A stretch of DNA of 64,000 nucleotides. Source: Phycisphaerales bacterium (GTDB lineage: Bacteria > Planctomycetota > Phycisphaerae > Phycisphaerales > SM1A02). The stretch is taken from positions 186,001 through 250,000 of the forward strand of contig JAJDDB010000009.1 of NCBI GenBank assembly GCA_029260575.1, given 5' to 3'. The translations under genes were made by a program, and so were the position numbers. Shown piece after piece: positions 1 to 64,000 of this stretch; position 1 is the stretch's first letter; each line of letters begins with the position of its first letter. The notes beneath the pieces are model-generated. The model worked only from the letters and a program-made list of their open reading frames with translations, was not told where the DNA came from and ran no database searches.

Positions 1-739
1 GAGCAGGGACGGAAACCTGGTAAATCAGGTTGTCGAGCGCAGCAGATGGCGAACTGCCGTACACGCGGAAGCTCAGTGAAAGAACATCACCTGCATCGAA
101 GCCGACATCTTCAAACGCGTTGGTCGTGCCGCCGCCTTCACCCAATTGTCCGGCGAGCGAGGTCAGGTCTAGTGTGTCATAACCGTTCGGGCCGCTGGCG
201 TTAATGTCGTTGGTCCACATCGAAGGGACTTCGTACGTTCGCTGCCGTCCGAGGCCATCGGTCATCACAACGTCAACAAGCACGCCACCGTTGATATCGA
301 TCAGATCGATCGAATCGAGCGTCACCGCATTGGTGAAACTGAAGACGATGTTGCCCTCGCCTGTGGGGTTGAAGTCAGCTTCATCATCAGGCGTGAAAAA
401 CACGCTGCCATCGTTATTACCGAAGCCGCCGTTGTTGTTCTGCATGATCAGCACATTGCCGAGGTTGACCAACAGATCAGGATCGCCGCCTGCAGCATTC
501 GGTCCGGCTGGATTGGAATCGAAGATCGCAAGGCCGGCATGGCTGATACCGGCATCGGGCGAACTCACCGTGAAGTCGGTGAAGAACTCGGTATCGATAA
601 TCTGGCCGTTCACCAGCGGGTTACTGTTGTGGTCAGTACTGAAATCGACGACCACGCCTGCTTGCGCGCTTGCGGCAATGAACCCGAAAGCTCCCGCACA
701 CACAAGCGCAAGAGTCCTGTAGTTTGTCTTGATCTGCAC
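1..739 (-). CDS. PEP-CTERM-type exported protein (3' end cut off)
   Basis: About 246 residues are visible before the window edge. The frame opens with GTG, preceded by GGAGGA at 7-12 nt, and starts with a signal peptide (basic VQIKTNYR, then a hydrophobic run ending ASAQA/G). The mature part is Asn/Gly/Asp-rich and beta-like (DFSTDHNSNP, NNNGGFGNNDG, SLSFRVYGSSPSAALDNLIYQVSVPA). The last visible residues, VSVPA, are where the PEP-CTERM tail (VPAPGALALLG...) would begin, as in the gene at 5907. I infer an exported protein anchored or sorted through an exosortase. Function unknown. The GTG start and the truncation make it easy to miss. Confidence 0.75.
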   Translation of the reverse strand, partial: MQIKTNYRTLALVCAGAFGFIAASAQAGVVVDFSTDHNSNPLVNGQIIDTEFFTDFTVSSPDAGISHAGLAIFDSNPAGPNAAGGDPDLLVNLGNVLIMQNNNGGFGNNDGSVFFTPDDEADFNPTGEGNIVFSFTNAVTLDSIDLIDINGGVLVDVVMTDGLGRQRTYEVPSMWTNDINASGPNGYDTLDLTSLAGQLGEGGGTTNAFEDVGFDAGDVLSLSFRVYGSSPSAALDNLIYQVSVPA

Positions 740-1109
740 GTTCCTGCTCCTCCGAGATGCGCTGCTGCGCATCGACTGCACTTGCGTGGCAATCAGCCGC
801 GTTCGCTGATCGCGCACAAACCATGAACACTTCGCCGTCCAATGGCGATTGCAGTCTCTCTCTTCGGATGCTTTCGTGCGGACTTTCCCGGTTTCAGATG
901 CGAAACACGGCCTCCTGTCCAACTCGAATTGAAGCCTTCAAGAGGCTCCAACTCATACTTTGGTGTGATTCTCAAGCGCGTGCAATGAAGAAGTTGTCAT
1001 TTTAGTCGAATCGCGATCTGTAGACCCAAGGCAATCTTACTTAAGATATTGTGAATGGATGGTTTGCGATGGGTGTTACCCTATCTTCACATTTTGTAAG
1101 AATGGCCTA
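740..1109. other. Intergenic stretch, 370 bp
   Basis: Holds the 5' flank of the leftward PEP-CTERM gene and the 3' flank of clpB. The short open frames here lack ribosome sites and protein-like composition. I see no convincing -35/-10 pair and no hairpin with a T-tract. Confidence 0.5.
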
Positions 1110-3746
1110 TCAACCAATGGACACTGCCTTGGGGTTGCCTCCAGCACCGGAGAATTCGAATCGGCCCGCTTCATAATCAACGCGGATGGTATCGCCCTCG
1201 CTGAACGCACCTGAAAGGATCTGCGTTGCGATGCGATTCTCGATCTGCTGCTGGATGACACGCTTGAGCGGGCGGGCGCCGAACTGCGGGTCGTACCCAT
1301 CCATCGCCAGCGCCACCTTCGCGCCCGGCGTGATTTCCAACAGCAGGCCACGATCCGCCAGCCGACTGCGCAACAAATCAAGCTGAATATCAACAATCGA
1401 TGTGAGATCGTCCGGCGAAAGCTGATGAAAGATGATCGTCTCATCGATGCGGTTGAGAAGCTCCGGGCGCAGCGCTTGCTTGAGCAGATCACGAACATGC
1501 GATTCAATTTCCGTGTCAATCGCGCCGCCGGCGGCCAATTCAAGAATCGCCTGCGAACCGATATTGCTGGTCATGACAATAATCGAGTTGCGAAAGTCCA
1601 CCGTTCTGCCGTGGCCATCGGTGAGCCGTCCATCATCGAGCAACTGCAGCAGAATGTTGCTGACATCAGGATGCGCCTTTTCCATTTCGTCGAACAGCAC
1701 AACACAGTACGGCCGCCGACGGACTGCTTCCGTGAGCCTGCCGCCTTCTTCGTAACCGATATACCCGGGCGGCGCGCCGATCAGGCGCGCTACTGCGTGC
1801 TGCTCCATGTATTCGCTCATGTCGATGCGCACCAGCGCATCATCCGTGTCGAACAGAAACTCAGCCAGAGCTTTGCACAATTCAGTTTTGCCCACACCGG
1901 TGGGGCCGAGGAAGAGGAATGAACCGATCGGCCGATGCTGATCGCCAAGACCCGCACGACTTCTGCGCACTGCATCGCTGACAGCCCGAACTGCTTCATC
2001 CTGGCCGATGACGCGGTTTTCCAGTTGCTGCTCCATACGCAGCAGTTTCTCCCGTTCGCCTTCGACCAGTCGCGACACCGGTATGCCGGTCCATTTGCCG
2101 ACGACCTCAGCGATCTGTTCGGCATCAACTTCTTCCTTGACCAGCGCATCACCTCGGGTCAGGCGATCATTAAGCGCCTGTTCAGCGTCAGCAAGCCGTT
2201 CATCAAGTGCGCGCAATTCGCCGTATTGAATGCGTGCAGCCGTTTCCAGATCACCGCGACGCTGAGCCTGTTCGAGCTCAGTGTGCTTGCGGTCGATCTC
2301 TTCCTTGACCGCTTTGATTTCATCGAGGTCTGTTTTCTCCGCTTCCCATTGAGCGGTGAGTTGGTTGTTCTTCTCGTTCAACTCCGACAATTCTTTCTCA
2401 AGAATCGTCAAGCGTTTTCTGGAATCCGGATCACTTTCGAGTTTCAGTGCTTCGCGTTCGATTTCAAGTTGCATGATCCGACGACGAAGCTCATCCAGCT
2501 CTGCAGGCATCGAATCGTTCTCGATGCGCAGCCGCGATGCAGCTTCGTCGAGCAGATCAATTGCCTTATCAGGAAGGAATCGGTCGGCAATGTACCGGTG
2601 ACTGAGCGTCGCAGCGGAGACGAGCGCGCCATCCTGAATCCGCACGCCGTGATGGGCTTCGTAGCGTCCCTTCAAGCCGCGGAGAATTGCAATCGTGTCT
2701 TCAAGTGTTGGCTCGCCGACGTAGATCGGCTGGAATCGCCGCTCGAATGCTGCGTCCTTTTCGATGTGCTGGCGGTATTCATCGAGTGTGGTCGCGCCGA
2801 TGCAGCGCAGCTCCCCACGCGCAAGCGCCGGTTTGAGCAGGTTGCCCGCTGAAACCGCTCCTTCGGCTGCGCCGGCTCCCACGATCGTGTGCAGTTCATC
2901 AATGAACAGAATGACCTGTCCTTCGCTGGCGGTGACTTCGCGCAAGACCGCTTTCAATCGCTCTTCGAATTCCCCACGGAATTTTGCGCCAGCGAGTAAT
3001 TGACCGACGTCCAGCGCAACCAAGCGCGAGCTGCGCATCGACGATGGACAGTCGCCGTTGACGATGCGCTGGGCTATGCCTTCGACGATTGCCGTCTTGC
3101 CCACGCCCGGCTCGCCGATCAGCACGGGGTTATTCTTCGTGCGCCGGCTGAGCACCTGCATGCATCGGCGGATTTCATCATCCCGGCCGATGACCGGGTC
3201 CATCTTGCCCTGCTGCGCCTGTTCAATCAGGTTGATGCCGTATTTCTTGAGCGCTTCGAACGTCGATTCAGCATTTGGATCATTGATGTTGTTGACGCCG
3301 GAAGCTGCCCGCAGCGCTTTGATTGCTTCGAGCACGCGCTTGCGGCTCATACCATGCACCGACAGCACTTCCTTCGCTTCGCCGGCAACTTCCGACAGCG
3401 CGAGCAGCAGATGTTCGGTGGAAACGTAGGAGTCCTTCAGTTCTTTCGCTTCATGCTCAGCGGTATTGAACGTCTCGATGAGCGTGCTGGATGCCTGTGG
3501 CTGCGTCGCCTGGCCTGACGATGTCACCGTCGGCAGCCGCTTCAGTTCGCTTTCGGCAACCTGCTGCACTTGTCTGCTGTTCACGCCGGCTTTGGCAATG
3601 ATCGAATGCGCGACGCTGTTCGCATTGTCGAGCATCGTCACGAGCAGGTGCAGCGGCAGGAGTTGCCCGTGTGAAGCGCTCATCGCAAGTGAACTCGCAC
3701 CGGCGATGATGTCCTGGGACATGGTTGTGAATCGGTCCATTTTCAT
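1110..3746 (-). CDS. clpB: ATP-dependent disaggregase ClpB
   Basis: Hexameric cytoplasmic AAA+ chaperone that threads and rescues aggregated protein together with DnaK. At 878 aa it matches the family (about 860). In order: N-domain repeats (residues about 5-145), first AAA+ module with Walker [10 protein letters not shown] near 211 and Walker [10 protein letters not shown], the long coiled-coil middle domain (about 415-530) that separates ClpB from ClpA/C, second AAA+ module with [10 protein letters not shown] near 614 and [13 protein letters not shown], and a C-terminal D2-small domain. The start ATG has GGAG 9 nt upstream. No CIRCE-type inverted repeat or clear heat-shock promoter is visible upstream, and no dnaK or grpE gene is adjacent. 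Confidence 0.97.
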
Positions 3747-3924
3747 GGGTGTATTCTCCGCGTCTCAAATGCGGCGACAGTTTTGGGTCACCGTCGCTGC
3801 CGTATTTGTCGCAACGCGCGTGCCGGTGAAAACCCCATCTGAAGCGAATAATCGCAATGCAATCTGTCATGTTGGCAGTCGCATCGACCGTGCGCCTGTC
3901 ATCGCGGAGCATCCGGTGCCAGGG

Positions 3925-4062
3925 TTACGTTGCAAGACATTCCACCGGAAACTCCGCCGGCTGCACCTCCGGGCGATCGTTGATCCACGCGACCAGCCAG
4001 CGGAACGTCTTGACCAAGCGGGCGACGAATGCATCGGAGATCAATGCATCAGAAAGGTCCAT
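3925..4062 (-). pseudogene. Remnant or duplicate of the 3' tail of the neighbouring cobalamin-binding-type gene
   Basis: A 45-codon frame whose last ~31 residues (RLVKTFRWLVAWINDRPE..., then PAEFPVE) closely match the C-terminus of the protein at 4710-5630 (RLVDAFCWLVAWINDRPE..., then PAEFPVE). Nucleotides 3941-4022 align with 4726-4807 at roughly 83 percent, in the same orientation, and several differences are silent. It overlaps the end of the 194-aa gene at 4041 in another frame. I read it as the surviving tail of a second copy whose body has been lost or replaced. A real microprotein is possible, because the ATG frame is open throughout, but no ribosome site is clear. Confidence 0.55.
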
Positions 4063-4625
4063 ACCCTTGGACCAAATAGCGACTCCGCCTGCTCTGGCGA
4101 CAGAGTTTGCGGAAGCGCAATCCAGTTCGTGTCCTCATCAAACGAGATTTCGAACTGTTGCCAATCTGCTGGGTACAGCGTTGCTTCCAGCAGGCGGCCT
4201 TCGTGTGTCGTGAATTCAGATCTTATGTATTGAAACTTGGCTGTGCCCTCAGGCCAGACTGTTGGGTTGATGTATGCGTCTGTTCGCAGACTCGCAATCG
4301 AACGCAACACATCCATGTCAATCTCGTGGCATTTCAGTTCCTGATTCCCATCAAAACGGAGCGTGATGCCTGAAGTGCCGGTATAGAAATCATTCATGTC
4401 TCCGATACTGACATAGTCAAATTCAAACCTGTTGCCTTTCACTCGAGAACCCATAATCGTGTATTCATCGTTCGAATGGATGCACGTGTTGTCTTTGGCC
4501 AAGAGCATAAATCCAACGATCAGCAGATACGGAGCGGCATAGATGAGCATTGCTATCACAATGACTCCAGCGACCGCTGAAACGAAGATCTTAGGAACTC
4601 GATGCACAGGATGTTCCTTTGACAC
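4041..4625 (-). CDS. Uncharacterised membrane-anchored protein, 194 aa
   Basis: I do not recognise this protein. It has a basic start (MSKEHPVHRVPK) and one or two hydrophobic segments at residues about 13-42, then a mainly soluble domain of about 150 residues rich in D, E, T and aromatics (GDMNDFYTGTSGITLRFDG, ISFDEDTNWIALP). I infer a single-pass protein with an extracytoplasmic domain, possibly beta-rich. It is flanked on both sides by copies of the 3' tail of the cobalamin-binding-type gene, which suggests it arrived or was captured during a duplication at this spot. No partner gene suggests a role. Confidence 0.6.
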   Translation of the reverse strand: MSKEHPVHRVPKIFVSAVAGVIVIAMLIYAAPYLLIVGFMLLAKDNTCIHSNDEYTIMGSRVKGNRFEFDYVSIGDMNDFYTGTSGITLRFDGNQELKCHEIDMDVLRSIASLRTDAYINPTVWPEGTAKFQYIRSEFTTHEGRLLEATLYPADWQQFEISFDEDTNWIALPQTLSPEQAESLFGPRVWTFLMH

Positions 4626-4709
4626 AGGCGCAATCCGGTGGGCAGGCTACTGATCGATCGATACCCAAAGTTAGCCAGACTGTTTACTCCGCAACGACTG
4701 CGCGGAGTT

Positions 4710-5630
4710 TCAACACAAGCCGCACTCAACCGGAAACTCCGCCGGCAGCATCTCCGGACGATCATTGATCCACGCCACCAGCCAGCAGAATGCATCGACA
4801 AGGCGAGGACCAGGGCGGTTGAACATCTGATTGCCATCAACCAGCGCGACGTTTCCATCCTGCACTGCGGGTAACAACGGCCACCACTTCTTCTGCGTCA
4901 ACACATCAAGCTCAGCGCGAATCTGATCCAGCCCAAATCCGCAGGGACAGATGATCAATCGCTCCGGCATCACCTCGAGCAACTCCTCGGGCGCGATCTG
5001 CCTTGACGAATTGCCTGCTTCATTCAACGAGTGACTACCACCTGCTGCTTCAATGAGCTGCGGCGTCCAGTGCCCACCGCAAAACAGCGGATCCATCCAC
5101 TCCAGAAACGCAACCTCCGGCCCGGATTCGTATGGGTTCACATAATCCACAGCCGTCCAGTACCGTTCGCGCAATTCCACAACTGTTCGCTGCGCGCCAT
5201 CTTGTAACCCAAGGGCCTCACCTACCCGTAGCAGATCGTCATATATGTCTTCCATGCGCAGCGGATTGAGCGACACAATCTCGGGTTTCGGTGACATATC
5301 CGCTGCGATGCGCTGCACAGTCTGCAGATCAATCGAACACACATCGCACAAGTTCTGCGTGAGAATGACATCCGGCTGCAGCGACTTCAACAACTCTTCA
5401 TCAACGCTGTACAGCGCCGCGCTGCCTGCGTCGTCTGCGAGTGCGCTGCGCACTTGTTCATCAATGGCGGCGCTTGTCCCGGCAGTCGTGCGCTGACTGG
5501 TGAGGATGGGAAGATGCGCGAGCGCAGGCGGGTAGTCACATTCATGCGACCTGCCGACGAGCAGGTCCGCGCCGCCTTTGATTGCGCAGAGCAGTTCCGT
5601 CGCAGAGGGTAGCAGGCTTACAACACGCAT
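4710..5630 (-). CDS. Cobalamin/iron-type periplasmic-binding-fold protein (BtuF/TroA-like)
   Basis: 306 aa starting MRVVSLLPSATELL, the hallmark of the BtuF-like cobalamin-binding family; it continues VGRSHECDYP, and the LTSQRT, DVCSID and VSLNPLRMEDI segments follow. There is no signal peptide, which is common in this subgroup, so its location is uncertain. Family knowledge points to binding of vitamin B12 or a related corrinoid for an ABC importer, but no permease or ATPase is adjacent and no cobalamin riboswitch is visible. I chose the ATG at 5630 over the GTG two codons earlier: a TATGAT box ends 6 nt before the ATG, predicting a leaderless transcript. Its 3' tail is duplicated at 3941-4022. 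Confidence 0.82.
   Translation of the reverse strand: MRVVSLLPSATELLCAIKGGADLLVGRSHECDYPPALAHLPILTSQRTTAGTSAAIDEQVRSALADDAGSAALYSVDEELLKSLQPDVILTQNLCDVCSIDLQTVQRIAADMSPKPEIVSLNPLRMEDIYDDLLRVGEALGLQDGAQRTVVELRERYWTAVDYVNPYESGPEVAFLEWMDPLFCGGHWTPQLIEAAGGSHSLNEAGNSSRQIAPEELLEVMPERLIICPCGFGLDQIRAELDVLTQKKWWPLLPAVQDGNVALVDGNQMFNRPGPRLVDAFCWLVAWINDRPEMLPAEFPVECGLC
4726..4807 (-). repeat. Direct repeat copy inside the cobalamin-binding-type gene tail
   Basis: This segment, coding for the last residues of the binding protein, recurs at 3941-4022 in the same orientation with an offset of 785 bp. The two copies bracket the 194-aa orphan gene. The first 18 bases from 4729 are identical to those from 3944; later differences are scattered substitutions without gaps. 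Confidence 0.75.
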
Positions 5631-5636
5631 CCGCAC

Positions 5637-5642
5637 ATCATA
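5637..5642 (-). promoter_or_regulatory. -10 box TATGAT, leaderless start of the binding-protein gene
   Basis: Read on the minus strand, TATGAT (5 of 6 to TATAAT) is separated from the ATG by 6 nt, so transcription should begin at or next to the A of ATG. No good -35 is seen. Confidence 0.5.
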
Positions 5643-5906
5643 TGCTGCTGCTGCGTGGGTGTGCCCGCCCAGCGGGGAACCACAGTCATTCTTACCGGAC
5701 CACCCGGCACGGACGCGACAGATGACAGACGCCGGGCGACCGGACCGGCAAATGTTGCGCGCATCGACCTTTTACTTGCACCGCGCCAGCGCGGCGGCAT
5801 GGTGAACATGTCGTGACGCAACCATTGGATGTTGGTACTTGCACCACCATCCGCATTCGGCACGGCACACCGGCGACGGAACGGACAACCACAGAGAGGG
5901 AAGAAG

Positions 5907-6659
5907 ATGAAGGCAGTCACAGCCACCGGCGCGATCGTTGCGCTTGCATTGACAACACACACCTTTGCAGGCGAAGCTCAGCCGGATCCCGCGCTTTCCA
6001 TTCATGTCGGAACGTTCTTCAACAGCGGTTGGGGCCAGATCGATTACGAAGGCGATTTCGGTCACCTCATCAGCGTGACTGCTGCAGCGCAGAATCAGAC
6101 GATGTTCCCGACGGAGATTACGGTTGATCTTTCCAGCTTGCTCGATGAAGCCGGCTACAACGCATTCACCGCAGTCACAGTTCGTGATACGGGTCAGAAT
6201 ATCTACGGCGCGAACAGCCCCGGCGCTGATCTTGATTTGTTCACGATCGATGGCCTGGGCGACTCATTTGATGTCCTGTTGAGATATGAAGGGCCGGTCA
6301 CCTTTCACGAACTGGAAAACTCCGACACGTTGAAGACTCGCACCGCAGACCTGGATGCGCTCAGCGGATTCACACACGAAAACAGTTTGCAGTATGTCTC
6401 GCTTGGCGATCGCGGCGAATTGACCGCACATGTTTCCGGTTGGGACGCGGCTGGCAGTGGTGGTGACGACGGTGACGGGCCGATCATTCCGCAACTCCGC
6501 GGAATCGATGGCTCCGGGATCTCCCTGATGCTCAGTGAGGCCGGCATGGGCGAGTCATTTGATGTATATGTCACCGCTACAAACGTCCCGGCACCGGGCG
6601 CACTTGCGCTGCTGGGTCTGGCAGGGCTCGCAGGATCACGCGGCCGACGCAGGGCCTAA
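5907..6659 (+). CDS. PEP-CTERM-type exported protein, 250 aa
   Basis: Signal peptide MKAVTATGAIVALALTTHTFAG, then a beta-rich domain (HVGTFFNSGWGQIDYEGDFGH, DVLLRYEGPVTF) and a spacer (GSGGDDGDGP). The C-terminus is the sorting tail VPAPGALALLGLAGLAG followed by RGRRRA, the tripartite motif + TM + basic end seen in planctomycete PEP-CTERM proteins. It is presumably processed by an exosortase/archaeosortase-type enzyme, which is not encoded in this window. The start is the ATG with GAGGG about 7 nt upstream; the open frame continues 26 codons further 5' but that part does not look like a protein. Its stop codon overlaps the stop of the convergent tatD gene by 4 nt. Biological role unknown. Confidence 0.8.
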   Translation: MKAVTATGAIVALALTTHTFAGEAQPDPALSIHVGTFFNSGWGQIDYEGDFGHLISVTAAAQNQTMFPTEITVDLSSLLDEAGYNAFTAVTVRDTGQNIYGANSPGADLDLFTIDGLGDSFDVLLRYEGPVTFHELENSDTLKTRTADLDALSGFTHENSLQYVSLGDRGELTAHVSGWDAAGSGGDDGDGPIIPQLRGIDGSGISLMLSEAGMGESFDVYVTATNVPAPGALALLGLAGLAGSRGRRRA

Positions 6660-7450
6660 GGGATCTTGATCCCGAAGAATCGTTCGGCATTTGCATCAAC
6701 CATTCGCTCAAATTCTTCATAGTCCACGCTGCGCAGCTCCGCGAGAAACCGGGCTGTGTGTACGACATGCGCTGGGACATTCGGCCGGGTCGTGCGCACT
6801 GGTTCCGGGCTCAGATACGGTGCATCAGTTTCAACCATGATGCGATCATCGGGAACAAGTTGCGCTGCTTCGGCAACGCCAGCCGCATTCGCAAACGTCG
6901 CAATGCCGGTGAAACTGATCCACGAGCCGAAGTCGAGCACGCTGCGCGCATCGTCTGGCGTGCCGGTAAAACAGTGAAACACAAATCGCTCCGGCGGCAG
7001 TGTTGTTGCGGCAAATGCATCGATTAACTCATCGAAGGCGTCCCGACAATGCACAATGACGGGTTTATGCATGCCCTCAGCAGCGCACTGCTGCAGGAAG
7101 TTCAGTTGTTCATGCAGCACCTTCACCTGCACGTCATGGGCCGGCTCGTCGTAGTGATTGTCAAGGCCGAGTTCACCCCATGCAACGCATTTTGGATCAG
7201 AGCCGACTTTGCGAATGGCGTCATAGTCGCGTGATTGCGCTGCGGGCTTGTCTGCATATAAAGGATGCACGCCGGCGGAACACCAGACGTTGTCATGATT
7301 TCGAGCCATCTCCAATGCGGCGATAGAGTCAGCCGAAGTTGTCGCAACGGTGATGACGCCACGCACCCCGACTGTGCGTGCGTCAGCAAGCAGCGTCTCC
7401 GCTTGCGCTGCGAGCTTCGGAAATGTCAGATGACAATGCGTATCGAACAT
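6656..7450 (-). CDS. tatD: TatD family metal-dependent DNase
   Basis: 264 aa, the usual size of TatD hydrolases (TIM-barrel, two metal ions, 3'-5' exonuclease/DNA repair or RNA surveillance). Metal ligands are visible: THCHL at the N-terminus, the Glu of GELGLDNHY, HCRDA, HCFTG, and the terminal Asp in VETDAPYLSPEPVR. The open frame runs 176 codons further upstream but that part is low-quality antisense to the antiporter gene. The ATG at 7450 (MFDTHCHL) fits the family, and a TATGCT box ends 6 nt before it. Cytoplasmic. Its stop overlaps that of the convergent PEP-CTERM gene. Confidence 0.95.
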   Translation of the reverse strand: MFDTHCHLTFPKLAAQAETLLADARTVGVRGVITVATTSADSIAALEMARNHDNVWCSAGVHPLYADKPAAQSRDYDAIRKVGSDPKCVAWGELGLDNHYDEPAHDVQVKVLHEQLNFLQQCAAEGMHKPVIVHCRDAFDELIDAFAATTLPPERFVFHCFTGTPDDARSVLDFGSWISFTGIATFANAAGVAEAAQLVPDDRIMVETDAPYLSPEPVRTTRPNVPAHVVHTARFLAELRSVDYEEFERMVDANAERFFGIKIP

Positions 7451-7456
7451 GGCGCG

Positions 7457-7462
7457 AGCATA
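7457..7462 (-). promoter_or_regulatory. -10 box TATGCT, leaderless start of tatD
   Basis: Minus-strand TATGCT lies 6 nt before the ATG. A weak -35 candidate TTGGTT lies 17 nt further upstream. Confidence 0.45.
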
Positions 7463-7601
7463 GTCCTGCAGTGCCGGCCAACCAATTGACTGCTGCGAAT
7501 TCGGTTGTCCGGGTGCTGCACGGTACACTGCTGCCGGCAGGTTTGAAGCCGACCGAAGCGGCAGCGCGGATTTCCCGCTCGACACCCGCGGCGGCGTATG
7601 A

Positions 7602-9887
7602 ATGAGGCAATGCGTGTCCGATTTGAATACTCTCACATTCCTGTTGGCATCAGAGGCAACAGAGGTTTCAAGCCACGCGATGCTGATGACGATCGCCTGG
7701 GCAATTGCCGGCGGCGTGATGCTCGTGATTCTGTCGCGTCGATTAAACCTGCCTGCCATCGTCATGCTGCTGGCCGGCGGCGCTGTCATGGGGCCGTCCG
7801 TGCTCGGAATCGTGCAGCCGGACAGCCTCGGCCAAGGTCTTCGCGTCATCGTCTCGCTGGCGATCGGCCTGATTCTCTTTGAAGGCGGGTTGACGCTCGA
7901 TCTCAGCGGATACCGCGAAGCACCAGCAACCATCAAACGCTTACTGACCGTCGGCGTGCTCACGACATGGATCGGCACATCCGTTGCGATTCAGTTGATC
8001 CTGGATGTCGGCTGGCAGATGGCAATCATCTCCGGTTCGCTGGTCATCGTCACCGGCCCGACCGTCATCGCGCCGCTGCTAAAACGCATCAAACTCAACA
8101 ACCGACTGCACAACATCCTGCACTGGGAAGGCGTGCTCATTGACCCGATCGGCGTGTTCATCGCGCTGCTGTGTTACGAATGGATGGTCAAGGAAGGCGG
8201 CGAACAGGCGCTGCTGAACTTCGGCACACGCCTTGGGTGGGGCCTGCTCGTCGGCGTCGTGGGCGGGCTGGTCATCATGTTCGTGATTCGGCGAAAGTGG
8301 GTTGCCGAAGACTCAGTAAACGTCTTCGCGCTCGGCGCTGCTGTGCTGGTATTTGGTTTGGCTGATGCTGTCGTTGCCGAAGCGGGACTCCTTGCGGTGA
8401 CGGCTGCGGGGTTTCTTGTTGGCTTTGCCGGAAAAGTACAGCTCAAACAGTTGCGCCAGTTCAAAGCGGAAATAACCGACCTGTTGATTGGAACGCTGTT
8501 CATATTGCTCGCATCGCGCTTGAGTTTTGAGCAGTTCAAGACATTCGGCTGGGGGCTTGTAGCTGTTGTTGGCATTGTGATGTTGCTGATCCGACCCATC
8601 AGCATTTTCCTTTGCACGTTCGGCACAGATTTGTCCACGCGCGAGAAGGCGTATCTGTCGTGGGTTGCGCCCCGCGGAATCGTAGCTGCATCCATGGCTT
8701 CGCTAATCGCACTGAACCTTGCGGAAGCGAATCACGAAATACCGAAATTCGTGGAGAGTTTTACCTACTCCGTGATCATTGCAACCATCGTTCTGCAGGG
8801 GTTTTCCGCAGGCCCGCTGGCTCGGCTGCTGCGGCTCAAACGCCCCGAACCGACCGGCTGGATGATCGTTGGCGCACATTCACTCGGCCGGCGCATCGCA
8901 CGATTCATTGGCGACCAGGCCAAGAAATCCGTTGTTCTTGCGGACACCAACGCAAGAATGATTCGCGAAGCCCAAAGCGAGGGACTTGTCGCTGTCTCGG
9001 GAGACGCGCGCGATATTGATGCAATGATGGACAACGCAGTTGTCAGCGGCGTCGGGAACGTCCTTGCGCTGACGGACAACGAAGACCTGAACGTGCGCAT
9101 CTGCCAGAACTGGGCGGATGTTGTCGGGTCAGACAACGTCTATCGCTGTAATCCATCTGAGCAGGAATTGAGTAACGATGACGTTCGAGATGATAAAGTT
9201 GCGGGTAAGCTGACGTGGCCGAAGCTGCCCAAGCCGTCTTTGGTTGCTGCAGAGTTGCAGCGCGGTGAAGCTGCGATCATCGAAGCAACGGGGTACGAGC
9301 CGGCATTTTCGCAATTAGCGACGCCGATGATCACGATTGCTGATGGGAAGATCACATTCGAGGGACCTACTGAGTCCAGCGACAACGATGACAAGACGTC
9401 GCACACGTTGTATCTGCAGCGGCGGGCGGATTATCTGATGCGCGCGATTCGGCCGGAGCTGATCACAAAACTCAAAGCCGACACATTGGAAGACCTGCTG
9501 CAGCAACTCGTGGCTCTTGCGATCACTGTTGCACCAGACCTGTCACGCGAAGAAACCGTGCAGGAACTTCTCGAACGAGAAACAGCGTTCCCGACAGCGC
9601 TCGGTCATGGCGTCGCAGTGCCGCATGCATATTGCCCGGGGCTTGATTCCCGCCTGTGCGCAATCGCGCAACTTCCTGATGGGTTTGACTTTAGCGCTCC
9701 AGATGGCGAACCGGTCAAGCTTGCGTTCCTACTGCTCAGTCCGCAGGGTGATCCCGAAGGACACCTGGCGACGCTTGCGGACATCGCTCGGTTGGTCATC
9801 GACCCGCAGGTGCGCCACAAGTTGTTTCATGCCAGCAGCCCGATGGAGATGATCGCAACCATCCGCAGCGCCACCGCAGCGAAGTGA
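7602..9887 (+). CDS. CPA1-type cation:proton antiporter with TrkA-N and PTS EIIA domains
   Basis: 761 aa inner-membrane protein. Residues about 25-415 form a 12-13 helix Na+(K+)/H+ exchanger with the family signatures GLILFEGGLTLD and HWEGVLIDPIGV. Residues about 420-540 are a Rossmann TrkA-N/RCK domain (MIVGAHSLGRR; Asp in VVLADTNA), which normally binds NAD(H) or nucleotides and gates transport. Residues about 620-755 are a type-2 PTS EIIA domain whose phospho-acceptor His is present (VAVPHA, residue 675). I infer ion exchange controlled by nucleotide and possibly by PTS phosphorylation. No EI, HPr or sugar EIIBC genes are nearby, so the EIIA part is likely regulatory. A GTG four codons in is an alternative start. 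Confidence 0.9.
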   Translation: MRQCVSDLNTLTFLLASEATEVSSHAMLMTIAWAIAGGVMLVILSRRLNLPAIVMLLAGGAVMGPSVLGIVQPDSLGQGLRVIVSLAIGLILFEGGLTLDLSGYREAPATIKRLLTVGVLTTWIGTSVAIQLILDVGWQMAIISGSLVIVTGPTVIAPLLKRIKLNNRLHNILHWEGVLIDPIGVFIALLCYEWMVKEGGEQALLNFGTRLGWGLLVGVVGGLVIMFVIRRKWVAEDSVNVFALGAAVLVFGLADAVVAEAGLLAVTAAGFLVGFAGKVQLKQLRQFKAEITDLLIGTLFILLASRLSFEQFKTFGWGLVAVVGIVMLLIRPISIFLCTFGTDLSTREKAYLSWVAPRGIVAASMASLIALNLAEANHEIPKFVESFTYSVIIATIVLQGFSAGPLARLLRLKRPEPTGWMIVGAHSLGRRIARFIGDQAKKSVVLADTNARMIREAQSEGLVAVSGDARDIDAMMDNAVVSGVGNVLALTDNEDLNVRICQNWADVVGSDNVYRCNPSEQELSNDDVRDDKVAGKLTWPKLPKPSLVAAELQRGEAAIIEATGYEPAFSQLATPMITIADGKITFEGPTESSDNDDKTSHTLYLQRRADYLMRAIRPELITKLKADTLEDLLQQLVALAITVAPDLSREETVQELLERETAFPTALGHGVAVPHAYCPGLDSRLCAIAQLPDGFDFSAPDGEPVKLAFLLLSPQGDPEGHLATLADIARLVIDPQVRHKLFHASSPMEMIATIRSATAAK

Positions 9888-9932
9888 AGTGCGAGAAGTC
9901 TGACAGTGAAGTCTCTTTATGAAGAGTGAAGC

Positions 9933-10400
9933 GTGCAAATAGTCAATCTTTTTCTAGGGCTGAATCTTCTATTGTGTGCAGTGCCTGCTGTAGTAGCACT
10001 GCTCATTCGTCGCTGGTGGATGGGAATTTTGATCCTTGTGTGTGGACTCGCTGGTCTGATTCTTGGATTTGCTGCGGTCTGGGCAAGTATGGCGATTGCC
10101 TCATCGCAAAGTGGAATCAGCAATGGAGATGCCGGCGTCCTGTTTGTGTGCTCTTTGCCGATCGGAACCTTCAGTGGTGTGGTGATCGGAGGAGCTTGGG
10201 GTTACATTCTGGATGAACGCCGCAAACCGCGATTTGAAGATCATTCCTATTGCCCGGATTGTGGCAATGCAATGCGCGGCCTGACACGGCTTGGCTGTCC
10301 GAAGTGTGGGTGGAAACGCAACTGCCCGCAATGCGGCTACTCCTTGCGCGGATTGATGCAAACCGGTTGCCCTGAGTGCGGCTGGAAGCGGAGCGGCTGA
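9933..10400 (+). CDS. Membrane protein with double C-terminal zinc ribbon
   Basis: 155 aa from a GTG start. Three hydrophobic segments (residues about 3-24, 27-50 and 65-85) are followed by a basic linker and two tandem ribbons: CPDCGNAMRGL...CPKCG and CPQCGYSLRGL...CPECG. The C-P-x-C-G-x-x-x-R-G-L pattern is widespread in planctomycete membrane proteins of unknown role; the same ribbon, single and N-terminal, occurs in three tandem genes at 39655-41579. Eight cysteines should bind two Zn ions on the cytoplasmic face. The last gene before the respiratory block, with no obvious partner. Confidence 0.75.
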   Translation: MQIVNLFLGLNLLLCAVPAVVALLIRRWWMGILILVCGLAGLILGFAAVWASMAIASSQSGISNGDAGVLFVCSLPIGTFSGVVIGGAWGYILDERRKPRFEDHSYCPDCGNAMRGLTRLGCPKCGWKRNCPQCGYSLRGLMQTGCPECGWKRSG

Positions 10401-10688
10401 CCGCCGATGCACTGCACCTGATTCACCAGACGCAATGCAGGACTGCGATATGCATGTGAACAGCACCTGCCTCGCTTGCGGATCGGCTACGCTCCGGACT
10501 ATGATCCGCCTTCTTGGGCGAGTCAGGGGTGCCTTTCGAGGATGGCCAGCCGGCAGACCGGCCACGGGTCGTTGGTCGCGGAGGTCCGTGCATCGCGTAA
10601 CTGTCAAAAGGGACGTTCATGGCCCGGAATCGCCATATTCAGATGGCTTCATCACTCTGGTCCGGTTGGACCATCTGCCCGCGTCGCC
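10401..10688 (+). other. Intergenic stretch before the respiratory operon
   Basis: No protein-like frame, tRNA shape or T-tailed hairpin seen. Open frames on both strands here are short and not supported by ribosome sites. The functional elements (promoter, operator) lie just downstream. Confidence 0.5.
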
Positions 10689-10716
10689 TTGACAAGCAAC
10701 CGGGTTTTTCTAGCAT
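10689..10716 (+). promoter_or_regulatory. Probable sigma-70-type promoter of actABCDEF
   Basis: Perfect -35 TTGACA, 16-nt spacer, -10 TAGCAT (4 of 6). Predicted transcript start near 10723, giving a leader of about 27 nt to the ATG at 10750. The CRP-like palindrome lies just downstream of it. Confidence 0.6.
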
Positions 10717-10727
10717 TCGCAAGAGTT

Positions 10728-10743
10728 TGTGAAAAAAGGCACA
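10728..10743. promoter_or_regulatory. CRP-like operator before actA
   Basis: TGTGA-AAAAAG-GCACA: one mismatch from TGTGA-N6-TCACA. It lies 12 nt past the -10 box and 6 nt before the actA ATG, so a bound protein would block transcription or the ribosome site. Related sites: 19203-19218 and 27316-27331. Confidence 0.5.
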
Positions 10744-10749
10744 AAGCCC

Positions 10750-11402
10750 ATGGGACGTTACCACTACGTCTTTCCACGGTGGACCAATCTGCTCTTGCCC
10801 GGTGCAATCTTCATGGCGATGGTTGCGCCTTTGTACGTTGTCTACGTTGTTGCGTACGGCTTCAGCCCGATGACGACCGACGTCGGCTACGCACCTGATC
10901 AGGTCATCGAATACAGCCACAAGTTGCACGCAGGAGAACTCGGCATCGATTGCCGGTATTGCCACAACACTGTCGAGTATTCCGCTAAGGCGTCCATCCC
11001 CCCGACGCAGACGTGCATGAACTGCCACACGCAGATTCACAAGGACAGCCCGAAACTCGAAGCGCTTCGGCAGAGTTACGAGAAAGGAACGCCGGTCACA
11101 TGGACCCGCGTTCACGATCTGCCGGGCTACGCGTACTTCAATCACTCCGCGCACGTCAACCGCGGTGTAAGTTGCGTGTCGTGTCACGGCCGAGTCGATC
11201 GCATGGACGTCGTCCAGCAGATGCAGCCATTGAGCATGGGCTGGTGCTTGGATTGTCACCGCAACCCGACTGAAAACCTGCGCGACCCATCTGAAGTCAC
11301 GAATCTTGGCTGGTCGTTCAAAGGCACCGAACAGGAACTCGTTGACTATCACGACTTCTGGCAGGATCACAACAACATCAACCCGTCACAGGATTGCTCC
11401 AC

Positions 11403-11415
<13 letters not shown>
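10750..11415 (+). CDS. actA: Alternative complex III, pentaheme cytochrome c subunit ActA
   Basis: 221 aa. One N-terminal membrane helix (LLLPGAIFMAMVAPLYVVYVV) anchors a periplasmic domain with five CxxCH heme c sites at residues 68, 89, 142, 166 and 216 (CRYCH, CMNCH, CVSCH, CLDCH, CSTCH). In alternative complex III this subunit carries electrons from the ActB side toward cytochrome c or the oxidase. I place the start at the ATG (MGRYHYVF) and not the GTG 21 nt earlier, because that GTG lies inside the CRP-like palindrome. First gene of actABCDEF; it overlaps actB by 13 nt, and its last heme motif is encoded in the overlap. Confidence 0.93.
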
Positions 11416-14644
<3,229 letters not shown>

Positions 14645-14645
<1 letters not shown>

Positions 14646-16078
14646 TGAGCACCATCGTCATTGACAATACGTTTGAAGATCCCACGCGGCGCGCTCCGTT
14701 GGTATTGAATCACCATGACTTCGGTTCGGTGACCGATGAAGTCTGCTGGGTCAACGAATCTCCCAAGCCGCCGTTGGCGTGGTACATCACCTTCGTCATT
14801 TCGCTGAGCCTGCTTGGCATGCTCGGCGGATTGATCATGTATCTGTTCGCCACAGGCGTCGGCGTCTGGGGCAACCAGAACCCCGTCATGTGGGGCTTCC
14901 CGATTGTGAACTTTGTGTTCTGGGTCGGCATCGGCCACGCAGGCACACTCATCAGCGCGATCCTGTTCCTGTTCCGCCAGAAGTGGCGCACCGCAATCAA
15001 CCGATTCGCTGAGGCAATGACCATATTTGCGGTCATGTGCGCGGGCCTGTTCCCGGGCATTCACGTCGGCCGTGTGTGGTTTGCGTATTGGCTGTTCCCA
15101 ATTCCCAATCAGATGAACATGTGGCCGCAGTTCCGCAGTCCGCTGCTGTGGGATGTGTTTGCGGTCGGTACATATGCCACCGTCTCGGTGCTGTTCTGGT
15201 ACCTCGGCATGGTGCCTGACCTTGCGACACTGCGCGATCGATCGAAAACGAAGCTCCGCGCGATTCTGTATGGGATCTTCAGCCTCGGCTGGCGCGGCAG
15301 TATGCGGCACTGGCATCGCTACGAGCGCGGGTATCTGCTGCTGGCCGCGCTCGCCACGCCACTGGTGCTGTCCGTGCACTCGGTCGTCTCATTCGACTTT
15401 GCAGTTGCGCAATTGCCCGGTTGGCATACAACGATTTTCCCGCCGTACTTTGTTGCCGGTGCGATTTTCTCCGGCTTCGCAATGGTGATGACACTGGCAA
15501 TACCCGCCCGTCAGATTTGGGGGCTTAAGAATTTCATCACCATGCGGCATCTGGAGAACATGAACAAGATCATCCTGCTCACAGGCTCGATGGTCGGCTA
15601 CGCATACTCCACCGAATTCTTCGTTGCGTGGTACAGCGGCGCGATGTACGAAAGCTTTGCCTTCGTCAATCGTGCCTTCGGCCAGCACTGGTGGGCCTAC
15701 TGGATCATGGTCAGTTGCAACGTACTCACACCGCAGGTGTTCTGGTTCAAGGCGGCCCGGCGCAGCATTCCGATCATGTTCATCGCGTGTTTGCTCGTCA
15801 ACGTCGGCATGTGGTTCGAACGTTTCGTGATCGTGATTTCGCTCGAACAGGACTTCCTGCCCAGTTCGTGGGCGTACTACAAGCCGACTTGGGTTGATAT
15901 CGGCATGCTCGTGGGCAGCTTCGGCTTGTTCATGACCATGTTCATGTTGTTCATCCGCTTCCTGCCGGTGATTGCGATTGCGGAAGTCAAAGCAATCATG
16001 CCGGAAGCGAATCCGCATCGTGGCCACGACCATCATGATGATGATTCCGATCACGCAACAATGGAGGCACGCTCATGA
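14645..16078 (+). CDS. actC: Alternative complex III, quinol-binding membrane subunit ActC (NrfD-like)
   Basis: 477 aa with about ten transmembrane helices of the NrfD/PsrC type (for example [38 protein letters not shown], and [15 protein letters not shown]). In alternative complex III ActC carries a quinol site facing the ActB iron-sulfur subunit and possibly a proton path. The C-terminal tail is His/Asp-rich ([12 protein letters not shown]). It starts one base inside the actB stop (TGATG) and overlaps actD by 4 nt, so it is translationally coupled on both sides. Confidence 0.95.
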
Positions 16079-16686
16079 CGACCGCATCTGCCTCCATGTC
16101 TGCTACCGCTACACCGCAGCGCAAACGCAAGCTGTACGGATTGATGGCTGAATTCGCAACGCCCGCAGAAGTGCTGCATGCTGCCAAGCGCGTTCGCGCT
16201 GAAGGTTACCGCTGGTGGGATTGTTTCGTGCCGTTCCCCGTACACGGACTGGACAAGGCAATGGGCGTCAAGCCCACGATCCTTCCCATCCTGGTGTTCG
16301 GATGCGGGTTGACCGGAACGATTGTTGCGGTGCTCTTGCAATGGTTCACCAACGGCACAAGCTTTGAGTTCTGGGCCCTTGTACCCGTCATCGGCTACGA
16401 CTTCATGATCAGCGGTAAACCGGCTTCGTCCATACCCGCATGGATTCCGGTTGTATTTGAGTTGACGGTTCTGCTGGCATCGGTTGGGTGTTTCCTGCTC
16501 GTACTCTTGCTCAACGGCCTGCCGCGGTTCTATCACCCGGTCTTCCGTGTGCCGAGCTTTGCTCGCGCAACTGATGATCGATTCTTCCTGTTGATCGAAG
16601 CCCGCGATCCGCAGTTCTATCGGGACAAGACTGAAACACTGCTGCGATCACTGAATCCGATTGCCCTGGAGGAAGTACAGGACTGA
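16075..16686 (+). CDS. actD: Alternative complex III subunit ActD (DUF3341)
   Basis: 203 aa. A soluble N-terminal part of the DUF3341 type ([26 protein letters not shown], then [18 protein letters not shown]) precedes two membrane helices ([21 protein letters not shown] and [23 protein letters not shown]) and a short C-terminal segment. It is a structural subunit that clasps the membrane core next to ActC/ActF; no cofactor. It overlaps actC by ATGA. A TM-proximal [11 protein letters not shown] stretch matches the family. Confidence 0.93.
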
Positions 16687-16690
16687 CGCC

Positions 16691-17437
16691 ATGCCGAAGA
16701 TGCTGCTGTACATCCTGCTGATTGGTTTGATCGCGCTGTTGATTCCGCCGGCGTTGATCGCCACAGAACGTTCGACTGTCAAGAAGAAACCGCGCGTGCA
16801 TCTTGTCCAGGACATGGACAACCAGCACCGATACAAAGCCCAGCAGGCGAATGAGTTCTTTGAAGATGGACGTGCGATGCGCCCGCCGGTCGAAGGAACT
16901 GTCGCCCGCAACAAACTCAATGACGATGCGCACTTCATCAAAGGGCTTGTCGGCGATGAATGGGCAACGACCTTCCCAGGGCAGATCGATGTCACGGTCG
17001 ATCTGATTCATCGTGGTCAGAACCGTTTCAATATCTACTGTCTGCCGTGTCATGGTGAAGCCGGCTTCGGCGATGGGATTATTCATCAGCGGGCATTCAA
17101 ACTCGTTACCGCAGGCGTCAACGGCACAACGTGGGTGCAGCCCAAGAGCCTGCACGAAAAAGCTATCCGCGAACAACCAATCGGTCAGACATTCAACACA
17201 ATCACCAACGGCGTGCGCACCATGGCAGGCTATGGCGACCAGGTCCCCGTCGGTGATCGGTGGGCAATCGTTGCCTATGTAAAAGCACTGCAGCGCAGTC
17301 AGTTCGCACAGGATTCAGATCTGCCTGCCGGCACGAATCGAAGTGAATTGCAGTTTGAGAAGCTGCCCGAACAAGAAACGCCTGACGAAACAACCGACGA
17401 CGCAACGAATCCGCAGGATGAGGCGGAGCAATCATGA
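16691..17437 (+). CDS. actE: Alternative complex III, monoheme cytochrome c subunit ActE
   Basis: 248 aa. N-terminal membrane anchor (MLLYILLIGLIALLIPPALIA), then a periplasmic class I cytochrome c with one CLPCH site near residue 115, followed by a Met-containing segment (GVRTMAGYGDQVP) as possible sixth ligand. The tail is acidic and low-complexity (PEQETPDETTDDATNPQDEAEQ). It passes electrons between ActA and downstream acceptors. The ATG at 16691, just after the actD stop, fits better than the frame's earlier ATG inside actD. It overlaps actF by ATGA. Confidence 0.92.
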   Translation: MPKMLLYILLIGLIALLIPPALIATERSTVKKKPRVHLVQDMDNQHRYKAQQANEFFEDGRAMRPPVEGTVARNKLNDDAHFIKGLVGDEWATTFPGQIDVTVDLIHRGQNRFNIYCLPCHGEAGFGDGIIHQRAFKLVTAGVNGTTWVQPKSLHEKAIREQPIGQTFNTITNGVRTMAGYGDQVPVGDRWAIVAYVKALQRSQFAQDSDLPAGTNRSELQFEKLPEQETPDETTDDATNPQDEAEQS

Positions 17438-18750
17438 GCCGAGCCCAGCATACAACCAGCAATCAGCAGCTCGATGGCGCAGGCAACGGTCTGTTCACAA
17501 TCGCAGCAGCTGTTGGTGGCATCGGCCTGATCACGGCGCTGATTCTTGGCGCATTGATGGATCACGGCTGGGATCGATTCTTCCGGTCGTATCTGTACGC
17601 GTTCGCAGCAGTTGCAGCAGTCTGTCTCGGCGGTTTGTTCTGGACGATGGTGCAGCACGCATCGCGGGCCGGCTGGTCGGTGGCCTTGCGACGTATTGCT
17701 GAAAACGTCGCTGCGAATCTGCAGTGGATGTGGTTGCTGTTCATCCCGGTGATGCTGTCACCCTGGCTCAGCCACCAATATCACTGGATGCACCCGGCTG
17801 GCGATCCTCTGCTTGAACACAAGATTCCATGGTTCTTCGGCATGAGTCCGCTCAACGAAGCGGGTGAGCAGGTCGGGCACATTCCATGGTTCTGGCTTTT
17901 CCGGGCAGCGTTTGTGCTGTTCGTTTGGGCTATTCTGTCACGGTTCTTCTATCGCAATTCGGTCGCCCAGGACGCCACAGGTGATGTCAATCTGACTCAT
18001 CGCATGCAGCGCTTCGCGCCGCTGGGGTTGGTTCTGTACGCACTGACGCAGAGCATTGCGTCCATCGACTGGATCGAATCGCTCGAAGCGCACTGGTTCA
18101 GCACGATGTTTGCGGTGTACTTCTTTGCTGCCAGTTGCTGCGGCTTCTTTGCGGTGCAGATTCTCGTGATGAAGTGGTATCATCGCTCCGGCAGGCTCAC
18201 CACCGAAATCACGACCGAACACTACCAGGATGCAGGCAAACTTCTGTTTGCGTTCGGCGTCGTGTTCTGGGCGTATATCGCATTTAGCCAGTACATGCTG
18301 ATCTGGTATGGCAACATCCCCGAAGAAACAACGTGGTATATGGTTCGCCAGCTCGGTGGGTGGCGGATGGTCAGCATTCTGCTGCTCGTGGGCCACTTTG
18401 TACTGCCGTTCCTGCTGCTTGTGACCAAACACACCAAACGCGTCACGACCGTGCTGGGGCTCATTGCTGCGGGCATGTTGATCATGCACGCTGTCGACAT
18501 GTACTACCTCGTGATGCCGACGATTCCCGGGGACGCAATCGCTACGGCAGCGTCGTATGAAGAGCTGCGCGATGCAGCTGCTGCCGGTCTGGTCGAAGTG
18601 AACTTCCACCCGAGCCTGATGGATCTGGCCTGCCTGCTTGGGCTGTTTGGAATTGTGACTGCAATGACTGTCAAACGCATGGCTCGGCACGCGTTGATTG
18701 CTCAGGGTGATCCGCGCCTGCCCGAGTCATTGGCCTTTGAGAATTTCTAA
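17434..18750 (+). CDS. actF: Alternative complex III, membrane subunit ActF (NrfD-like)
   Basis: 438 aa, about ten transmembrane helices, paralogous to ActC and forming the second half of the membrane core (quinol:cytochrome c oxidoreductase subunit 2). Recognisable stretches are WMWLLFIPVMLSPW, HQYHWMHPAG, IAFSQYMLIWYGNIPEET and FVLPFLLLVTKHTKR. ActF-type subunits have a possible proton channel but no clear quinol site. Last of the six act genes; the common distal act genes are replaced by the small protein at 18793 and the oxidase block. Confidence 0.94.
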   Translation: MSRAQHTTSNQQLDGAGNGLFTIAAAVGGIGLITALILGALMDHGWDRFFRSYLYAFAAVAAVCLGGLFWTMVQHASRAGWSVALRRIAENVAANLQWMWLLFIPVMLSPWLSHQYHWMHPAGDPLLEHKIPWFFGMSPLNEAGEQVGHIPWFWLFRAAFVLFVWAILSRFFYRNSVAQDATGDVNLTHRMQRFAPLGLVLYALTQSIASIDWIESLEAHWFSTMFAVYFFAASCCGFFAVQILVMKWYHRSGRLTTEITTEHYQDAGKLLFAFGVVFWAYIAFSQYMLIWYGNIPEETTWYMVRQLGGWRMVSILLLVGHFVLPFLLLVTKHTKRVTTVLGLIAAGMLIMHAVDMYYLVMPTIPGDAIATAASYEELRDAAAAGLVEVNFHPSLMDLACLLGLFGIVTAMTVKRMARHALIAQGDPRLPESLAFENF

Positions 18751-18792
18751 TTCGAGGATCAAGAACAATATTCGTAGCTATGAGATTCAGAT

Positions 18793-19167
18793 ATGAGTGA
18801 TGCATTCGAACACAATCCAGGTGATCATGAAGATCCGATGAGCGGGCCGACATGGCTGATCGGCTTCATTGGCACGATCATCCTGATCGTGATTGTGCTT
18901 GCGGTCACTGCGCTCTTGAAGTTCACCGAGACTGATGCACAGGAGCAATTGCTGGTCGCGCCTGATCTGGCAGAGCTGGTCGAAATCCGAAGTCGCGATA
19001 CCGCGCGATTGAGCGGTGAGCCGCGCGTTGTGGAGTTTCTCGACGTGCAGGGCAATCGCTCCACCCGACTTGTCATCCCGATCGAGGAGGCAGTGCAGCA
19101 CGTAGCGGACGAATTCAGCGGGACAGGCCCACAGGCAGCCAGCGATTTGGACACGGTAGAAAGTTGA
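18793..19167 (+). CDS. Small single-pass protein between act and oxidase genes
   Basis: 124 aa of unknown function. The first ~20 residues are acidic (MSDAFEHNPGDHEDP), followed by one strong membrane helix (WLIGFIGTIILIVIVLAVTALLKF) and a soluble domain of about 80 residues (EIRSRDTARLSGEPRVVEFLDVQGNRSTRLVIPIEEAVQHVADEF). The domain probably faces the periplasm. Its place between actF and the SCO/caa3 genes suggests an accessory subunit or assembly factor of the ACIII-oxidase assembly; that is inference from position only. Confidence 0.7.
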   Translation: MSDAFEHNPGDHEDPMSGPTWLIGFIGTIILIVIVLAVTALLKFTETDAQEQLLVAPDLAELVEIRSRDTARLSGEPRVVEFLDVQGNRSTRLVIPIEEAVQHVADEFSGTGPQAASDLDTVES

Positions 19168-19193
19168 TTCGCACCCTGTGTGCGGCATATGAA
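19164..19193 (+). promoter_or_regulatory. Possible promoter of the SCO-caa3 operon
   Basis: TTGATT, 18-nt spacer, TATGAA (4 of 6). It overlaps the end of the previous gene. A CRP-like palindrome starts 10 nt past the -10, the same geometry as at actA. Confidence 0.4.
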
Positions 19194-19202
19194 TAATGGG
19201 TT

Positions 19203-19218
19203 TGAGAAATATTTCACA
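19203..19218. promoter_or_regulatory. CRP-like operator before the SCO-caa3 genes
   Basis: TGAGA-AATATT-TCACA: one mismatch from the palindrome TGTGA-N6-TCACA. Read on the minus strand it shares the 11-mer CTTTGTGAAAT with the ctaB/ctaA site. It ends 17 nt before the ATG. Confidence 0.5.
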
Positions 19219-19235
19219 AAGTTGCATCGGACACT

Positions 19236-20147
19236 ATGACAGCTGAGCATTGCCAAACAGACGCGCGACGACCCGCAACAGGGGTGGTTGCTGCGGCGAT
19301 GCTGGCCGGTGCGATTTCCGTTAGTGCGTTCGCACAAGGTGTTGCTGAGCAAACGCCCCAGGAACTCAAAGGTGTCGAGATCGTCGCGAACATGGGCGCG
19401 CAAGTGCCGCTTGATCTCGGCTTTACCGATGACGATGGCAACGAAGTCACGCTCGGTGACTACATCAATGGCGACAAGCCGATCATCCTCACGCCGGTCT
19501 ATTTCAACTGCCCGCAGTTATGCACACTCGTGCTCAACGGCCTTGTCGACGGACTTGAAGACGTCGAGATGTCTGTCGGCACCGAATTCGACATCGTTAC
19601 CTACAGCTTTGCTGAAGAAGAAACGACCGAGCTCGCCAATCGCAAGAAGCGCGCGTATCTCACGCAATACACCCGCGAAGGTGCCGCTGACGGCTGGCAC
19701 TTCCTGACCGGTTCCAAAGAGAGCATAACTGAACTTTCCGACACGATCGGCTTCAAATTCAAACGGCAGCCCAACGGCGAGATCGCACACTCTGCAAGCA
19801 TCGTCTTCCTCACGCCGGATGGTCGCATCAGCGCGTACATGAATGATGTCCTGTTCAAGCCGCGCGATATTCGTCTTGCATTGGTGGATGCATCCGAAGG
19901 GACAATTAGCGCTCCGTTTGAGCAGTTCCTTTTGTTCACCTGTTTCCGGTACGATCCGAATGCGGGCAGTTTCGTGCCCAGCGCCTGGAAGATCATGCGT
20001 TTCTTCGGCGGGCTGACGGTCGTCGTCCTTGCTGCGGCGGTGTTCCTGTTGTTCCGGATGGAAGCAAAGAACCGGCGCGAAGCAACGCCCATTCCCGGGT
20101 TACGTCAAGATCAAACCCCGATTGCCGAGGGTGGATTCCAGTCATGA
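19236..20147 (+). CDS. SCO1/SenC-type copper chaperone with C-terminal membrane helix
   Basis: 303 aa. Hydrophobic export segment (GVVAAAMLAGAISVSAFAQG), then a thioredoxin-fold SCO domain with copper-binding FNCPQLC (CxxxC) and the distant His in IAHSASIVFLTPDG. A C-terminal helix (GGLTVVVLAAAVFLLF) anchors it. SCO proteins deliver copper to the CuA site of oxidase subunit II or act as thiol reductants for that site; the next gene is exactly that subunit, with an ATGA overlap. The tail carries an RRE-rich cytoplasmic end. First gene of the oxidase operon and preceded by the CRP-like operator. Confidence 0.92.
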   Translation: MTAEHCQTDARRPATGVVAAAMLAGAISVSAFAQGVAEQTPQELKGVEIVANMGAQVPLDLGFTDDDGNEVTLGDYINGDKPIILTPVYFNCPQLCTLVLNGLVDGLEDVEMSVGTEFDIVTYSFAEEETTELANRKKRAYLTQYTREGAADGWHFLTGSKESITELSDTIGFKFKRQPNGEIAHSASIVFLTPDGRISAYMNDVLFKPRDIRLALVDASEGTISAPFEQFLLFTCFRYDPNAGSFVPSAWKIMRFFGGLTVVVLAAAVFLLFRMEAKNRREATPIPGLRQDQTPIAEGGFQS

Positions 20148-21247
20148 TCAGTGCGTTGGCCACCAACATGTTTGCACAGGCGCCCCAACGGTCGTTCTGG
20201 ATGCCGATCGAAGCATCGAAGTTCGCACGTGAAATGGACTTCGTGTTTTATTTCATCACCTGGTTGAGCGTGTTCTTCTTCGTATTGATCGTGGGCATCA
20301 TGATCTTCTTTATGGTGCGCTACCGCAGGCGGTCGCATATTGCCAACGTCCCGTGCTTCACCCACAACACGCCGTTGGAACTGACGTGGACGATCATTCC
20401 GCTGATCATGGTGATCGCGATCTTCTATGTAGGCATGAAGGGATACGTGAAACTGCGTCAGCCGCCGATCGGCGCGTACACAGTGAATGTCACCGGCGCG
20501 AAGTGGCAATGGTCGTTCAGCTATCCGGACAATGAGGGGATAACTGACGACTTTCTGTATGTCCCCGTTGATCGTCCTGTGCGATTGGTTATGAAATCCG
20601 ATGATGTGCTGCACAGCATGTTCATTCCGGTCTTCCGCGTGAAGCAGGATGTCGTGCCGGGCCGGTATACCGACCTGTGGTTCGAAGCGACCGAACCCGG
20701 CGAGTATGACGTCATTTGCGCCGAATATTGTGGTACCGGCCACTCAACCATGACGACGCGAGTATTCGTGTTGAGCGAAGAAGACTTCGAACTCAAAATG
20801 GCAGAAATTCGATTGCGCTTTGAGAAAGCGCCTGACCAGGATCTGCCTTGGATGGCATTTACGTATCTCTACTCTCGTTGTATGAGCTGCCACTCGCTTG
20901 ATGGCACTGATGGCATCGGTCCGTCGTGGCGGGGATTGTGGGATCGCACAAAAAAAGGTGAAACTGTTTTTACGGATGGCAGCACCCTCTCGGAACTCAC
21001 CGGCGCAGGCAAAATGTTCGCAACGCCGGAGGACTATCTCTACCGATCGATCCTGTATCCGCAGGAAAAGATTCGCGAGAACTATCCCGGTTCAATGCCC
21101 ACGTTCAAAGGATTGTTGCGTGAGCGTCAGATTGACGCCATTGTGCATCTGCTCAAGGGACTGGATGACTATGTTGATGCCAACGGCACGTGGATTGGCC
21201 CCGTGCCAGAGCCGCCTGCGGAAAATACTGATGGGGCAAAGGAGTAA
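20144..21247 (+). CDS. ctaC: caa3-type cytochrome c oxidase subunit II with fused cytochrome c
   Basis: 367 aa. Two membrane helices (FYFITWLSVFFFVLIVGIMIFF and PLELTWTIIPLIMVIAIFYV) precede a periplasmic cupredoxin domain with all CuA ligands: the His of DVLHSMF and the CAEYCGTGHSTM cluster. Then comes a cytochrome c domain with CMSCH near residue 247 and a Met in GSMPTFKG. The fused heme c makes this a caa3-type enzyme able to accept electrons directly from alternative complex III. The start overlaps the SCO stop by ATGA, followed by ctaD after 41 nt. Confidence 0.96.
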   Translation: MISALATNMFAQAPQRSFWMPIEASKFAREMDFVFYFITWLSVFFFVLIVGIMIFFMVRYRRRSHIANVPCFTHNTPLELTWTIIPLIMVIAIFYVGMKGYVKLRQPPIGAYTVNVTGAKWQWSFSYPDNEGITDDFLYVPVDRPVRLVMKSDDVLHSMFIPVFRVKQDVVPGRYTDLWFEATEPGEYDVICAEYCGTGHSTMTTRVFVLSEEDFELKMAEIRLRFEKAPDQDLPWMAFTYLYSRCMSCHSLDGTDGIGPSWRGLWDRTKKGETVFTDGSTLSELTGAGKMFATPEDYLYRSILYPQEKIRENYPGSMPTFKGLLRERQIDAIVHLLKGLDDYVDANGTWIGPVPEPPAENTDGAKE

Positions 21248-21288
21248 CGTCGGCAATGGTTGCCGTCAGTTTCCAGGATTATTGAGCC

Positions 21289-23040
21289 ATGAGCGCGATT
21301 GACACACAACCGCAGACACCAGTAGTTGTTGACAACTACCTGAATCACACCAAGGGCGTTTTGTCCTGGGCGCTGACGCTGGACCACAAACGCATAGGCG
21401 TGATGTACACCATCTCGGTATTGCTGTCGTTTTTCCTCGGCGGCATGTTCGCGCTGCTTGTGCGCACCGAACTCATCGCACCAGGCGAGGGTTTCCTCAC
21501 GCAGGATCAATACAACCAGGCGTTCTCCCTGCACGGCGCGATCATGGTTTTTCTTGTGATCATCCCATCTGTGCCCGCAGCGCTGGGCAATTTCATCATG
21601 CCGATCATGCTCGGCGCAAAAGACGTCGCGTTTCCCAGATTGAATCTGTTCAGTTATTACCTGTGGGTGTTCGGCGCAATCTTCTTCGTAGTAGCCATGT
21701 TCACCGGCAGCCTTGATACCGGCTGGACGTTTTACACGCCCTACAGCATTGACACCGATTCAGCGATGAGTGGTGTGATTCCCGCGCTCACCGGCGCGTT
21801 CATTCTTGGGTTCAGTTCGATCTTCACGGGCATGAACTTCATCGTGACAATTCACCGCCTGCGCCCGCCGGGCATGACGTGGTTCCGCATGCCGCTGTTC
21901 CTGTGGGCGATCTACGCCACCGCACTGATTCAAGTGCTCGCCACGCCCGTCCTCGGCATTACGCTCTTGCTGCTGATTATGGAACGCGCCTTCGGCATCG
22001 GCATCTTCAACCCCGCGCTCGGCGGCGACCCCGTGCTGTATCAGCATTTCTTCTGGTTCTACAGCCACCCTGCGGTCTACATCATGATCCTCCCGGGCAT
22101 GGGCATCATCAGTGAACTCATCGCTGTCCACAGCCACAAGCACATCTGCGGCTACAAGTTCATCGCGTTCAGTTCGGTCGCCATTGCGATCTTCGGCTTC
22201 CTCGTCTGGGGCCACCACATGTTTGTCAGCGGCCAAAGCCCGCTGCTCAACGCCATCTTCAGCGCGATCACCTTCAGCGTGTCGATTCCCTCCGCAGTCA
22301 AAATGTTCAACTGGCTTGCAACGCTCTACAAGGGATCAATCAGCCTCAACACGCCGATGCTGTATGCGCTGTCGTTCATGTTCATCTTTGCGATTGGCGG
22401 ACTCACCGGCCTTCACCTCGGCACGCTTGCGACCGATGTGCATCTACACGACACGTACTTCGTCGTCGCGCACTTCCACTACGTCATGATGGGCAGTGCG
22501 CTCATTGCAATGATCGGCGGGCTGCATCACTGGTGGCCCAAGATAACCGGAAAGATGTACAACGAAAATCTCGGCCGGCTCGGCTGTATACTCGTGTTTG
22601 TCGGGTTCAATACCACGTTCCTGCCGCAGTTCGTGCTCGGCAGCCAGGGCATGCCTCGGCGCTATCACGACTACTCCAACTTCCTGCCGGAGCAGGTCGA
22701 GCTGTACGCCACGTATCACATGTGGTCATCAATCGGGTCGTACATCATGGCTGTGGGCTTCTTCTTGACCGCCGGCTATCTGATTCACTCGTTGTTTGCC
22801 GGCCGCAGAGCCCCGGCAAACCCGTGGGGAGGGCGCAGCCTGGAATGGCAATGTGCCTCACCACCGCCGTACGACAACTTCGCCGTCACGCCGTCCGTAG
22901 GCGACTGCTACGACTTCTCCGTGCTTGAGTGGGATGAGAAGGAACAAGGCTACCGAATTAATGAGGAAGCTCGGCGCAAGCAGGCGTATCCCGGCGAAGT
23001 CGCCGATCGCTCCGGCGCTGAGAAATTGGATGGAGACTGA
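21289..23040 (+). CDS. ctaD: Cytochrome c oxidase subunit I, type A2
   Basis: 583 aa, 12 core helices of the heme-copper oxidase. Heme and CuB ligands are present: the His of [10 protein letters not shown]...Y with the cross-linked Tyr in YSHPAVY, WGHHMF, and the paired His in [11 protein letters not shown]. The helix VI glutamate of type A1 enzymes (GHPEVY) is absent; the YSHPxVY motif defines type A2, which uses an alternative D-channel end. It reduces O2 to water and pumps protons. AGGA lies 10 nt before the ATG. Two long C-terminal soluble segments ([21 protein letters not shown]) are beyond the core. Confidence 0.97.
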
Positions 23041-23047
23041 TTGAACC

Positions 23048-24022
23048 GTGGCACACGACGCTGAACATCACGACCATCCGGACCATCTCGCGCATCATTT
23101 TGATACGCCCAAGCAGCAGTTTGAAGCTGGCAAGCTCGGCATGTGGCTGTTCATCGCCACCGAAATTTTGCTGTTCGGCGGGTTGTTCGTCGGGTACTCC
23201 GTCTGGCGCGGCAACCATCCGGAACTCTTCGAATACAGTAGTCACTTCCTCGACACGACAATGGGCGGCATCAATACCGCTGTGCTGATTGCCTCAAGCC
23301 TGACGATGGCTGCTGCGGTGACAGTCGCGCAACGTAATGATCCGGTGAAACAGGACAAGCGCCCGATACTGATCTTGCTCCTTGTGCTGACGCTGTGCGG
23401 CGCAGCCGGGTTTATGGTCATCAAGTATTTTGAATGGACGCACAAGTTTGCTGAAGGCTGGTATCCCGGCGTCAAGTACTATGAAAAACCTTCAGATAAA
23501 TCGCACACGTGGGATTCCCACGCAGGGGTGATCGGCGTGGAGATGACCACCATCGACACTGTTGACGGTGCGCCGACGCGCGGAGATCTCGGCCTTCCCG
23601 ATACGGTCACAGTCGAACTTCCCGCTGCCGCACCCGTCGCTGTGGCTCCTGATCATTTTCTGGCGGACAAACTCGCAGCCGTGTACGGCAATGATGACGC
23701 CGCGCATGCTGGTGATCCCCATGGCGCAGATGTTACAACGCACGATGCGAAGCACGACGAACATGAACAGACGCATCCGCTGCAGGACCCGCACCGACCT
23801 CGCGATGCACACATCTTCTTCAATATCTATTACATGATGACCGGCTTGCACGGCATCCACGTCATCATCGGCGGCATCGTCATCACCTGGCTTCTCATCA
23901 AGTCCTTCCGCGGACAATTCCACCGCGACTATTTCACACCCGTTGACCTCGGCGGGTTGTATTGGCACGTTGTCGATCTGATCTGGATATTCCTGTTCCC
24001 GCTGTTCTACCTGATTCACTGA
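23048..24022 (+). CDS. ctaE: Cytochrome c oxidase subunit III with a large His-rich insertion
   Basis: 324 aa from a GTG start 7 nt past ctaD. The N-terminus is His/Asp-rich (AHDAEHHDHPDHLAHHFD). Core helices follow: LGMWLFIATEILLFGGLFVGY, NTAVLIASSLTMAAAV, FMVIKYFEWTHKF, and the C-terminal YYMMTGLHGIHVIIGGIV and GLYWHVVDLIWIFLFPLFY. Between them lies a long insertion (about residues 150-255) that is not in usual subunit III (about 200-260 aa), rich in D, A and H (HAGDPHGADVTTHDAKHDEHEQTH). It may bind metal or be an extra docking loop. Structural subunit, not catalytic. Confidence 0.93.
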   Translation: MAHDAEHHDHPDHLAHHFDTPKQQFEAGKLGMWLFIATEILLFGGLFVGYSVWRGNHPELFEYSSHFLDTTMGGINTAVLIASSLTMAAAVTVAQRNDPVKQDKRPILILLLVLTLCGAAGFMVIKYFEWTHKFAEGWYPGVKYYEKPSDKSHTWDSHAGVIGVEMTTIDTVDGAPTRGDLGLPDTVTVELPAAAPVAVAPDHFLADKLAAVYGNDDAAHAGDPHGADVTTHDAKHDEHEQTHPLQDPHRPRDAHIFFNIYYMMTGLHGIHVIIGGIVITWLLIKSFRGQFHRDYFTPVDLGGLYWHVVDLIWIFLFPLFYLIH

Positions 24023-24055
24023 CTCCGCCGCCTCGCATTCTCTTGGGCAAAACCA

Positions 24056-24502
24056 ATGGCAGACAACGAACACAATCCGCTGCACGCACATGATGATCAC
24101 GGCCATGGTGTCGGTCACATCGTTCCGATCAAGCTGCTCGTCGTCGTCGGCGTAGTGCTGCTGATTCTGACCTGGATCACCGTCGCAGCGACATACTTCG
24201 ATCTTGGTGATGGAAACATCTATATCGCGCTGGCGATTGCTGTCATCAAAGCGTCGTTGGTTGCGCTGTTCTTCATGCACCTGCGCTGGGATCGCCCGTT
24301 CAACGGATTCATCTTCGTTGGCTCGATTGCGTTTGTCGCCCTGTTCATCGCGTTCGCGCTGACGGATTCAAGCCAGTATCAACCGGACATCAAAGAGTAC
24401 CGTATCACGTCGGATCTCAAGGGCGGCGATTCAGTCGACGCGCAGAAAAAACTCGAAGAGACCGCGGCGCAGCTTCAGACCGATGCACCGAGTGCTGAGT
24501 GA
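24056..24502 (+). CDS. Cytochrome c oxidase subunit IV (prokaryotic type)
   Basis: 148 aa. His-rich N-terminus (LHAHDDHGHGVGHIVP), then three membrane helices (LLVVVGVVLLILTWITVAATYF, IYIALAIAVIKASLVALFFMHLRW and GFIFVGSIAFVALFIAFALT) with the family signature ALFFMHL. The C-terminal tail is soluble. It aids assembly and stability of the oxidase core. It sits after ctaE with a 33-nt gap and before a second subunit-III-like gene. Confidence 0.9.
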   Translation: MADNEHNPLHAHDDHGHGVGHIVPIKLLVVVGVVLLILTWITVAATYFDLGDGNIYIALAIAVIKASLVALFFMHLRWDRPFNGFIFVGSIAFVALFIAFALTDSSQYQPDIKEYRITSDLKGGDSVDAQKKLEETAAQLQTDAPSAE

Positions 24503-24504
24503 TC

Positions 24505-25131
24505 ATGTTTGCCCTCGCCGCTCTGCCTGCAGGCCGTCAGCGCAATGCATTTGTAAATGAATCCGAGCAGTTCATCGCCGGCCGCTTCGCAATGTGGCTG
24601 CTGCTGCTGTCGCTGGGGATGCTCTTTGGTGCGTCGCTGATCGCATTCCTGGTTATCCGCCTGCAACTCGCTGACCACTGGCCGGGCGAACTCATCTCCC
24701 TGCCCCGCGGACTCTGGTTCAGCGCGATCATCATGCTTTTCAGCAGCGCCACGATCCACGCAGCACTACATGCTGCACGATGCAATCGAAAGCGCATGCT
24801 TGTCGCCGGCCTTGCTGTCACGTTTGTGCTTGGGTGCCTGTTTCTGGCGATGCAGGTGCAATGCTGGCTTGTTGCTCTTGCGGAACTACGCAACGTCTGG
24901 CTGGAACTTGGTAACAATCGCCTTGCCGCAACCGGGTTCTATATTTTCAGCGGCGTGCATGGCCTGCACGTCGTCGGCGGGCTCATTCCAATGGCTGTCG
25001 TCACGCTTCGTGCTGCACGCAACCAATACAACGCACAGCACTACGGCGGCGTGCAGTACATCACAATGTACTGGCACTTTCTCGACGGTGTCTGGATTGT
25101 GCTATTTGCGACACTGCTGATCGGCATGTAG
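24505..25131 (+). CDS. Second subunit-III-like heme-copper oxidase protein
   Basis: 209 aa with five membrane helices (FAMWLLLLSLGMLFGASLIAFLVI, GLWFSAIIMLFSSATIHAAL, GLAVTFVLGCLFLAMQVQCW, GVHGLHVVGGLIPMAVVTL, YWHFLDGVWIVLFATLLIGM). The GVHGLHVVGG and YWHFLDGVWIVLF stretches are clear subunit III marks. It is shorter than ctaE and lacks its insertion. It could replace or pair with CtaE in the complex, or act like a CtaG-type accessory; I cannot tell. An alternative GTG two codons upstream overlaps the previous stop (GTGA). Confidence 0.85.
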   Translation: MFALAALPAGRQRNAFVNESEQFIAGRFAMWLLLLSLGMLFGASLIAFLVIRLQLADHWPGELISLPRGLWFSAIIMLFSSATIHAALHAARCNRKRMLVAGLAVTFVLGCLFLAMQVQCWLVALAELRNVWLELGNNRLAATGFYIFSGVHGLHVVGGLIPMAVVTLRAARNQYNAQHYGGVQYITMYWHFLDGVWIVLFATLLIGM

Positions 25132-25145
25132 CAACCGACACGCAG

Positions 25146-26264
25146 CTATTCGATGAGCTGCGCATCCGGATACTGCGCCTTCCACGCAAACCACAAGCAA
25201 TGTGTTGCGTGTAATGTCGCCCGCTTCGGCAACCACTGCACTTCGACCGTGTCGCTTGCCGGATGCAACTCAAACAACACATCTCCCAACGGTACCGGCC
25301 AGGGCACGCGGCTGTTTGCATTCATGCGCGCTTCAAGCCACGGCAGCGCAAACACAAGTGAACGTTTGGAATTATGCACAACGACCACGTTCGTCTTGGC
25401 CTTCCACGGGCTGTCTGCAGGAAGCGGCGCGACCTTGAAGTCCATACTTTCGGACTGAAAATAATCCGTCGGTGTGGCGTCCTTGTAGCGTTTGCGCAGT
25501 GAAGCAACTCGATCAACTACCGTGGTCTTGGGGTGCTTGGCCAGCCAGGTTTTCCAGTCCACAAGCTGGTAATGCAGACGGCGAAGCGCCTGGCCCTTCC
25601 GCGGTCCGCTGACAGCCTTGCCGGGCAGTTGCACAAACAGACTTTCTCCGCCAACGGTCTCTGCCTGCCGGTCGTAGAACATCATGTTCGCTTGAAACAG
25701 CAGACCACTGACACCGAAGTTGAGCGTTTCATTCTGATATCGCCGATCGAAAACAACAACCGAATCGCACGGCCAACTGTATGTCACCGCAATCGGCACA
25801 CCGCCGAGTTCATCATGGATAATCTCATGCACATTCAGTATCGAAATTGGGTACGCACGCGATTCACCGTTGAGATCAACACCCACTACACGGTCGGTTG
25901 AAACAAGATATTTGTCGCGACCGCCGAGTGCTGCCACATCCTCGGCTGTCAGGTATGTCGGTTCATCAAGCACCGGCACCATGTCACGATGCAGCATCGG
26001 CGTGTCGATGTACGTGCGGTCCAACTCGAGATTCGAAACGTCAAAGTCATACGACTCGATCGTTTTGCCATCGCCCGGCGGCCTGTTGCCTGCGTTCTTG
26101 AGTGCGGGCGCAACAGCCCATGCAATGAGCGCGATGCACACGAATGCTACGACGATGAGAATCCATCCGCCGCCGGCAATCGTCAGTCGCACCTGTTTCG
26201 GATCGCCGGGTTGTTCGGCAGTGTCCGGCTCGATGTGTGGTTGGTTACCGGTCATGTAACACAC
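25146..26264 (-). CDS. DUF3179 domain protein, membrane-anchored
   Basis: 372 aa. An N-terminal cytoplasmic tail and one membrane helix (GGWILIVVAFVCIALIAWAVAPAL) precede an extracytoplasmic DUF3179 domain: VGVDLNGESRAYPISILNVHEIIHDE, then VPIAVTYSWPCDSVVVFDRR and LLFQANMMFYDR. The family's usual CPLC pair is reduced to a single Cys here (WPCDS). Function of DUF3179 is unknown. Its start lies 6 nt after the ctaB stop, so it is in one operon with heme O synthase, which hints at a role in oxidase biogenesis. I kept the GTG start because GAGGA sits about 4 nt upstream; an ATG three codons in is possible. Confidence 0.82.
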   Translation of the reverse strand: MCYMTGNQPHIEPDTAEQPGDPKQVRLTIAGGGWILIVVAFVCIALIAWAVAPALKNAGNRPPGDGKTIESYDFDVSNLELDRTYIDTPMLHRDMVPVLDEPTYLTAEDVAALGGRDKYLVSTDRVVGVDLNGESRAYPISILNVHEIIHDELGGVPIAVTYSWPCDSVVVFDRRYQNETLNFGVSGLLFQANMMFYDRQAETVGGESLFVQLPGKAVSGPRKGQALRRLHYQLVDWKTWLAKHPKTTVVDRVASLRKRYKDATPTDYFQSESMDFKVAPLPADSPWKAKTNVVVVHNSKRSLVFALPWLEARMNANSRVPWPVPLGDVLFELHPASDTVEVQWLPKRATLHATHCLWFAWKAQYPDAQLIE

Positions 26265-26270
26265 GCATCC

Positions 26271-27242
26271 TCAGGGGGTTGGAGCATCTGCACGCAGCGC
26301 GATCGTTCTGGCTTCTACTGGCAGTGTGACCGGGCCTCGATCAGCGATCAACATACCCATCAGCATCGGCAGGTAAATAATGCTTGCCAGGAACACTGTA
26401 CGAGCAGCAGACCGGGTGCGCAGCATGTACATGCGAATCGCAGTTACAACCAGTATCAACCCGAGCAGGATCGACGCTACGCCGTACAGCCAGCCGGCCA
26501 GGCCGGCAAGCACCGCAGCGAATGCGATCGGAAGCATAAGAAAACTCGTCAACACAACAACTCGGCCGGTCAGTTCGCCATCTCGATCAACGACCGGCAG
26601 CATGACAAACGTCCCGCGTGCGTAATCATCGCGGTACATCCACGCCAGCGCGAGAAAGTGCGGCAACTGCCAGGCAAAGAGAATCGCGCCCAGAACGAAC
26701 GCACCTTCACTGAGTGAGCCGGTCGCAGCGGCCCAGCCGATCATCGGCGGGATGCCGCCGACTATTGCGCCGACAATGGTGTTCAAACTCGAACGCACCT
26801 TCATCGGTGTGTATACCAGGACATACAGCACGATCGTGAGCAGCGCCAAACTCGCAGCCAGCGCGTTTGCACCCAGCCAGAGAATAATGCAGCCGCCTGC
26901 GCCCATAACGGTCGCAGCGATCAGTGCGTGCGGAATGCTCATCGCGCCACTGACCAACGGTCGTCGCTGCGTTCGGTGCATCAGGGCATCGAGCCGAACT
27001 TCCAAAATTTGATTGAACGCCGATGCGGATCCTGCCGCCAGAGCTGTGCCAAGCACCGTCCAGATGAATGTCAACCAGCTAGTCGCAGGTGCGCCCGCAA
27101 GGATGAATCCGACCGCGGTCGTTACAAGTACCATCGAGCTCAGCCGGGCTTTGGTGAGCAGCATGTACGATGCCCAAAGCCCCGGCCGCGAAGCTGCGGC
27201 CTGGACTATTGTCGTGTCGGCTGTGGTGCTGGCGAGACTCAT
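26271..27242 (-). CDS. ctaB: Protoheme IX farnesyltransferase (heme O synthase)
   Basis: 323 aa UbiA-type membrane prenyltransferase that adds a farnesyl group to heme b to give heme O, the precursor of heme A. About nine helices. First Asp-rich motif region NQILEVRLDALMHRTQRRPL, and the second conserved cytoplasmic loop with YRDDYARGTFVMLPVVD. Start taken at MSLAST; the frame continues 14 codons upstream without a better site. Divergent from ctaA (heme A synthase), with a perfect CRP-type palindrome nearly half way between the two ATGs. Followed at 6 nt by the DUF3179 gene. Confidence 0.95.
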   Translation of the reverse strand: MSLASTTADTTIVQAAASRPGLWASYMLLTKARLSSMVLVTTAVGFILAGAPATSWLTFIWTVLGTALAAGSASAFNQILEVRLDALMHRTQRRPLVSGAMSIPHALIAATVMGAGGCIILWLGANALAASLALLTIVLYVLVYTPMKVRSSLNTIVGAIVGGIPPMIGWAAATGSLSEGAFVLGAILFAWQLPHFLALAWMYRDDYARGTFVMLPVVDRDGELTGRVVVLTSFLMLPIAFAAVLAGLAGWLYGVASILLGLILVVTAIRMYMLRTRSAARTVFLASIIYLPMLMGMLIADRGPVTLPVEARTIALRADAPTP

Positions 27243-27315
27243 GAATCGGGAGGATACTTCGGATTTGCAGAAGCTGGCGAACACCGCAGAGCGGGCGGCA
27301 GATGAAGAATGACTT

Positions 27316-27331
27316 TGTGAAATTTGTCACA
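27316..27331. promoter_or_regulatory. Perfect CRP-type palindrome between ctaB and ctaA
   Basis: TGTGA-AATTTG-TCACA matches the classical CRP consensus at all ten arm positions. Its centre is 81 nt from each of the two divergent start codons. On the ctaB side a TATACT -10-like box ends 1 nt before it. Best operator candidate in the window. Confidence 0.65.
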
Positions 27332-27403
27332 TAGTATACATCGTTCACGCCTCGTTCTACCGATTTGGGTTCCAATGTGCCCGAACATTGATGGGGTCAA
27401 TTG

Positions 27404-28744
27404 ATGAACACTGAAGAACATAAGAATGTGTTGCAAAACTCCGGCCGGGCACCTCGCGGGTGGCTGGCGACGCTGTCCTTCGGCTGCACCCTCGTCATCT
27501 GGGTCGCTGCGTACGTCCTTTCGATGCCCGGCATTGCGGCGTCGGCATGGATACTTCTTGCGGTGGCAGGGGTGGTCCTGTTTGCTGGCGGCATCGTCGC
27601 CGGCCGATCAGCGACGCAATCTGTCGGTCATGGGGTGTTGCTGGGTGTCACTATCACCGCAATCAATCTGTTGATTCTCGGTTCACTCGGCAGCGGCGGG
27701 GATGCAGGCGATGTCATGCGCACCGCACTGCCGTGGATCGGCGGGTTCTTCGCCTGCGCAGTTGTCCTATGCACAGCCGGCCTGCTGGTCGGACGAGCGA
27801 GCGCGCGATCGGGCCCAGGCACAACATCCTGGATCGGTCGATTCGCTGCGGTGGTCGCCATCACAACGCTGGTGTTGATCACAGCCGGCGGCGTTGTCAC
27901 CGGGCTGGAAGCCGGCATGGCTGTTCCCGATTGGCTGACAACTTTCAGCTATCCAATGATGCTCTACCCGCTTGAACTCATGAAGGAGGACCCGGGTAGA
28001 TATTTCGAGCACTTTCACCGTTTGTGGGGTTTGCTGGTCGGGTTAAGCACGATTGTGCTCGTCATACATCTGTTTCTCTTTGATCGCAGATCGTGGGTGA
28101 AGTGGACCGGCATGGTGATCCTGCTGCTGGTTATCATCCAGGGAATCTTCGGCGGCACGCGCATTACCGAAAACAACCTCACCCTTGCCATTGTGCATGG
28201 CGTATTCGGCCAGATCGTCTTTGCGCTGCTCGTGTGCATGGCTGCGTTTACATCGCCGCATTGGGTCGGCACAGCACCGCGCACGCGTATCGACAAAGCA
28301 AAGAGTGACTACGCACTTGCCTCGGCGTTGCTCGTTGTTGTTGTGTTGCAGATTGCACTCGGCGCTGTGTATCGTCATCTGTCCAGCGACCGGGAAGTGT
28401 CAGAGAAATTGACATTTGCATTGGTCAACGCCCATATGGGTCTCGGCGTGTTGCTCGCACTCAAGCTCGAATTCGTCGGCATGCGCGCGTGGGCCCGTCG
28501 CAAGGATTATCAACCCTTGTCCAGAATCGGCCTTGTTCTGGTGATTCTCACGCCGCTGCAGATCCTGCTGGGAATCGTGGCGTATGTCATGGTTGAGATG
28601 GCCAAACGCGAGCCCGACGACCCCATTGCTCCGATTGAAGTGCTGCTCACCGGTATGCATCAGGTCACCGGCGCGCTGATTCTGGCAGCGTCTGCGCTTC
28701 TGCTTGTGTGGACGCATCGACTGCTTGACAAGACCCACGGCTGA
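27404..28744 (+). CDS. ctaA: Heme A synthase (CtaA/COX15 type)
   Basis: 446 aa, larger than bacterial CtaA (about 300-350) because of an added N-terminal block of four helices (residues about 15-135). The core has eight helices with the heme ligands and the catalytic loop: GGVVTGLEAGMAVPDWL, FEHFHRLWGLLVG, NNLTLAIVHGVFGQ, VNAHMGLGVL and MHQVTGALI. It oxidises the C8 methyl of heme O to make heme A for the caa3 oxidase. The ATG at 27404 is one codon inside the frame. Its regulation probably uses the palindrome at 27316. Confidence 0.94.
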   Translation: MNTEEHKNVLQNSGRAPRGWLATLSFGCTLVIWVAAYVLSMPGIAASAWILLAVAGVVLFAGGIVAGRSATQSVGHGVLLGVTITAINLLILGSLGSGGDAGDVMRTALPWIGGFFACAVVLCTAGLLVGRASARSGPGTTSWIGRFAAVVAITTLVLITAGGVVTGLEAGMAVPDWLTTFSYPMMLYPLELMKEDPGRYFEHFHRLWGLLVGLSTIVLVIHLFLFDRRSWVKWTGMVILLLVIIQGIFGGTRITENNLTLAIVHGVFGQIVFALLVCMAAFTSPHWVGTAPRTRIDKAKSDYALASALLVVVVLQIALGAVYRHLSSDREVSEKLTFALVNAHMGLGVLLALKLEFVGMRAWARRKDYQPLSRIGLVLVILTPLQILLGIVAYVMVEMAKREPDDPIAPIEVLLTGMHQVTGALILAASALLLVWTHRLLDKTHG

Positions 28745-28765
28745 GCATTCGAATCGGAGCAACGT

Positions 28766-31012
28766 GTGCATCGAAACTCAAACTACATCGCTCTGTTTGT
28801 TCTGCTTTTCGTATCAGCGCGCAGCAGTTTGGCAGTTGATGTTCGCGCGGAGCTGCTTGAAGGCGTACCGACCATTACCGCGCCGGGTGTGCCGGGGCCG
28901 TTGTGCGCGTTCGGGCCAGATACACATGTCATCGTGACCGGGCAGACTTCAAAGAATATTTACGAACCCGTCGTCGTCGCTGCGACATTCGGCAGCGGCA
29001 GAGTCGTCGTTTTCGGACACGGCGGATATTTCGACGGCGCATCACTGCTGCACGATGGAACATCCAGGCTGTTGCAAAACGCTGCCCTGTGGGCCACACA
29101 TCGTACATCTGGCGATACATCCAAACCCGCGCGTGTCGTCACGGTGGAAAATGAGCCCTTTGCGCAGATGCTTACTGATGCGGGGTTCGACGCTCGATCA
29201 ATTGCGCTCAAACAGTTGTCTGTAGCAACGTCCGAAGCAGATGTCGTCATTGTTAATTCACACCGATTGCGATCTGATGCGGATCGGCACGCGCTGATTC
29301 GGTTTGTGCAGCGCGGCGGCGGATTGCTGACTGCGGGACTCGGCTGGGGCTGGCAGCAACTCAACCCCACTCAATCGCTTGTTGAGAATAATCCGGGCAA
29401 CAAGCTTCTTGTGCAGATGGGCATCGTCTTTGCAGATGGGTATCTCAGCACGACAGCAGCAGATGGATATGACACGTCGCTCGGTGATTCGGAACATACA
29501 CACGCTGGTTCTGCTCTTGATGCACTGGTTGTAGCGAAACAGGCGGGAACTGAAGCGGATGCCGGGCATCTCGCGCAAGCAGCAGCAACGCTTACGCGCG
29601 CCATTCAGGCGATCCCACTTGCTGATCGAATGTTCGTGCCGAGGCTCGAGAAAATTGATCGACAGTTCGGCGACGCAATAGTTCCAAGCGAGACGGCGCC
29701 GCTTCGTGCTGAAGATGCGCTGCAGCGTGTGCTGCTGGCCCGACAAATACGTATGTTGGATGCAGAACACCGTAGTATTCAAGCCCACCCGGCCGCTGCG
29801 ACGTTTCCCGATGCAATTGCCGGCGACACACGACTCATCAATCAGACTGTCGCCATTGACTGCACTGTTCCCGACTGGCACAGCACCGGGTTGTATGCCC
29901 CGCCCGGCAGCGTGATTCAGGTTATCGTGTCCGACGATGCAGCGAACGCCGGCCTTCGTGTACGAATCGGCGCGCACAAGGATGAACTCTGGCATAAAGC
30001 TCAGTGGAATCGCGTGCCGGAAATCACAGTTGAACAGCCGTTGAATCAACAGCGCGTTGAAATCGGCACAGCATTCGGCGGTCTTGTGTATCTCGTTGTC
30101 CCGAGGAACTGTCTGCATGCGCAAATTGATGTGCATATTCAGGGGGCTGTCGAAGCGCCCCTGTTCGTTCTTGACGAAACCAATCTCGACGAGTGGCGCA
30201 ATACGATTCGTCACGCACCCGCGCCATGGGGTGAGCTTGCCACTGACAAGATTATTCTCACGCTGCCCACGCGCGTTCTTGCAACACTTGAGAATCCGGA
30301 CATTCTAATGCGGTGGTGGGATACTGTGCTCGACGCGCAAGCGGATCTGCGAACGATCTCCCGCACCCGCGTTCGGCCGGAGCGCGTTGTATGCGATGTA
30401 CAGATCAGTGCCGGCTACATGCATGCGGGCTATCCGATCATGACGCATCTGGATGTGGTCGAAACGTTTGTCGATCTGCACAAGCTCCGGTCCGGCAATA
30501 CGTGGGGGATCTTCCACGAACTCGGCCATAACCATCAGCACGGAGACTGGACCTTCAGCGGAACCGGTGAAGTCACGTGCAACATATTCACGCTCTACGC
30601 CCTGCAGCAGTGTTGCGACGACGGCGCAAAGGGTCACGACGCAGTACAACCTGATGCAATTGCCCGGCGAACGCAACAGCACCGCACACGCGGCGGCACG
30701 TTTGACAGTTGGAAAAATGATCCATTTCTGGCGCTGATCATGTACATCCAGCTTCAGAATGAATTCGGATGGGATGCGTACAAGAAAGTGTTTGCGGAAT
30801 ACGAATCGCTGCCACCAGAGCAGCGCCCAGCAACCGAACTGGACAAACGCGACCAGTGGATGGTGCGCTTCTCTCGAGCGGTCGGCCGAAACCTCGGCCC
30901 GTTCTTCCAGTGGTGGGGAGTGCCAACCTCTGAAAGCGCCCGCCAATCGATAAAAAACCTCCACGTCTGGATGCCCCACGACCTCGCGCAGTTCGATACC
31001 GTGACGAAGTAG
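28766..31012 (+). CDS. Secreted M60-like (enhancin-type) metallopeptidase
   Basis: 748 aa from a GTG start with GGAG 6 nt upstream. Signal peptide (IALFVLLFVSARSSLA). Residues about 30-220 resemble the class I glutamine-amidotransferase-like N-terminal domain often found with M60 domains (GRVVVFGHGGYFDG, LIRFVQRGGGLLTAGLGWGW). The C-terminal half holds the gluzincin motif HELGHNH (His584, Glu585, His588) and the downstream ligand region GEVTCNIF. M60 enzymes cleave mucin-like glycoproteins and related substrates; the natural substrate here is unknown. It lies tail-to-tail with the esterase gene: the two stop codons are adjacent. Confidence 0.85.
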   Translation: MHRNSNYIALFVLLFVSARSSLAVDVRAELLEGVPTITAPGVPGPLCAFGPDTHVIVTGQTSKNIYEPVVVAATFGSGRVVVFGHGGYFDGASLLHDGTSRLLQNAALWATHRTSGDTSKPARVVTVENEPFAQMLTDAGFDARSIALKQLSVATSEADVVIVNSHRLRSDADRHALIRFVQRGGGLLTAGLGWGWQQLNPTQSLVENNPGNKLLVQMGIVFADGYLSTTAADGYDTSLGDSEHTHAGSALDALVVAKQAGTEADAGHLAQAAATLTRAIQAIPLADRMFVPRLEKIDRQFGDAIVPSETAPLRAEDALQRVLLARQIRMLDAEHRSIQAHPAAATFPDAIAGDTRLINQTVAIDCTVPDWHSTGLYAPPGSVIQVIVSDDAANAGLRVRIGAHKDELWHKAQWNRVPEITVEQPLNQQRVEIGTAFGGLVYLVVPRNCLHAQIDVHIQGAVEAPLFVLDETNLDEWRNTIRHAPAPWGELATDKIILTLPTRVLATLENPDILMRWWDTVLDAQADLRTISRTRVRPERVVCDVQISAGYMHAGYPIMTHLDVVETFVDLHKLRSGNTWGIFHELGHNHQHGDWTFSGTGEVTCNIFTLYALQQCCDDGAKGHDAVQPDAIARRTQQHRTRGGTFDSWKNDPFLALIMYIQLQNEFGWDAYKKVFAEYESLPPEQRPATELDKRDQWMVRFSRAVGRNLGPFFQWWGVPTSESARQSIKNLHVWMPHDLAQFDTVTK

Positions 31013-32563
31013 TTATCCGATATCTGCGGTCGATTGATACATTTCAAGTAGCTGCTCATCAAGGCGCTTGAATCGGTCCGGCGATGGCGCACTGCCGTGA
31101 TTGCGCCCTTCCAGCACTTCGACTTCCGCATCCGAACCGAGCTCTTGCAGCGATTCACGCAGCAGCTTGACAGCATCTTCGAGATAAAAATTGTCATCCT
31201 CGCCTGCGATTATGTGCAGCTTCCCCTGCAGCGACTTGCCGATGCGCGGCCATTGTTCTTCCAGCACGAGACGTATGTCATACACTCTCCATGCTTCGGC
31301 AACGTTTGAATCAATCGCGCCGGTCTCACGGTCATACAGCGGCATCGGTTTGCCATCATTTCCTTTCGGACTGAACACCGCTTCGAATGAATGCAGTTGG
31401 CCGCCTTCACCCATGACATGTTCCATACGCCCGAAGTCGTCCGCCCAGATGAACACAGTATCGCCCTGCCTGCCGAGCGGACGACGTTTGCCTTGTTGAT
31501 CACGATAGATGTTCGCGTCATCTGCATAGATATCGACAGTCTGGAACTTGCGGAAGTCTACCGGATCAGGCACGAACGACCACGTGCCGCCGAAGAACTG
31601 CGGGTATTGAATCTGTAGCCACAACGAGGACCACCCGCCGGAGGAAATGCCCGTGAGATAGCGCCCGTGCGGCGCTGCGGTCAGCCGAAACTGTTGTTCA
31701 AGATACGGAATGAACTCCTCGACGAGTGCGTCTGCGTACGGGCCATTATTGGCAGAATTCGCAAAAACGTGATGCCCCGTGCGGATGTCCGAATCCAGTC
31801 CGATCTTGACGATCTGGTTTGCATTGTCATCTCGGTTCATCGTTGCCATGTACACGCCCTGGAATTCGCTGCCGCCGAAGCCGGGAATGAGATACAGCGC
31901 CGGATACTCGCGCCCTGCGTTTTCCTTTTCAAGATACGACTCCGGCAGCAACACTGCAGCTTCGAGATGGATGTCCCTGCCATGAAAATCGCTCAACATG
32001 TCGCTGCGCATTCTGACGTGCTGCAGCCGGCCGGAGTCAAACATCTTGCTGAACATGGGGTGCGCTGCGGGGTCTCGTGATTCGGCAACTTCGGTGATGT
32101 GCAGGGCAACAGTCTTGTCGTCTGCGCCGTTGAAATTTTGCGTGATCTTGGTGCTGTAGCCGGTGCCTTGCCCGGAACCGATCGTATGCGAATCGAGATT
32201 ACGCCGCATCACCGCCTGGACGGTGTGATCATCCTGCTCGAGTGCGCGCATCGGCCCGGGAAATGACAGCGTTCGTCGTGAGGAATCAAACCGCAACACG
32301 TCTCCGGGTTTCCAGTAAGTGACATCGACCGCAAAGAACGGTTCGGTGTGGCTCCACCTGGAACCCATGCGCGGTTCACCGGACTCGCTTGCCGACAGCA
32401 TCACGTACACCCTGCCGGTGTAGGAATCTGTAATCGACGCATCATATGTCACGGCAAACGACAGGCCACCAGTCGGCGGGCTGCCCTGCGCGATTGCGGA
32501 GACAGCTATGAAAAGTAACGTCAGAACACACGGCAACAAACGAACAGCGCGGAAACGAATCAT
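31013..32563 (-). CDS. Secreted putative esterase (alpha/beta hydrolase)
   Basis: 516 aa. Signal peptide (MIRFRAVRLLPCVLTLLFIAVSAIAQ) followed by an N-terminal beta domain of about 190 residues and an esterase-D/feruloyl-esterase-like domain. The nucleophile elbow is GISSGG near residue 303, in a conserved context (PHGRYLTGISSGG, LQIQYPQFFGGTWSFVPDP), and the catalytic His is in EGRNHGSAP near the end. ILAGEDD supplies a possible acid. Probably cleaves ester bonds of polysaccharides or other extracellular polymers. Downstream of the secreted toroid protein on the same strand (29-nt gap), so co-transcription is likely. Confidence 0.85.
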   Translation of the reverse strand: MIRFRAVRLLPCVLTLLFIAVSAIAQGSPPTGGLSFAVTYDASITDSYTGRVYVMLSASESGEPRMGSRWSHTEPFFAVDVTYWKPGDVLRFDSSRRTLSFPGPMRALEQDDHTVQAVMRRNLDSHTIGSGQGTGYSTKITQNFNGADDKTVALHITEVAESRDPAAHPMFSKMFDSGRLQHVRMRSDMLSDFHGRDIHLEAAVLLPESYLEKENAGREYPALYLIPGFGGSEFQGVYMATMNRDDNANQIVKIGLDSDIRTGHHVFANSANNGPYADALVEEFIPYLEQQFRLTAAPHGRYLTGISSGGWSSLWLQIQYPQFFGGTWSFVPDPVDFRKFQTVDIYADDANIYRDQQGKRRPLGRQGDTVFIWADDFGRMEHVMGEGGQLHSFEAVFSPKGNDGKPMPLYDRETGAIDSNVAEAWRVYDIRLVLEEQWPRIGKSLQGKLHIIAGEDDNFYLEDAVKLLRESLQELGSDAEVEVLEGRNHGSAPSPDRFKRLDEQLLEMYQSTADIG

Positions 32564-32592
32564 GCAATACTTCTTTCAATTTTCAGTTCACG

Positions 32593-33984
32593 TCATTCAG
32601 CAATGACGAGTGCGGGTTTGAGCGTTTCTTCCAGAGCGAGTGTGCAATACACCGTGACCAGCACCGGGTGGCCTTCCATCCAGCGATCCGCTTCGTTGAC
32701 CCAACTGCCATCATCTGCCTGCCGCGAGGTAATCGCATCGATCAGTTCCTCGCGCCAGTTATGCAGCACGCCATCGGTATCAGCAATCTCATGCTGCTGC
32801 GCAACGAAAAGCGCCCGCGACAGCGTGTGATAGTAATAATACAAACCCGTCTGACCCAGCCCCGGGTTCTCATCAAAGCCCCAGCGCTTGCGCAGCCAGT
32901 CAAACGCAGCCCGCACACGCACATCATCCGGCGACAGCCCGGCATACAACATGCTCTTGAAACCGGCATAAGTCATCGAACCATAACTGCGCAAGCTGCG
33001 TGGCACGCCGGCTTCGAGTTTCTCGCCGTACCGCCCTTCACCGGCAACTTCACTTCCCATTGATTCGCCGCCGTTGGCCGGTGTGTAGATGAAGCCGCCA
33101 TCATTGCCGGCCCAGTCAGCTTTATTCGTCTGCTTGAGATTCTGGGCCCGGCTCACAAACGCAAGCGCCTTCTGCATCACCGGTTCATCCGGACTCACGC
33201 CGGCTTCGTACAGCGCATCCAGCATCATTTGCGTGTTGGACATGTCCGGCCGACCGCGGTTGCCGTACCCTGCGCCGCCGAACCAATCCTGCTGGCCGCC
33301 GAGCCCTTCGCTCTGATCCCACTGGTTGGTCTTGAGCCACTGCACAGCTTCGAACTTCATGTCATACGCATCTTCAGACGGGACTGATGACAGGGCCATG
33401 ACGACCGATGATGTGACATAGTTTGCAAGCCCGCCATCATCGAACGACCCGTCAGGTCGCTGAGCAGCTGCAAGAAATCGCATCGCCTTTGTGCCGGCTT
33501 CGGTTTTGAGCCACTTCGGGTTGTGCTGCACCATCGCTTTGACTGCAAGGGCCGTGACAGCCACAGCAACCGGCGATGTCTTGTTCGGCTGATCGGTTGG
33601 CGCGCCCTGCACATCCGTCATCCACCCGCCGGATGCGTCCTGCGTGTGCATCAGGAATTCGATTCCCTTGTCGAGCGCTGTCGCAGCCGACTGATAGTGC
33701 GTTGTCGTAATCGGTACGTCGGCAGGTCGGCGGGCAATCTCAAACACCGCCGGCATCGGAAGAATCACGCGCTGCGGCAGCGGCGGGGGATCGTATTCGG
33801 TAATCGATTCTGTCTTGACGCGCGCGTCAATTGTCTTTTCAGCATTCTTGAGCAATTCTGATTCGGGCGTTTGCACAGCACGAGAATCGCTCGATTGCGT
33901 CGTTTGTGCAGCAGTGGAGGGGGCTGCTGTGACGAGCAATGCAGCAGCGGTGAGCAGTACGTTCTGGAAGACTGTCCGGCACAT
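32593..33984 (-). CDS. Secreted prenyltransferase/squalene-cyclase-like toroid protein
   Basis: 463 aa. Signal peptide (MCRTVFQNVLLTAAALLVTAAPSTAAQ). The mature part has repeats of the alpha/alpha-toroid type: GIEFLMHTQDASGGWMTD, AMRFLAAAQRPDGSFDDGG, AVQWLKTNQWD, FDWLRKRWGFDENPGLGQTGLYYYYH. Such planctomycete proteins are exported and not membrane cyclases; a catalytic DxDD motif is not evident, so it is likely a binding or structural toroid. Start chosen at the ATG that begins the signal peptide (CAGGAG 9 nt upstream), 18 codons inside the frame. Shares the minus-strand operon with the esterase. Confidence 0.82.
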   Translation of the reverse strand: MCRTVFQNVLLTAAALLVTAAPSTAAQTTQSSDSRAVQTPESELLKNAEKTIDARVKTESITEYDPPPLPQRVILPMPAVFEIARRPADVPITTTHYQSAATALDKGIEFLMHTQDASGGWMTDVQGAPTDQPNKTSPVAVAVTALAVKAMVQHNPKWLKTEAGTKAMRFLAAAQRPDGSFDDGGLANYVTSSVVMALSSVPSEDAYDMKFEAVQWLKTNQWDQSEGLGGQQDWFGGAGYGNRGRPDMSNTQMMLDALYEAGVSPDEPVMQKALAFVSRAQNLKQTNKADWAGNDGGFIYTPANGGESMGSEVAGEGRYGEKLEAGVPRSLRSYGSMTYAGFKSMLYAGLSPDDVRVRAAFDWLRKRWGFDENPGLGQTGLYYYYHTLSRALFVAQQHEIADTDGVLHNWREELIDAITSRQADDGSWVNEADRWMEGHPVLVTVYCTLALEETLKPALVIAE

Positions 33985-34042
33985 GATCAGGAACTCCTGC
34001 GAAAGTGGTTCAAGAGCCTGCAATTGTAAAGGCAGCAACGAC

Positions 34043-34963
34043 TCAGGCTGCGTTCGGATCGACCCAATGATCGAGATTGCGGTCCAGCAGAGCGCCTAGT
34101 CGCTGCACTTCCGGTCGAAACGTGGCGCACAGCCTGCGGCGCAGTTCCGGATCCATCCCGGCAGGACGTTTCGGACCGCCCCCTTTGGCAGCGTACAGAA
34201 TTGAGCCGATGCGACTACGAAGTTGCGGTGAAAGAGACCTGCCCACGAATCGTGCAATCGATGGGTGATTCTTCAGGAATCGTTTGACGCCTGGATTGCG
34301 GACCCAGCTTCCTTTGTTATGCACTTCAATCTCGGGTGTAAACGAATCATCTACACCGAGGAATTGAAAGACCTCGTGAACAACGTCGGCGGTCTCGGCA
34401 GCAAAGTCATCAAAGAGAATCACCATTACATTCGTGCGGTCGAATGTGTCAAAGAATCGCTGGACCTGCGGGCTGAACGTCGCCATCGCTTCGTACTGCA
34501 ATTCGTTGGGGCCGTGGGTCCCCGCTGGAATGCGCCTCCCTTCGCGTCGATCAGTCTGCGCGTCCAGAGCTTCTTCGAAACTGAGAATGTCCTCCTCGGC
34601 TGCGTAGAGGTTCTGGCCGTGCATCGACCACATCATGTCAATTGGATTGCGCAGCATGATGATGATTCGTGCATCCGGCGCAAACGCTTTGATCTCTTCA
34701 GCAGCCCGCTCGGAGTACAGATATTTGGACGATGCTTCCCCGCGCGCGGCAATGTTTGCAGAGCCGTGAAAGAGATCAAGATATACCTGCAAATCTCTTA
34801 CGCGCCGATTCGGTTTAACATCCAGATCGCTGCCGAAGTAATGCGGTTCCTTCTCTTTTGACACGAACACGTCCGGGTGCTGCTCAAGATATTTGTAAAG
34901 CGATGTCGTGCCACACTTTGCCGCGCCGACAATGAAGAAGTTTGGCGCCACGCCCTGGCTCAT
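34043..34963 (-). CDS. PAPS-dependent sulfotransferase
   Basis: 306 aa. The 5'-phosphosulfate loop is AAKCGTTSLYKYLEQHPD near the N-terminus, and the 3'-phosphate site RNPIDMMWSMHGQ lies near residue 100. It resembles heparan/carbohydrate-type sulfotransferases, transferring sulfate from PAPS to a sugar hydroxyl. The ATG overlaps the stop of the upstream sulfotransferase (ATGA), so the two are coupled. Paralogous with its neighbour in motif order and length. The frame's extra 17 N-terminal codons lie within that neighbour and are not used. Confidence 0.92.
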   Translation of the reverse strand: MSQGVAPNFFIVGAAKCGTTSLYKYLEQHPDVFVSKEKEPHYFGSDLDVKPNRRVRDLQVYLDLFHGSANIAARGEASSKYLYSERAAEEIKAFAPDARIIIMLRNPIDMMWSMHGQNLYAAEEDILSFEEALDAQTDRREGRRIPAGTHGPNELQYEAMATFSPQVQRFFDTFDRTNVMVILFDDFAAETADVVHEVFQFLGVDDSFTPEIEVHNKGSWVRNPGVKRFLKNHPSIARFVGRSLSPQLRSRIGSILYAAKGGGPKRPAGMDPELRRRLCATFRPEVQRLGALLDRNLDHWVDPNAA

Positions 34964-35919
34964 ACCCCGCGCCCGATCTGCGCACCACCGGACGCGGTGC
35001 GCGGCCGCAGCCAATGCGACAGGTCCCGATCAATCAGGGTGCTGAGTGTCTCGATCTCCGGTTTGAATTGTTCCATGAGCTGTTGCCGCAATTCAGGATC
35101 CATAGTCTTGGATCGTTGCTCAGGTACAGGCCCGATCGAAGCGAGGAAGTGTCCTATTCGTCCGCGCATTTCACTGGGAATGGTTCTGGCAATGGACTGT
35201 CTCAGCCATTTGTTTCGGCGAAGAAACTGCTTGATGCCGGGATTGCGAATCTCCTGGGCGGCACCATGCACATTGAAGTCCGCTGGAATCGTGGAGTCGA
35301 CGTCAAAGAATGTAAGAATCTCTGCATAGACGCCCGGTGTGTCCCGAACAAAGTCATCAAACAAAACAATCTTCACCTGCTTGCGATCGAATCGATCAAG
35401 ATATCGCTGCACCTGTGTAGAGAATGTGACTACATCCGTGTATTGCAAGGTCTGAGCACTGACAGTGTCCGACGGAATCCGACGGCCGGCTCGCCGATCT
35501 TCCTGCGCTGCCAGCGCTTCGCCGAAGTCGACAATGTCATCAGCTGCTGCATACAGATACCATCCGTGCAGCGACCACATCATGTCCACCGGTTGGCGCA
35601 GCATGATCAGAATCTTCGCATCCGGCGCAAAGTCGTGAATATTCGCAGCCGCCTCTTTGGAGTACAAATGCCAGACAGAGCCATCAAGTTTTGCGCTGGC
35701 GTTCCCGGCGTTTGCAAAAAGTCGAAGATACTTTTTGCGGTCGGCGATCCGAAGCGATGGGTGAATGTCCATGTCGGTGCAGAAATGCGATGTCTCACGA
35801 GGACGGCAGACAAACACATCCGGATGGTGGTGGAGGTACTGCGTCAGCGAAGTCGTTCCGCACTTGGGAGCTCCTACAAGAAAGACATTTGGGCAGTTCA
35901 CGAAAGTTGACTCCACCAT
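34960..35919 (-). CDS. PAPS-dependent sulfotransferase (tandem paralogue)
   Basis: 319 aa. PAPS motifs GAPKCGTTSLTQYLHHHPD near residue 15 and RQPVDMMWSLHGWYLY near 113. The next segments (DFGEALAAQEDRRAGRRIPSDT, VQRYLDRFDRKQVKIVLFDDF) parallel those of the following gene (SFEEALDAQTDRREGRRIPAGT, VQRFFDTFDRTNVMVILFDDF). The acceptor is presumably a polysaccharide made with the adjacent glycosyltransferase. It starts 60 nt after the GT4 gene on the same strand. A TACGAT box lies 26 nt before the ATG. Confidence 0.92.
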   Translation of the reverse strand: MVESTFVNCPNVFLVGAPKCGTTSLTQYLHHHPDVFVCRPRETSHFCTDMDIHPSLRIADRKKYLRLFANAGNASAKLDGSVWHLYSKEAAANIHDFAPDAKILIMLRQPVDMMWSLHGWYLYAAADDIVDFGEALAAQEDRRAGRRIPSDTVSAQTLQYTDVVTFSTQVQRYLDRFDRKQVKIVLFDDFVRDTPGVYAEILTFFDVDSTIPADFNVHGAAQEIRNPGIKQFLRRNKWLRQSIARTIPSEMRGRIGHFLASIGPVPEQRSKTMDPELRQQLMEQFKPEIETLSTLIDRDLSHWLRPRTASGGAQIGRGV

Positions 35920-35979
35920 CGACTGAATCGTTCTCGAAGCACAGCATCGTAGCGATTGACGCCGTCGTCGTTGATTGCG

Positions 35980-37209
35980 TCAGTGTCGCCGCAGCCGCAG
36001 AAACAGCGCTGCATATTGTTCCAGCACCCGGGCGGTACTGTATTCGCGCTGCGCCTGTTCTCGTGCAGCATCGCCGTGGCTCTTGCGGATCGTGTCGTGC
36101 TGCAGATAGGCCAGCCAGGCGTCCGCTGCCTCGGCGGGCGTCGGGTTGATGAATTTTCCGGTCTGGTCATCTGTGATCAGATCTTCGCAGCCGGAGATTC
36201 GAGTCACAATCGAGGGCAAACCGCTGGCCATCGCTTCCACGACTGCTGCAGGCATACCCTCATTTGCTGATGGTAGCGCGAAGACATCTGCCGCCCGGTA
36301 CAACGGTGCAGGATCTTCATGAAAGCCTGCCCATATGATCCGGTCGGTGATATTCAATGCCGCCGCTCGATCGCGCATCTCCGCCATGAACGTCGCATCG
36401 GTCGACGGCCCGGCTATGGCAGCCTGGCAGTCATGTCCCGCTGCCGCTGCTGCACCGACCGCTTCGAGAAGAAGATTCGGCCGCTTGCGCCTGCCGAGGC
36501 GCCCGACAAACAGCAAAGTCGGTCGATCCGCCCAGCCAAGTTCGCGTCGCACTGCGGACCTTTCCTGCGCATCCCGCGCCGGTCGAAATCGATCAACATC
36601 CACAGCCATCGGAATCCGAAGAATCTGATTGTCTGCGATACCGCATTCGCGCAGCTCCCGGGCAATCGCGGAACTCATTGCAATGATGCCGCTGCACTGC
36701 GCTGCCATGCGCCGGCGTTTGCGGGCAAGGCCGAGCATTCGCTGCAGGCGGGCTGTGTCCTGAAGATCAATCTGGTGGTTGGCAAGAAAAACCACTGCAG
36801 GCAGGCCGAGCTGTTCTGCACACGCTGCAGGCTGCACAGTTGAAACGAATCCTGTCAAGCCATGGAAGACGTCAAACGCGTCGTGCCTGTCGCGCAGAAA
36901 ACTGTCTGCGGCCTTGAGAAACCGCTTTGTCATGCGCCAACGTGACAACGGCGGGTCGTCGTGGTTCGGCAGCGGTCCCAGAAAGTGCTGGCCAGCAAAA
37001 AGGTCAAACTGTTGTTGTTCAGGCAGGCCATGGACCAGCGTAATTTCGAACTGTCCGGGTGCAGCGGCGCTGTAGAGACGATAGTGAAACGACCCGGGGC
37101 CGTAGTATTGCGTGCCGGCCCCACGCGGCGACCACAACAGCACCCGCAGCGGTCGAGTTGCCTCAGATGATGGATCGGGAATCGGCACGGTCAGCCACGA
37201 TATCGACAT
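35980..37209 (-). CDS. Glycosyltransferase family 4
   Basis: 409 aa GT-B enzyme. N-terminal Rossmann part (RVLLWSPRGAGTQYYGPG), a central LLFVGRLGRRKRPNLLLEAVG, and the donor-binding signature LPSANEGMPAAVVEAMASGLPSIVT near residue 320. Transfers a sugar from a nucleotide sugar to a lipid- or glycan-linked acceptor. First gene of a leftward GT4-sulfotransferase-sulfotransferase set, so a sulfated exopolysaccharide or glycoconjugate is the likely product. Start chosen at MSISWLTVPIP; 46 upstream codons overlap the divergent pgl gene and are poor. Confidence 0.88.
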   Translation of the reverse strand: MSISWLTVPIPDPSSEATRPLRVLLWSPRGAGTQYYGPGSFHYRLYSAAAPGQFEITLVHGLPEQQQFDLFAGQHFLGPLPNHDDPPLSRWRMTKRFLKAADSFLRDRHDAFDVFHGLTGFVSTVQPAACAEQLGLPAVVFLANHQIDLQDTARLQRMLGLARKRRRMAAQCSGIIAMSSAIARELRECGIADNQILRIPMAVDVDRFRPARDAQERSAVRRELGWADRPTLLFVGRLGRRKRPNLLLEAVGAAAAAGHDCQAAIAGPSTDATFMAEMRDRAAALNITDRIIWAGFHEDPAPLYRAADVFALPSANEGMPAAVVEAMASGLPSIVTRISGCEDLITDDQTGKFINPTPAEAADAWLAYLQHDTIRKSHGDAAREQAQREYSTARVLEQYAALFLRLRRH

Positions 37210-37282
37210 TTCGCCGACGCTCGCAAACGCAACTTTCACAACACCGCTGGTCACATTCGCCACACCGTGCAATGATGCTCTC

Positions 37283-38125
37283 ATGGACGCCACAGGCGAT
37301 ACGACACCCAGCCGCGAGACGTACCCTGTCATTGAAGACCAACTCACGCCGCCGGCGTTGCCCGGAACGGTCGTTGTGCTCGAAACTGCAGATGAAGTGA
37401 TCGATCGCGTTGCCGGCGATCTGGTCGCCCATGCTGAACAATGCGTGCGCGATCACGAGGAATTTCACATTGCACTTTCAGGTGGCAGTACACCTGAACC
37501 GCTGTATCGCCGGCTGATGTACGACCCGGACTTTCGACGCCTGCCCTGGCGGCGTACGCATTTGTGGATAGTCGACGAGCGCTGCGTCGAGCTCGATGAT
37601 GAATTGAGCAATTACAAAATGATCCGCGAGACGCTGGTGGAGCACGCTGATATTCCGCCTGAACAAGTACACCCGATCGCAGCGACTGATCCTGATGCGG
37701 ATGTCGCTTATGAGCGCGGCTTCAAACAAGCCATGTTGTACAGGCCGGCCGGTGAAGACCGCCTCGATTATGTTCTGCTCGGATTGGGCTCAGACGGCCA
37801 CACCGCCAGCCTGTTTCCCGGCAGCAGCGCCCTGGCCGAACCGCATCGACTGGTGCGACGTGTGCATCATGAACCGGTCCAGCCACCTGATCGCATCACG
37901 ATGACATTCAACCTGCTCAACGCAGCGCGCATGATCGGAGTGCTTGTCACCGGCACCAGCAAAGCCGCAACGATTCAGCAGATCGCAACCGGCAGCGACC
38001 CAGTCGAGGTCCTGCCGATCAGGGGAATAGCGCCACACAACGGCGAGTTGCTATGGTACCTCGATGCAGCAGCAGCGGGGCAATCCCGCGAGGAGCCGCC
38101 ATGTGCCCAGACATCAAAAGTGTGA
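37283..38125 (+). CDS. pgl: 6-phosphogluconolactonase
   Basis: 280 aa. Second step of the oxidative pentose phosphate pathway: hydrolysis of 6-phosphogluconolactone. DevB-type signatures: FHIALSGGSTPEPLYRRL, HLWIVDERCV, and GLGSDGHTASLFPGS (residues about 63, 90 and 163). The N-terminal ~30 residues are an extension. Start at MDATGD (the frame is open 57 codons further upstream, antisense to the GT4 5' end). No zwf or gnd nearby. Overlaps the DUF1569 gene by 25 nt. It is the only central-metabolism gene of this block. Confidence 0.93.
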   Translation: MDATGDTTPSRETYPVIEDQLTPPALPGTVVVLETADEVIDRVAGDLVAHAEQCVRDHEEFHIALSGGSTPEPLYRRLMYDPDFRRLPWRRTHLWIVDERCVELDDELSNYKMIRETLVEHADIPPEQVHPIAATDPDADVAYERGFKQAMLYRPAGEDRLDYVLLGLGSDGHTASLFPGSSALAEPHRLVRRVHHEPVQPPDRITMTFNLLNAARMIGVLVTGTSKAATIQQIATGSDPVEVLPIRGIAPHNGELLWYLDAAAAGQSREEPPCAQTSKV

Positions 38126-38583
38126 CCGATCGTCGTTCGCTGCAATTCAAGACCCTGCAGGACATTGGTGCTGATGTCGCAGCACTTGATCAGGCTGGCG
38201 CGCAGCGCGCCGCCGGCAACTGGACGCCGGCGCAGAACGTCGAACACATTGCCATGTTCATTCAGTATTCGCTGGACGGCTTCCCATTCAGGATGCCGTT
38301 AGCATTGCGGCTGATCGGGCCGATGTTCCGTAAGACGGTAACGACGAAACCGATGAAACCGGGCATCAAGGCTCCGGGGAAAATCAGAGCTTTCGAGCCC
38401 AAGCCGGATGTACGCTGGGGCGACGCGGTGCAGAGACTGCACACACTTGTCAGCCGCGTGGCTGGCGGCGAAACCATGCAGATGCCCAGCCCGCTGTTCG
38501 GCAGGATGTCACACGAGGACTGGACCAACCTGCACTGCCGGCACGCAGAAATGCACCTGAGTTTCATCCACCCCCAACAATGA
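38101..38583 (+). CDS. DUF1569 (DinB-like) protein
   Basis: 160 aa, four-helix DinB/YfiT-like fold expected. The motif NWTPAQNVEHIAMFIQYSLDGFP has the first metal His, and the end HCRHAEMHLSFIHP holds two or three more, as in DUF1569 (many planctomycetes). Possibly a thiol-dependent transferase; function unknown. The N-terminus MCPDIKSVTDRRSLQF is family-like. Translationally coupled: the ATG lies 25 nt inside the pgl gene. Ends 44 nt before a GC-rich hairpin. Confidence 0.85.
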   Translation: MCPDIKSVTDRRSLQFKTLQDIGADVAALDQAGAQRAAGNWTPAQNVEHIAMFIQYSLDGFPFRMPLALRLIGPMFRKTVTTKPMKPGIKAPGKIRAFEPKPDVRWGDAVQRLHTLVSRVAGGETMQMPSPLFGRMSHEDWTNLHCRHAEMHLSFIHPQQ

Positions 38584-38626
38584 TGCCGGTCTCAGGCACA
38601 AGCAGTAACCGACGCCTCCCCCAAAG

Positions 38627-38648
38627 CCCGGCATCTCCCGATGCCGGG
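38627..38648. terminator. GC hairpin between convergent genes
   Basis: Perfect 9-bp stem CCCGGCATC/GATGCCGGG with a 4-nt loop. A second, weaker arm pair, ATGCCG...CGGCAT, follows within 45 nt. No T-tract on either side, so a bidirectional but non-classical terminator is inferred. Confidence 0.45.
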
Positions 38649-38707
38649 ATCAACCAATGCCGGGGTCTCCCGATATCGGCATCAACCGTCCAATGCCAAG
38701 ACGCTTC

Positions 38708-39226
38708 TCAACCCTCAACCAAGATCGCCAACGTCTGCTGCAATGCACGCATTTCTTCATCTGTTGCATCAATTGCCAGTTCAAGTGGGAACATGAACAG
38801 CACCTGATCCGCATCCATGTTGATGAAGCTGCTGATCGCAGCTTTGCGCGCGTTCATCAGCGTGATCCGCCACGTACCGCGCTGCCCGGCCAGACGTGCA
38901 CGGCGAATCGGCTTGATGCGTACATCATCAAACATAGCCCAGCCGGCATCCTGCGATCGTCCGCTGGGGCGCACAACCGTCACACCACCCCATTCAATGC
39001 GCAGCTGAATCGCTTCGCTCCAGAGAATATTATCCGGCGCGAGAATGCGCACCACACCGAGCGCCAAACCAGTCTGCACCGCTGCAATGGTTGCCACATC
39101 CGAACCCGTTGAGATCGTGCAGATCAGCGCGATAGTGAAACCCACGATGATGAACATCGGCCGCCTGCCGCTGAGCAGTCGACTGCTGTACGTCACATGT
39201 GCGGGTTGGGTCGATTCATGAATCAC
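38708..39226 (-). CDS. Small membrane protein downstream of ruvX
   Basis: 172 aa of unknown function from a GTG start that overlaps the end of ruvX by 11 nt. A basic segment (YSSRLLSGRRP) precedes one or two helices (MFIIVGFTIALICTIST, VATIAAVQTGLALGVVRIL) and a soluble beta-like part (IEWGGVTVVRPSGRSQDAGWAMFDDVRIKP) with an acidic helical C-terminus. An alternative start in the longer frame would be inside ruvX and is not supported. It is probably a planctomycete-specific protein; no domain recognised. Confidence 0.65.
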   Translation of the reverse strand: MIHESTQPAHVTYSSRLLSGRRPMFIIVGFTIALICTISTGSDVATIAAVQTGLALGVVRILAPDNILWSEAIQLRIEWGGVTVVRPSGRSQDAGWAMFDDVRIKPIRRARLAGQRGTWRITLMNARKAAISSFINMDADQVLFMFPLELAIDATDEEMRALQQTLAILVEG

Positions 39227-39626
39227 GTTCGAGATAGTCCCGAAGTATCTGCGCAGCTGCGAGGGCGTCACGCCGCCGCGCTTTTTGCTGATGCGTCCGT
39301 CCCGAGCGGGCCATCTGTTGATCCGCCTGGAAACTCGTGAGCCGTTCGTCCTGATAATACACCGCAAGGCCAGTGCGCCGATGCAATTCTTCGCCGAATG
39401 CTTGCACATCCTTGGCCGGCTGCCCTTCCGTGCTGTCCATATTCAAAGGCAATCCAAGTACGACAGCGTCCGGCTCATGTTCGCGGAGCGCAGCTGCGAT
39501 TTCATCATGCAAGAGATCGCGGTGCGGTTGCTCAATGATGTGCAGCGGGCTGACGATCTTCGTGACATCATCGCCGACCGCCAGGCCGGTGCGCTTGCCG
39601 CCGAGATCAATCGCAAGATACCGCAC
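39216..39626 (-). CDS. ruvX: Putative pre-16S rRNA nuclease / Holliday junction resolvase-like RuvX (YqgF)
   Basis: 136 aa, standard length. RNase H-like fold with the first Asp in the opening strand YLAIDLGGKRTGLAVGD, the conserved VVLGLPLNMD, and the terminal DERLTS and RRDALAAAQILRDYL. YqgF proteins mature the 5' end of 16S rRNA and act in transcription or recombination. Start taken at GTG (VRYLAIDLGG); upstream codons of the longer frame look like the tail of the neighbouring zinc-ribbon gene in another frame. It overlaps the next gene. Confidence 0.93.
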   Translation of the reverse strand: MRYLAIDLGGKRTGLAVGDDVTKIVSPLHIIEQPHRDLLHDEIAAALREHEPDAVVLGLPLNMDSTEGQPAKDVQAFGEELHRRTGLAVYYQDERLTSFQADQQMARSGRTHQQKARRRDALAAAQILRDYLERDS

Positions 39627-39654
39627 GTGCAGCAAGTGTATCCGCTCCCAACAG

Positions 39655-40290
39655 CTACGCCGTCTTCGAAGTCTTCGAATCAATGCCCAGTTGAATGTGC
39701 TGCACAATCTGCTCTGCCTCTACGGGTCGGCACCGTACTTCAAACTCTCGCTCCGATACCAAGCCCAGTATGCGAACCGCGCCGATGCGAATGCCGCAGC
39801 CACCCGGAACTCGACGTCGATTGACTGTATAGAGCGTCGAAATCGGCCAGCGCTTGATCACGACGCTGCCGCTGTCTGACTCCTTGACAACCCGAACCTC
39901 GTCATCTTCGATTGACAGTCGCCACGGCCAGGTGTTGCCAATCAACACTCGCCGACCAATCCGATACGCCGGCACACTTGCAAGATACGTGACGATTACT
40001 GTGGCAAGCGCCACCGGCGCCATGACATCAGCCGAGAGCTGCGGCAACAAAGGAAACTGCGTCCGCAGGAAGTCGTATGTCAGAATCCAGGTGAGATTCA
40101 CGACCATGTAGATAAAAAAACCGATGGCGAACGCTCGGACGACAACTCCCCGCCGCGCTGGAAACGCCACGCCGCGCACATCAATCCACACACCACATTC
40201 CGGACAGCGCGCAGCTTCTGCGCAGCCGCGCAGGTCGTACTCACAATCCAGACAATGCAGTGGACGCATCTGTTCACGCAATCCTATCAC
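39655..40290 (-). CDS. Zinc-ribbon/two-TM protein, third of a tandem trio
   Basis: 211 aa. N-terminal ribbon CLDCEYDLRG...CPECG, a basic stretch, two membrane helices (AFAIGFFIYMVVNLTWIL and APVALATVIVTYLASVPAY) and a C-terminal beta-rich domain (WRLSIEDDEVRVVKES...VVIKRWPI...REFEVRCRPVEAEQIVQHIQ). The C-terminal part parallels the two upstream proteins at W/F-E-x-x-C followed by A..I..; it looks like a PH-type fold. Starts right after the previous stop (TGA-GTG). Function unknown; three paralogues in a row suggest a hetero-oligomer. Confidence 0.75.
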   Translation of the reverse strand: MIGLREQMRPLHCLDCEYDLRGCAEAARCPECGVWIDVRGVAFPARRGVVVRAFAIGFFIYMVVNLTWILTYDFLRTQFPLLPQLSADVMAPVALATVIVTYLASVPAYRIGRRVLIGNTWPWRLSIEDDEVRVVKESDSGSVVIKRWPISTLYTVNRRRVPGGCGIRIGAVRILGLVSEREFEVRCRPVEAEQIVQHIQLGIDSKTSKTA

Positions 40291-40929
40291 TCACGAATCA
40301 ACCGGATTCCACTTGGCCCGCCAACAGGCATGCCGAAACCAATTCAGTTGCTCCACAATGTGATGCGCATATGTGTACGAACAATCGAGTTCGAACCATC
40401 GCTTCATCGGAAACCGCCTGCTGTAGAGACCAATGATCACCCTTCTTCCACGCCCCGACTGCAACATGATCGGCTGCAAATCCGTCCACAGAAACCAGAA
40501 ACTGGCATCGGTATCTCCAGAAACATCGCCGGTCGCATTGTCATCCGGTAGCGATTCAATCCGACACCCATCGTTGTGTGCAGTAAACAACAAATCCCAA
40601 ACTTTGCCGAGTTGTCTGTCGCGCTTGCGGTGAACAGATCGAGCGTGAAGCATTGTTACGAGAATGGAAACAGTCGTAATCGAAAACAGCAGCACGAGAG
40701 CAGCAGTGTCTCCGACAGAATGCGCGATGCCCATGACTAGTACTGCGGACGGTACCGCAACCACGACCGCAACTCCGAAGATGTGCATGTAGTTCGGCTC
40801 AGGATGCTGCCGCGCGCGAATTGCGATGTCAGGCATCTCAACCAGCTTGCCGCATTCCGGACAACAACGCGATGTGTCATCGAGCCCGTGCAGGACATAC
40901 TTGCACGTTGGACACCATGGCGGCTTCAC
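40291..40929 (-). CDS. Zinc-ribbon/two-TM protein, second of a tandem trio
   Basis: 212 aa. N-terminal ribbon CPTCKYVLHGL...CPECGKL, then two helices (IFGVAVVVAVPSAVLVMGIAHSV and ALVLLFSITTVSILVTML), and a C-terminal domain ending RVIIGLYSRRFPMKRWFELDCSYTY and AHHIVEQLNWFRHA. W-(F/Y)-ELDCS is shared with the preceding gene. Its ATG overlaps the stop of that gene by ATGA; the next gene begins immediately after its own stop. Confidence 0.75.
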   Translation of the reverse strand: MKPPWCPTCKYVLHGLDDTSRCCPECGKLVEMPDIAIRARQHPEPNYMHIFGVAVVVAVPSAVLVMGIAHSVGDTAALVLLFSITTVSILVTMLHARSVHRKRDRQLGKVWDLLFTAHNDGCRIESLPDDNATGDVSGDTDASFWFLWTDLQPIMLQSGRGRRVIIGLYSRRFPMKRWFELDCSYTYAHHIVEQLNWFRHACWRAKWNPVDS

Positions 40930-41579
40930 GACTCATCCGTCTGTTGCTGCTTCGGGGCATCGCCCCACACAATTCGATTCATCCGCTCACCAATCGCACG
41001 CTTGACCTGTAACGCCTGCTGATGCGAACAGTCCAGTTCATACCACGACTTTGACACGAACAGTCCGAACATGCCGGTTTCACCAAACTGCAGACTCGGT
41101 GAACCTGATGGCGATCGGGACACCATCACGCGCGGGATAAATCGCCACGGCATATGCTCCACCTCCTTGCCCGAGCGTGTATCTACAACGTGCAACCCGT
41201 CGCCGGCAATCTGAAACTCCAACGGCCAGTCAGAGCGCATGCGATGCCGGAATATCACGCGCCCGGCCAGCACCAGCGCGATGAACATCCCCACCGAACC
41301 GATCAGCATCGGTCGCCACCAGTTCTCCTCATACAGATGATGGTCTTCACCGAGCAGCGGCATCAGCGCCGCAAACAGCGCGGTGAGAATCACGATCGAC
41401 AAGACCACGCCGATGACAAGCACCGGCAGCGTCGACCGGAATCCATATCGATCCCGCGCGCGAAAGATGTGACACCCATCAGAAAGATCAAACGTCAAGC
41501 CGCATTCAGGGCAACTGTCATGCACTGTTGCGCCGCGCAGGTCATAACTGCAATCAGGACATCGCGCTGGAAAAACCAT
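40926..41579 (-). CDS. Zinc-ribbon/two-TM protein, first of a tandem trio
   Basis: 217 aa. N-terminal ribbon CPDCSYDLRG...CPECGLTFD, a charged stretch, two helices (LPVLVIGVVLSIVILTALFAALMPLL and MLIGSVGMFIALVLAGRVIF) and a C-terminal domain (LEFQIAGDGLHVVDTRSG...FVSKSWYELDCSHQQALQVKRAIGE). The start MVFPARCPDC is chosen since a TACTAT box lies about 25 nt upstream, inside the longer frame. Probably a novel membrane module; no transport or enzyme motif seen. Confidence 0.75.
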   Translation of the reverse strand: MVFPARCPDCSYDLRGATVHDSCPECGLTFDLSDGCHIFRARDRYGFRSTLPVLVIGVVLSIVILTALFAALMPLLGEDHHLYEENWWRPMLIGSVGMFIALVLAGRVIFRHRMRSDWPLEFQIAGDGLHVVDTRSGKEVEHMPWRFIPRVMVSRSPSGSPSLQFGETGMFGLFVSKSWYELDCSHQQALQVKRAIGERMNRIVWGDAPKQQQTDES

Positions 41580-41657
41580 GTGCAGTCTCACATACAGCCG
41601 GTACGTATCACAAAGATAGTAGCACGCTGGACGTGTCATCCACTGAAACGGTCGATG

Positions 41658-42737
41658 TCACTGCAGCTTCTCATCCACCAGCGAAGCCAATTGCTTGACC
41701 TTCTGCGCTTGCTCCCACGAACACACCAGCGTTGCATCTGCAGTGTGCACGATGATTAGATCGCTGCAGCCAACAGTCGCAATTGTGTGACCGGAGTCAT
41801 CCGAAACCACAGTTACATTGCTCGAATCAATATGCAGATTCATCGCGTTCGCGCGATTGCCCTGCGCATCCGCTGCAAGTGTCTCCGCATAGCTCGTCCA
41901 GCTTCCGACATCCAGCCAGCGCACATCGAGATTGATCGTGCAGATATCAATTCGCGGGTCGGCGCTCGCCGGGTTCATCACACCATGATCCACGCTGATC
42001 TTCGGCAGGTTGGGATACACTTCATTCAGCACCGCCTGCCGCTGCGGTGTATCCCACGCATCGCCGATGCGCATCAATCCGTCGTATGCCTCCGATTTGA
42101 ACCATTTCACCGCATCAAGAAACATCGCAGCTGGAAACACGAACATCCCGCTGTTGAAGTTGATTGCCGGGTCGTTGTGAAACCGCTCCGCCTCATCCGG
42201 GCCGGGTTTTTCCTTGAATTGCTGCGCGCGGTATACGCCGCCCGCTTCGTCAATCGCTGCCCCGCGCGTCACCCATCCATACTGCGTTGCCGGAAACGAA
42301 CTCTTGATGGAATACGTCAGAAACCTGCTGCGATCCTGTTCAACAACCTCCAGCCCGATGCGCAGCTTCTCGCGGATGACATCCACCGGCTCGATGAGAT
42401 GGTCGCTTGTTAACACACAAAACACCGCATCGGGATCGCGCCCCGCAAGCACCGCAGCCGTCAGACCGACCGCATTGAGCGTATCGCGCCCCGTCGGCTC
42501 GCCGAGGATGTGTTCATCATCAAACTGCGGCAGCGCAGCACGAATCGGCGCACGATGCGCTTCGCCGGTGCAGATGTACTGCTGGCTTAGCGGAACGACG
42601 CCGTCCAGTCGTTCAACAGCCAGTTCCAGCAGTGACCGGCCTTCAATAAACGGAAGTAACTGCTTCGGCTTTGCTTTGCGGCTCATCGGCCACAACCGTG
42701 TTCCCGCACCACCCGCCATGATCATTGCGTAACGCAT
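41658..42737 (-). CDS. manC: Mannose-1-phosphate guanylyltransferase
   Basis: 359 aa. Makes GDP-mannose from mannose-1-phosphate and GTP. Pyrophosphorylase signature MIMAGGAGTRLWPMSRKAKPKQLLPF, then CVLTSDHLIEP, GYFKEKPGPDEA-type sequence (FKEKPGPDEAERF), and SVDHGVMNPA. It lacks the C-terminal isomerase cupin of bifunctional AlgA types, so it is the monofunctional type. Start at the ATG 6 nt past a TACAGT box; the GTG two codons earlier would sit directly against that box. Supplies activated mannose for glycans, perhaps those of the GT4 and GT39 enzymes. Confidence 0.94.
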   Translation of the reverse strand: MRYAMIMAGGAGTRLWPMSRKAKPKQLLPFIEGRSLLELAVERLDGVVPLSQQYICTGEAHRAPIRAALPQFDDEHILGEPTGRDTLNAVGLTAAVLAGRDPDAVFCVLTSDHLIEPVDVIREKLRIGLEVVEQDRSRFLTYSIKSSFPATQYGWVTRGAAIDEAGGVYRAQQFKEKPGPDEAERFHNDPAINFNSGMFVFPAAMFLDAVKWFKSEAYDGLMRIGDAWDTPQRQAVLNEVYPNLPKISVDHGVMNPASADPRIDICTINLDVRWLDVGSWTSYAETLAADAQGNRANAMNLHIDSSNVTVVSDDSGHTIATVGCSDLIIVHTADATLVCSWEQAQKVKQLASLVDEKLQ

Positions 42738-42743
42738 CGCCAC

Positions 42744-42749
42744 ACTGTA
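42744..42749 (-). promoter_or_regulatory. -10 box TACAGT, leaderless start of manC
   Basis: Minus-strand TACAGT is 6 nt before the ATG. No clear -35. Confidence 0.4.
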
Positions 42750-42873
42750 GTTGAAAACGCCGAAACGCTGAAACGTCTATATGCGAATAGCCCCCGGCTT
42801 GTCGGGCGTTTGTCGCTTGTTCAGACATAACTGTGGGTGCAAAGAAACCCAGGGTAAATCCGGGGCACTGTAT

Positions 42874-43497
42874 TCAGTTTCCGCCGCGAATCCGATACGC
42901 CGTCTCCACCACAGCGTCAGCCGTCGCCAACTCCGGCTCCGCCGCAATCGCCGCGTTCACCATCTGCGTCGCATCAGCCCGTGATTCACCCAGCATCGAC
43001 AGCACCGCAATCGCATCGCGCGCCACATTCACGCCGCCGGCTGCGGGTTTGAGTTCGATGTCTGTTCCGCTGGTGAACTTGTCCACCTTGCCGTTGAGCT
43101 GCGCGATGATCGTCTCTGCGGTGCGCTTGCCGATCTCCGGCAGCGAAACCAGCAGATCCGCATCACGCGTGGCAATGGCAGCAGCAATCCGCGTGATCGG
43201 CAGCTCAAGAGCACGCAGCGCCTTGCGCGTGCCGACACCCTTCACCGTTGTAAACAACTCAAAGAATGAACGATCAGCCGGCGTTCGAAATCCCACCAGC
43301 CGGGGAATTGATGATGAACCCTGCCCATGCACTTCGTGATAGTGCAGCGTGTGGAATGTCACATCCCGGCCGACATCCGTATTCAAAGCCTGTACATCAC
43401 CAGCCGGCACGAGCAATTCATACACGATCGGCGGACATTCCAGTTCCACACGTCCTGGGTGTACTGCTGCGAGCCGGCCTTGAATTCGCGTGATCAT
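42874..43497 (-). CDS. ruvA: Holliday junction branch migration protein RuvA
   Basis: 207 aa, typical. Tetrameric DNA-binding partner of RuvB. N-terminal OB-fold (MITRIQGRLAAVHPGRVELEC), helix-hairpin-helix repeats with VKGVGTRKALRAL and LPEIGKRTAETII, and a C-terminal RuvB-contacting domain (DAIAVLSMLGESRADATQMVNAAIA). Neither ruvB nor ruvC lies in the window, while ruvX is 3 kb away. A TAGCAT box ends 7 nt before the ATG. Confidence 0.96.
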   Translation of the reverse strand: MITRIQGRLAAVHPGRVELECPPIVYELLVPAGDVQALNTDVGRDVTFHTLHYHEVHGQGSSSIPRLVGFRTPADRSFFELFTTVKGVGTRKALRALELPITRIAAAIATRDADLLVSLPEIGKRTAETIIAQLNGKVDKFTSGTDIELKPAAGGVNVARDAIAVLSMLGESRADATQMVNAAIAAEPELATADAVVETAYRIRGGN

Positions 43498-43504
43498 GCT
43501 GCCG

Positions 43505-43510
43505 ATGCTA
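43505..43510 (-). promoter_or_regulatory. -10 box TAGCAT, leaderless start of ruvA
   Basis: Minus-strand TAGCAT is 7 nt before the ATG, too close for a ribosome site, so the mRNA should be leaderless. -35 unclear. Confidence 0.4.
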
Positions 43511-43544
43511 TCGGCCGAACCGCGCTCTTGACGTCAACCGTCAA

Positions 43545-44354
43545 TCAGTCCGTTGCTGGCACCGCTGCGTGCGGCGTGGCGATCTCTGCTGCAGCACCAT
43601 TCACAGAACCATCCGCCAGTCGCGGCACAGCCGGTCCGTCCTTGATCGGCCACCCGCTGACTTCCGCAATCTTTGCCCGAAGCGTTTCGGTAATCGCCTT
43701 GGCATCGCGCTGCCCCGCAAAATCAAACACCCCCAAATACTGCACCCGCGCATGGCTCGGCGTCATCAGACTCTTGTTCATATCGTTCGTGTCCGGCGTT
43801 CCCGAAACCCACACCAGCAGCACCGGTGCTTTGGATCGCGCGATGATCAGGCCGACACCCGCAAAGAACGGCCAGAGCTGCCGCGGCGGCGTGACGATAC
43901 CGCCTTCGGGGAAGATGCCGATCACCGCGCCGGCTTTGAGTTCACGCACAGCCAGACGCGCCGAAGCTGTGTCAGTACCATCACGGGCGACCGGAATCAC
44001 GCCGGTGTATTCAAGAAACGGCGTAAGTGTCGGCGTGTACATGTCCTCCGCCATCATCCACCGAATCGCAAACGGACACCCGCCGGAAATCAGCATCGGA
44101 TCAACCGCCCCGGTGTGATTGGAAACCACCAGCAGCGGCCCAGCCATGTTGGATGTCGGTACATGTTCCTGCCCGATGTAACGAACGCGATGCACCAGTC
44201 GAATGAATAGGTACATGCATTTCCAGATGATGACGTAGCCCGGCACGCCGCCCGGACCCTGCCGAAGCCACGGCAGGACAATCCAGTGCCACACCGCCAT
44301 GGCCGTCAGCCAGGCAAAAATCGCAACTCCAAACCATCGCAACGTGTCCGGCAT
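43545..44354 (-). CDS. plsC: 1-acyl-glycerol-3-phosphate acyltransferase (PlsC family)
   Basis: 269 aa. Phospholipid synthesis: acylates lysophosphatidate. Acyltransferase block I NHTGAVD (His-x4-Asp), block III-like FPEGGIVTP, and a pocket motif [13 protein letters not shown]. One or two N-terminal helices ([22 protein letters not shown]) anchor it to the inner membrane. Start at MPDTLRWFG with GGGAGG 10 nt upstream; longer starts at 44408 or 44423 are possible. Alternatively another glycerolipid acyltransferase. Divergent from carB. Confidence 0.85.
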
Positions 44355-44472
44355 TCGCGAAAAACCTCCCGGTTCGTCCACAAGTCTGCCTGTGGCGCGA
44401 TTCATCATTGAGTCGCCCCACACGCGTGGCTACAGTGTCAGCAGGTCGCAAAGCGCGTCCCCGAAACCGGCC

Positions 44473-47400
44473 ATGCCCCGTCGCGACGACCTGCACACCA
44501 TTCTGATCCTTGGTTCCGGCCCGATTGTCATCGGCCAAGGCTGTGAGTTTGATTACTCCGGAACCCAGGCTTGCAGCGCTCTGCGAGAAGAAGGCTATCG
44601 CGTCGTGCTCGTCAACTCCAATCCTGCGACGATCATGACCGATCCGCAGTTCAGTGATCGGACCTATCTGGAGCCGATCACACCCCAAGCCGTCCGAAAA
44701 GTCATCGAACGCGAGAAAGCCGCAGGTTCGCCGATCGATGCGCTGCTGCCGACGCTCGGCGGCCAGACAGCGTTGAACTGCGCCTGCGCCTTGCACGATG
44801 ATGGCACCCTTGCGGACCACGACATCGAACTTATCGGCGCTAATCGGCAGGTGATCTACCGCGCTGAAGACCGTCAGGAATTCAGGCAGGTCATTGACAG
44901 CATCGGCCTGCATATGCCGCGGGCGGAATCCGTCAGCAACGTTGAAGACGCTCTGACGTTTCTCGATGAAATCGGTCTGCCCGCAATCATTCGCCCGGCG
45001 TTCACGCTCGGCGGCACCGGTGGCGGCATTGCCTACAACCGCGAAGAGTTCGAAGAAATCGTGCGCCGCGGCATCGACGCTTCCATGATCAATCAGGTGC
45101 AGATCGATCAGTCTGTGCTCGGCTGGAAGGAATACGAGCTCGAAGTCATCCGCGATCACGCAGACAACTGCATCGTTATCTGCGGAATTGAAAACATCGA
45201 CGCTATGGGCGTGCATACCGGCGATTCCATCACCGTCGCGCCGATCATGACCCTTACCGACAAGGAATACGAAAACCTCCGCGATGCTTCGTTTGCGGTG
45301 CTGCGTGCGGTCGGCGTCGAGACCGGCGGCGCAAATGTCCAGTTCGCAATCAATCCCGCCACCGGCGAGATGGTCGTCGTGGAAATGAACCCGCGCGTTT
45401 CACGCAGCTCTGCGCTCGCCTCCAAAGCCACCGGGTTTCCCATCGCCCGTATCGCTGCCAAACTCGCCATCGGCTACACGCTCGATGAGTTGGGCAACGA
45501 CATCACCGGCAGCACCAGCGCGTGCTTCGAGCCGGCCATTGACTACGTCGTTGTGAAAATGCCGCGCTGGACGTTCGAGAAATTCCCCGAAGCTGATGAA
45601 ACACTGACCACGCAGATGAAAAGCGTTGGCGAAGCGATGTCCATCGGCAGAACATTCAAAGAAGCGCTGCAAAAAGCCATCCGTTCGATGGAGGTCAAAC
45701 GCTTCGGCTTCGGCCTCGACAAGAACGATGACTGGTTGACAGCCCATCGAGCCGGCTCGTCCCAGAGCCGATCGACGCCCGAAGTGTCGAACACCAATCC
45801 GGCCGAGGACGCCCCTGCTCGCGACGATAACGAATACCCCATCCCCGATGAAAAACTCCGCCGCAAACTTTCCGTACCCAGCCAGGGCCGGCTGTACTAC
45901 ATCCGCTACGCGCTGAAGATGGGTATGACGGCAAAGCGCATCTGCGAACTCACCGGCATCGATCCGTGGTTCATCGACCAACTCGCGCAGCTTGTCGAAT
46001 TCGAAGATGTGCTGTGCAAATCCAAACGCCTCGAAGATGTCCCGCGCGATGTGTTGTTACAAGCAAAGCAACTCGGCTACAGCGATCCGCAGCTCGCATA
46101 CCTCTATCTCGGCGACATCACGACCGACACGATTCTCGCAGTACGATCCCATCGAAAGAGCCTTGGTATCGAACCGGTGTACAAACTGGTTGACACATGC
46201 GCCGCGGAGTTCGAAGCTGCAACGCCATACTTTTATTCGACGTACGAATCGGCATACCACGACCCACAGCAAGCCGGCTCGTCCCCGGCTCACTCCTGTG
46301 TTGCTGACGAAATCCGCATCACCGATCGCCCCAAAATCGTCATCCTCGGCGGCGGTCCGAATCGCATCGGACAGGGCATCGAGTTCGATTACTGCTGCTG
46401 TCAGGCTGCGTACGCTGCTCGCAAGATGGGTTTCGAGTCGGTGATGATCAACTCTAACCCCGAAACAGTCTCCACCGATTACGACACCAGTGACCTGCTG
46501 TTCTTCGATCCGCTGACGCTGGAAGACACGCTCAACATCATCGAACGGCTCAATGGCGGCGGCATCGACATCACCGATCGGCCGGGCACTGTCTGCGGCG
46601 TCATCGTGCAGTTCGGCGGCCAGACGCCTCTGAATCTCGCGCACGGTCTTGTCGCAGCCGGCGTCCCACTCATCGGCACAAGTCTTGAGTCCATCGATCT
46701 CGCAGAAGACCGCGATCAGTTCAAGCAGGTGCTCGACGAATTACAACTTAAACAGCCCGACAGCGGCATCGCATATTCCCTTGATGAAGCAACCGCCATT
46801 GCCCGGCGCATCGGCTACCCGGTATTGGTGCGCCCCAGTTATGTGCTTGGCGGGCGCGGCATGGAAACGTGCTACACACCCGAAGCTCTTCGGCGGTATA
46901 TGCAAAATGCAGTCGATGTCTCCGAACTCGCTAACGCACCGATTCTGATCGACAAGTTCCTGCCCGAAGCCACCGAAGTCGATGTCGATGTCGTTGCGGA
47001 TTTTCTGCCCGATCGCGCAACCACGAGCTCGCAGATACAACAACCTGATGATGAACCCCGCGCAATCATCTGCGGTGTGATGGAACACATCGAAGAAGCA
47101 GGCGTACACTCCGGCGACAGCTCCTGCACGCTTCCTGCATTCTCCCTGCAGCCCGCCCTCGTGCAGCGCATCGAACAACAGGCCCGGGCATTAGCAAAAC
47201 GCTTAAAAGTCCGCGGCCTCATGAACGTGCAGATGGCGGTCAAGAACGATGAAATCTACATCCTCGAAGTGAACCCCCGCGCCTCGCGCACCGTGCCTTT
47301 CGTCGCCAAAGCGACCGGCGTGGCGTGGTCGCGCCTCGCTGCAATGGTCATGATGGGCGCATCGCTGCACCAACTTGATGCACACGAAGTCACCGACACC

Positions 47401-48024
47401 GGTTTCTTCGCAGTCAAAGAACCCGCCTTTCCGTTTAGCAAATTCCCCGGCGTGGATGTCATCCTCGGCCCGGAAATGCGCTCCACAGGCGAAGTCATGG
47501 GCGTCGATCGCTCCATGCCCATCGCGCTCGCAAAAGCAATGATGGCTGTGGGCATTGAACTGCCAACGACCGGCAATGTCTTCCTGTCCGTGCGCGACAC
47601 CGACAAGCCGCACGCAGTGGACATCGCCCGCCGACTAGTCTCGATGGGGTTCAATGTCCTGACCACCAAGGGAACCCACGAGCTGTTCCAGCAGTACAGC
47701 GTCAATACCGCACTGCTGCCGAAGATTTCCGAAGGGGCTCGACCGAACGTGCTCGATCGCATTGCCAACAATGAGATTCACCTGATCATCAACACAGCAA
47801 CGCGCAAAGGCGCGCAGACCGATGAAGGCAAGATCCGTGCGAAGGCCGTCCGCAACGGCGTGCCGATGATTACGACAATCACCGGCGCTCGTGCAGCAAT
47901 CGAAGCGATAGCAGCCCTGCGAGCCGGTGCGTGGAACGTCGCCGCCCTGCAGGACTACTTCCCGTATCTCGCGCGACAGCAACCCCTGGCAACACCAAAG
48001 CCCGCCGAAACCGTCACTGCGTAA
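44473..48024 (+). CDS. carB: Carbamoyl-phosphate synthase large subunit
   Basis: 1183 aa (family about 1070). Two ATP-grasp halves: [22 protein letters not shown] and [22 protein letters not shown], with GGQTALN/GGQTPLN, and [10 protein letters not shown] and GGRGMETC loops. Makes carbamoyl phosphate from bicarbonate, ammonia (from CarA) and two ATP. Extra length comes from three linkers: residues about 426-459, 597-612 and 846-863, rich in S, T, P, D and Q. Two of them share the same 14-base stretch AGCCGGCTCGTCCC. The C-terminal MGS-like domain ([20 protein letters not shown]) is the regulatory one. carA is not in the window. Start at MPRRDD. Confidence 0.97.
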
Positions 48025-48124
48025 TTCCAGCGCGATTATGCTTCTGAGCCGCTTGCGGTGCAGCACGGTTTCGACTTCTGCAGTGGTGAAACGCACGCCC
48101 GCTGGCCGGTCTTACGGCCCTTGC

Positions 48125-48130
48125 TACACT
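48125..48130 (+). promoter_or_regulatory. -10 box TACACT, leaderless start of nuoH
   Basis: TACACT followed by 8 nt and ATG. -35 weak. Confidence 0.45.
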
Positions 48131-48138
48131 AACGCCCC

Positions 48139-49425
48139 ATGCCCGAAGCTCTTTCCGCCATCCTCACTCCGCAGTTCGTCGTTTCCGTTCTCGTGGTCGT
48201 GCTTATCCTGCATTTGGCCCTCGGAGCTGCGGCGTACTTCATCCTGCTGGAGCGCAAAGTTGCCGCGTGGACTCAGGACCGTATCGGACCCAACCGCGTC
48301 GGGCCCATGGGGTTGCTGCAACCGATTGCTGACGGCCTGAAACTGTTCGTCAAGGAAGACTACATCCCGCCCAAAGCCGATGCGACGCTGTTCATCCTTG
48401 CTCCGGCCATCACTGCGTTCACCGCGCTAATCGGCTTCGTCATCATTCCCTTCGGCGGCATGATTGATCTATCCACGGTTCCGTTTGCCGGAACATTCGG
48501 CTGGACCGGCCAGGCCCAGATCGTCGGCGCGAACGTCAACATCGGCGTCATCTACATCGTCGCAGTCGCATCACTTGGCGTGTACGGTGTGGTGCTCGGT
48601 GGGTGGGCATCCAACAGCAAATTCTCATTCCTCGGCGGGCTTCGCGCTGCGGCGCAGATGGTCAGCTACGAAATCCCGCTCGGCCTCGCGCTGCTGTGTG
48701 TCATTCTCACTGCGGGCACTATTCGCCCAGATGAATTCGTTGCCCAACAAACAACCGGCGCGTGGAATATTGTCAACCAGCCGTTGGCTGCGATCATCTT
48801 CTATATCTGCCTGCTTGCTGAAGCCAACCGCACGCCGTTTGACCTCGCAGAAGCAGAGGCAGAACTCGTCGGCGGCTGGCACACTGAATACTCCTCGATG
48901 AAGTGGGCGCTGTTCTTCCTCGGCGAATACATCAACCTCTTCATCGGCGGCGCGCTGTTCGCAGTGCTGTTCCTCGGCGGGTGGTCACTCAATCCAATCG
49001 CCGGTCTGATTCCCATCGACCTGCCGAGTGCAGGAAGCTTCTGGCTGATTCTCGCGCAGGTCGGCATTGTGCTCGGCAAAGCGTTCATCTTTGTCTTCTT
49101 GACGATGATTGTCCGCTGGACCGTTCCGCGATTCCGGTTCGATCAACTCATGCGCCTTGCATGGGAAGGCATGATCCCGACGACGCTACTGCTGCTGCTG
49201 GTCACCAGTTTCTTCGTGTTCATGGGCTGGATGGACTTCATGTGGCTTGCATCGCTGGGCACGATTGCGGTGATTTGGATCGTGCATCCAATGCTGCCGA
49301 AGCAGGCGAATCCGAACCACAAGGTAGCGCTGATCGGAAGTCGATTCAGTCCGATGCCCGATGAAGAGGTCGTGTCTCGGCCGACGCATTCCGCAGCGCT
49401 CGCAGAGTCCGGCGTGCAGTCCTGA
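48139..49425 (+). CDS. nuoH: NADH-quinone oxidoreductase subunit H (NuoH)
   Basis: 428 aa, membrane subunit of complex I next to the quinone site. Recognisable: LERKVAAWTQDRIGPNRVGP (helix I-II loop), LLQPIADGLKLFVKEDYIP, LLAEANRTPFDLAEAEAELVGG with conserved acidic residues, TEYSSMKWALFFLGEYINLF, and FLTMIVRWTVPRFRFDQLM. The C-terminal about 50 residues (KVALIGSRFSPMPDEEV) are soluble. No other nuo gene lies in the window, so it is separated from the rest of complex I. Two terminator-like hairpins follow. Confidence 0.95.
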   Translation: MPEALSAILTPQFVVSVLVVVLILHLALGAAAYFILLERKVAAWTQDRIGPNRVGPMGLLQPIADGLKLFVKEDYIPPKADATLFILAPAITAFTALIGFVIIPFGGMIDLSTVPFAGTFGWTGQAQIVGANVNIGVIYIVAVASLGVYGVVLGGWASNSKFSFLGGLRAAAQMVSYEIPLGLALLCVILTAGTIRPDEFVAQQTTGAWNIVNQPLAAIIFYICLLAEANRTPFDLAEAEAELVGGWHTEYSSMKWALFFLGEYINLFIGGALFAVLFLGGWSLNPIAGLIPIDLPSAGSFWLILAQVGIVLGKAFIFVFLTMIVRWTVPRFRFDQLMRLAWEGMIPTTLLLLLVTSFFVFMGWMDFMWLASLGTIAVIWIVHPMLPKQANPNHKVALIGSRFSPMPDEEVVSRPTHSAALAESGVQS

Positions 49426-49443
49426 ACCGAATTTCACCGACGC

Positions 49444-49489
49444 AAAAAAAGACAGGCGCCGATCGTGTCGGAGCATCGATCGACGCCTG
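49444..49489 (-). terminator. Rho-independent terminator, minus strand
   Basis: Arms CAGGCG(C/T)CGATCG pair at 49453-49465 and 49477-49489 (one mismatch), followed on the minus strand by TCTTTTTTT. It would end the leftward arsM-arsS transcript about 160 nt past arsS. Confidence 0.65.
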
Positions 49490-49526
49490 AGTACTGTTGT
49501 CCCTACGTTCGTTGTCGGTTCGACGC

Positions 49527-49548
49527 GTGCAAACCTTTGCACTTTTTT
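49527..49548 (+). terminator. Rho-independent terminator, plus strand, after nuoH
   Basis: GTGCAAA-CC-TTTGCAC followed by six T. The arms can pair to 6-7 bp. About 100 nt past the nuoH stop. Confidence 0.6.
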
Positions 49549-49653
49549 GCGCCGCGATACGTTAGTTGAATACGACAGAACGCACGTTGTCAAGTGCAAA
49601 CACGTTTTGCATTCGATTTTGTCCACCATTGTGCAGCCGCAAAAACAGGCGCA

Positions 49654-50664
49654 TCATGCAATTGCGCCGCCACAACTGCTGCCTGCGCCCGCTGTGCATC
49701 CATAGCAGTGATCAGCCGTTGTGATCACGCGCGCACCCAGTTCTTCAGCCGTGTAGTTCCACAAAAATCGGCCGTCGGAGTCTGGAATACGCATGTTCAG
49801 CGCCTGATTGAAATCGCAATCGTACAACCGGCCCACCGGATCAATCGACACCTGATGCCTGCACATAAGTCCATCTACGGTGTCGGGGTTATACGCATTG
49901 ACGAGCAGCATCATGTAGTCGCGCAGATGCCCGTCGCGCTCCAGTTCATGCCGCCAGCGCTTGATTGGCATGTTCGTAATCGTCCACAGCTCGTTGAACA
50001 CCAGATCAAACCGGTCGCGCAGCTCTCTGCGGTAGTCCTCAGCCAGCGAAACTTGTGGCGGCGGCAGATGCGGGCCGTTGGGGTTGTACACGAGATTCAG
50101 CCGCAACTCCGGATCACTGCCGTAGCCCACATCGTTGAGTTTTCGCAAACCCTCGACGGAAGCGTCATACGCGCCGCGCCCACGTTGCCAATTGACGTTG
50201 TCTTCCAGATAGCACGGCATCGACGCGACGACTTGAAACTGATGATCCGCCAGAAACTGCGGAACCCACTCAAACGACCTGCCGGTTTTCTTGTCTGTGT
50301 ATTCAATGATCGTGGGATTGCACCGGTCCATCAGGCTCTTGCCTGCTGCGCGAAGTTCACGAACCATCCACTGAAAATTCGGGTTCATTTCCGGGCTGCC
50401 GCCGGTGAAATCGATTGTTTCGATTGATTCGTGTGCGACCGCCCAGTCCACAACCTTCCGGGCGGTGGTTTCGTCCATATTCTCACCTGGCTTCGTGCGG
50501 GCAGGCGACGACTCGACATGACAATGCCGACAGGCAAGATTGCACACGTACCCGATGTTGATCTGCAACGTTGAGATGCGCGGCGCAGCCCGCAGCTCAT
50601 GTTCGAAATGCAGATGGAACGCATCATCAGGAAGAATTGGCAATTCAAGCGTCGTCAAACACAC
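49654..50664 (-). CDS. arsS: Radical SAM protein of arsenosugar biosynthesis (ArsS)
   Basis: 336 aa. The 4Fe-4S/SAM cluster motif CNLACRHCHVE lies near residue 41, and the C-terminal family domain has further cysteines (YDCDF, HCYGCTAGAGSSCGG). ArsS proteins transfer a 5'-deoxyadenosyl group of SAM to a methylated arsenical, giving 5'-deoxyadenosyl-dimethylarsine, the route to arsenosugars. Follows arsM by 58 nt on the same strand; the pair is the known two-gene core. Starts at GTG; a TTG two codons in is an alternative, since AGAGG lies right upstream. Confidence 0.9.
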   Translation of the reverse strand: MCLTTLELPILPDDAFHLHFEHELRAAPRISTLQINIGYVCNLACRHCHVESSPARTKPGENMDETTARKVVDWAVAHESIETIDFTGGSPEMNPNFQWMVRELRAAGKSLMDRCNPTIIEYTDKKTGRSFEWVPQFLADHQFQVVASMPCYLEDNVNWQRGRGAYDASVEGLRKLNDVGYGSDPELRLNLVYNPNGPHLPPPQVSLAEDYRRELRDRFDLVFNELWTITNMPIKRWRHELERDGHLRDYMMLLVNAYNPDTVDGLMCRHQVSIDPVGRLYDCDFNQALNMRIPDSDGRFLWNYTAEELGARVITTADHCYGCTAGAGSSCGGAIA

Positions 50665-50722
50665 CTCTGCAATCCAGTGTCACAATTAATCACTCGATGG
50701 GCCCAACCGGCTGCGGGAACAA

Positions 50723-51718
50723 TCAGCAGCACCCGCCGCCTGCGTAATGCCACGTCGAATTCGTGACTGTCAGATGCGGATTGCCCAGTGACTCCAGCGC
50801 GCCAGCCGTCTTGTCACACACCGGCAGCGGAAGATCACGCTGCATCACATGATCCTTGCCGTCATCGAACGATTCATCAGGCCCGGCATAAATCACCGAT
50901 CGGCCTGTGAAGACGCACGCGCCATCGGTCGGCACAGGCGTTCGATACGCGCACACTTCGATCGTCTCCAAAAGCAGATCAGCATCAATGTCATAACGAT
51001 GCGTATCGAGCATGCGGTACGGCCTGCGGCTGCGTACTTCCACGCTGCCGAATCCCGCCTCGACGATTTTCTGCATGTACTGTTCATACGTCAGGCAACC
51101 GGACAGACACTGTGCCCGCAGAACTTCGTCATTGCGCAGATGTTCAGGAATCGGCCGCGGTGTGATCGGATCGCTCATCACCAGCCGCCCAGCACTCTTG
51201 AGGGCTCGGTGCATCTCGCTGAGCGCCTGTTCCAGATCGCCCTGTGTACCGATTGAGCCGGCATCAGTTGTCGTGAAAATGTTGAACAGGCAGTTCTGCG
51301 CCGCAAGGTCAATTTCACCGTCATTGACGGGCAGATCCAGCGCATCACCATCGCGCAGATCAACGAACGATGGATCAAACCAGTCGTTGAGTTTCGCAGC
51401 AGTTTCGAAATTCTGCCGAGCTGCTTCGCGCATCTCCGCAACTGGATCGACTGCAATCACACCGCCGGGGGTTCGTGCGAAATACGCAAGCTGCAACGCT
51501 TCCAGCCCGCCACCCACGCCGACGTACAGCACGGATTGATCAGCCGCCATGTCCTGCAGGTGAATCGTCGTCCCGCAACCGTAGTTCATCTCGTGCATGA
51601 TTGATGGAATCACCAGCCCGGGCAGATACCTCGGGGTCTGCGGCACGCAGCAGAGATTGCTTGCAGGCGACTCCGCAGCCTGCCTGTACACGTCCTGAAC
51701 GGTGCTGTGATACGTCAT
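50723..51718 (-). CDS. arsM: Arsenite S-adenosylmethyltransferase of arsenosugar biosynthesis (ArsM)
   Basis: 331 aa. SAM-dependent methyltransferase that methylates As(III), here to the dimethyl stage used by ArsS. Cys pair NLCC at the N-terminus and GCG in MHEMNYGCGTTI, typical of the arsenosugar ArsM type; motif I LYVGVGGGLEAL; later cysteines (QNCLFN, AQCLSGC). The terminal YAGGGCC is unusual and may also bind As. The ATG MTYHSTVQDVYRQA is chosen over the longer frame. arsM is upstream of arsS in one leftward transcript. No arsR, acr3 or arsC adjacent. Confidence 0.9.
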   Translation of the reverse strand: MTYHSTVQDVYRQAAESPASNLCCVPQTPRYLPGLVIPSIMHEMNYGCGTTIHLQDMAADQSVLYVGVGGGLEALQLAYFARTPGGVIAVDPVAEMREAARQNFETAAKLNDWFDPSFVDLRDGDALDLPVNDGEIDLAAQNCLFNIFTTTDAGSIGTQGDLEQALSEMHRALKSAGRLVMSDPITPRPIPEHLRNDEVLRAQCLSGCLTYEQYMQKIVEAGFGSVEVRSRRPYRMLDTHRYDIDADLLLETIEVCAYRTPVPTDGACVFTGRSVIYAGPDESFDDGKDHVMQRDLPLPVCDKTAGALESLGNPHLTVTNSTWHYAGGGCC

Positions 51719-51839
51719 CGAGCTGCGGTTCCTTTTCCTGATTGATGTGCCGACCATTGCTGCATAACACCGCCGATCGGCCATGTATTCCTGTCGGGTC
51801 ATCATGATAGAGCCAACGCCCGCAGTTCAGCAGAGTTCG

Positions 51840-51845
51840 TACGAT
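51840..51845 (+). promoter_or_regulatory. -10 box TACGAT, leaderless start of the small protein gene
   Basis: TACGAT followed by 7 nt and ATG. It serves the small ORF-thrC pair. Confidence 0.4.
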
Positions 51846-51852
51846 ATGTCGC

Positions 51853-52068
51853 ATGTCGCGTGTGATCGATAATCTGGGCGGTCTCTGGGCACTGCTGCGA
51901 CTGGCAGCACGCACTGGTTTCAAGATGCGCGGGCCGTATTGGCGCTGGCGCTACGAGACAGCCCTTGGCACCGATCCGAAGCGCAGACCCAAAACATTCG
52001 CACAGCTCCGCGCCATCCTTGCCTATGGCAGGTGGCTTCACCGCATCCGCAAGGCACACTGGCAATGA
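51853..52068 (+). CDS. Small basic protein translationally coupled to thrC
   Basis: 71 aa, unknown function. Highly basic and aromatic (LLRLAARTGFKMRGPYWRWRYETALG, KRRPKTFAQLRAILAYGRWLHRIRKAHW), likely two amphipathic helices, perhaps binding membrane or RNA. It is supported as real by its promoter-like box, and by the ATGA overlap of its stop with the thrC start. No known domain. Confidence 0.65.
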   Translation: MSRVIDNLGGLWALLRLAARTGFKMRGPYWRWRYETALGTDPKRRPKTFAQLRAILAYGRWLHRIRKAHWQ

Positions 52069-53345
52069 CAACAGCCACAACGACAGCAGAGAAATGTTTC
52101 GTCACCCATCTCGAATCAGCGATTGATGGCACGCATCTGCCCGCGCACACCCTACAGACGACTCACGAAGGCAGACCTCTGTGGGTGCGCTATGACCTCG
52201 ATGCGATTGGCCAGGCCGTGTCACGCGATGATCTTCGCAATCGCCCGGCAACGATGTGGCGATATCGCGAACTGCTGCCGTATCAAGCAATCAACGATAT
52301 TGTCAGTCTTGGTGAAGTGATGACGCCGGTCATTGCATGTCCACAATTAGCTCATGGAATCGGCGGCACCGGCGAAGTGTTCATCAAAGATGAATCCCAC
52401 CTGCCGACCGGCTCGTTCAAATCGCGCGGCATGGCTATGGCGATCACCATGGCCAAAGCGCTCGGCGTGACCCGCATTGCATTACCCACCGCAGGAAACG
52501 CAGGCGGCGCTGCTGCTGCATATGCAACACGAGCCCGCATAGAGTGTTTCGTCTTCATGCCGGCGGACACGCCGATTGTCAATCGCTATGAAGCTGCGCT
52601 CTTCGGAGCAAAGTCGTATCTCGTCAACGGCTTAATTTCTGACTGCGGCCGAATTGTTCAGCACGGCAAAGAGTCCATGCGCTGGTTTGATCTGTCCACA
52701 CTGAAAGAGCCGTACCGCATCGAAGGCAAGAAGACGATGGGCCTCGAACTGGCAGAACAGTTTGACTGGAAACTCCCCGATGCGATTCTCTATCCGACCG
52801 GCGGCGGCACCGGGCTCATCGGTATGTGGAAAGCATTCAAGGAACTGCAAGCCCTCGGCTGGCTCGAGTCCGACACCATGCCGCGCATGTACGCCTGCCA
52901 GTCCAACGGCTGCGCTCCGATTGTCAATGCGTTTGATGTAGGCGAGCGCTTTGCTGAGCCGCCAGACAACCCGCACACGATCGCAAGCGGCCTGCGTGTC
53001 CCCAAAGCGGTCGGTGACTTCATGATTCTCGATGCTGTACGCGAATCCGGCGGGGCTGCAATCGCAGCAGATGAAAACGAAATAGTTCCCGCAATGCGTC
53101 AAGCTGCAAGCAGCGAAGGTCTTTCCATCTGCCCGGAAACAGCAGCCTGCATCGCAGCCTTGCAGAAGCTTCATGAAAGCGGCGCAATCAAACCGCATGA
53201 CCGCGTCGTCATCTTCAACACCGGCGCGATGCAGAAGTACGTCGAAGCGATGACGATCGATTTGCCCGCTGTCGATCACGAACGATTGACAAGCGCCGAT
53301 CCCCAGCAGCTCAAATCGATATTGGAATTCGAAACACAAATATGA
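52065..53345 (+). CDS. thrC: Threonine synthase
   Basis: 426 aa PLP enzyme making threonine from O-phosphohomoserine. PLP Lys119 in LPTGSFKSRGMA; phosphate-binding GGGTG in YPTGGGTGLIGMW. N-terminal THL..AIDGTHLPAHTLQ and the RYDLDAI stretch belong to the type found in planctomycetes. Start ATG overlaps the small gene stop. The longer frame (42 extra codons) is the other strand's shadow of that gene. Methionine or threonine leader elements are not visible. Cytoplasmic. Confidence 0.93.
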   Translation: MTTATTTAEKCFVTHLESAIDGTHLPAHTLQTTHEGRPLWVRYDLDAIGQAVSRDDLRNRPATMWRYRELLPYQAINDIVSLGEVMTPVIACPQLAHGIGGTGEVFIKDESHLPTGSFKSRGMAMAITMAKALGVTRIALPTAGNAGGAAAAYATRARIECFVFMPADTPIVNRYEAALFGAKSYLVNGLISDCGRIVQHGKESMRWFDLSTLKEPYRIEGKKTMGLELAEQFDWKLPDAILYPTGGGTGLIGMWKAFKELQALGWLESDTMPRMYACQSNGCAPIVNAFDVGERFAEPPDNPHTIASGLRVPKAVGDFMILDAVRESGGAAIAADENEIVPAMRQAASSEGLSICPETAACIAALQKLHESGAIKPHDRVVIFNTGAMQKYVEAMTIDLPAVDHERLTSADPQQLKSILEFETQI

Positions 53346-53385
53346 TTCGCTCGCACCATCGACGCGCGGTGAGGTTGCAGCGAGC

Positions 53386-53391
53386 TACACT
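53386..53391 (+). promoter_or_regulatory. -10 box TACACT, leaderless start of the methyltransferase
   Basis: TACACT followed by 8 nt and ATG, the same arrangement as nuoH and the GT39 gene. Confidence 0.45.
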
Positions 53392-53399
53392 GCCCGCTC

Positions 53400-54185
53400 A
53401 TGCCAAAATACCAACCGCTCAACTGGTACGACGCACCGCTGTACTACGACATCATCTTCGATGAAGGCACCCGCGACGAAACGAATTTTCTCGAAGACAG
53501 TCTGGCGGCCCACGGCCGCACCGATGGCTGGCATGTCCTTGAACCCGCATGCGGCTCCGGCCGGCTCGTCGCTGCGCTCGCTTCACGCGGCTACACAGTC
53601 GCCGGATGCGACATCAGCGAGCACATGCTCCGCTATGCCCGTGGGCGCATCAAACGACGAAAGCTACGCGCAACACTTCTCAACGAACCTATGCAGACGT
53701 TCGCGCAGCCGGATACGTTCGACCTCGCGCATTGTCTGGTCAGCACGTTCAAATATCTTCTCACCGAAGACGATGCCGTCAGCCATCTGCGATGCGTTGC
53801 CCGGTCACTCAAGCCCGGCGGCATCTATGTCCTCGGCCTGCACTTTACCGATTACGACGATGATCGCACCAATCGCGAGCGCTGGGTCGCCCGGCGGCGC
53901 GGCGTCCATGTCGTCTGCAACATACAGGGCTGGCCTGCTGATCAACGCAATCGCCTCGAACGCGTACGCAGCAGATTGATCGTCACCCGCAGCGGCGAGA
54001 TGCATCACTACGAAACCAACTGGCAGTTCCGCACCTACAACCTGCAGCAACTTCGCGATCTTCTTGCCAAAGTGCCTGCGCTGGAACACATTGCCACCTA
54101 CGGCTTCGACCACCGCATCGACAACCCCGTCCCGTTCGATGGCAGACAACTCGATGTCGTACTCATTCTCCGCAGGCGTTCGTAG
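53400..54185 (+). CDS. Class I SAM-dependent methyltransferase
   Basis: 261 aa. N-terminal APLYYDIIFDEGTRDE typical of a DUF of plant and planctomycete methyltransferases; motif I VLEPACGSGRLVAALASRGY near residue 46, acidic loop CDISEHML, motif IV FDLAHCLVSTFKYL and motif post-IV LKPGGIYVLGLHF. Substrate unknown. Lies between thrC and the GT39 gene with 54-nt and 28-nt gaps, each gene with its own TACACT box. Confidence 0.85.
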   Translation: MPKYQPLNWYDAPLYYDIIFDEGTRDETNFLEDSLAAHGRTDGWHVLEPACGSGRLVAALASRGYTVAGCDISEHMLRYARGRIKRRKLRATLLNEPMQTFAQPDTFDLAHCLVSTFKYLLTEDDAVSHLRCVARSLKPGGIYVLGLHFTDYDDDRTNRERWVARRRGVHVVCNIQGWPADQRNRLERVRSRLIVTRSGEMHHYETNWQFRTYNLQQLRDLLAKVPALEHIATYGFDHRIDNPVPFDGRQLDVVLILRRRS

Positions 54186-54199
54186 TCGAGGACACGCGG

Positions 54200-54205
54200 T
54201 ACACT
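54200..54205 (+). promoter_or_regulatory. -10 box TACACT, leaderless start of the GT39 gene
   Basis: TACACT followed by 8 nt and GTG. This box fixes the start of the GT39 gene. Confidence 0.45.
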
Positions 54206-54213
54206 CCGCTGTA

Positions 54214-55659
54214 GTGTCTGATACACATACACACACACTTGAAGAACCCGCACTGCGCCTTGCACCAAAGTGGCTGCGCATCTGGGGCCGGCTGCGCATA
54301 TATCTTGTGCCGATACTGATCCTGCTCATCCTCGGCCTGCCGCAGATGACAGCGGGGCGTGTGCGCGTCGACTCCGGGCTGTATGGCGGGCTGTCACTGA
54401 ACGCGTATGACAACGGCCACTTCTGGACATTGATGTCCGGCGATGTGCCGTACTTCCGCAAACCACCGCTGCCGTTCTGGATTCACGGCGCGATCATGTC
54501 TCTGCTCGGCCGCGATCTGTGGGTTATGCGCCTCGGTGGACTGCTTGCAGCGAGCCTGTGCGTGATTACAACCGTCGCAATCGGACGCCAACTTGCCGGG
54601 CCGCGCGTCGGCTTGCTTGCCGGCATCGTCTTCACGCTTTACGACGGGTTCTTCCGGTACATCAAGCGCTTCATTCTCGATTACTGGCATACGCTGTTCA
54701 TTCTCATTGCCGTGTACCTGTTCGTTCTTGCGGTCAGGAAACGCCGGCCGTGGATGATCGCGGTCGGCGGGGCATCACTCGGGCTGGCGATGATGTGCAA
54801 ACCGTTGTCCGCCATCATCGCGCTGCCGATCCTCGGCGTGTGGCTTCTTCTCATTGGCCAAGCGAAATATCTCTGGTGGCTCATTCCCGCTGCGCTTGCT
54901 GCGATAGCAGTCGCAGGGCCGTGGCATATCTCGATGTCATTGCTGCACGGCGATATGTTCATCGGCGAATACTTCGGCACGCAGGTTCTCGACCGTGGCA
55001 CCGGCGATGAATTCGAAGCAGAACCGTGGTACTGGTACGCCGCACATCTGCTCGGCCACTACTGGCCGTGGATGATCACACTAGTCGCAGGCAGCATCAC
55101 GTGGATGTGCAGCAGCGCCGCCCGCAAGCGTGACTGGAAACTCCTGCTGCTCGTCGTCACATGGTGCGGCATCTGGCTGGTGCTGACGAGCTGGTTCGCA
55201 GACAAACGCGATCGCTACATCTTGCACATCATGCCGATCCTCGCGTTGGTCAGCGCGGTGTGGCTTGCGCGCTGGTCGCCGAAGCAGATGCGCCGCGGCG
55301 CGCAGTGGTGGGTGGACGGCCTGTGCGCGTTTGGCGTCATAATCGCAGCAGGGCTGATGGTTTCGCCCGTTGCATTTGATAAACCCGATGAAACGGAATG
55401 GGTCGCTGCGTATCAGTATGTGCGCGATCATCCCGAAGAAACATTCTGGATCGGTTCAATCAACTACCGCGATGGCGGGCGGATTTACATGTACACCGGC
55501 GTCTGGCCGAACAACCGTATTGATGTGCATGGCAAAATTGTGAGCTACCCGCCCGGCGCGCTGGTGCTGTACTACAAAGATCAGAACCCGCAGCCGAACC
55601 CGGATGATGAAGTTGTCTTTGACCAGGGTGTGCTGACGATCGTGCGCATGCAGGAATAA
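54214..55659 (+). CDS. ArnT/PMT-like (GT39) membrane glycosyltransferase
   Basis: 481 aa from a GTG (VSDTHTHTLEE). About 11-12 helices; the first periplasmic loop holds RVDSGLYGGLSLNAYDNGHFWT with the catalytic-type Asp and KPPLPFWI, as in ArnT and protein mannosyltransferases, which use polyprenyl-phosphate sugars. Likely modifies protein or lipid on the periplasmic side. The preceding 50 codons of the frame lie in the methyltransferase gene. Its end abuts the stop of the convergent membrane protein gene. Confidence 0.85.
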   Translation: MSDTHTHTLEEPALRLAPKWLRIWGRLRIYLVPILILLILGLPQMTAGRVRVDSGLYGGLSLNAYDNGHFWTLMSGDVPYFRKPPLPFWIHGAIMSLLGRDLWVMRLGGLLAASLCVITTVAIGRQLAGPRVGLLAGIVFTLYDGFFRYIKRFILDYWHTLFILIAVYLFVLAVRKRRPWMIAVGGASLGLAMMCKPLSAIIALPILGVWLLLIGQAKYLWWLIPAALAAIAVAGPWHISMSLLHGDMFIGEYFGTQVLDRGTGDEFEAEPWYWYAAHLLGHYWPWMITLVAGSITWMCSSAARKRDWKLLLLVVTWCGIWLVLTSWFADKRDRYILHIMPILALVSAVWLARWSPKQMRRGAQWWVDGLCAFGVIIAAGLMVSPVAFDKPDETEWVAAYQYVRDHPEETFWIGSINYRDGGRIYMYTGVWPNNRIDVHGKIVSYPPGALVLYYKDQNPQPNPDDEVVFDQGVLTIVRMQE

Positions 55660-57117
55660 TCACGCCGCATGCGACCTCTTCGAGGTATCTGCGCGCAGTT
55701 GCATTATGCGATCAGTGTGCGCGGTCTGTCCTATCCGCAGTTCAATGGGATTGCGCCGTAACCATCCCAGCAGTGTGGTAATGAACAGCGCGATGCCGAT
55801 CATTTCGAGCAGTTCTTCGCCGGCAACAATGCATTCGTACTGCAGGCTGGACTGGCCGTACGTCGAAGACCACCATCCGCCGATCGCTTCGATGCCGAGC
55901 GATCCTGAAACAAAAATCGCACCGCTGGCGATGATCATGCACGCAAATCTGGGCGGCAGTCGAAACAGATCGCGGGCGCACAGAACGAAAACACATCCAG
56001 CCACAACAGCTCCTGCGATCACCCACGGAAAGTGCAGCAGCCCGCTGGTCTGCCACAATTCGCGCAACGGCACAATCGATAATTCGTGCAGGCTTGCAAA
56101 TTCATCCAGCGAAAAACCGGTGAATGTTGCCGCAAGAATCCACCACATATGCGGGCTTTGCGTCGGGCGGCTTCCTGCTGCACACATCGCGCTTACAGCT
56201 GCGGCGCTCAGCAGCAACATCGAACTGAACCAGGAGGTCGCATTGCCTTCACCATCAAGATGAAACAGACGCACAAAACCGAGCAATCGACCGTGGTCAA
56301 AGATATATGTCGAGATCTGTCCGGCAATGCCGGCGACAAATATGATTGTGACAAGCACAGCCAACACACAAGTGGGCGAACAACTCGTTGTGCGAAGTGT
56401 CGGCACTGCGATATTCTGCATCTGCATATGCCGCAATAGTGCATATATGAAAACGATGACGCCGGACATCTCTAACAGTTCTTCAACCGTCGCAAGCAAA
56501 GCATACGCTGATGACTGCATATTCAGATCATGCGCTGATAGATACGCTGCGCCGATCATTTCCACCCCGAGTGCACCGCCGACATACATGCTACCTGCCA
56601 GTATGAACAGCGCACTCGTGCGGCGCGATATACTGCGCAACAGTGGAATCATCCATACCCCGAGCGCAGCCACAAAGAACATTGCAGGTATGACCCAGGT
56701 ACTGCGCAGAAAGCCTTCAGTCGGCATCAATGCATGCAGATAACCGGACATCTCGTCGTGAATGCCCGCTGCCTCATCAAGCGAGAACATTGCAAACAGC
56801 CCTGCGAGCACGAACCACCTTCGGCGCTGATCTTTGGCGCTGCAATGCAAAGCGATTGCGAGTAACAACGCAGCGCACCCCAGCAACATGACAGCGGAAT
56901 ACCACGTCGGAATCTTGCCCTCAGCATTGACTGTGAACAGCTGTGCGAAATGCACTCCTGCATCAGTCGGATTCAGCGCCACTGCGAAAGACTGTGCGAC
57001 CAGATTGAGCAGATGCAATACGATGATTGCGACAAGCAGCGTGCGCATTACCAGCGTCACCGGTACACCAACCGGCTTCGACGACAGCGTCGACGGAGTG
57101 CAGCGTCCAACTGGCAT
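55660..57117 (-). CDS. Internally duplicated polytopic membrane protein (SLDE/EELLEM)
   Basis: 485 aa, about 12-14 helices, not a named family to me. The sequence is two homologous halves. First half: MFSLDEAAGIHDE, WVIPAMFFVAALGVW, GGALGVEMIGAA, ATVEELLEMSGVIVFIYALL. Second half: GFSLDEFASLHEL, WVIAGAVVAGCVFV, SGSLGIEAIGGW, VAGEELLEMIGIALFITTLL. The paired D-E-x5-H-(D/E) and E-E-L-L-E-M carboxylate/His sets would lie in adjacent helices and could bind metal ions. Start MPVGRCTP is tentative; a Met 23 codons further in is possible. Divergent from radA. Confidence 0.8.
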   Translation of the reverse strand: MPVGRCTPSTLSSKPVGVPVTLVMRTLLVAIIVLHLLNLVAQSFAVALNPTDAGVHFAQLFTVNAEGKIPTWYSAVMLLGCAALLLAIALHCSAKDQRRRWFVLAGLFAMFSLDEAAGIHDEMSGYLHALMPTEGFLRSTWVIPAMFFVAALGVWMIPLLRSISRRTSALFILAGSMYVGGALGVEMIGAAYLSAHDLNMQSSAYALLATVEELLEMSGVIVFIYALLRHMQMQNIAVPTLRTTSCSPTCVLAVLVTIIFVAGIAGQISTYIFDHGRLLGFVRLFHLDGEGNATSWFSSMLLLSAAAVSAMCAAGSRPTQSPHMWWILAATFTGFSLDEFASLHELSIVPLRELWQTSGLLHFPWVIAGAVVAGCVFVLCARDLFRLPPRFACMIIASGAIFVSGSLGIEAIGGWWSSTYGQSSLQYECIVAGEELLEMIGIALFITTLLGWLRRNPIELRIGQTAHTDRIMQLRADTSKRSHAA

Positions 57118-57230
57118 TGTTCGAAAATTTCCCCTTCTGATCTGCTGACATTTTCGGCCTGATGCCAGCAGTACGTCACAGCGGCTTGGCGAACCCGCAA
57201 TATTCGGCATCGCAAGCCAACTCTTGGAAG

Positions 57231-57236
57231 TACACT
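57231..57236 (+). promoter_or_regulatory. -10 box TACACT, leaderless start of radA
   Basis: TACACT followed by 6 nt and GTG. Supports the GTG start of radA. Confidence 0.45.
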
Positions 57237-57242
57237 GGCTTC

Positions 57243-58658
57243 GTGTCCAAGACAAAGAATCGAACCCAATATCTGTGTCGGACCTGCGGGTCGGTCCAGT
57301 CGCGGTGGATGGGTAAGTGTCCAGAATGCGGCGCATGGGATTCCCTGGATGCTTATCGGCCGCCGAAGTCCGATGAAAAGCACTCGTCAATCGCAGGTTC
57401 GTGGTCCGATTCGGCAGATTCCGGCAATTTGAGCACTACACATGCACCGACTGCGGTTGCGTTGCCTGAGATTGAAACCAGTGATGTCGAGCGATTGCCC
57501 ACGGGCATCGGAGAACTCGATCGCGTGCTCGGCGGAGGGTTTGTCCCCGCTTCGGTCGTCTTGCTCGGCGGAGATCCGGGAATCGGCAAGAGCACCTTGT
57601 TGTTACAGGCTGCAGGTTCGCTTGCCCGTCAAAATGCCAACGTGCTGTATGTCACAAGCGAAGAATCCGCGTTCCAGACCCGTCTGCGGGCCCAGCGGCT
57701 CTTCGGTGCGGATGATGATGCGACGATGGCTGCGCTGTCCAACCTTTATGTGCTGGCTGATACGAACCTCGGCCGGATGGTCGAGCAGGCTCGGATCGTC
57801 AAACCCGCAGTCATGGTCATTGATTCCGTGCAGATGATCTACAAAGCGGATCTGGATGCTGCACCGGGGTCGGTCACACAGCTTCGCCGGTGCTGCATGG
57901 AATTGGTGTACCTCGCCAAGATCTCCGGCATCTCAATTGTGCTGGTCGGGCATGTCACCAAAGAAGGAAACCTGGCGGGACCCAAACTGCTGGAGCACCT
58001 CGTGGATGTCGTGCTCGGGTTCGAAGGCGATCGCCATCACGCCCACCGAGTCGTTCGGGCAATGAAGAACCGCTTCGGAACCACGTTCGAAGTCGGTCTG
58101 TTTGAAATGGCAGGCGACGGGCTGCGCGAGATTCTCGATCCCGCCGGCTTGATCGATGCTGCTGAAGCCAATCGTCCGGGAACTGTTATCTGCCCGGTCA
58201 TGCACGGCACGCGCTGCCTGCCTGTGGAAATTCAGGCTCTCGTTGCTCCGGGGATTCTCGGTATGGCCAAGCGCAAAACCAGCGGGCTCGACAGCAGCAG
58301 GCTGGCAATGTTGATTGCGGTGTTGGAGCAGCACGGCGGCCTGCGTCTGGCAGATCAGGATGTCTTTACCTCTATAGTTGGCGGGCTGAAAGTCGCAGAG
58401 CCTGCTGCGGATCTGGCGATCAGTATGGCAATCGCCGGTGCACACAGTCGGCGTGCGCATCCCGCAGGAACAGTTCTGATTGGTGAAGTCGGACTCGACG
58501 GCAGACTGCGTTGCCCGCCACAGATGCAGCAACGACTTGCAGAAACACGCCGGCGCGGACTGAAAGCTGTTGTTCCGACTGCATTTCCAAAACAAAAGTC
58601 AGAATCTGCGTTACAGCGCGTTCCCGACGTGCAGGGCGCGATCCAACTGCTTTCGTGA
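57243..58658 (+). CDS. radA: DNA repair protein RadA (Sms)
   Basis: 471 aa. Aids recombination intermediates and branch migration with RecA. Zinc finger CRTCG...CPECG at the N-terminus, RecA-like ATPase with Walker A GGDPGIGKSTL, the RadA-specific KNRFG in RAMKNRFGTT, and a Lon-protease-like C-terminal domain (HPAGTVLIGEVGLDGRLR). A Gly/Ser linker separates finger and ATPase. Start GTG (VSKTKNRTQYLC), 6 nt past a TACACT box; upstream codons of the longer frame are not family-like. Confidence 0.95.
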   Translation: MSKTKNRTQYLCRTCGSVQSRWMGKCPECGAWDSLDAYRPPKSDEKHSSIAGSWSDSADSGNLSTTHAPTAVALPEIETSDVERLPTGIGELDRVLGGGFVPASVVLLGGDPGIGKSTLLLQAAGSLARQNANVLYVTSEESAFQTRLRAQRLFGADDDATMAALSNLYVLADTNLGRMVEQARIVKPAVMVIDSVQMIYKADLDAAPGSVTQLRRCCMELVYLAKISGISIVLVGHVTKEGNLAGPKLLEHLVDVVLGFEGDRHHAHRVVRAMKNRFGTTFEVGLFEMAGDGLREILDPAGLIDAAEANRPGTVICPVMHGTRCLPVEIQALVAPGILGMAKRKTSGLDSSRLAMLIAVLEQHGGLRLADQDVFTSIVGGLKVAEPAADLAISMAIAGAHSRRAHPAGTVLIGEVGLDGRLRCPPQMQQRLAETRRRGLKAVVPTAFPKQKSESALQRVPDVQGAIQLLS

Positions 58659-59105
58659 CAGTTGTTTGCGCACAAATGCGGCAGTCTTTGCGTTCTTGGA
58701 GTTGTGATTGGCCGGAAAAAAAGGTTTTTGAGATTTTTTTTACCGGTGATAATTGGATTTCAGACGGTGAGAATTTTTTCTCAAGTCCGCAGTTTTGGCG
58801 ATATCCGGAAACTCTATGTAAGCGTATGCCAATTCATAACTTGCACGCGAATTTGTATGTCGTAGACGAGCAACGACATGGGGTCATTTTGTGCAAAGTT
58901 GCCCGGCGCTGTAGCCAACCAACTGGAAATGAGTATTATCCCGCCTTTCAAGGATAAGGCCTGTTCCGGGCCGATATCCGCTATTCGAAATGTACGTCCG
59001 TGCCGCGCCGTGTTGGCTGCGGTGCTTACGGACGGGTGGATGAGTCTTAGACATAGGTCACGATGGCCGCTCGTCTAAGAGTGCAAGCAGATTAGGAGTC
59101 CGCAA
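58659..59105 (+). other. AT-rich leader region of the porin genes
   Basis: 447 bp with no credible protein. It is markedly AT-rich between 58700 and 58850. It contains an imperfect hairpin with CCGGAAAAAAA (58712-58722) pairing to T8-A-CCGG (58734-58746), which could end radA, and a 14-bp palindrome GAGAA-TTTT-TTCTC (58769-58782). A TATTAT -10-like box (58934-58939, 5 of 6) has no good -35. AGGAG precedes the porin ATG by 7 nt. Likely a long regulated leader. Confidence 0.5.
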
Positions 59106-60476
59106 ATGAAACCTATGAAGCTCGTTGGCTTCCTTTCAGGTGCCGCTGCGCTGACGTTGACGACCGGCGCAATCGCAGACAACCTGAATGACATCAGCAA
59201 AGAAGATCTCATGCAAAGGGTCCTGGCCGCCGAAGCTCGCATCGATCAGATCGAAGCAAGCAACGACAGCTCCTGGATCACTGAGCAACGCGCTGAAGAA
59301 ATGCGAAACCTCGTGTACGACGTCCTTGCAGACGCCGACACGCGGGCAAGCCTTCTTCAGTCCGGCATCACAGCAGGCTACGACGAAGGCGCTGTCCTCG
59401 GCAGCACCGATGGCAATTGGCTGCTGAAGACGAACCTGCTCATGCAGCAGCGCTTCATCTACAACAATCAGGACGGCAGCGCTTCGCGTGACTCTGACGG
59501 TGACGGTCAGACCGAAGACAACCGCTATGGCTTCGAGAACACTCGAACCAAGTTCATCATGAGCGGTCATGTCGTCAGCCCCGAATGGTTCTACCGTGTC
59601 GACATCAACGTCGGTTCGGCTGGTTCCGGCCGCACCGGCACGCTGAACGCATACCTCGGGTATGACTACGGCAACGGCTGGAGCGTGCAGATCGGTTCGA
59701 TGAAGACCCCGCTGCTCCGCGAAGAACTCGTGGAAGCTCAGTACCAGCTTGCTGTTGAGCGCTCAAACGTCAACTACGCCTTCACCGGCGGTTACGCTGA
59801 CGGCATCATGGCCAGCTATCAGGGCGATCAGTTCGGTCTTGATTTCATGTTCTCCGATGGCGTCGGCACCGGCCAGACCAACTGGGTTGCACTGGACACC
59901 GATTACGCCTTCACCGTTCGTGGTGAATGGCTTGCCATGGGCAACTGGGATCAGTTCATGGACTTCACGTCCATGCAGGGCAGCGAAACCGGCGTCCTCG
60001 TTGGTGGTGCGTTCCACTACGAAACCGGTGAATCCGACACCTTCGCAGAAGATGTTGACCTCTGGATCGTCACCGGCGACGTCTCCGTCGAAGGCGACGG
60101 CTGGAACATCTACGCTGCTGTCATCTACTCGGACATCGACTTCGGTGTTGCCGGCGTGACAGACCTCAACTCATGGGGTGTCGTTGTGCAGGGCGGCTAC
60201 TATGTCACCGAGCAGACCGAACTCTTCGCTCGTTACGAGTGGGCTGATCCGGACATCAGCGGTATCGAGGACATCAGCATCCTGACCCTCGGTTTCAACC
60301 ACTACTTCTCAGGCCACAACGCCAAGTGGACCACCGACGTCGGCATCGGCATCGACGCGGTCAACGCAGGTGTTGGTGTCAACGGCTCGCCGGCCAATAT
60401 CACCGGCTTCCGTCGCGACATCGGCAACAACGACGGCCAGGTCGTCGTTCGCACCCAGTTGCAGATTCTCTTCTGA
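59106..60476 (+). CDS. Outer-membrane porin with N-terminal coiled coil
   Basis: 456 aa. Signal peptide (MKPMKLVGFLSGAAALTLTTGAIA), a short helical or coiled-coil region (DLMQRVLAAEARIDQIEAS), the segment WITEQRAEEMRNLVYDVLADADTRASLL, then a beta-barrel of the phosphate-selective-porin (OprO/P-like) type: YGFENTRTKFIMSGHV, GWSVQIGSMKTPLLREELV, QLAVERSNVNYAFTGG, and a terminal aromatic TQLQILF. Nutrient diffusion pore in the outer membrane; the coiled coil may bind the cell wall. Strong ribosome site and 3' terminator suggest high expression. Paralogous to the next gene. Confidence 0.9.
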   Translation: MKPMKLVGFLSGAAALTLTTGAIADNLNDISKEDLMQRVLAAEARIDQIEASNDSSWITEQRAEEMRNLVYDVLADADTRASLLQSGITAGYDEGAVLGSTDGNWLLKTNLLMQQRFIYNNQDGSASRDSDGDGQTEDNRYGFENTRTKFIMSGHVVSPEWFYRVDINVGSAGSGRTGTLNAYLGYDYGNGWSVQIGSMKTPLLREELVEAQYQLAVERSNVNYAFTGGYADGIMASYQGDQFGLDFMFSDGVGTGQTNWVALDTDYAFTVRGEWLAMGNWDQFMDFTSMQGSETGVLVGGAFHYETGESDTFAEDVDLWIVTGDVSVEGDGWNIYAAVIYSDIDFGVAGVTDLNSWGVVVQGGYYVTEQTELFARYEWADPDISGIEDISILTLGFNHYFSGHNAKWTTDVGIGIDAVNAGVGVNGSPANITGFRRDIGNNDGQVVVRTQLQILF

Positions 60477-60507
60477 GCATCTGAGACTAGACACGTTTGA
60501 CACTGAA

Positions 60508-60536
60508 CCGACCCGCCTCAGGCGGGTCGGTTTTTT
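60508..60536 (+). terminator. Strong Rho-independent terminator after the first porin
   Basis: Perfect 10-bp stem CCGACCCGCC/GGCGGGTCGG, loop TCA, followed by six T. Separates the two porins. Confidence 0.9.
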
Positions 60537-60801
60537 CATACCCTGATGTTCGCGCCACACGGCAGGGCATTGCTTCAGCGTGCCTCTCGTCCGAAGCTCG
60601 ATCGAAGGTCGATGTCGGTCGCAGGACGTATTTTCGTTTCGACGCTCGACAAAGCTGTGCCAAGCAAGTCCCGAACCCACTTCTGGACTCTCATGCCGGT
60701 CTGTTCCGATAATGATCCGGTGTTGTCAGCTGCGCGCCCGACTGTACGTTGCCTGTTCAGACCGTATGATGCCCGCTTCTGAGCTACTGGAGGTTCCGCA
60801 T

Positions 60802-62262
60802 ATGGCCCGTCGTTCGTTCTGGCTCCACATCGCTATCCCTGCCGTTGTTCTTGGAGCGTGCATTGCAACGCAACTATCCGCCCAAACTGCGTCGAATCAG
60901 GATTCGGTCGAAAGCCGAATCGAACAGATGCAGAAGCAGTTGGACGATGTGCTGCGCAAGAACGCCGAGCTGGACAACGAGGTGCAGCAGCTCAAGGGCG
61001 GCGACTGGATGACCGAGCAGCGATCTGAAGAGATCAAGCAGCTCGTTGCCGATGTTCTTGCTGATGCTGATACCCGCGCCAGCCTGCTCGACACCGGCAT
61101 GACAGCCGGCTGGTCTGATGGCTTCTTCCTTGCAAGCGCCGATGGCCGCTTTCGTCTCAACATAGCCGGCCAGATGCAGATCCGCTGGATTTACAGTTTC
61201 ATCGATGAACCAGATCGACACCGCCAGGGCTTTGAAAACACGCGCACTCGAATGACCTTCAGCGGACATGTGTTTAGTCGAGATCTGCAATACCTCGTGC
61301 GGACGGAATTCACTCGAAACGAACCGCAACTTGTGCAGGGTTTGAACTTCATTCAGGATGCATGGGTTCGTTTTCAGCTCAACGACAGCACGAGCATTCG
61401 GGTTGGCCAGTTCAAAGTGCCGTTCAACCGCGAAGAACTTGTTTCCAGCGCACACCAATTGGCGGTTGAACGATCCAACGTCAACGAGTCGCTAAATCTC
61501 GGCCGAACACAGGGCATCGAACTTGTCATCGCTGACGATGTGCATCGCTTTGCCGTTTCAATCAACGATGGCGCATCTGACAGCCTTGGTGGCTTTACCG
61601 CATCTGGTGGCGGCATCGCCACGTCGACAGTGCAGGTTGGTGACCCGATTCACAACTTCGCGCTGTTCCAGGATGTCGAATATGCCATCCAGGGGCGTTA
61701 CGAATACATCATTGCAGGCAGTCGCGAGCAATTCGAAGATTTCACAAGTCCGATTGACGAACCGTTTGCAGCAATGGTTGGCGTAGCAGCACATGCCCAA
61801 CAGACTGAATCTAATGGTGCACCCGGATTCACTCGCGATGAGATTCGATGGGTCGGCTGGACCGTTGACGCCAGTGTCGAATTCGGCGGAGCCAATGTCT
61901 TTGCATCATTCACACATCACTACGTCGACCGCGGCGGGTTTGTCGGGCAATTCAATTTCTACGGCGTCGTCGTTCAAGGCGGCTACTACATTACGCCCAA
62001 ATGGGAAGTCTTCGGCCGATACGAGTGGGGCATGGCGGATTCAAAGAACGATCTGTTTGCGAACCCCAACGATCTGTCGATTCTCACGTTCGGTGCGAAT
62101 TACTACTTCGACGGTCACAGCGCCAAGTGGACCACCGACATCGGATTTGCGCTGAACGAAATCAGTGATGAATGGGACTTCAATCTCACTGGCTACCGAC
62201 TACAGACCACCGCCTCTGCCCCCCAGATCGTCTTCCGCACTCAATTCCAGTTGCTGTTCTGA
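60802..62262 (+). CDS. Outer-membrane porin, tandem paralogue
   Basis: 486 aa. Signal peptide (FWLHIAIPAVVLGACIATQLSAQ), coiled coil (SRIEQMQKQLDDVLRKNAELDNEVQQL), segment WMTEQRSEEIKQLVADVLADADTRASLL shared almost intact with the first porin, then the barrel (FENTRTRMTFSGHVF, IRVGQFKVPFNREELV, QLAVERSNVNESLNLG) with terminal Phe. The start is the ATG with GGAGG 8 nt upstream; 74 earlier codons in frame are leader. It is less repetitive than the first copy. No T-tailed hairpin follows. Confidence 0.88.
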   Translation: MARRSFWLHIAIPAVVLGACIATQLSAQTASNQDSVESRIEQMQKQLDDVLRKNAELDNEVQQLKGGDWMTEQRSEEIKQLVADVLADADTRASLLDTGMTAGWSDGFFLASADGRFRLNIAGQMQIRWIYSFIDEPDRHRQGFENTRTRMTFSGHVFSRDLQYLVRTEFTRNEPQLVQGLNFIQDAWVRFQLNDSTSIRVGQFKVPFNREELVSSAHQLAVERSNVNESLNLGRTQGIELVIADDVHRFAVSINDGASDSLGGFTASGGGIATSTVQVGDPIHNFALFQDVEYAIQGRYEYIIAGSREQFEDFTSPIDEPFAAMVGVAAHAQQTESNGAPGFTRDEIRWVGWTVDASVEFGGANVFASFTHHYVDRGGFVGQFNFYGVVVQGGYYITPKWEVFGRYEWGMADSKNDLFANPNDLSILTFGANYYFDGHSAKWTTDIGFALNEISDEWDFNLTGYRLQTTASAPQIVFRTQFQLLF

Positions 62263-62340
62263 CGTGTGTGTTGCGCAGCACTCTGTTGCTGCAACACCTG
62301 CGCGAACGATGTCATCACATGTCGCTGTTGTGGAAGGCGC

Positions 62341-63639
62341 TTACGGCACGATCCGTACAAGACTCGCTTCTTCGACAAGCACTTCGTATACCAATTCGAC
62401 ATCCGAATCACCCAGACGCACACATCCCATCGATGCCTGCTGCCCGATGCTGTTTGGTTCGGATGTGCCATGGATGCCGTAGCCGATGACATCGGCTAGT
62501 GCCCGATCAACACCTTCCAGGCCGATCCAGTATTCACCGATCGGATTTGTCGGGTCTTCCGCGTCAAACGCTTCGCCGGTACGCGGATTCACCCACGCAG
62601 GATTGATCGCTTTGGACTTGGGCTTCACACGAAACAGTCCCTCCGGGGTTGAGTTGTACTGACCAAGCCCCACATCCAGACTGCATACGAATACCTGCTG
62701 TGCCCCATCGCCGAGATACAGATCCAGTCGGAAATCGCTCTTGTCAACTACAGCATGAAACGGACCGGTGATCAGTTTCAGCCGCTGCCCGACACGAATG
62801 CGCTTGGGGTCGACGCGGTTGATGCGGGCTGCAAATCGCCAGTCTGTTTGCACACTCGTTGTGCGAACGATTTTCTGAAGGTAATCGCCGCTTTGCACGG
62901 TATAGGCAATCGCAAACGGATCGCCCGGCACGATCGTCGGGCTGAAAACGAGCATGTCATTGAGGTCGGTCAGCGTGGCGCGAATCTCCCGCCGCTGCGC
63001 GTCACTGACCTGCGGGCTTTGCAGCGCTTGCGAAAGTGTCAAACGCGCTTCGATTGGCTGCGTCTGCACCTTCGACATCGCATCACGAATCAGCCGGTCG
63101 ATAGAACTGTTGCCGGTCGGAATTCTCGGCTGCTGCTCGTCCCGGGCTTGTGTTGCGGGTGGCTGCGGCTGCGCAATGGTCTCTCGTGACTGATCATGCG
63201 CCTGGGCGTCGGCGTGCTCTTCAAACGAATCTGCGATGCGCAGGCCGTCGGGCGATTCTCCGGTGAGCGTGCTCGGCAGCGGTTCGCCCATGACAAGCAT
63301 TGAAGTCGCAGCAGCCATCGGCGGCTGCTGGGGAGCGCGGGTTGCGTCGATCTCGTGCGTTCGGTCTGTGGACGCTGCCGGCCCTTCAGTCAGTGCATCG
63401 CGCGGCACCAACGTGTCGCTGGCAGGATGTGCTGCGTTTGCATTCACGTTATCGACAGCTCTGTCGTTTTGCGCGACCGACTCGCCGGTGCGCGATGCCG
63501 GCCAGAACCACCAGGCGACGACTGCAAGCCCACCGATCGTGAGCACCAGCAGCAATCGGCGAGCCCCGCGATTTCGCCTGCGGCTGTACATGTGGCTGCG
63601 GCGGCTGGTCGGACGAGCGGACTGACTGGGCAATGGCAT
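62341..63639 (-). CDS. L,D-transpeptidase with LysM domain
   Basis: 432 aa. N-terminal cytoplasmic RRRNRGARR, one helix (LLLVLTIGGLAVVAWWFWP), a long low-complexity Ala/Thr/Gln linker (residues about 60-190), a LysM-like module (YTVQSGDYLQKIVRTTSVQTDWRFA, NRVDPKRIRVGQRLKL), then the YkuD catalytic domain with HGTSEPNSIGQ and SMGCVRL (Cys nucleophile, His, Arg). Forms 3-3 peptidoglycan cross-links or attaches proteins to the wall. Start ATG with GGGAG 6 nt upstream; the frame runs another 84 codons upstream without a better site. Confidence 0.92.
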   Translation of the reverse strand: MPLPSQSARPTSRRSHMYSRRRNRGARRLLLVLTIGGLAVVAWWFWPASRTGESVAQNDRAVDNVNANAAHPASDTLVPRDALTEGPAASTDRTHEIDATRAPQQPPMAAATSMLVMGEPLPSTLTGESPDGLRIADSFEEHADAQAHDQSRETIAQPQPPATQARDEQQPRIPTGNSSIDRLIRDAMSKVQTQPIEARLTLSQALQSPQVSDAQRREIRATLTDLNDMLVFSPTIVPGDPFAIAYTVQSGDYLQKIVRTTSVQTDWRFAARINRVDPKRIRVGQRLKLITGPFHAVVDKSDFRLDLYLGDGAQQVFVCSLDVGLGQYNSTPEGLFRVKPKSKAINPAWVNPRTGEAFDAEDPTNPIGEYWIGLEGVDRALADVIGYGIHGTSEPNSIGQQASMGCVRLGDSDVELVYEVLVEEASLVRIVP

Positions 63640-64000
63640 GATGAACTCCCAAGTGGCTTTCGGGCGCAGTGCAAAACGCAACGCTGCTGCCTGTTCATAC
63701 GGCAGCAACACGAGCTTCGCGCCAATCTGCACGAAGACCGTGTTCAGCATTCGATTTCGAGGTTCAATTCTCGCCTGCAGCGCAATTCCATGCCCGCCAA
63801 TGTCCGCTGATGACACAGCAGTCCACAATCCGAGCAACGCAGGCACAAGCCATGTCGTGTACCCCGGCCCCTTGCAGCGCAGCAAGAGCAAGTGCGTCCG
63901 CTACATCAACCCGCGGGGCCATCGAATTGCATCACAGTCTTTTAGCGCACACGTGCCACAGCGAACAGCCAAATGCGAACAGTCAAGTCAATGCTTCGGC
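63640..64000. other. Right-edge stretch without a supported gene
   Basis: The L,D-transpeptidase frame continues open to 63891, but that segment has no ribosome site. The plus-strand frame here is antisense to it. I find no tRNA or T-tailed hairpin. A gene may begin just beyond the window. Confidence 0.4.

Follow-up and report, generated by a model that had tools for sequence, protein, structure and literature searches.

Three adjacent minus-strand genes of a planctomycete genome, P1, P2 and P3, are, as judged from their sequences, locally duplicated paralogues. Each encodes an N-terminal four-cysteine ribbon, a predicted transmembrane (TM) hairpin and a C-terminal domain that, in P1 and P2, has moderate support as PH-type (PH/PTB/FERM-F3) from structure models of low confidence. 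The ribbon does not set this trio apart: it is a module of the whole order Phycisphaerales, carried by dozens of other membrane proteins. This order-wide expansion is more surprising than the trio itself. The anatomy of the trio is well supported, its open frames, paralogy, motif and genome context being directly observed. As to function, our leading candidate, to which we give somewhat less than an even chance, is that P1-P3 are coupled, membrane-anchored scaffold or adaptor subunits of PH type, with a docking ribbon and an envelope-related task.

The source genome (G000; 4.1 Mb, 41 contigs, 95.3% complete) was studied through a window of 64,000 nucleotides on contig C9, the whole stretch of DNA analysed, to which the coordinates refer. 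Positions 39655-41579 (minus strand) are filled exactly by three intact, tightly packed open reading frames. P1 (40926..41579, 217 residues) has its ribbon at residues 7-26 (C4 ribbon at 41484..41570), its TM hairpin at about 47-116 and the predicted PH-like domain at about 118-206. In P2 (40291..40929, 212 residues, GTG start), the ribbon occupies residues 6-26 (C4 ribbon at 40834..40923), the hairpin about 47-108 and the predicted PH-like domain about 111-207. P3 (39655..40269, 204 residues from ATG 40269) carries a ribbon (40177..40263), a TM hairpin and, by homology to P1, a probable PH-like domain. The P1 stop and the P2 GTG start overlap as GTGA. The P2 stop is separated by 21 nt from ATG 40269, which has an AGGA 12 nt before it and is most likely the start of P3; GTG 40290 is a possible alternative. 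Upstream of the trio lies a gene for a manC-like mannose-1-phosphate guanylyltransferase (41658..42743, minus strand). The downstream flank is ruvX (39216..39626, minus strand), with GTG 39626 as the likely and TTG 39635 as a possible start; if GTG 39626 is used, ruvX begins 28 nt past the end of P3. Open reading frame length alone is not decisive here, shuffles of the region reaching 233 codons (mean 119). GC3 of P1-P3 is 0.59-0.66 and GC by codon position resembles that of neighbouring genes. The ribbons and tails common to all three, which outweigh length as evidence, argue that P1-P3 are real genes.

In each protein the ribbon reads C-x2-C-x-Y-x-L-x-G-(x6-7)-CPECG; two hydrophobic segments come next, and the tail comprises about 100 residues. 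Full-length Smith-Waterman scores are above chance for all pairs (z of 20.6 for P1-P3, 13.8 for P2-P3 and 13.3 for P1-P2). Those of the C-terminal parts have z of 7.4, 3.6 and 6.6, respectively, and 500 shuffles attained them 0, 3 and 0 times; stripping the ribbon leaves z of 4.2-7.9. Frames, motifs and z values thus bear out the adjacent minus-strand trio of shared ribbon/two-TM/C-terminal architecture put forward in the original prediction, and its C-terminal domains, which might have proved unrelated, are related to each other in sequence. The copies are 26-29% identical to one another; as a search match, P3 shows 31% identity to P1 with an E value of 7e-11. Kept in all three are the four ribbon cysteines, the Tyr, Leu and Gly between them and CPECG and, beyond the ribbon, a Trp where the tail begins, an Asp, another Trp, and the Glu and Cys of the last strand. 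The proposed tail motif (W/F)-(Y/F)-E-(L/V)-x-C(S/R) holds in P1 (WYELDCS) and P2 (WFELDCS), but its first position is not always W/F, P3 having EFEVRCR. P4 (38708..39157, minus strand), a hydrophobic hairpin with a tail of about 100 residues and no ribbon, was considered as a fourth copy and rejected, with z against P1-P3 of only -0.5 to 0.7.

Models of P1 and P2 were computed with ColabFold on the three-sequence alignment (mean pLDDT of 60.0 and 63.1, respectively). The PH-type superfold is a barrel of about seven strands that a C-terminal helix caps. Both models contain a strand (residues 36-44 in P1, 35-42 in P2) and two long helices, then several strands in a row and a helix at the C-terminus. 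Foldseek searches with P1 gave PTB domains as best matches (E 1.8e-3, probability 1.00; none at E <=0.001), and 49 of the 50 rows listed are, by our own reading, of PTB/FERM/PH type with probabilities of 0.85-1.00. The P2 result was mixed, with a best E of 0.093 and, by the same reading, 38 of the 50 rows listed of PH type and 12 not. In VIA-align, all 50 rows listed for P1 and all 50 for P2 were read by us as PH/PTB/FERM-F3. The best were 9pvg_C for P1 (Z 7.9, rmsd 3.7, 91 aligned) and 3tvv_B for P2 (Z 8.4, rmsd 2.7, 92 aligned); VIA-align candidates are Foldseek's own, and agreement with Z below 8 can reflect no more than a common arrangement. Because one fold fills the VIA-align lists of both models, a PH-type fold is favoured, and the earlier guess of a PH-like fold gains low-confidence support from the P1 and P2 models. 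The absence of bPH_2, DUF2244 and YcxB structures among the fold matches listed is uninformative. In most rows the aligned range, of which only the end points were considered, begins around residue 30-35, ahead of the TM hairpin; the models suggest that the first strand of the PH barrel may precede the hairpin.

The 15 residues after TM2 carry a net charge of +2 to +3 and the 15 before it -4 to 0. Since the charge is positive after TM2 and not before it, the tail is predicted to lie inside and, with two helices, the N-terminus would lie inside too. Ahead of TM1 the net charge is 0, -1 and -1, which adds nothing to this prediction. Overall, P1-P3 are predicted to form a TM hairpin with both ribbon and tail in the cytoplasm. 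The C4 pattern CxxC-x12-13-CPECG, a sequence feature only, occurs in all three copies, and the ribbon may bind zinc.

None of the three proteins matched a curated Pfam or NCBIfam family over its cut-off. The best sub-threshold matches of the trio had E values of 0.017 (Pfam), 0.042 (NCBIfam) and 0.035 (PHROGs), and PADLOC gave no match to it up to E 1. Against Pfam and NCBIfam zinc-ribbon families, the ribbon reached about 10-14 bits, compared with cut-offs of at least 25 bits. A profile search of PDB sequences to E 10 gave seven matches, the best of them via the ribbon (zinc fingers; E. coli YfgJ at E 0.012); a Keap1 match in the tail, at E 1.1, was taken as chance. No description of the ribbon family was found in the open-licence literature, among the matches listed. 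With bPH_2/DUF304 (PF03703), P1-P3 gave no match at E up to 1, and the four genomic matches of this family, to E 0.1, all lie at other loci. Two other loci matched DUF2244 (PF10003) below cut-off in a search of the genome to E 10, with none at the trio; in a relative, L121 matched this family weakly (E 0.022, below cut-off). YcxB (PF14317), a family similar to the bacterial PHb membrane families, found nothing in the genome up to E 1.

The trio resembles bPH_2/DUF304, DUF1200 and DUF2244 in its TM-anchored intracellular PH-type domain, which is predicted in the trio, and DUF2244 is described with two N-terminal TM helices (PMC2817789). It differs from PHb families in its N-terminal ribbon and in the lack of an HMM match to PF03703, PF10003 or PF14317. 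In addition, a strand precedes TM1 in the trio models, whereas PMC2817789 describes membrane PHb families as seemingly without strand 1. Intracellular PHb domains on TM proteins have been proposed there to oligomerise as membrane transporters or pores (PMC2817789). DdE and DdF of the enterocin DD14 system are likewise encoded by adjacent genes, are membrane PH-domain proteins and are needed for peptide export (PMC8657885, PMC7332713); the bacteriocin is no longer exported once one or the other of two PH-domain proteins has been deleted (PMC8657885). They are annotated as bPH2/YdbT and PH-domain proteins and, unlike for the trio, no ribbon is mentioned in the accessible parts of these papers. 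Llmg_0524 and Llmg_0526 of Lactococcus lactis, with the enterocin proteins the nearest experimental precedents found, resemble the trio in being encoded by a single operon, in an N-terminal motif of two CX2C pairs and in TM helices (two and one). Their cytoplasmic N-terminal CX2CX10CX2C binds zinc, and one of the two is linked to cell-wall integrity (PMC4628341). This comparison, made by description, crosses phyla; the spacer is x10 against x12-13 in the trio, and the available text of PMC4628341 reports no PH-type tail, unlike the tail predicted here.

In our leading candidate role, the TM hairpin would anchor each of P1-P3 in the inner membrane, with the ribbon and the PH-type domain of each protein facing the cytoplasm. 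Translational coupling would presumably lead to the three proteins being made in coupled amounts, and their PH-type domains may assemble side by side at the membrane as homo- or hetero-oligomers. The ribbon would offer a zinc-stabilised docking surface to a protein partner. The proteins, probably non-enzymatic, would serve an envelope task such as integrity, export or peptide tolerance, and would work in the manner of bacterial 2TM-PH families and of the Lactococcus zinc membrane proteins. The docking step is disfavoured by the L. lactis case, where the authors take the zinc module as a fold stabiliser (PMC4628341).

A search with P1 of its own genome, to E 10, yielded 44 places, nearly all via the ribbon. 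A ribbon profile, built on 34 aligned of 40 distinct ribbons from the window and from stretches of the same genome, was then used at E 1e-6. Across 61 sampled Phycisphaerales genomes it gave 0-96 matches per genome, with at least one in 53; high counts are lower bounds, 136 candidates having been scored in candidate-rich genomes. All eight genomes without a match belong to family f5, which has nine genomes in the sample. The highest counts found, at least 81-96 matches each, come from three genomes of family f4 (G039, G043 and G055). In the phylum sample, at E 0.01, 35 of 199 genomes match; of these, eight are Phycisphaerales and the remaining 27 show a single match or two apiece (best E 3.2e-5), with a profile that was built from G000 and so favours near relatives.

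The Phycisphaerales CxxCxYxL..CPECG proteins carry the same ribbon as the trio, mostly beside TM helices and often in tandem. Among 97 sampled ribbons (37 from the same genome, the trio left out, and 60 from 40 chosen stretches), 61 stand before TM segments, 31 after them and 5 without a detected TM segment, the hydrophobicity scan being crude and liable to hide some. A soluble tail of at least 60 residues follows the last TM segment in 5 of these 97, and none, by eye, combines two TM segments with a PH-like tail. Inspection by eye did show this architecture in G003, G012 and G014, at the ruvX locus, and also in L121 and L124. Two of the five tails stand out: at L027:1071-2849 (minus strand), the ribbon belongs to a TM protein whose repeats look ankyrin-like by eye, and at L146:805-1422 (minus strand), in another genome, it precedes a TM and a pseudopilin-like segment, again by eye. 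A small open reading frame of the window (9930-10400, plus strand) ends in two tandem ribbons (CPDCGNAMRG..CPKCG and CPQCGYSLRG..CPECG). A second tandem trio in the same genome (L022:1843-3440, plus strand) joins the ribbon to three TM segments, without a long tail.

Such abundance raises the alternative that activity resides in the ribbon, as a docking or nucleic-acid handle that many membrane proteins, unrelated in other respects, share for meeting one cytoplasmic partner, with the trio as one class of client. It is consistent with the at least 55 matches of the ribbon profile in G000 and at least 96 in one genome of the order, mostly beside TM helices. The Glu of CPECG and the Tyr are, moreover, each kept in 135 of 140 ribbons, in a scan that fixed only the cysteines and Y/F/W/H/N at the Tyr position. 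The loci were, however, fetched by ribbon similarity, which biases the conservation, and the conserved residues may only serve to fold the tiny ribbon. We consider this alternative unlikely. A related conjecture, which we regard as rather unlikely, is that the Phycisphaerales ribbon is a common cytoplasmic handle on the N- or C-terminus of dozens of unrelated membrane proteins with a shared partner. The trio would then be the PH branch, its barrel interrupted by the TM hairpin after strand 1.

The site of the trio was compared between genomes. RuvX was found in 36 of 37 genomes, ours included, and wider neighbourhoods were compared for 34 of the 35 ruvX-bearing relatives (G041, whose match lies at a contig end, was left out). 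In 22 of these 34, manC and ruvX are at most 300 bp apart, in 21 of them on the same strand. The gap is larger in G014, G038 and G050, being filled by other genes, by eye, in the last two, and manC was not found in the neighbourhood stretch of nine. The order of the chain g44101-g43545-ruvA-manC-ruvX-pgl (window 37112-45216) is kept in 13 of the 34. Ribbon-TM genes adjoin ruvX in three of the 34 relatives and in none of the other 31; ribbon genes further from ruvX occur in stretches L088, L102 and L104. In G014, three genes of ribbon-2TM-tail-2TM-tail plan lie between manC and ruvX (L072:1811-5568, minus strand), of which two closely duplicate each other (z 36-52); a further gene, of ribbon-TM-tail plan, lies beyond ruvX. 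In G012 and G003, a single open frame beyond ruvX reads 2TM-tail-ribbon-2TM-tail (L073:6415-7590 and L075:5355-6677, both minus strand) and represents either fused genes or two in-frame genes. P4 is orthologous to the N-terminal half of these frames (z 17-32), in which a ribbon-2TM-tail half continues the P4-like half without leaving the open frame; P4 in the window has the first half alone.

Homology of the trio to the G014 proteins, to the ribbon halves of G012 and G003 or to L124 was rejected, ribbon-stripped z being at most 3.0. Profile-profile comparison with the G012/G003 and G014 sets (tiny alignments; L124 not included) gave probabilities below 2%. Given these values, shared ancestry beyond the ribbon is not demonstrated. 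One outlier, P1 against the N-terminal half of G003, has z of 8.8 both ways; with the orthologous half from G012 the value is 1.1, which makes hydrophobic composition a possible explanation. By sequence, the G014 array at the trio's position looks independent, and modules built to one common plan seem to be gained, doubled and lost at the manC-ruvX spot.

The hetero-trimer of the original prediction would, in its strict form, be an obligate complex with one subunit each of P1, P2 and P3. The overlapping or close-set genes and the ribbons retained in three diverged copies fit such a complex, as do the two or three tandem ribbon genes common in this genome. Among 48 pooled ribbon positions, some of them weak (E values reaching 0.7), 22 have a same-strand neighbour within 2 kb and form nine clusters, the trio being one; random placement of 48 positions gave a mean of 1.1 clustered and a maximum of 9 in 5000 trials. 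However, the ruvX side is variable, with no ribbon gene in 31 of the 34 relatives, a double-module frame in G003 and G012, and three double-module genes plus a single one in G014. Tandem duplication with drift would account for the packing equally well, and we judge an obligate hetero-trimer unlikely.

Neutral drift of a tandemly duplicated small membrane-protein gene would agree with the low identity between the copies and with their distribution. At E 0.001, a C-terminal profile made from P1-P3 found only its own three loci among 151 family genomes; with three sequences it is insensitive and may miss distant copies. Searched against 61 genomes at E 1e-8, P1 matched its own genome only. The L124 protein matched 5 of 294 phylum genomes, in short N-terminal pieces that take in the ribbon and extend no further than the TM hairpin. 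The trio genes are therefore not scattered among relatives, as they might have been; with the C-terminal profile they were not found at all in 150 other family genomes. Because this profile matches its own genome only, co-occurrence of the trio across planctomycetes is not demonstrable, and because the trio was not found in relatives, it would serve no conserved core function. Neutral drift is nevertheless quite improbable in our view, given that all three frames are open and that all ribbon cysteines, two Trp and the last-strand Cys are kept.

A role with the neighbours, either RuvA/RuvX in DNA repair or ManC in supplying GDP-mannose for polysaccharide, is suggested by direct adjacency on the same strand but is very improbable, since no more than 300 bp separate manC from ruvX in 22 of 34 relatives, where both do without the trio; the trio looks like a lineage-specific insert.

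The strand before TM1 of the trio, if real, would suggest an answer to the "missing first strand" of the membrane PHb families described in PMC2817789. P1-P3 themselves match no curated Pfam or NCBIfam family above cut-off. Planctomycetes have unusual cell envelopes, which makes the dozens of ribbon-tailed membrane proteins of Phycisphaerales a concrete and testable entry point.
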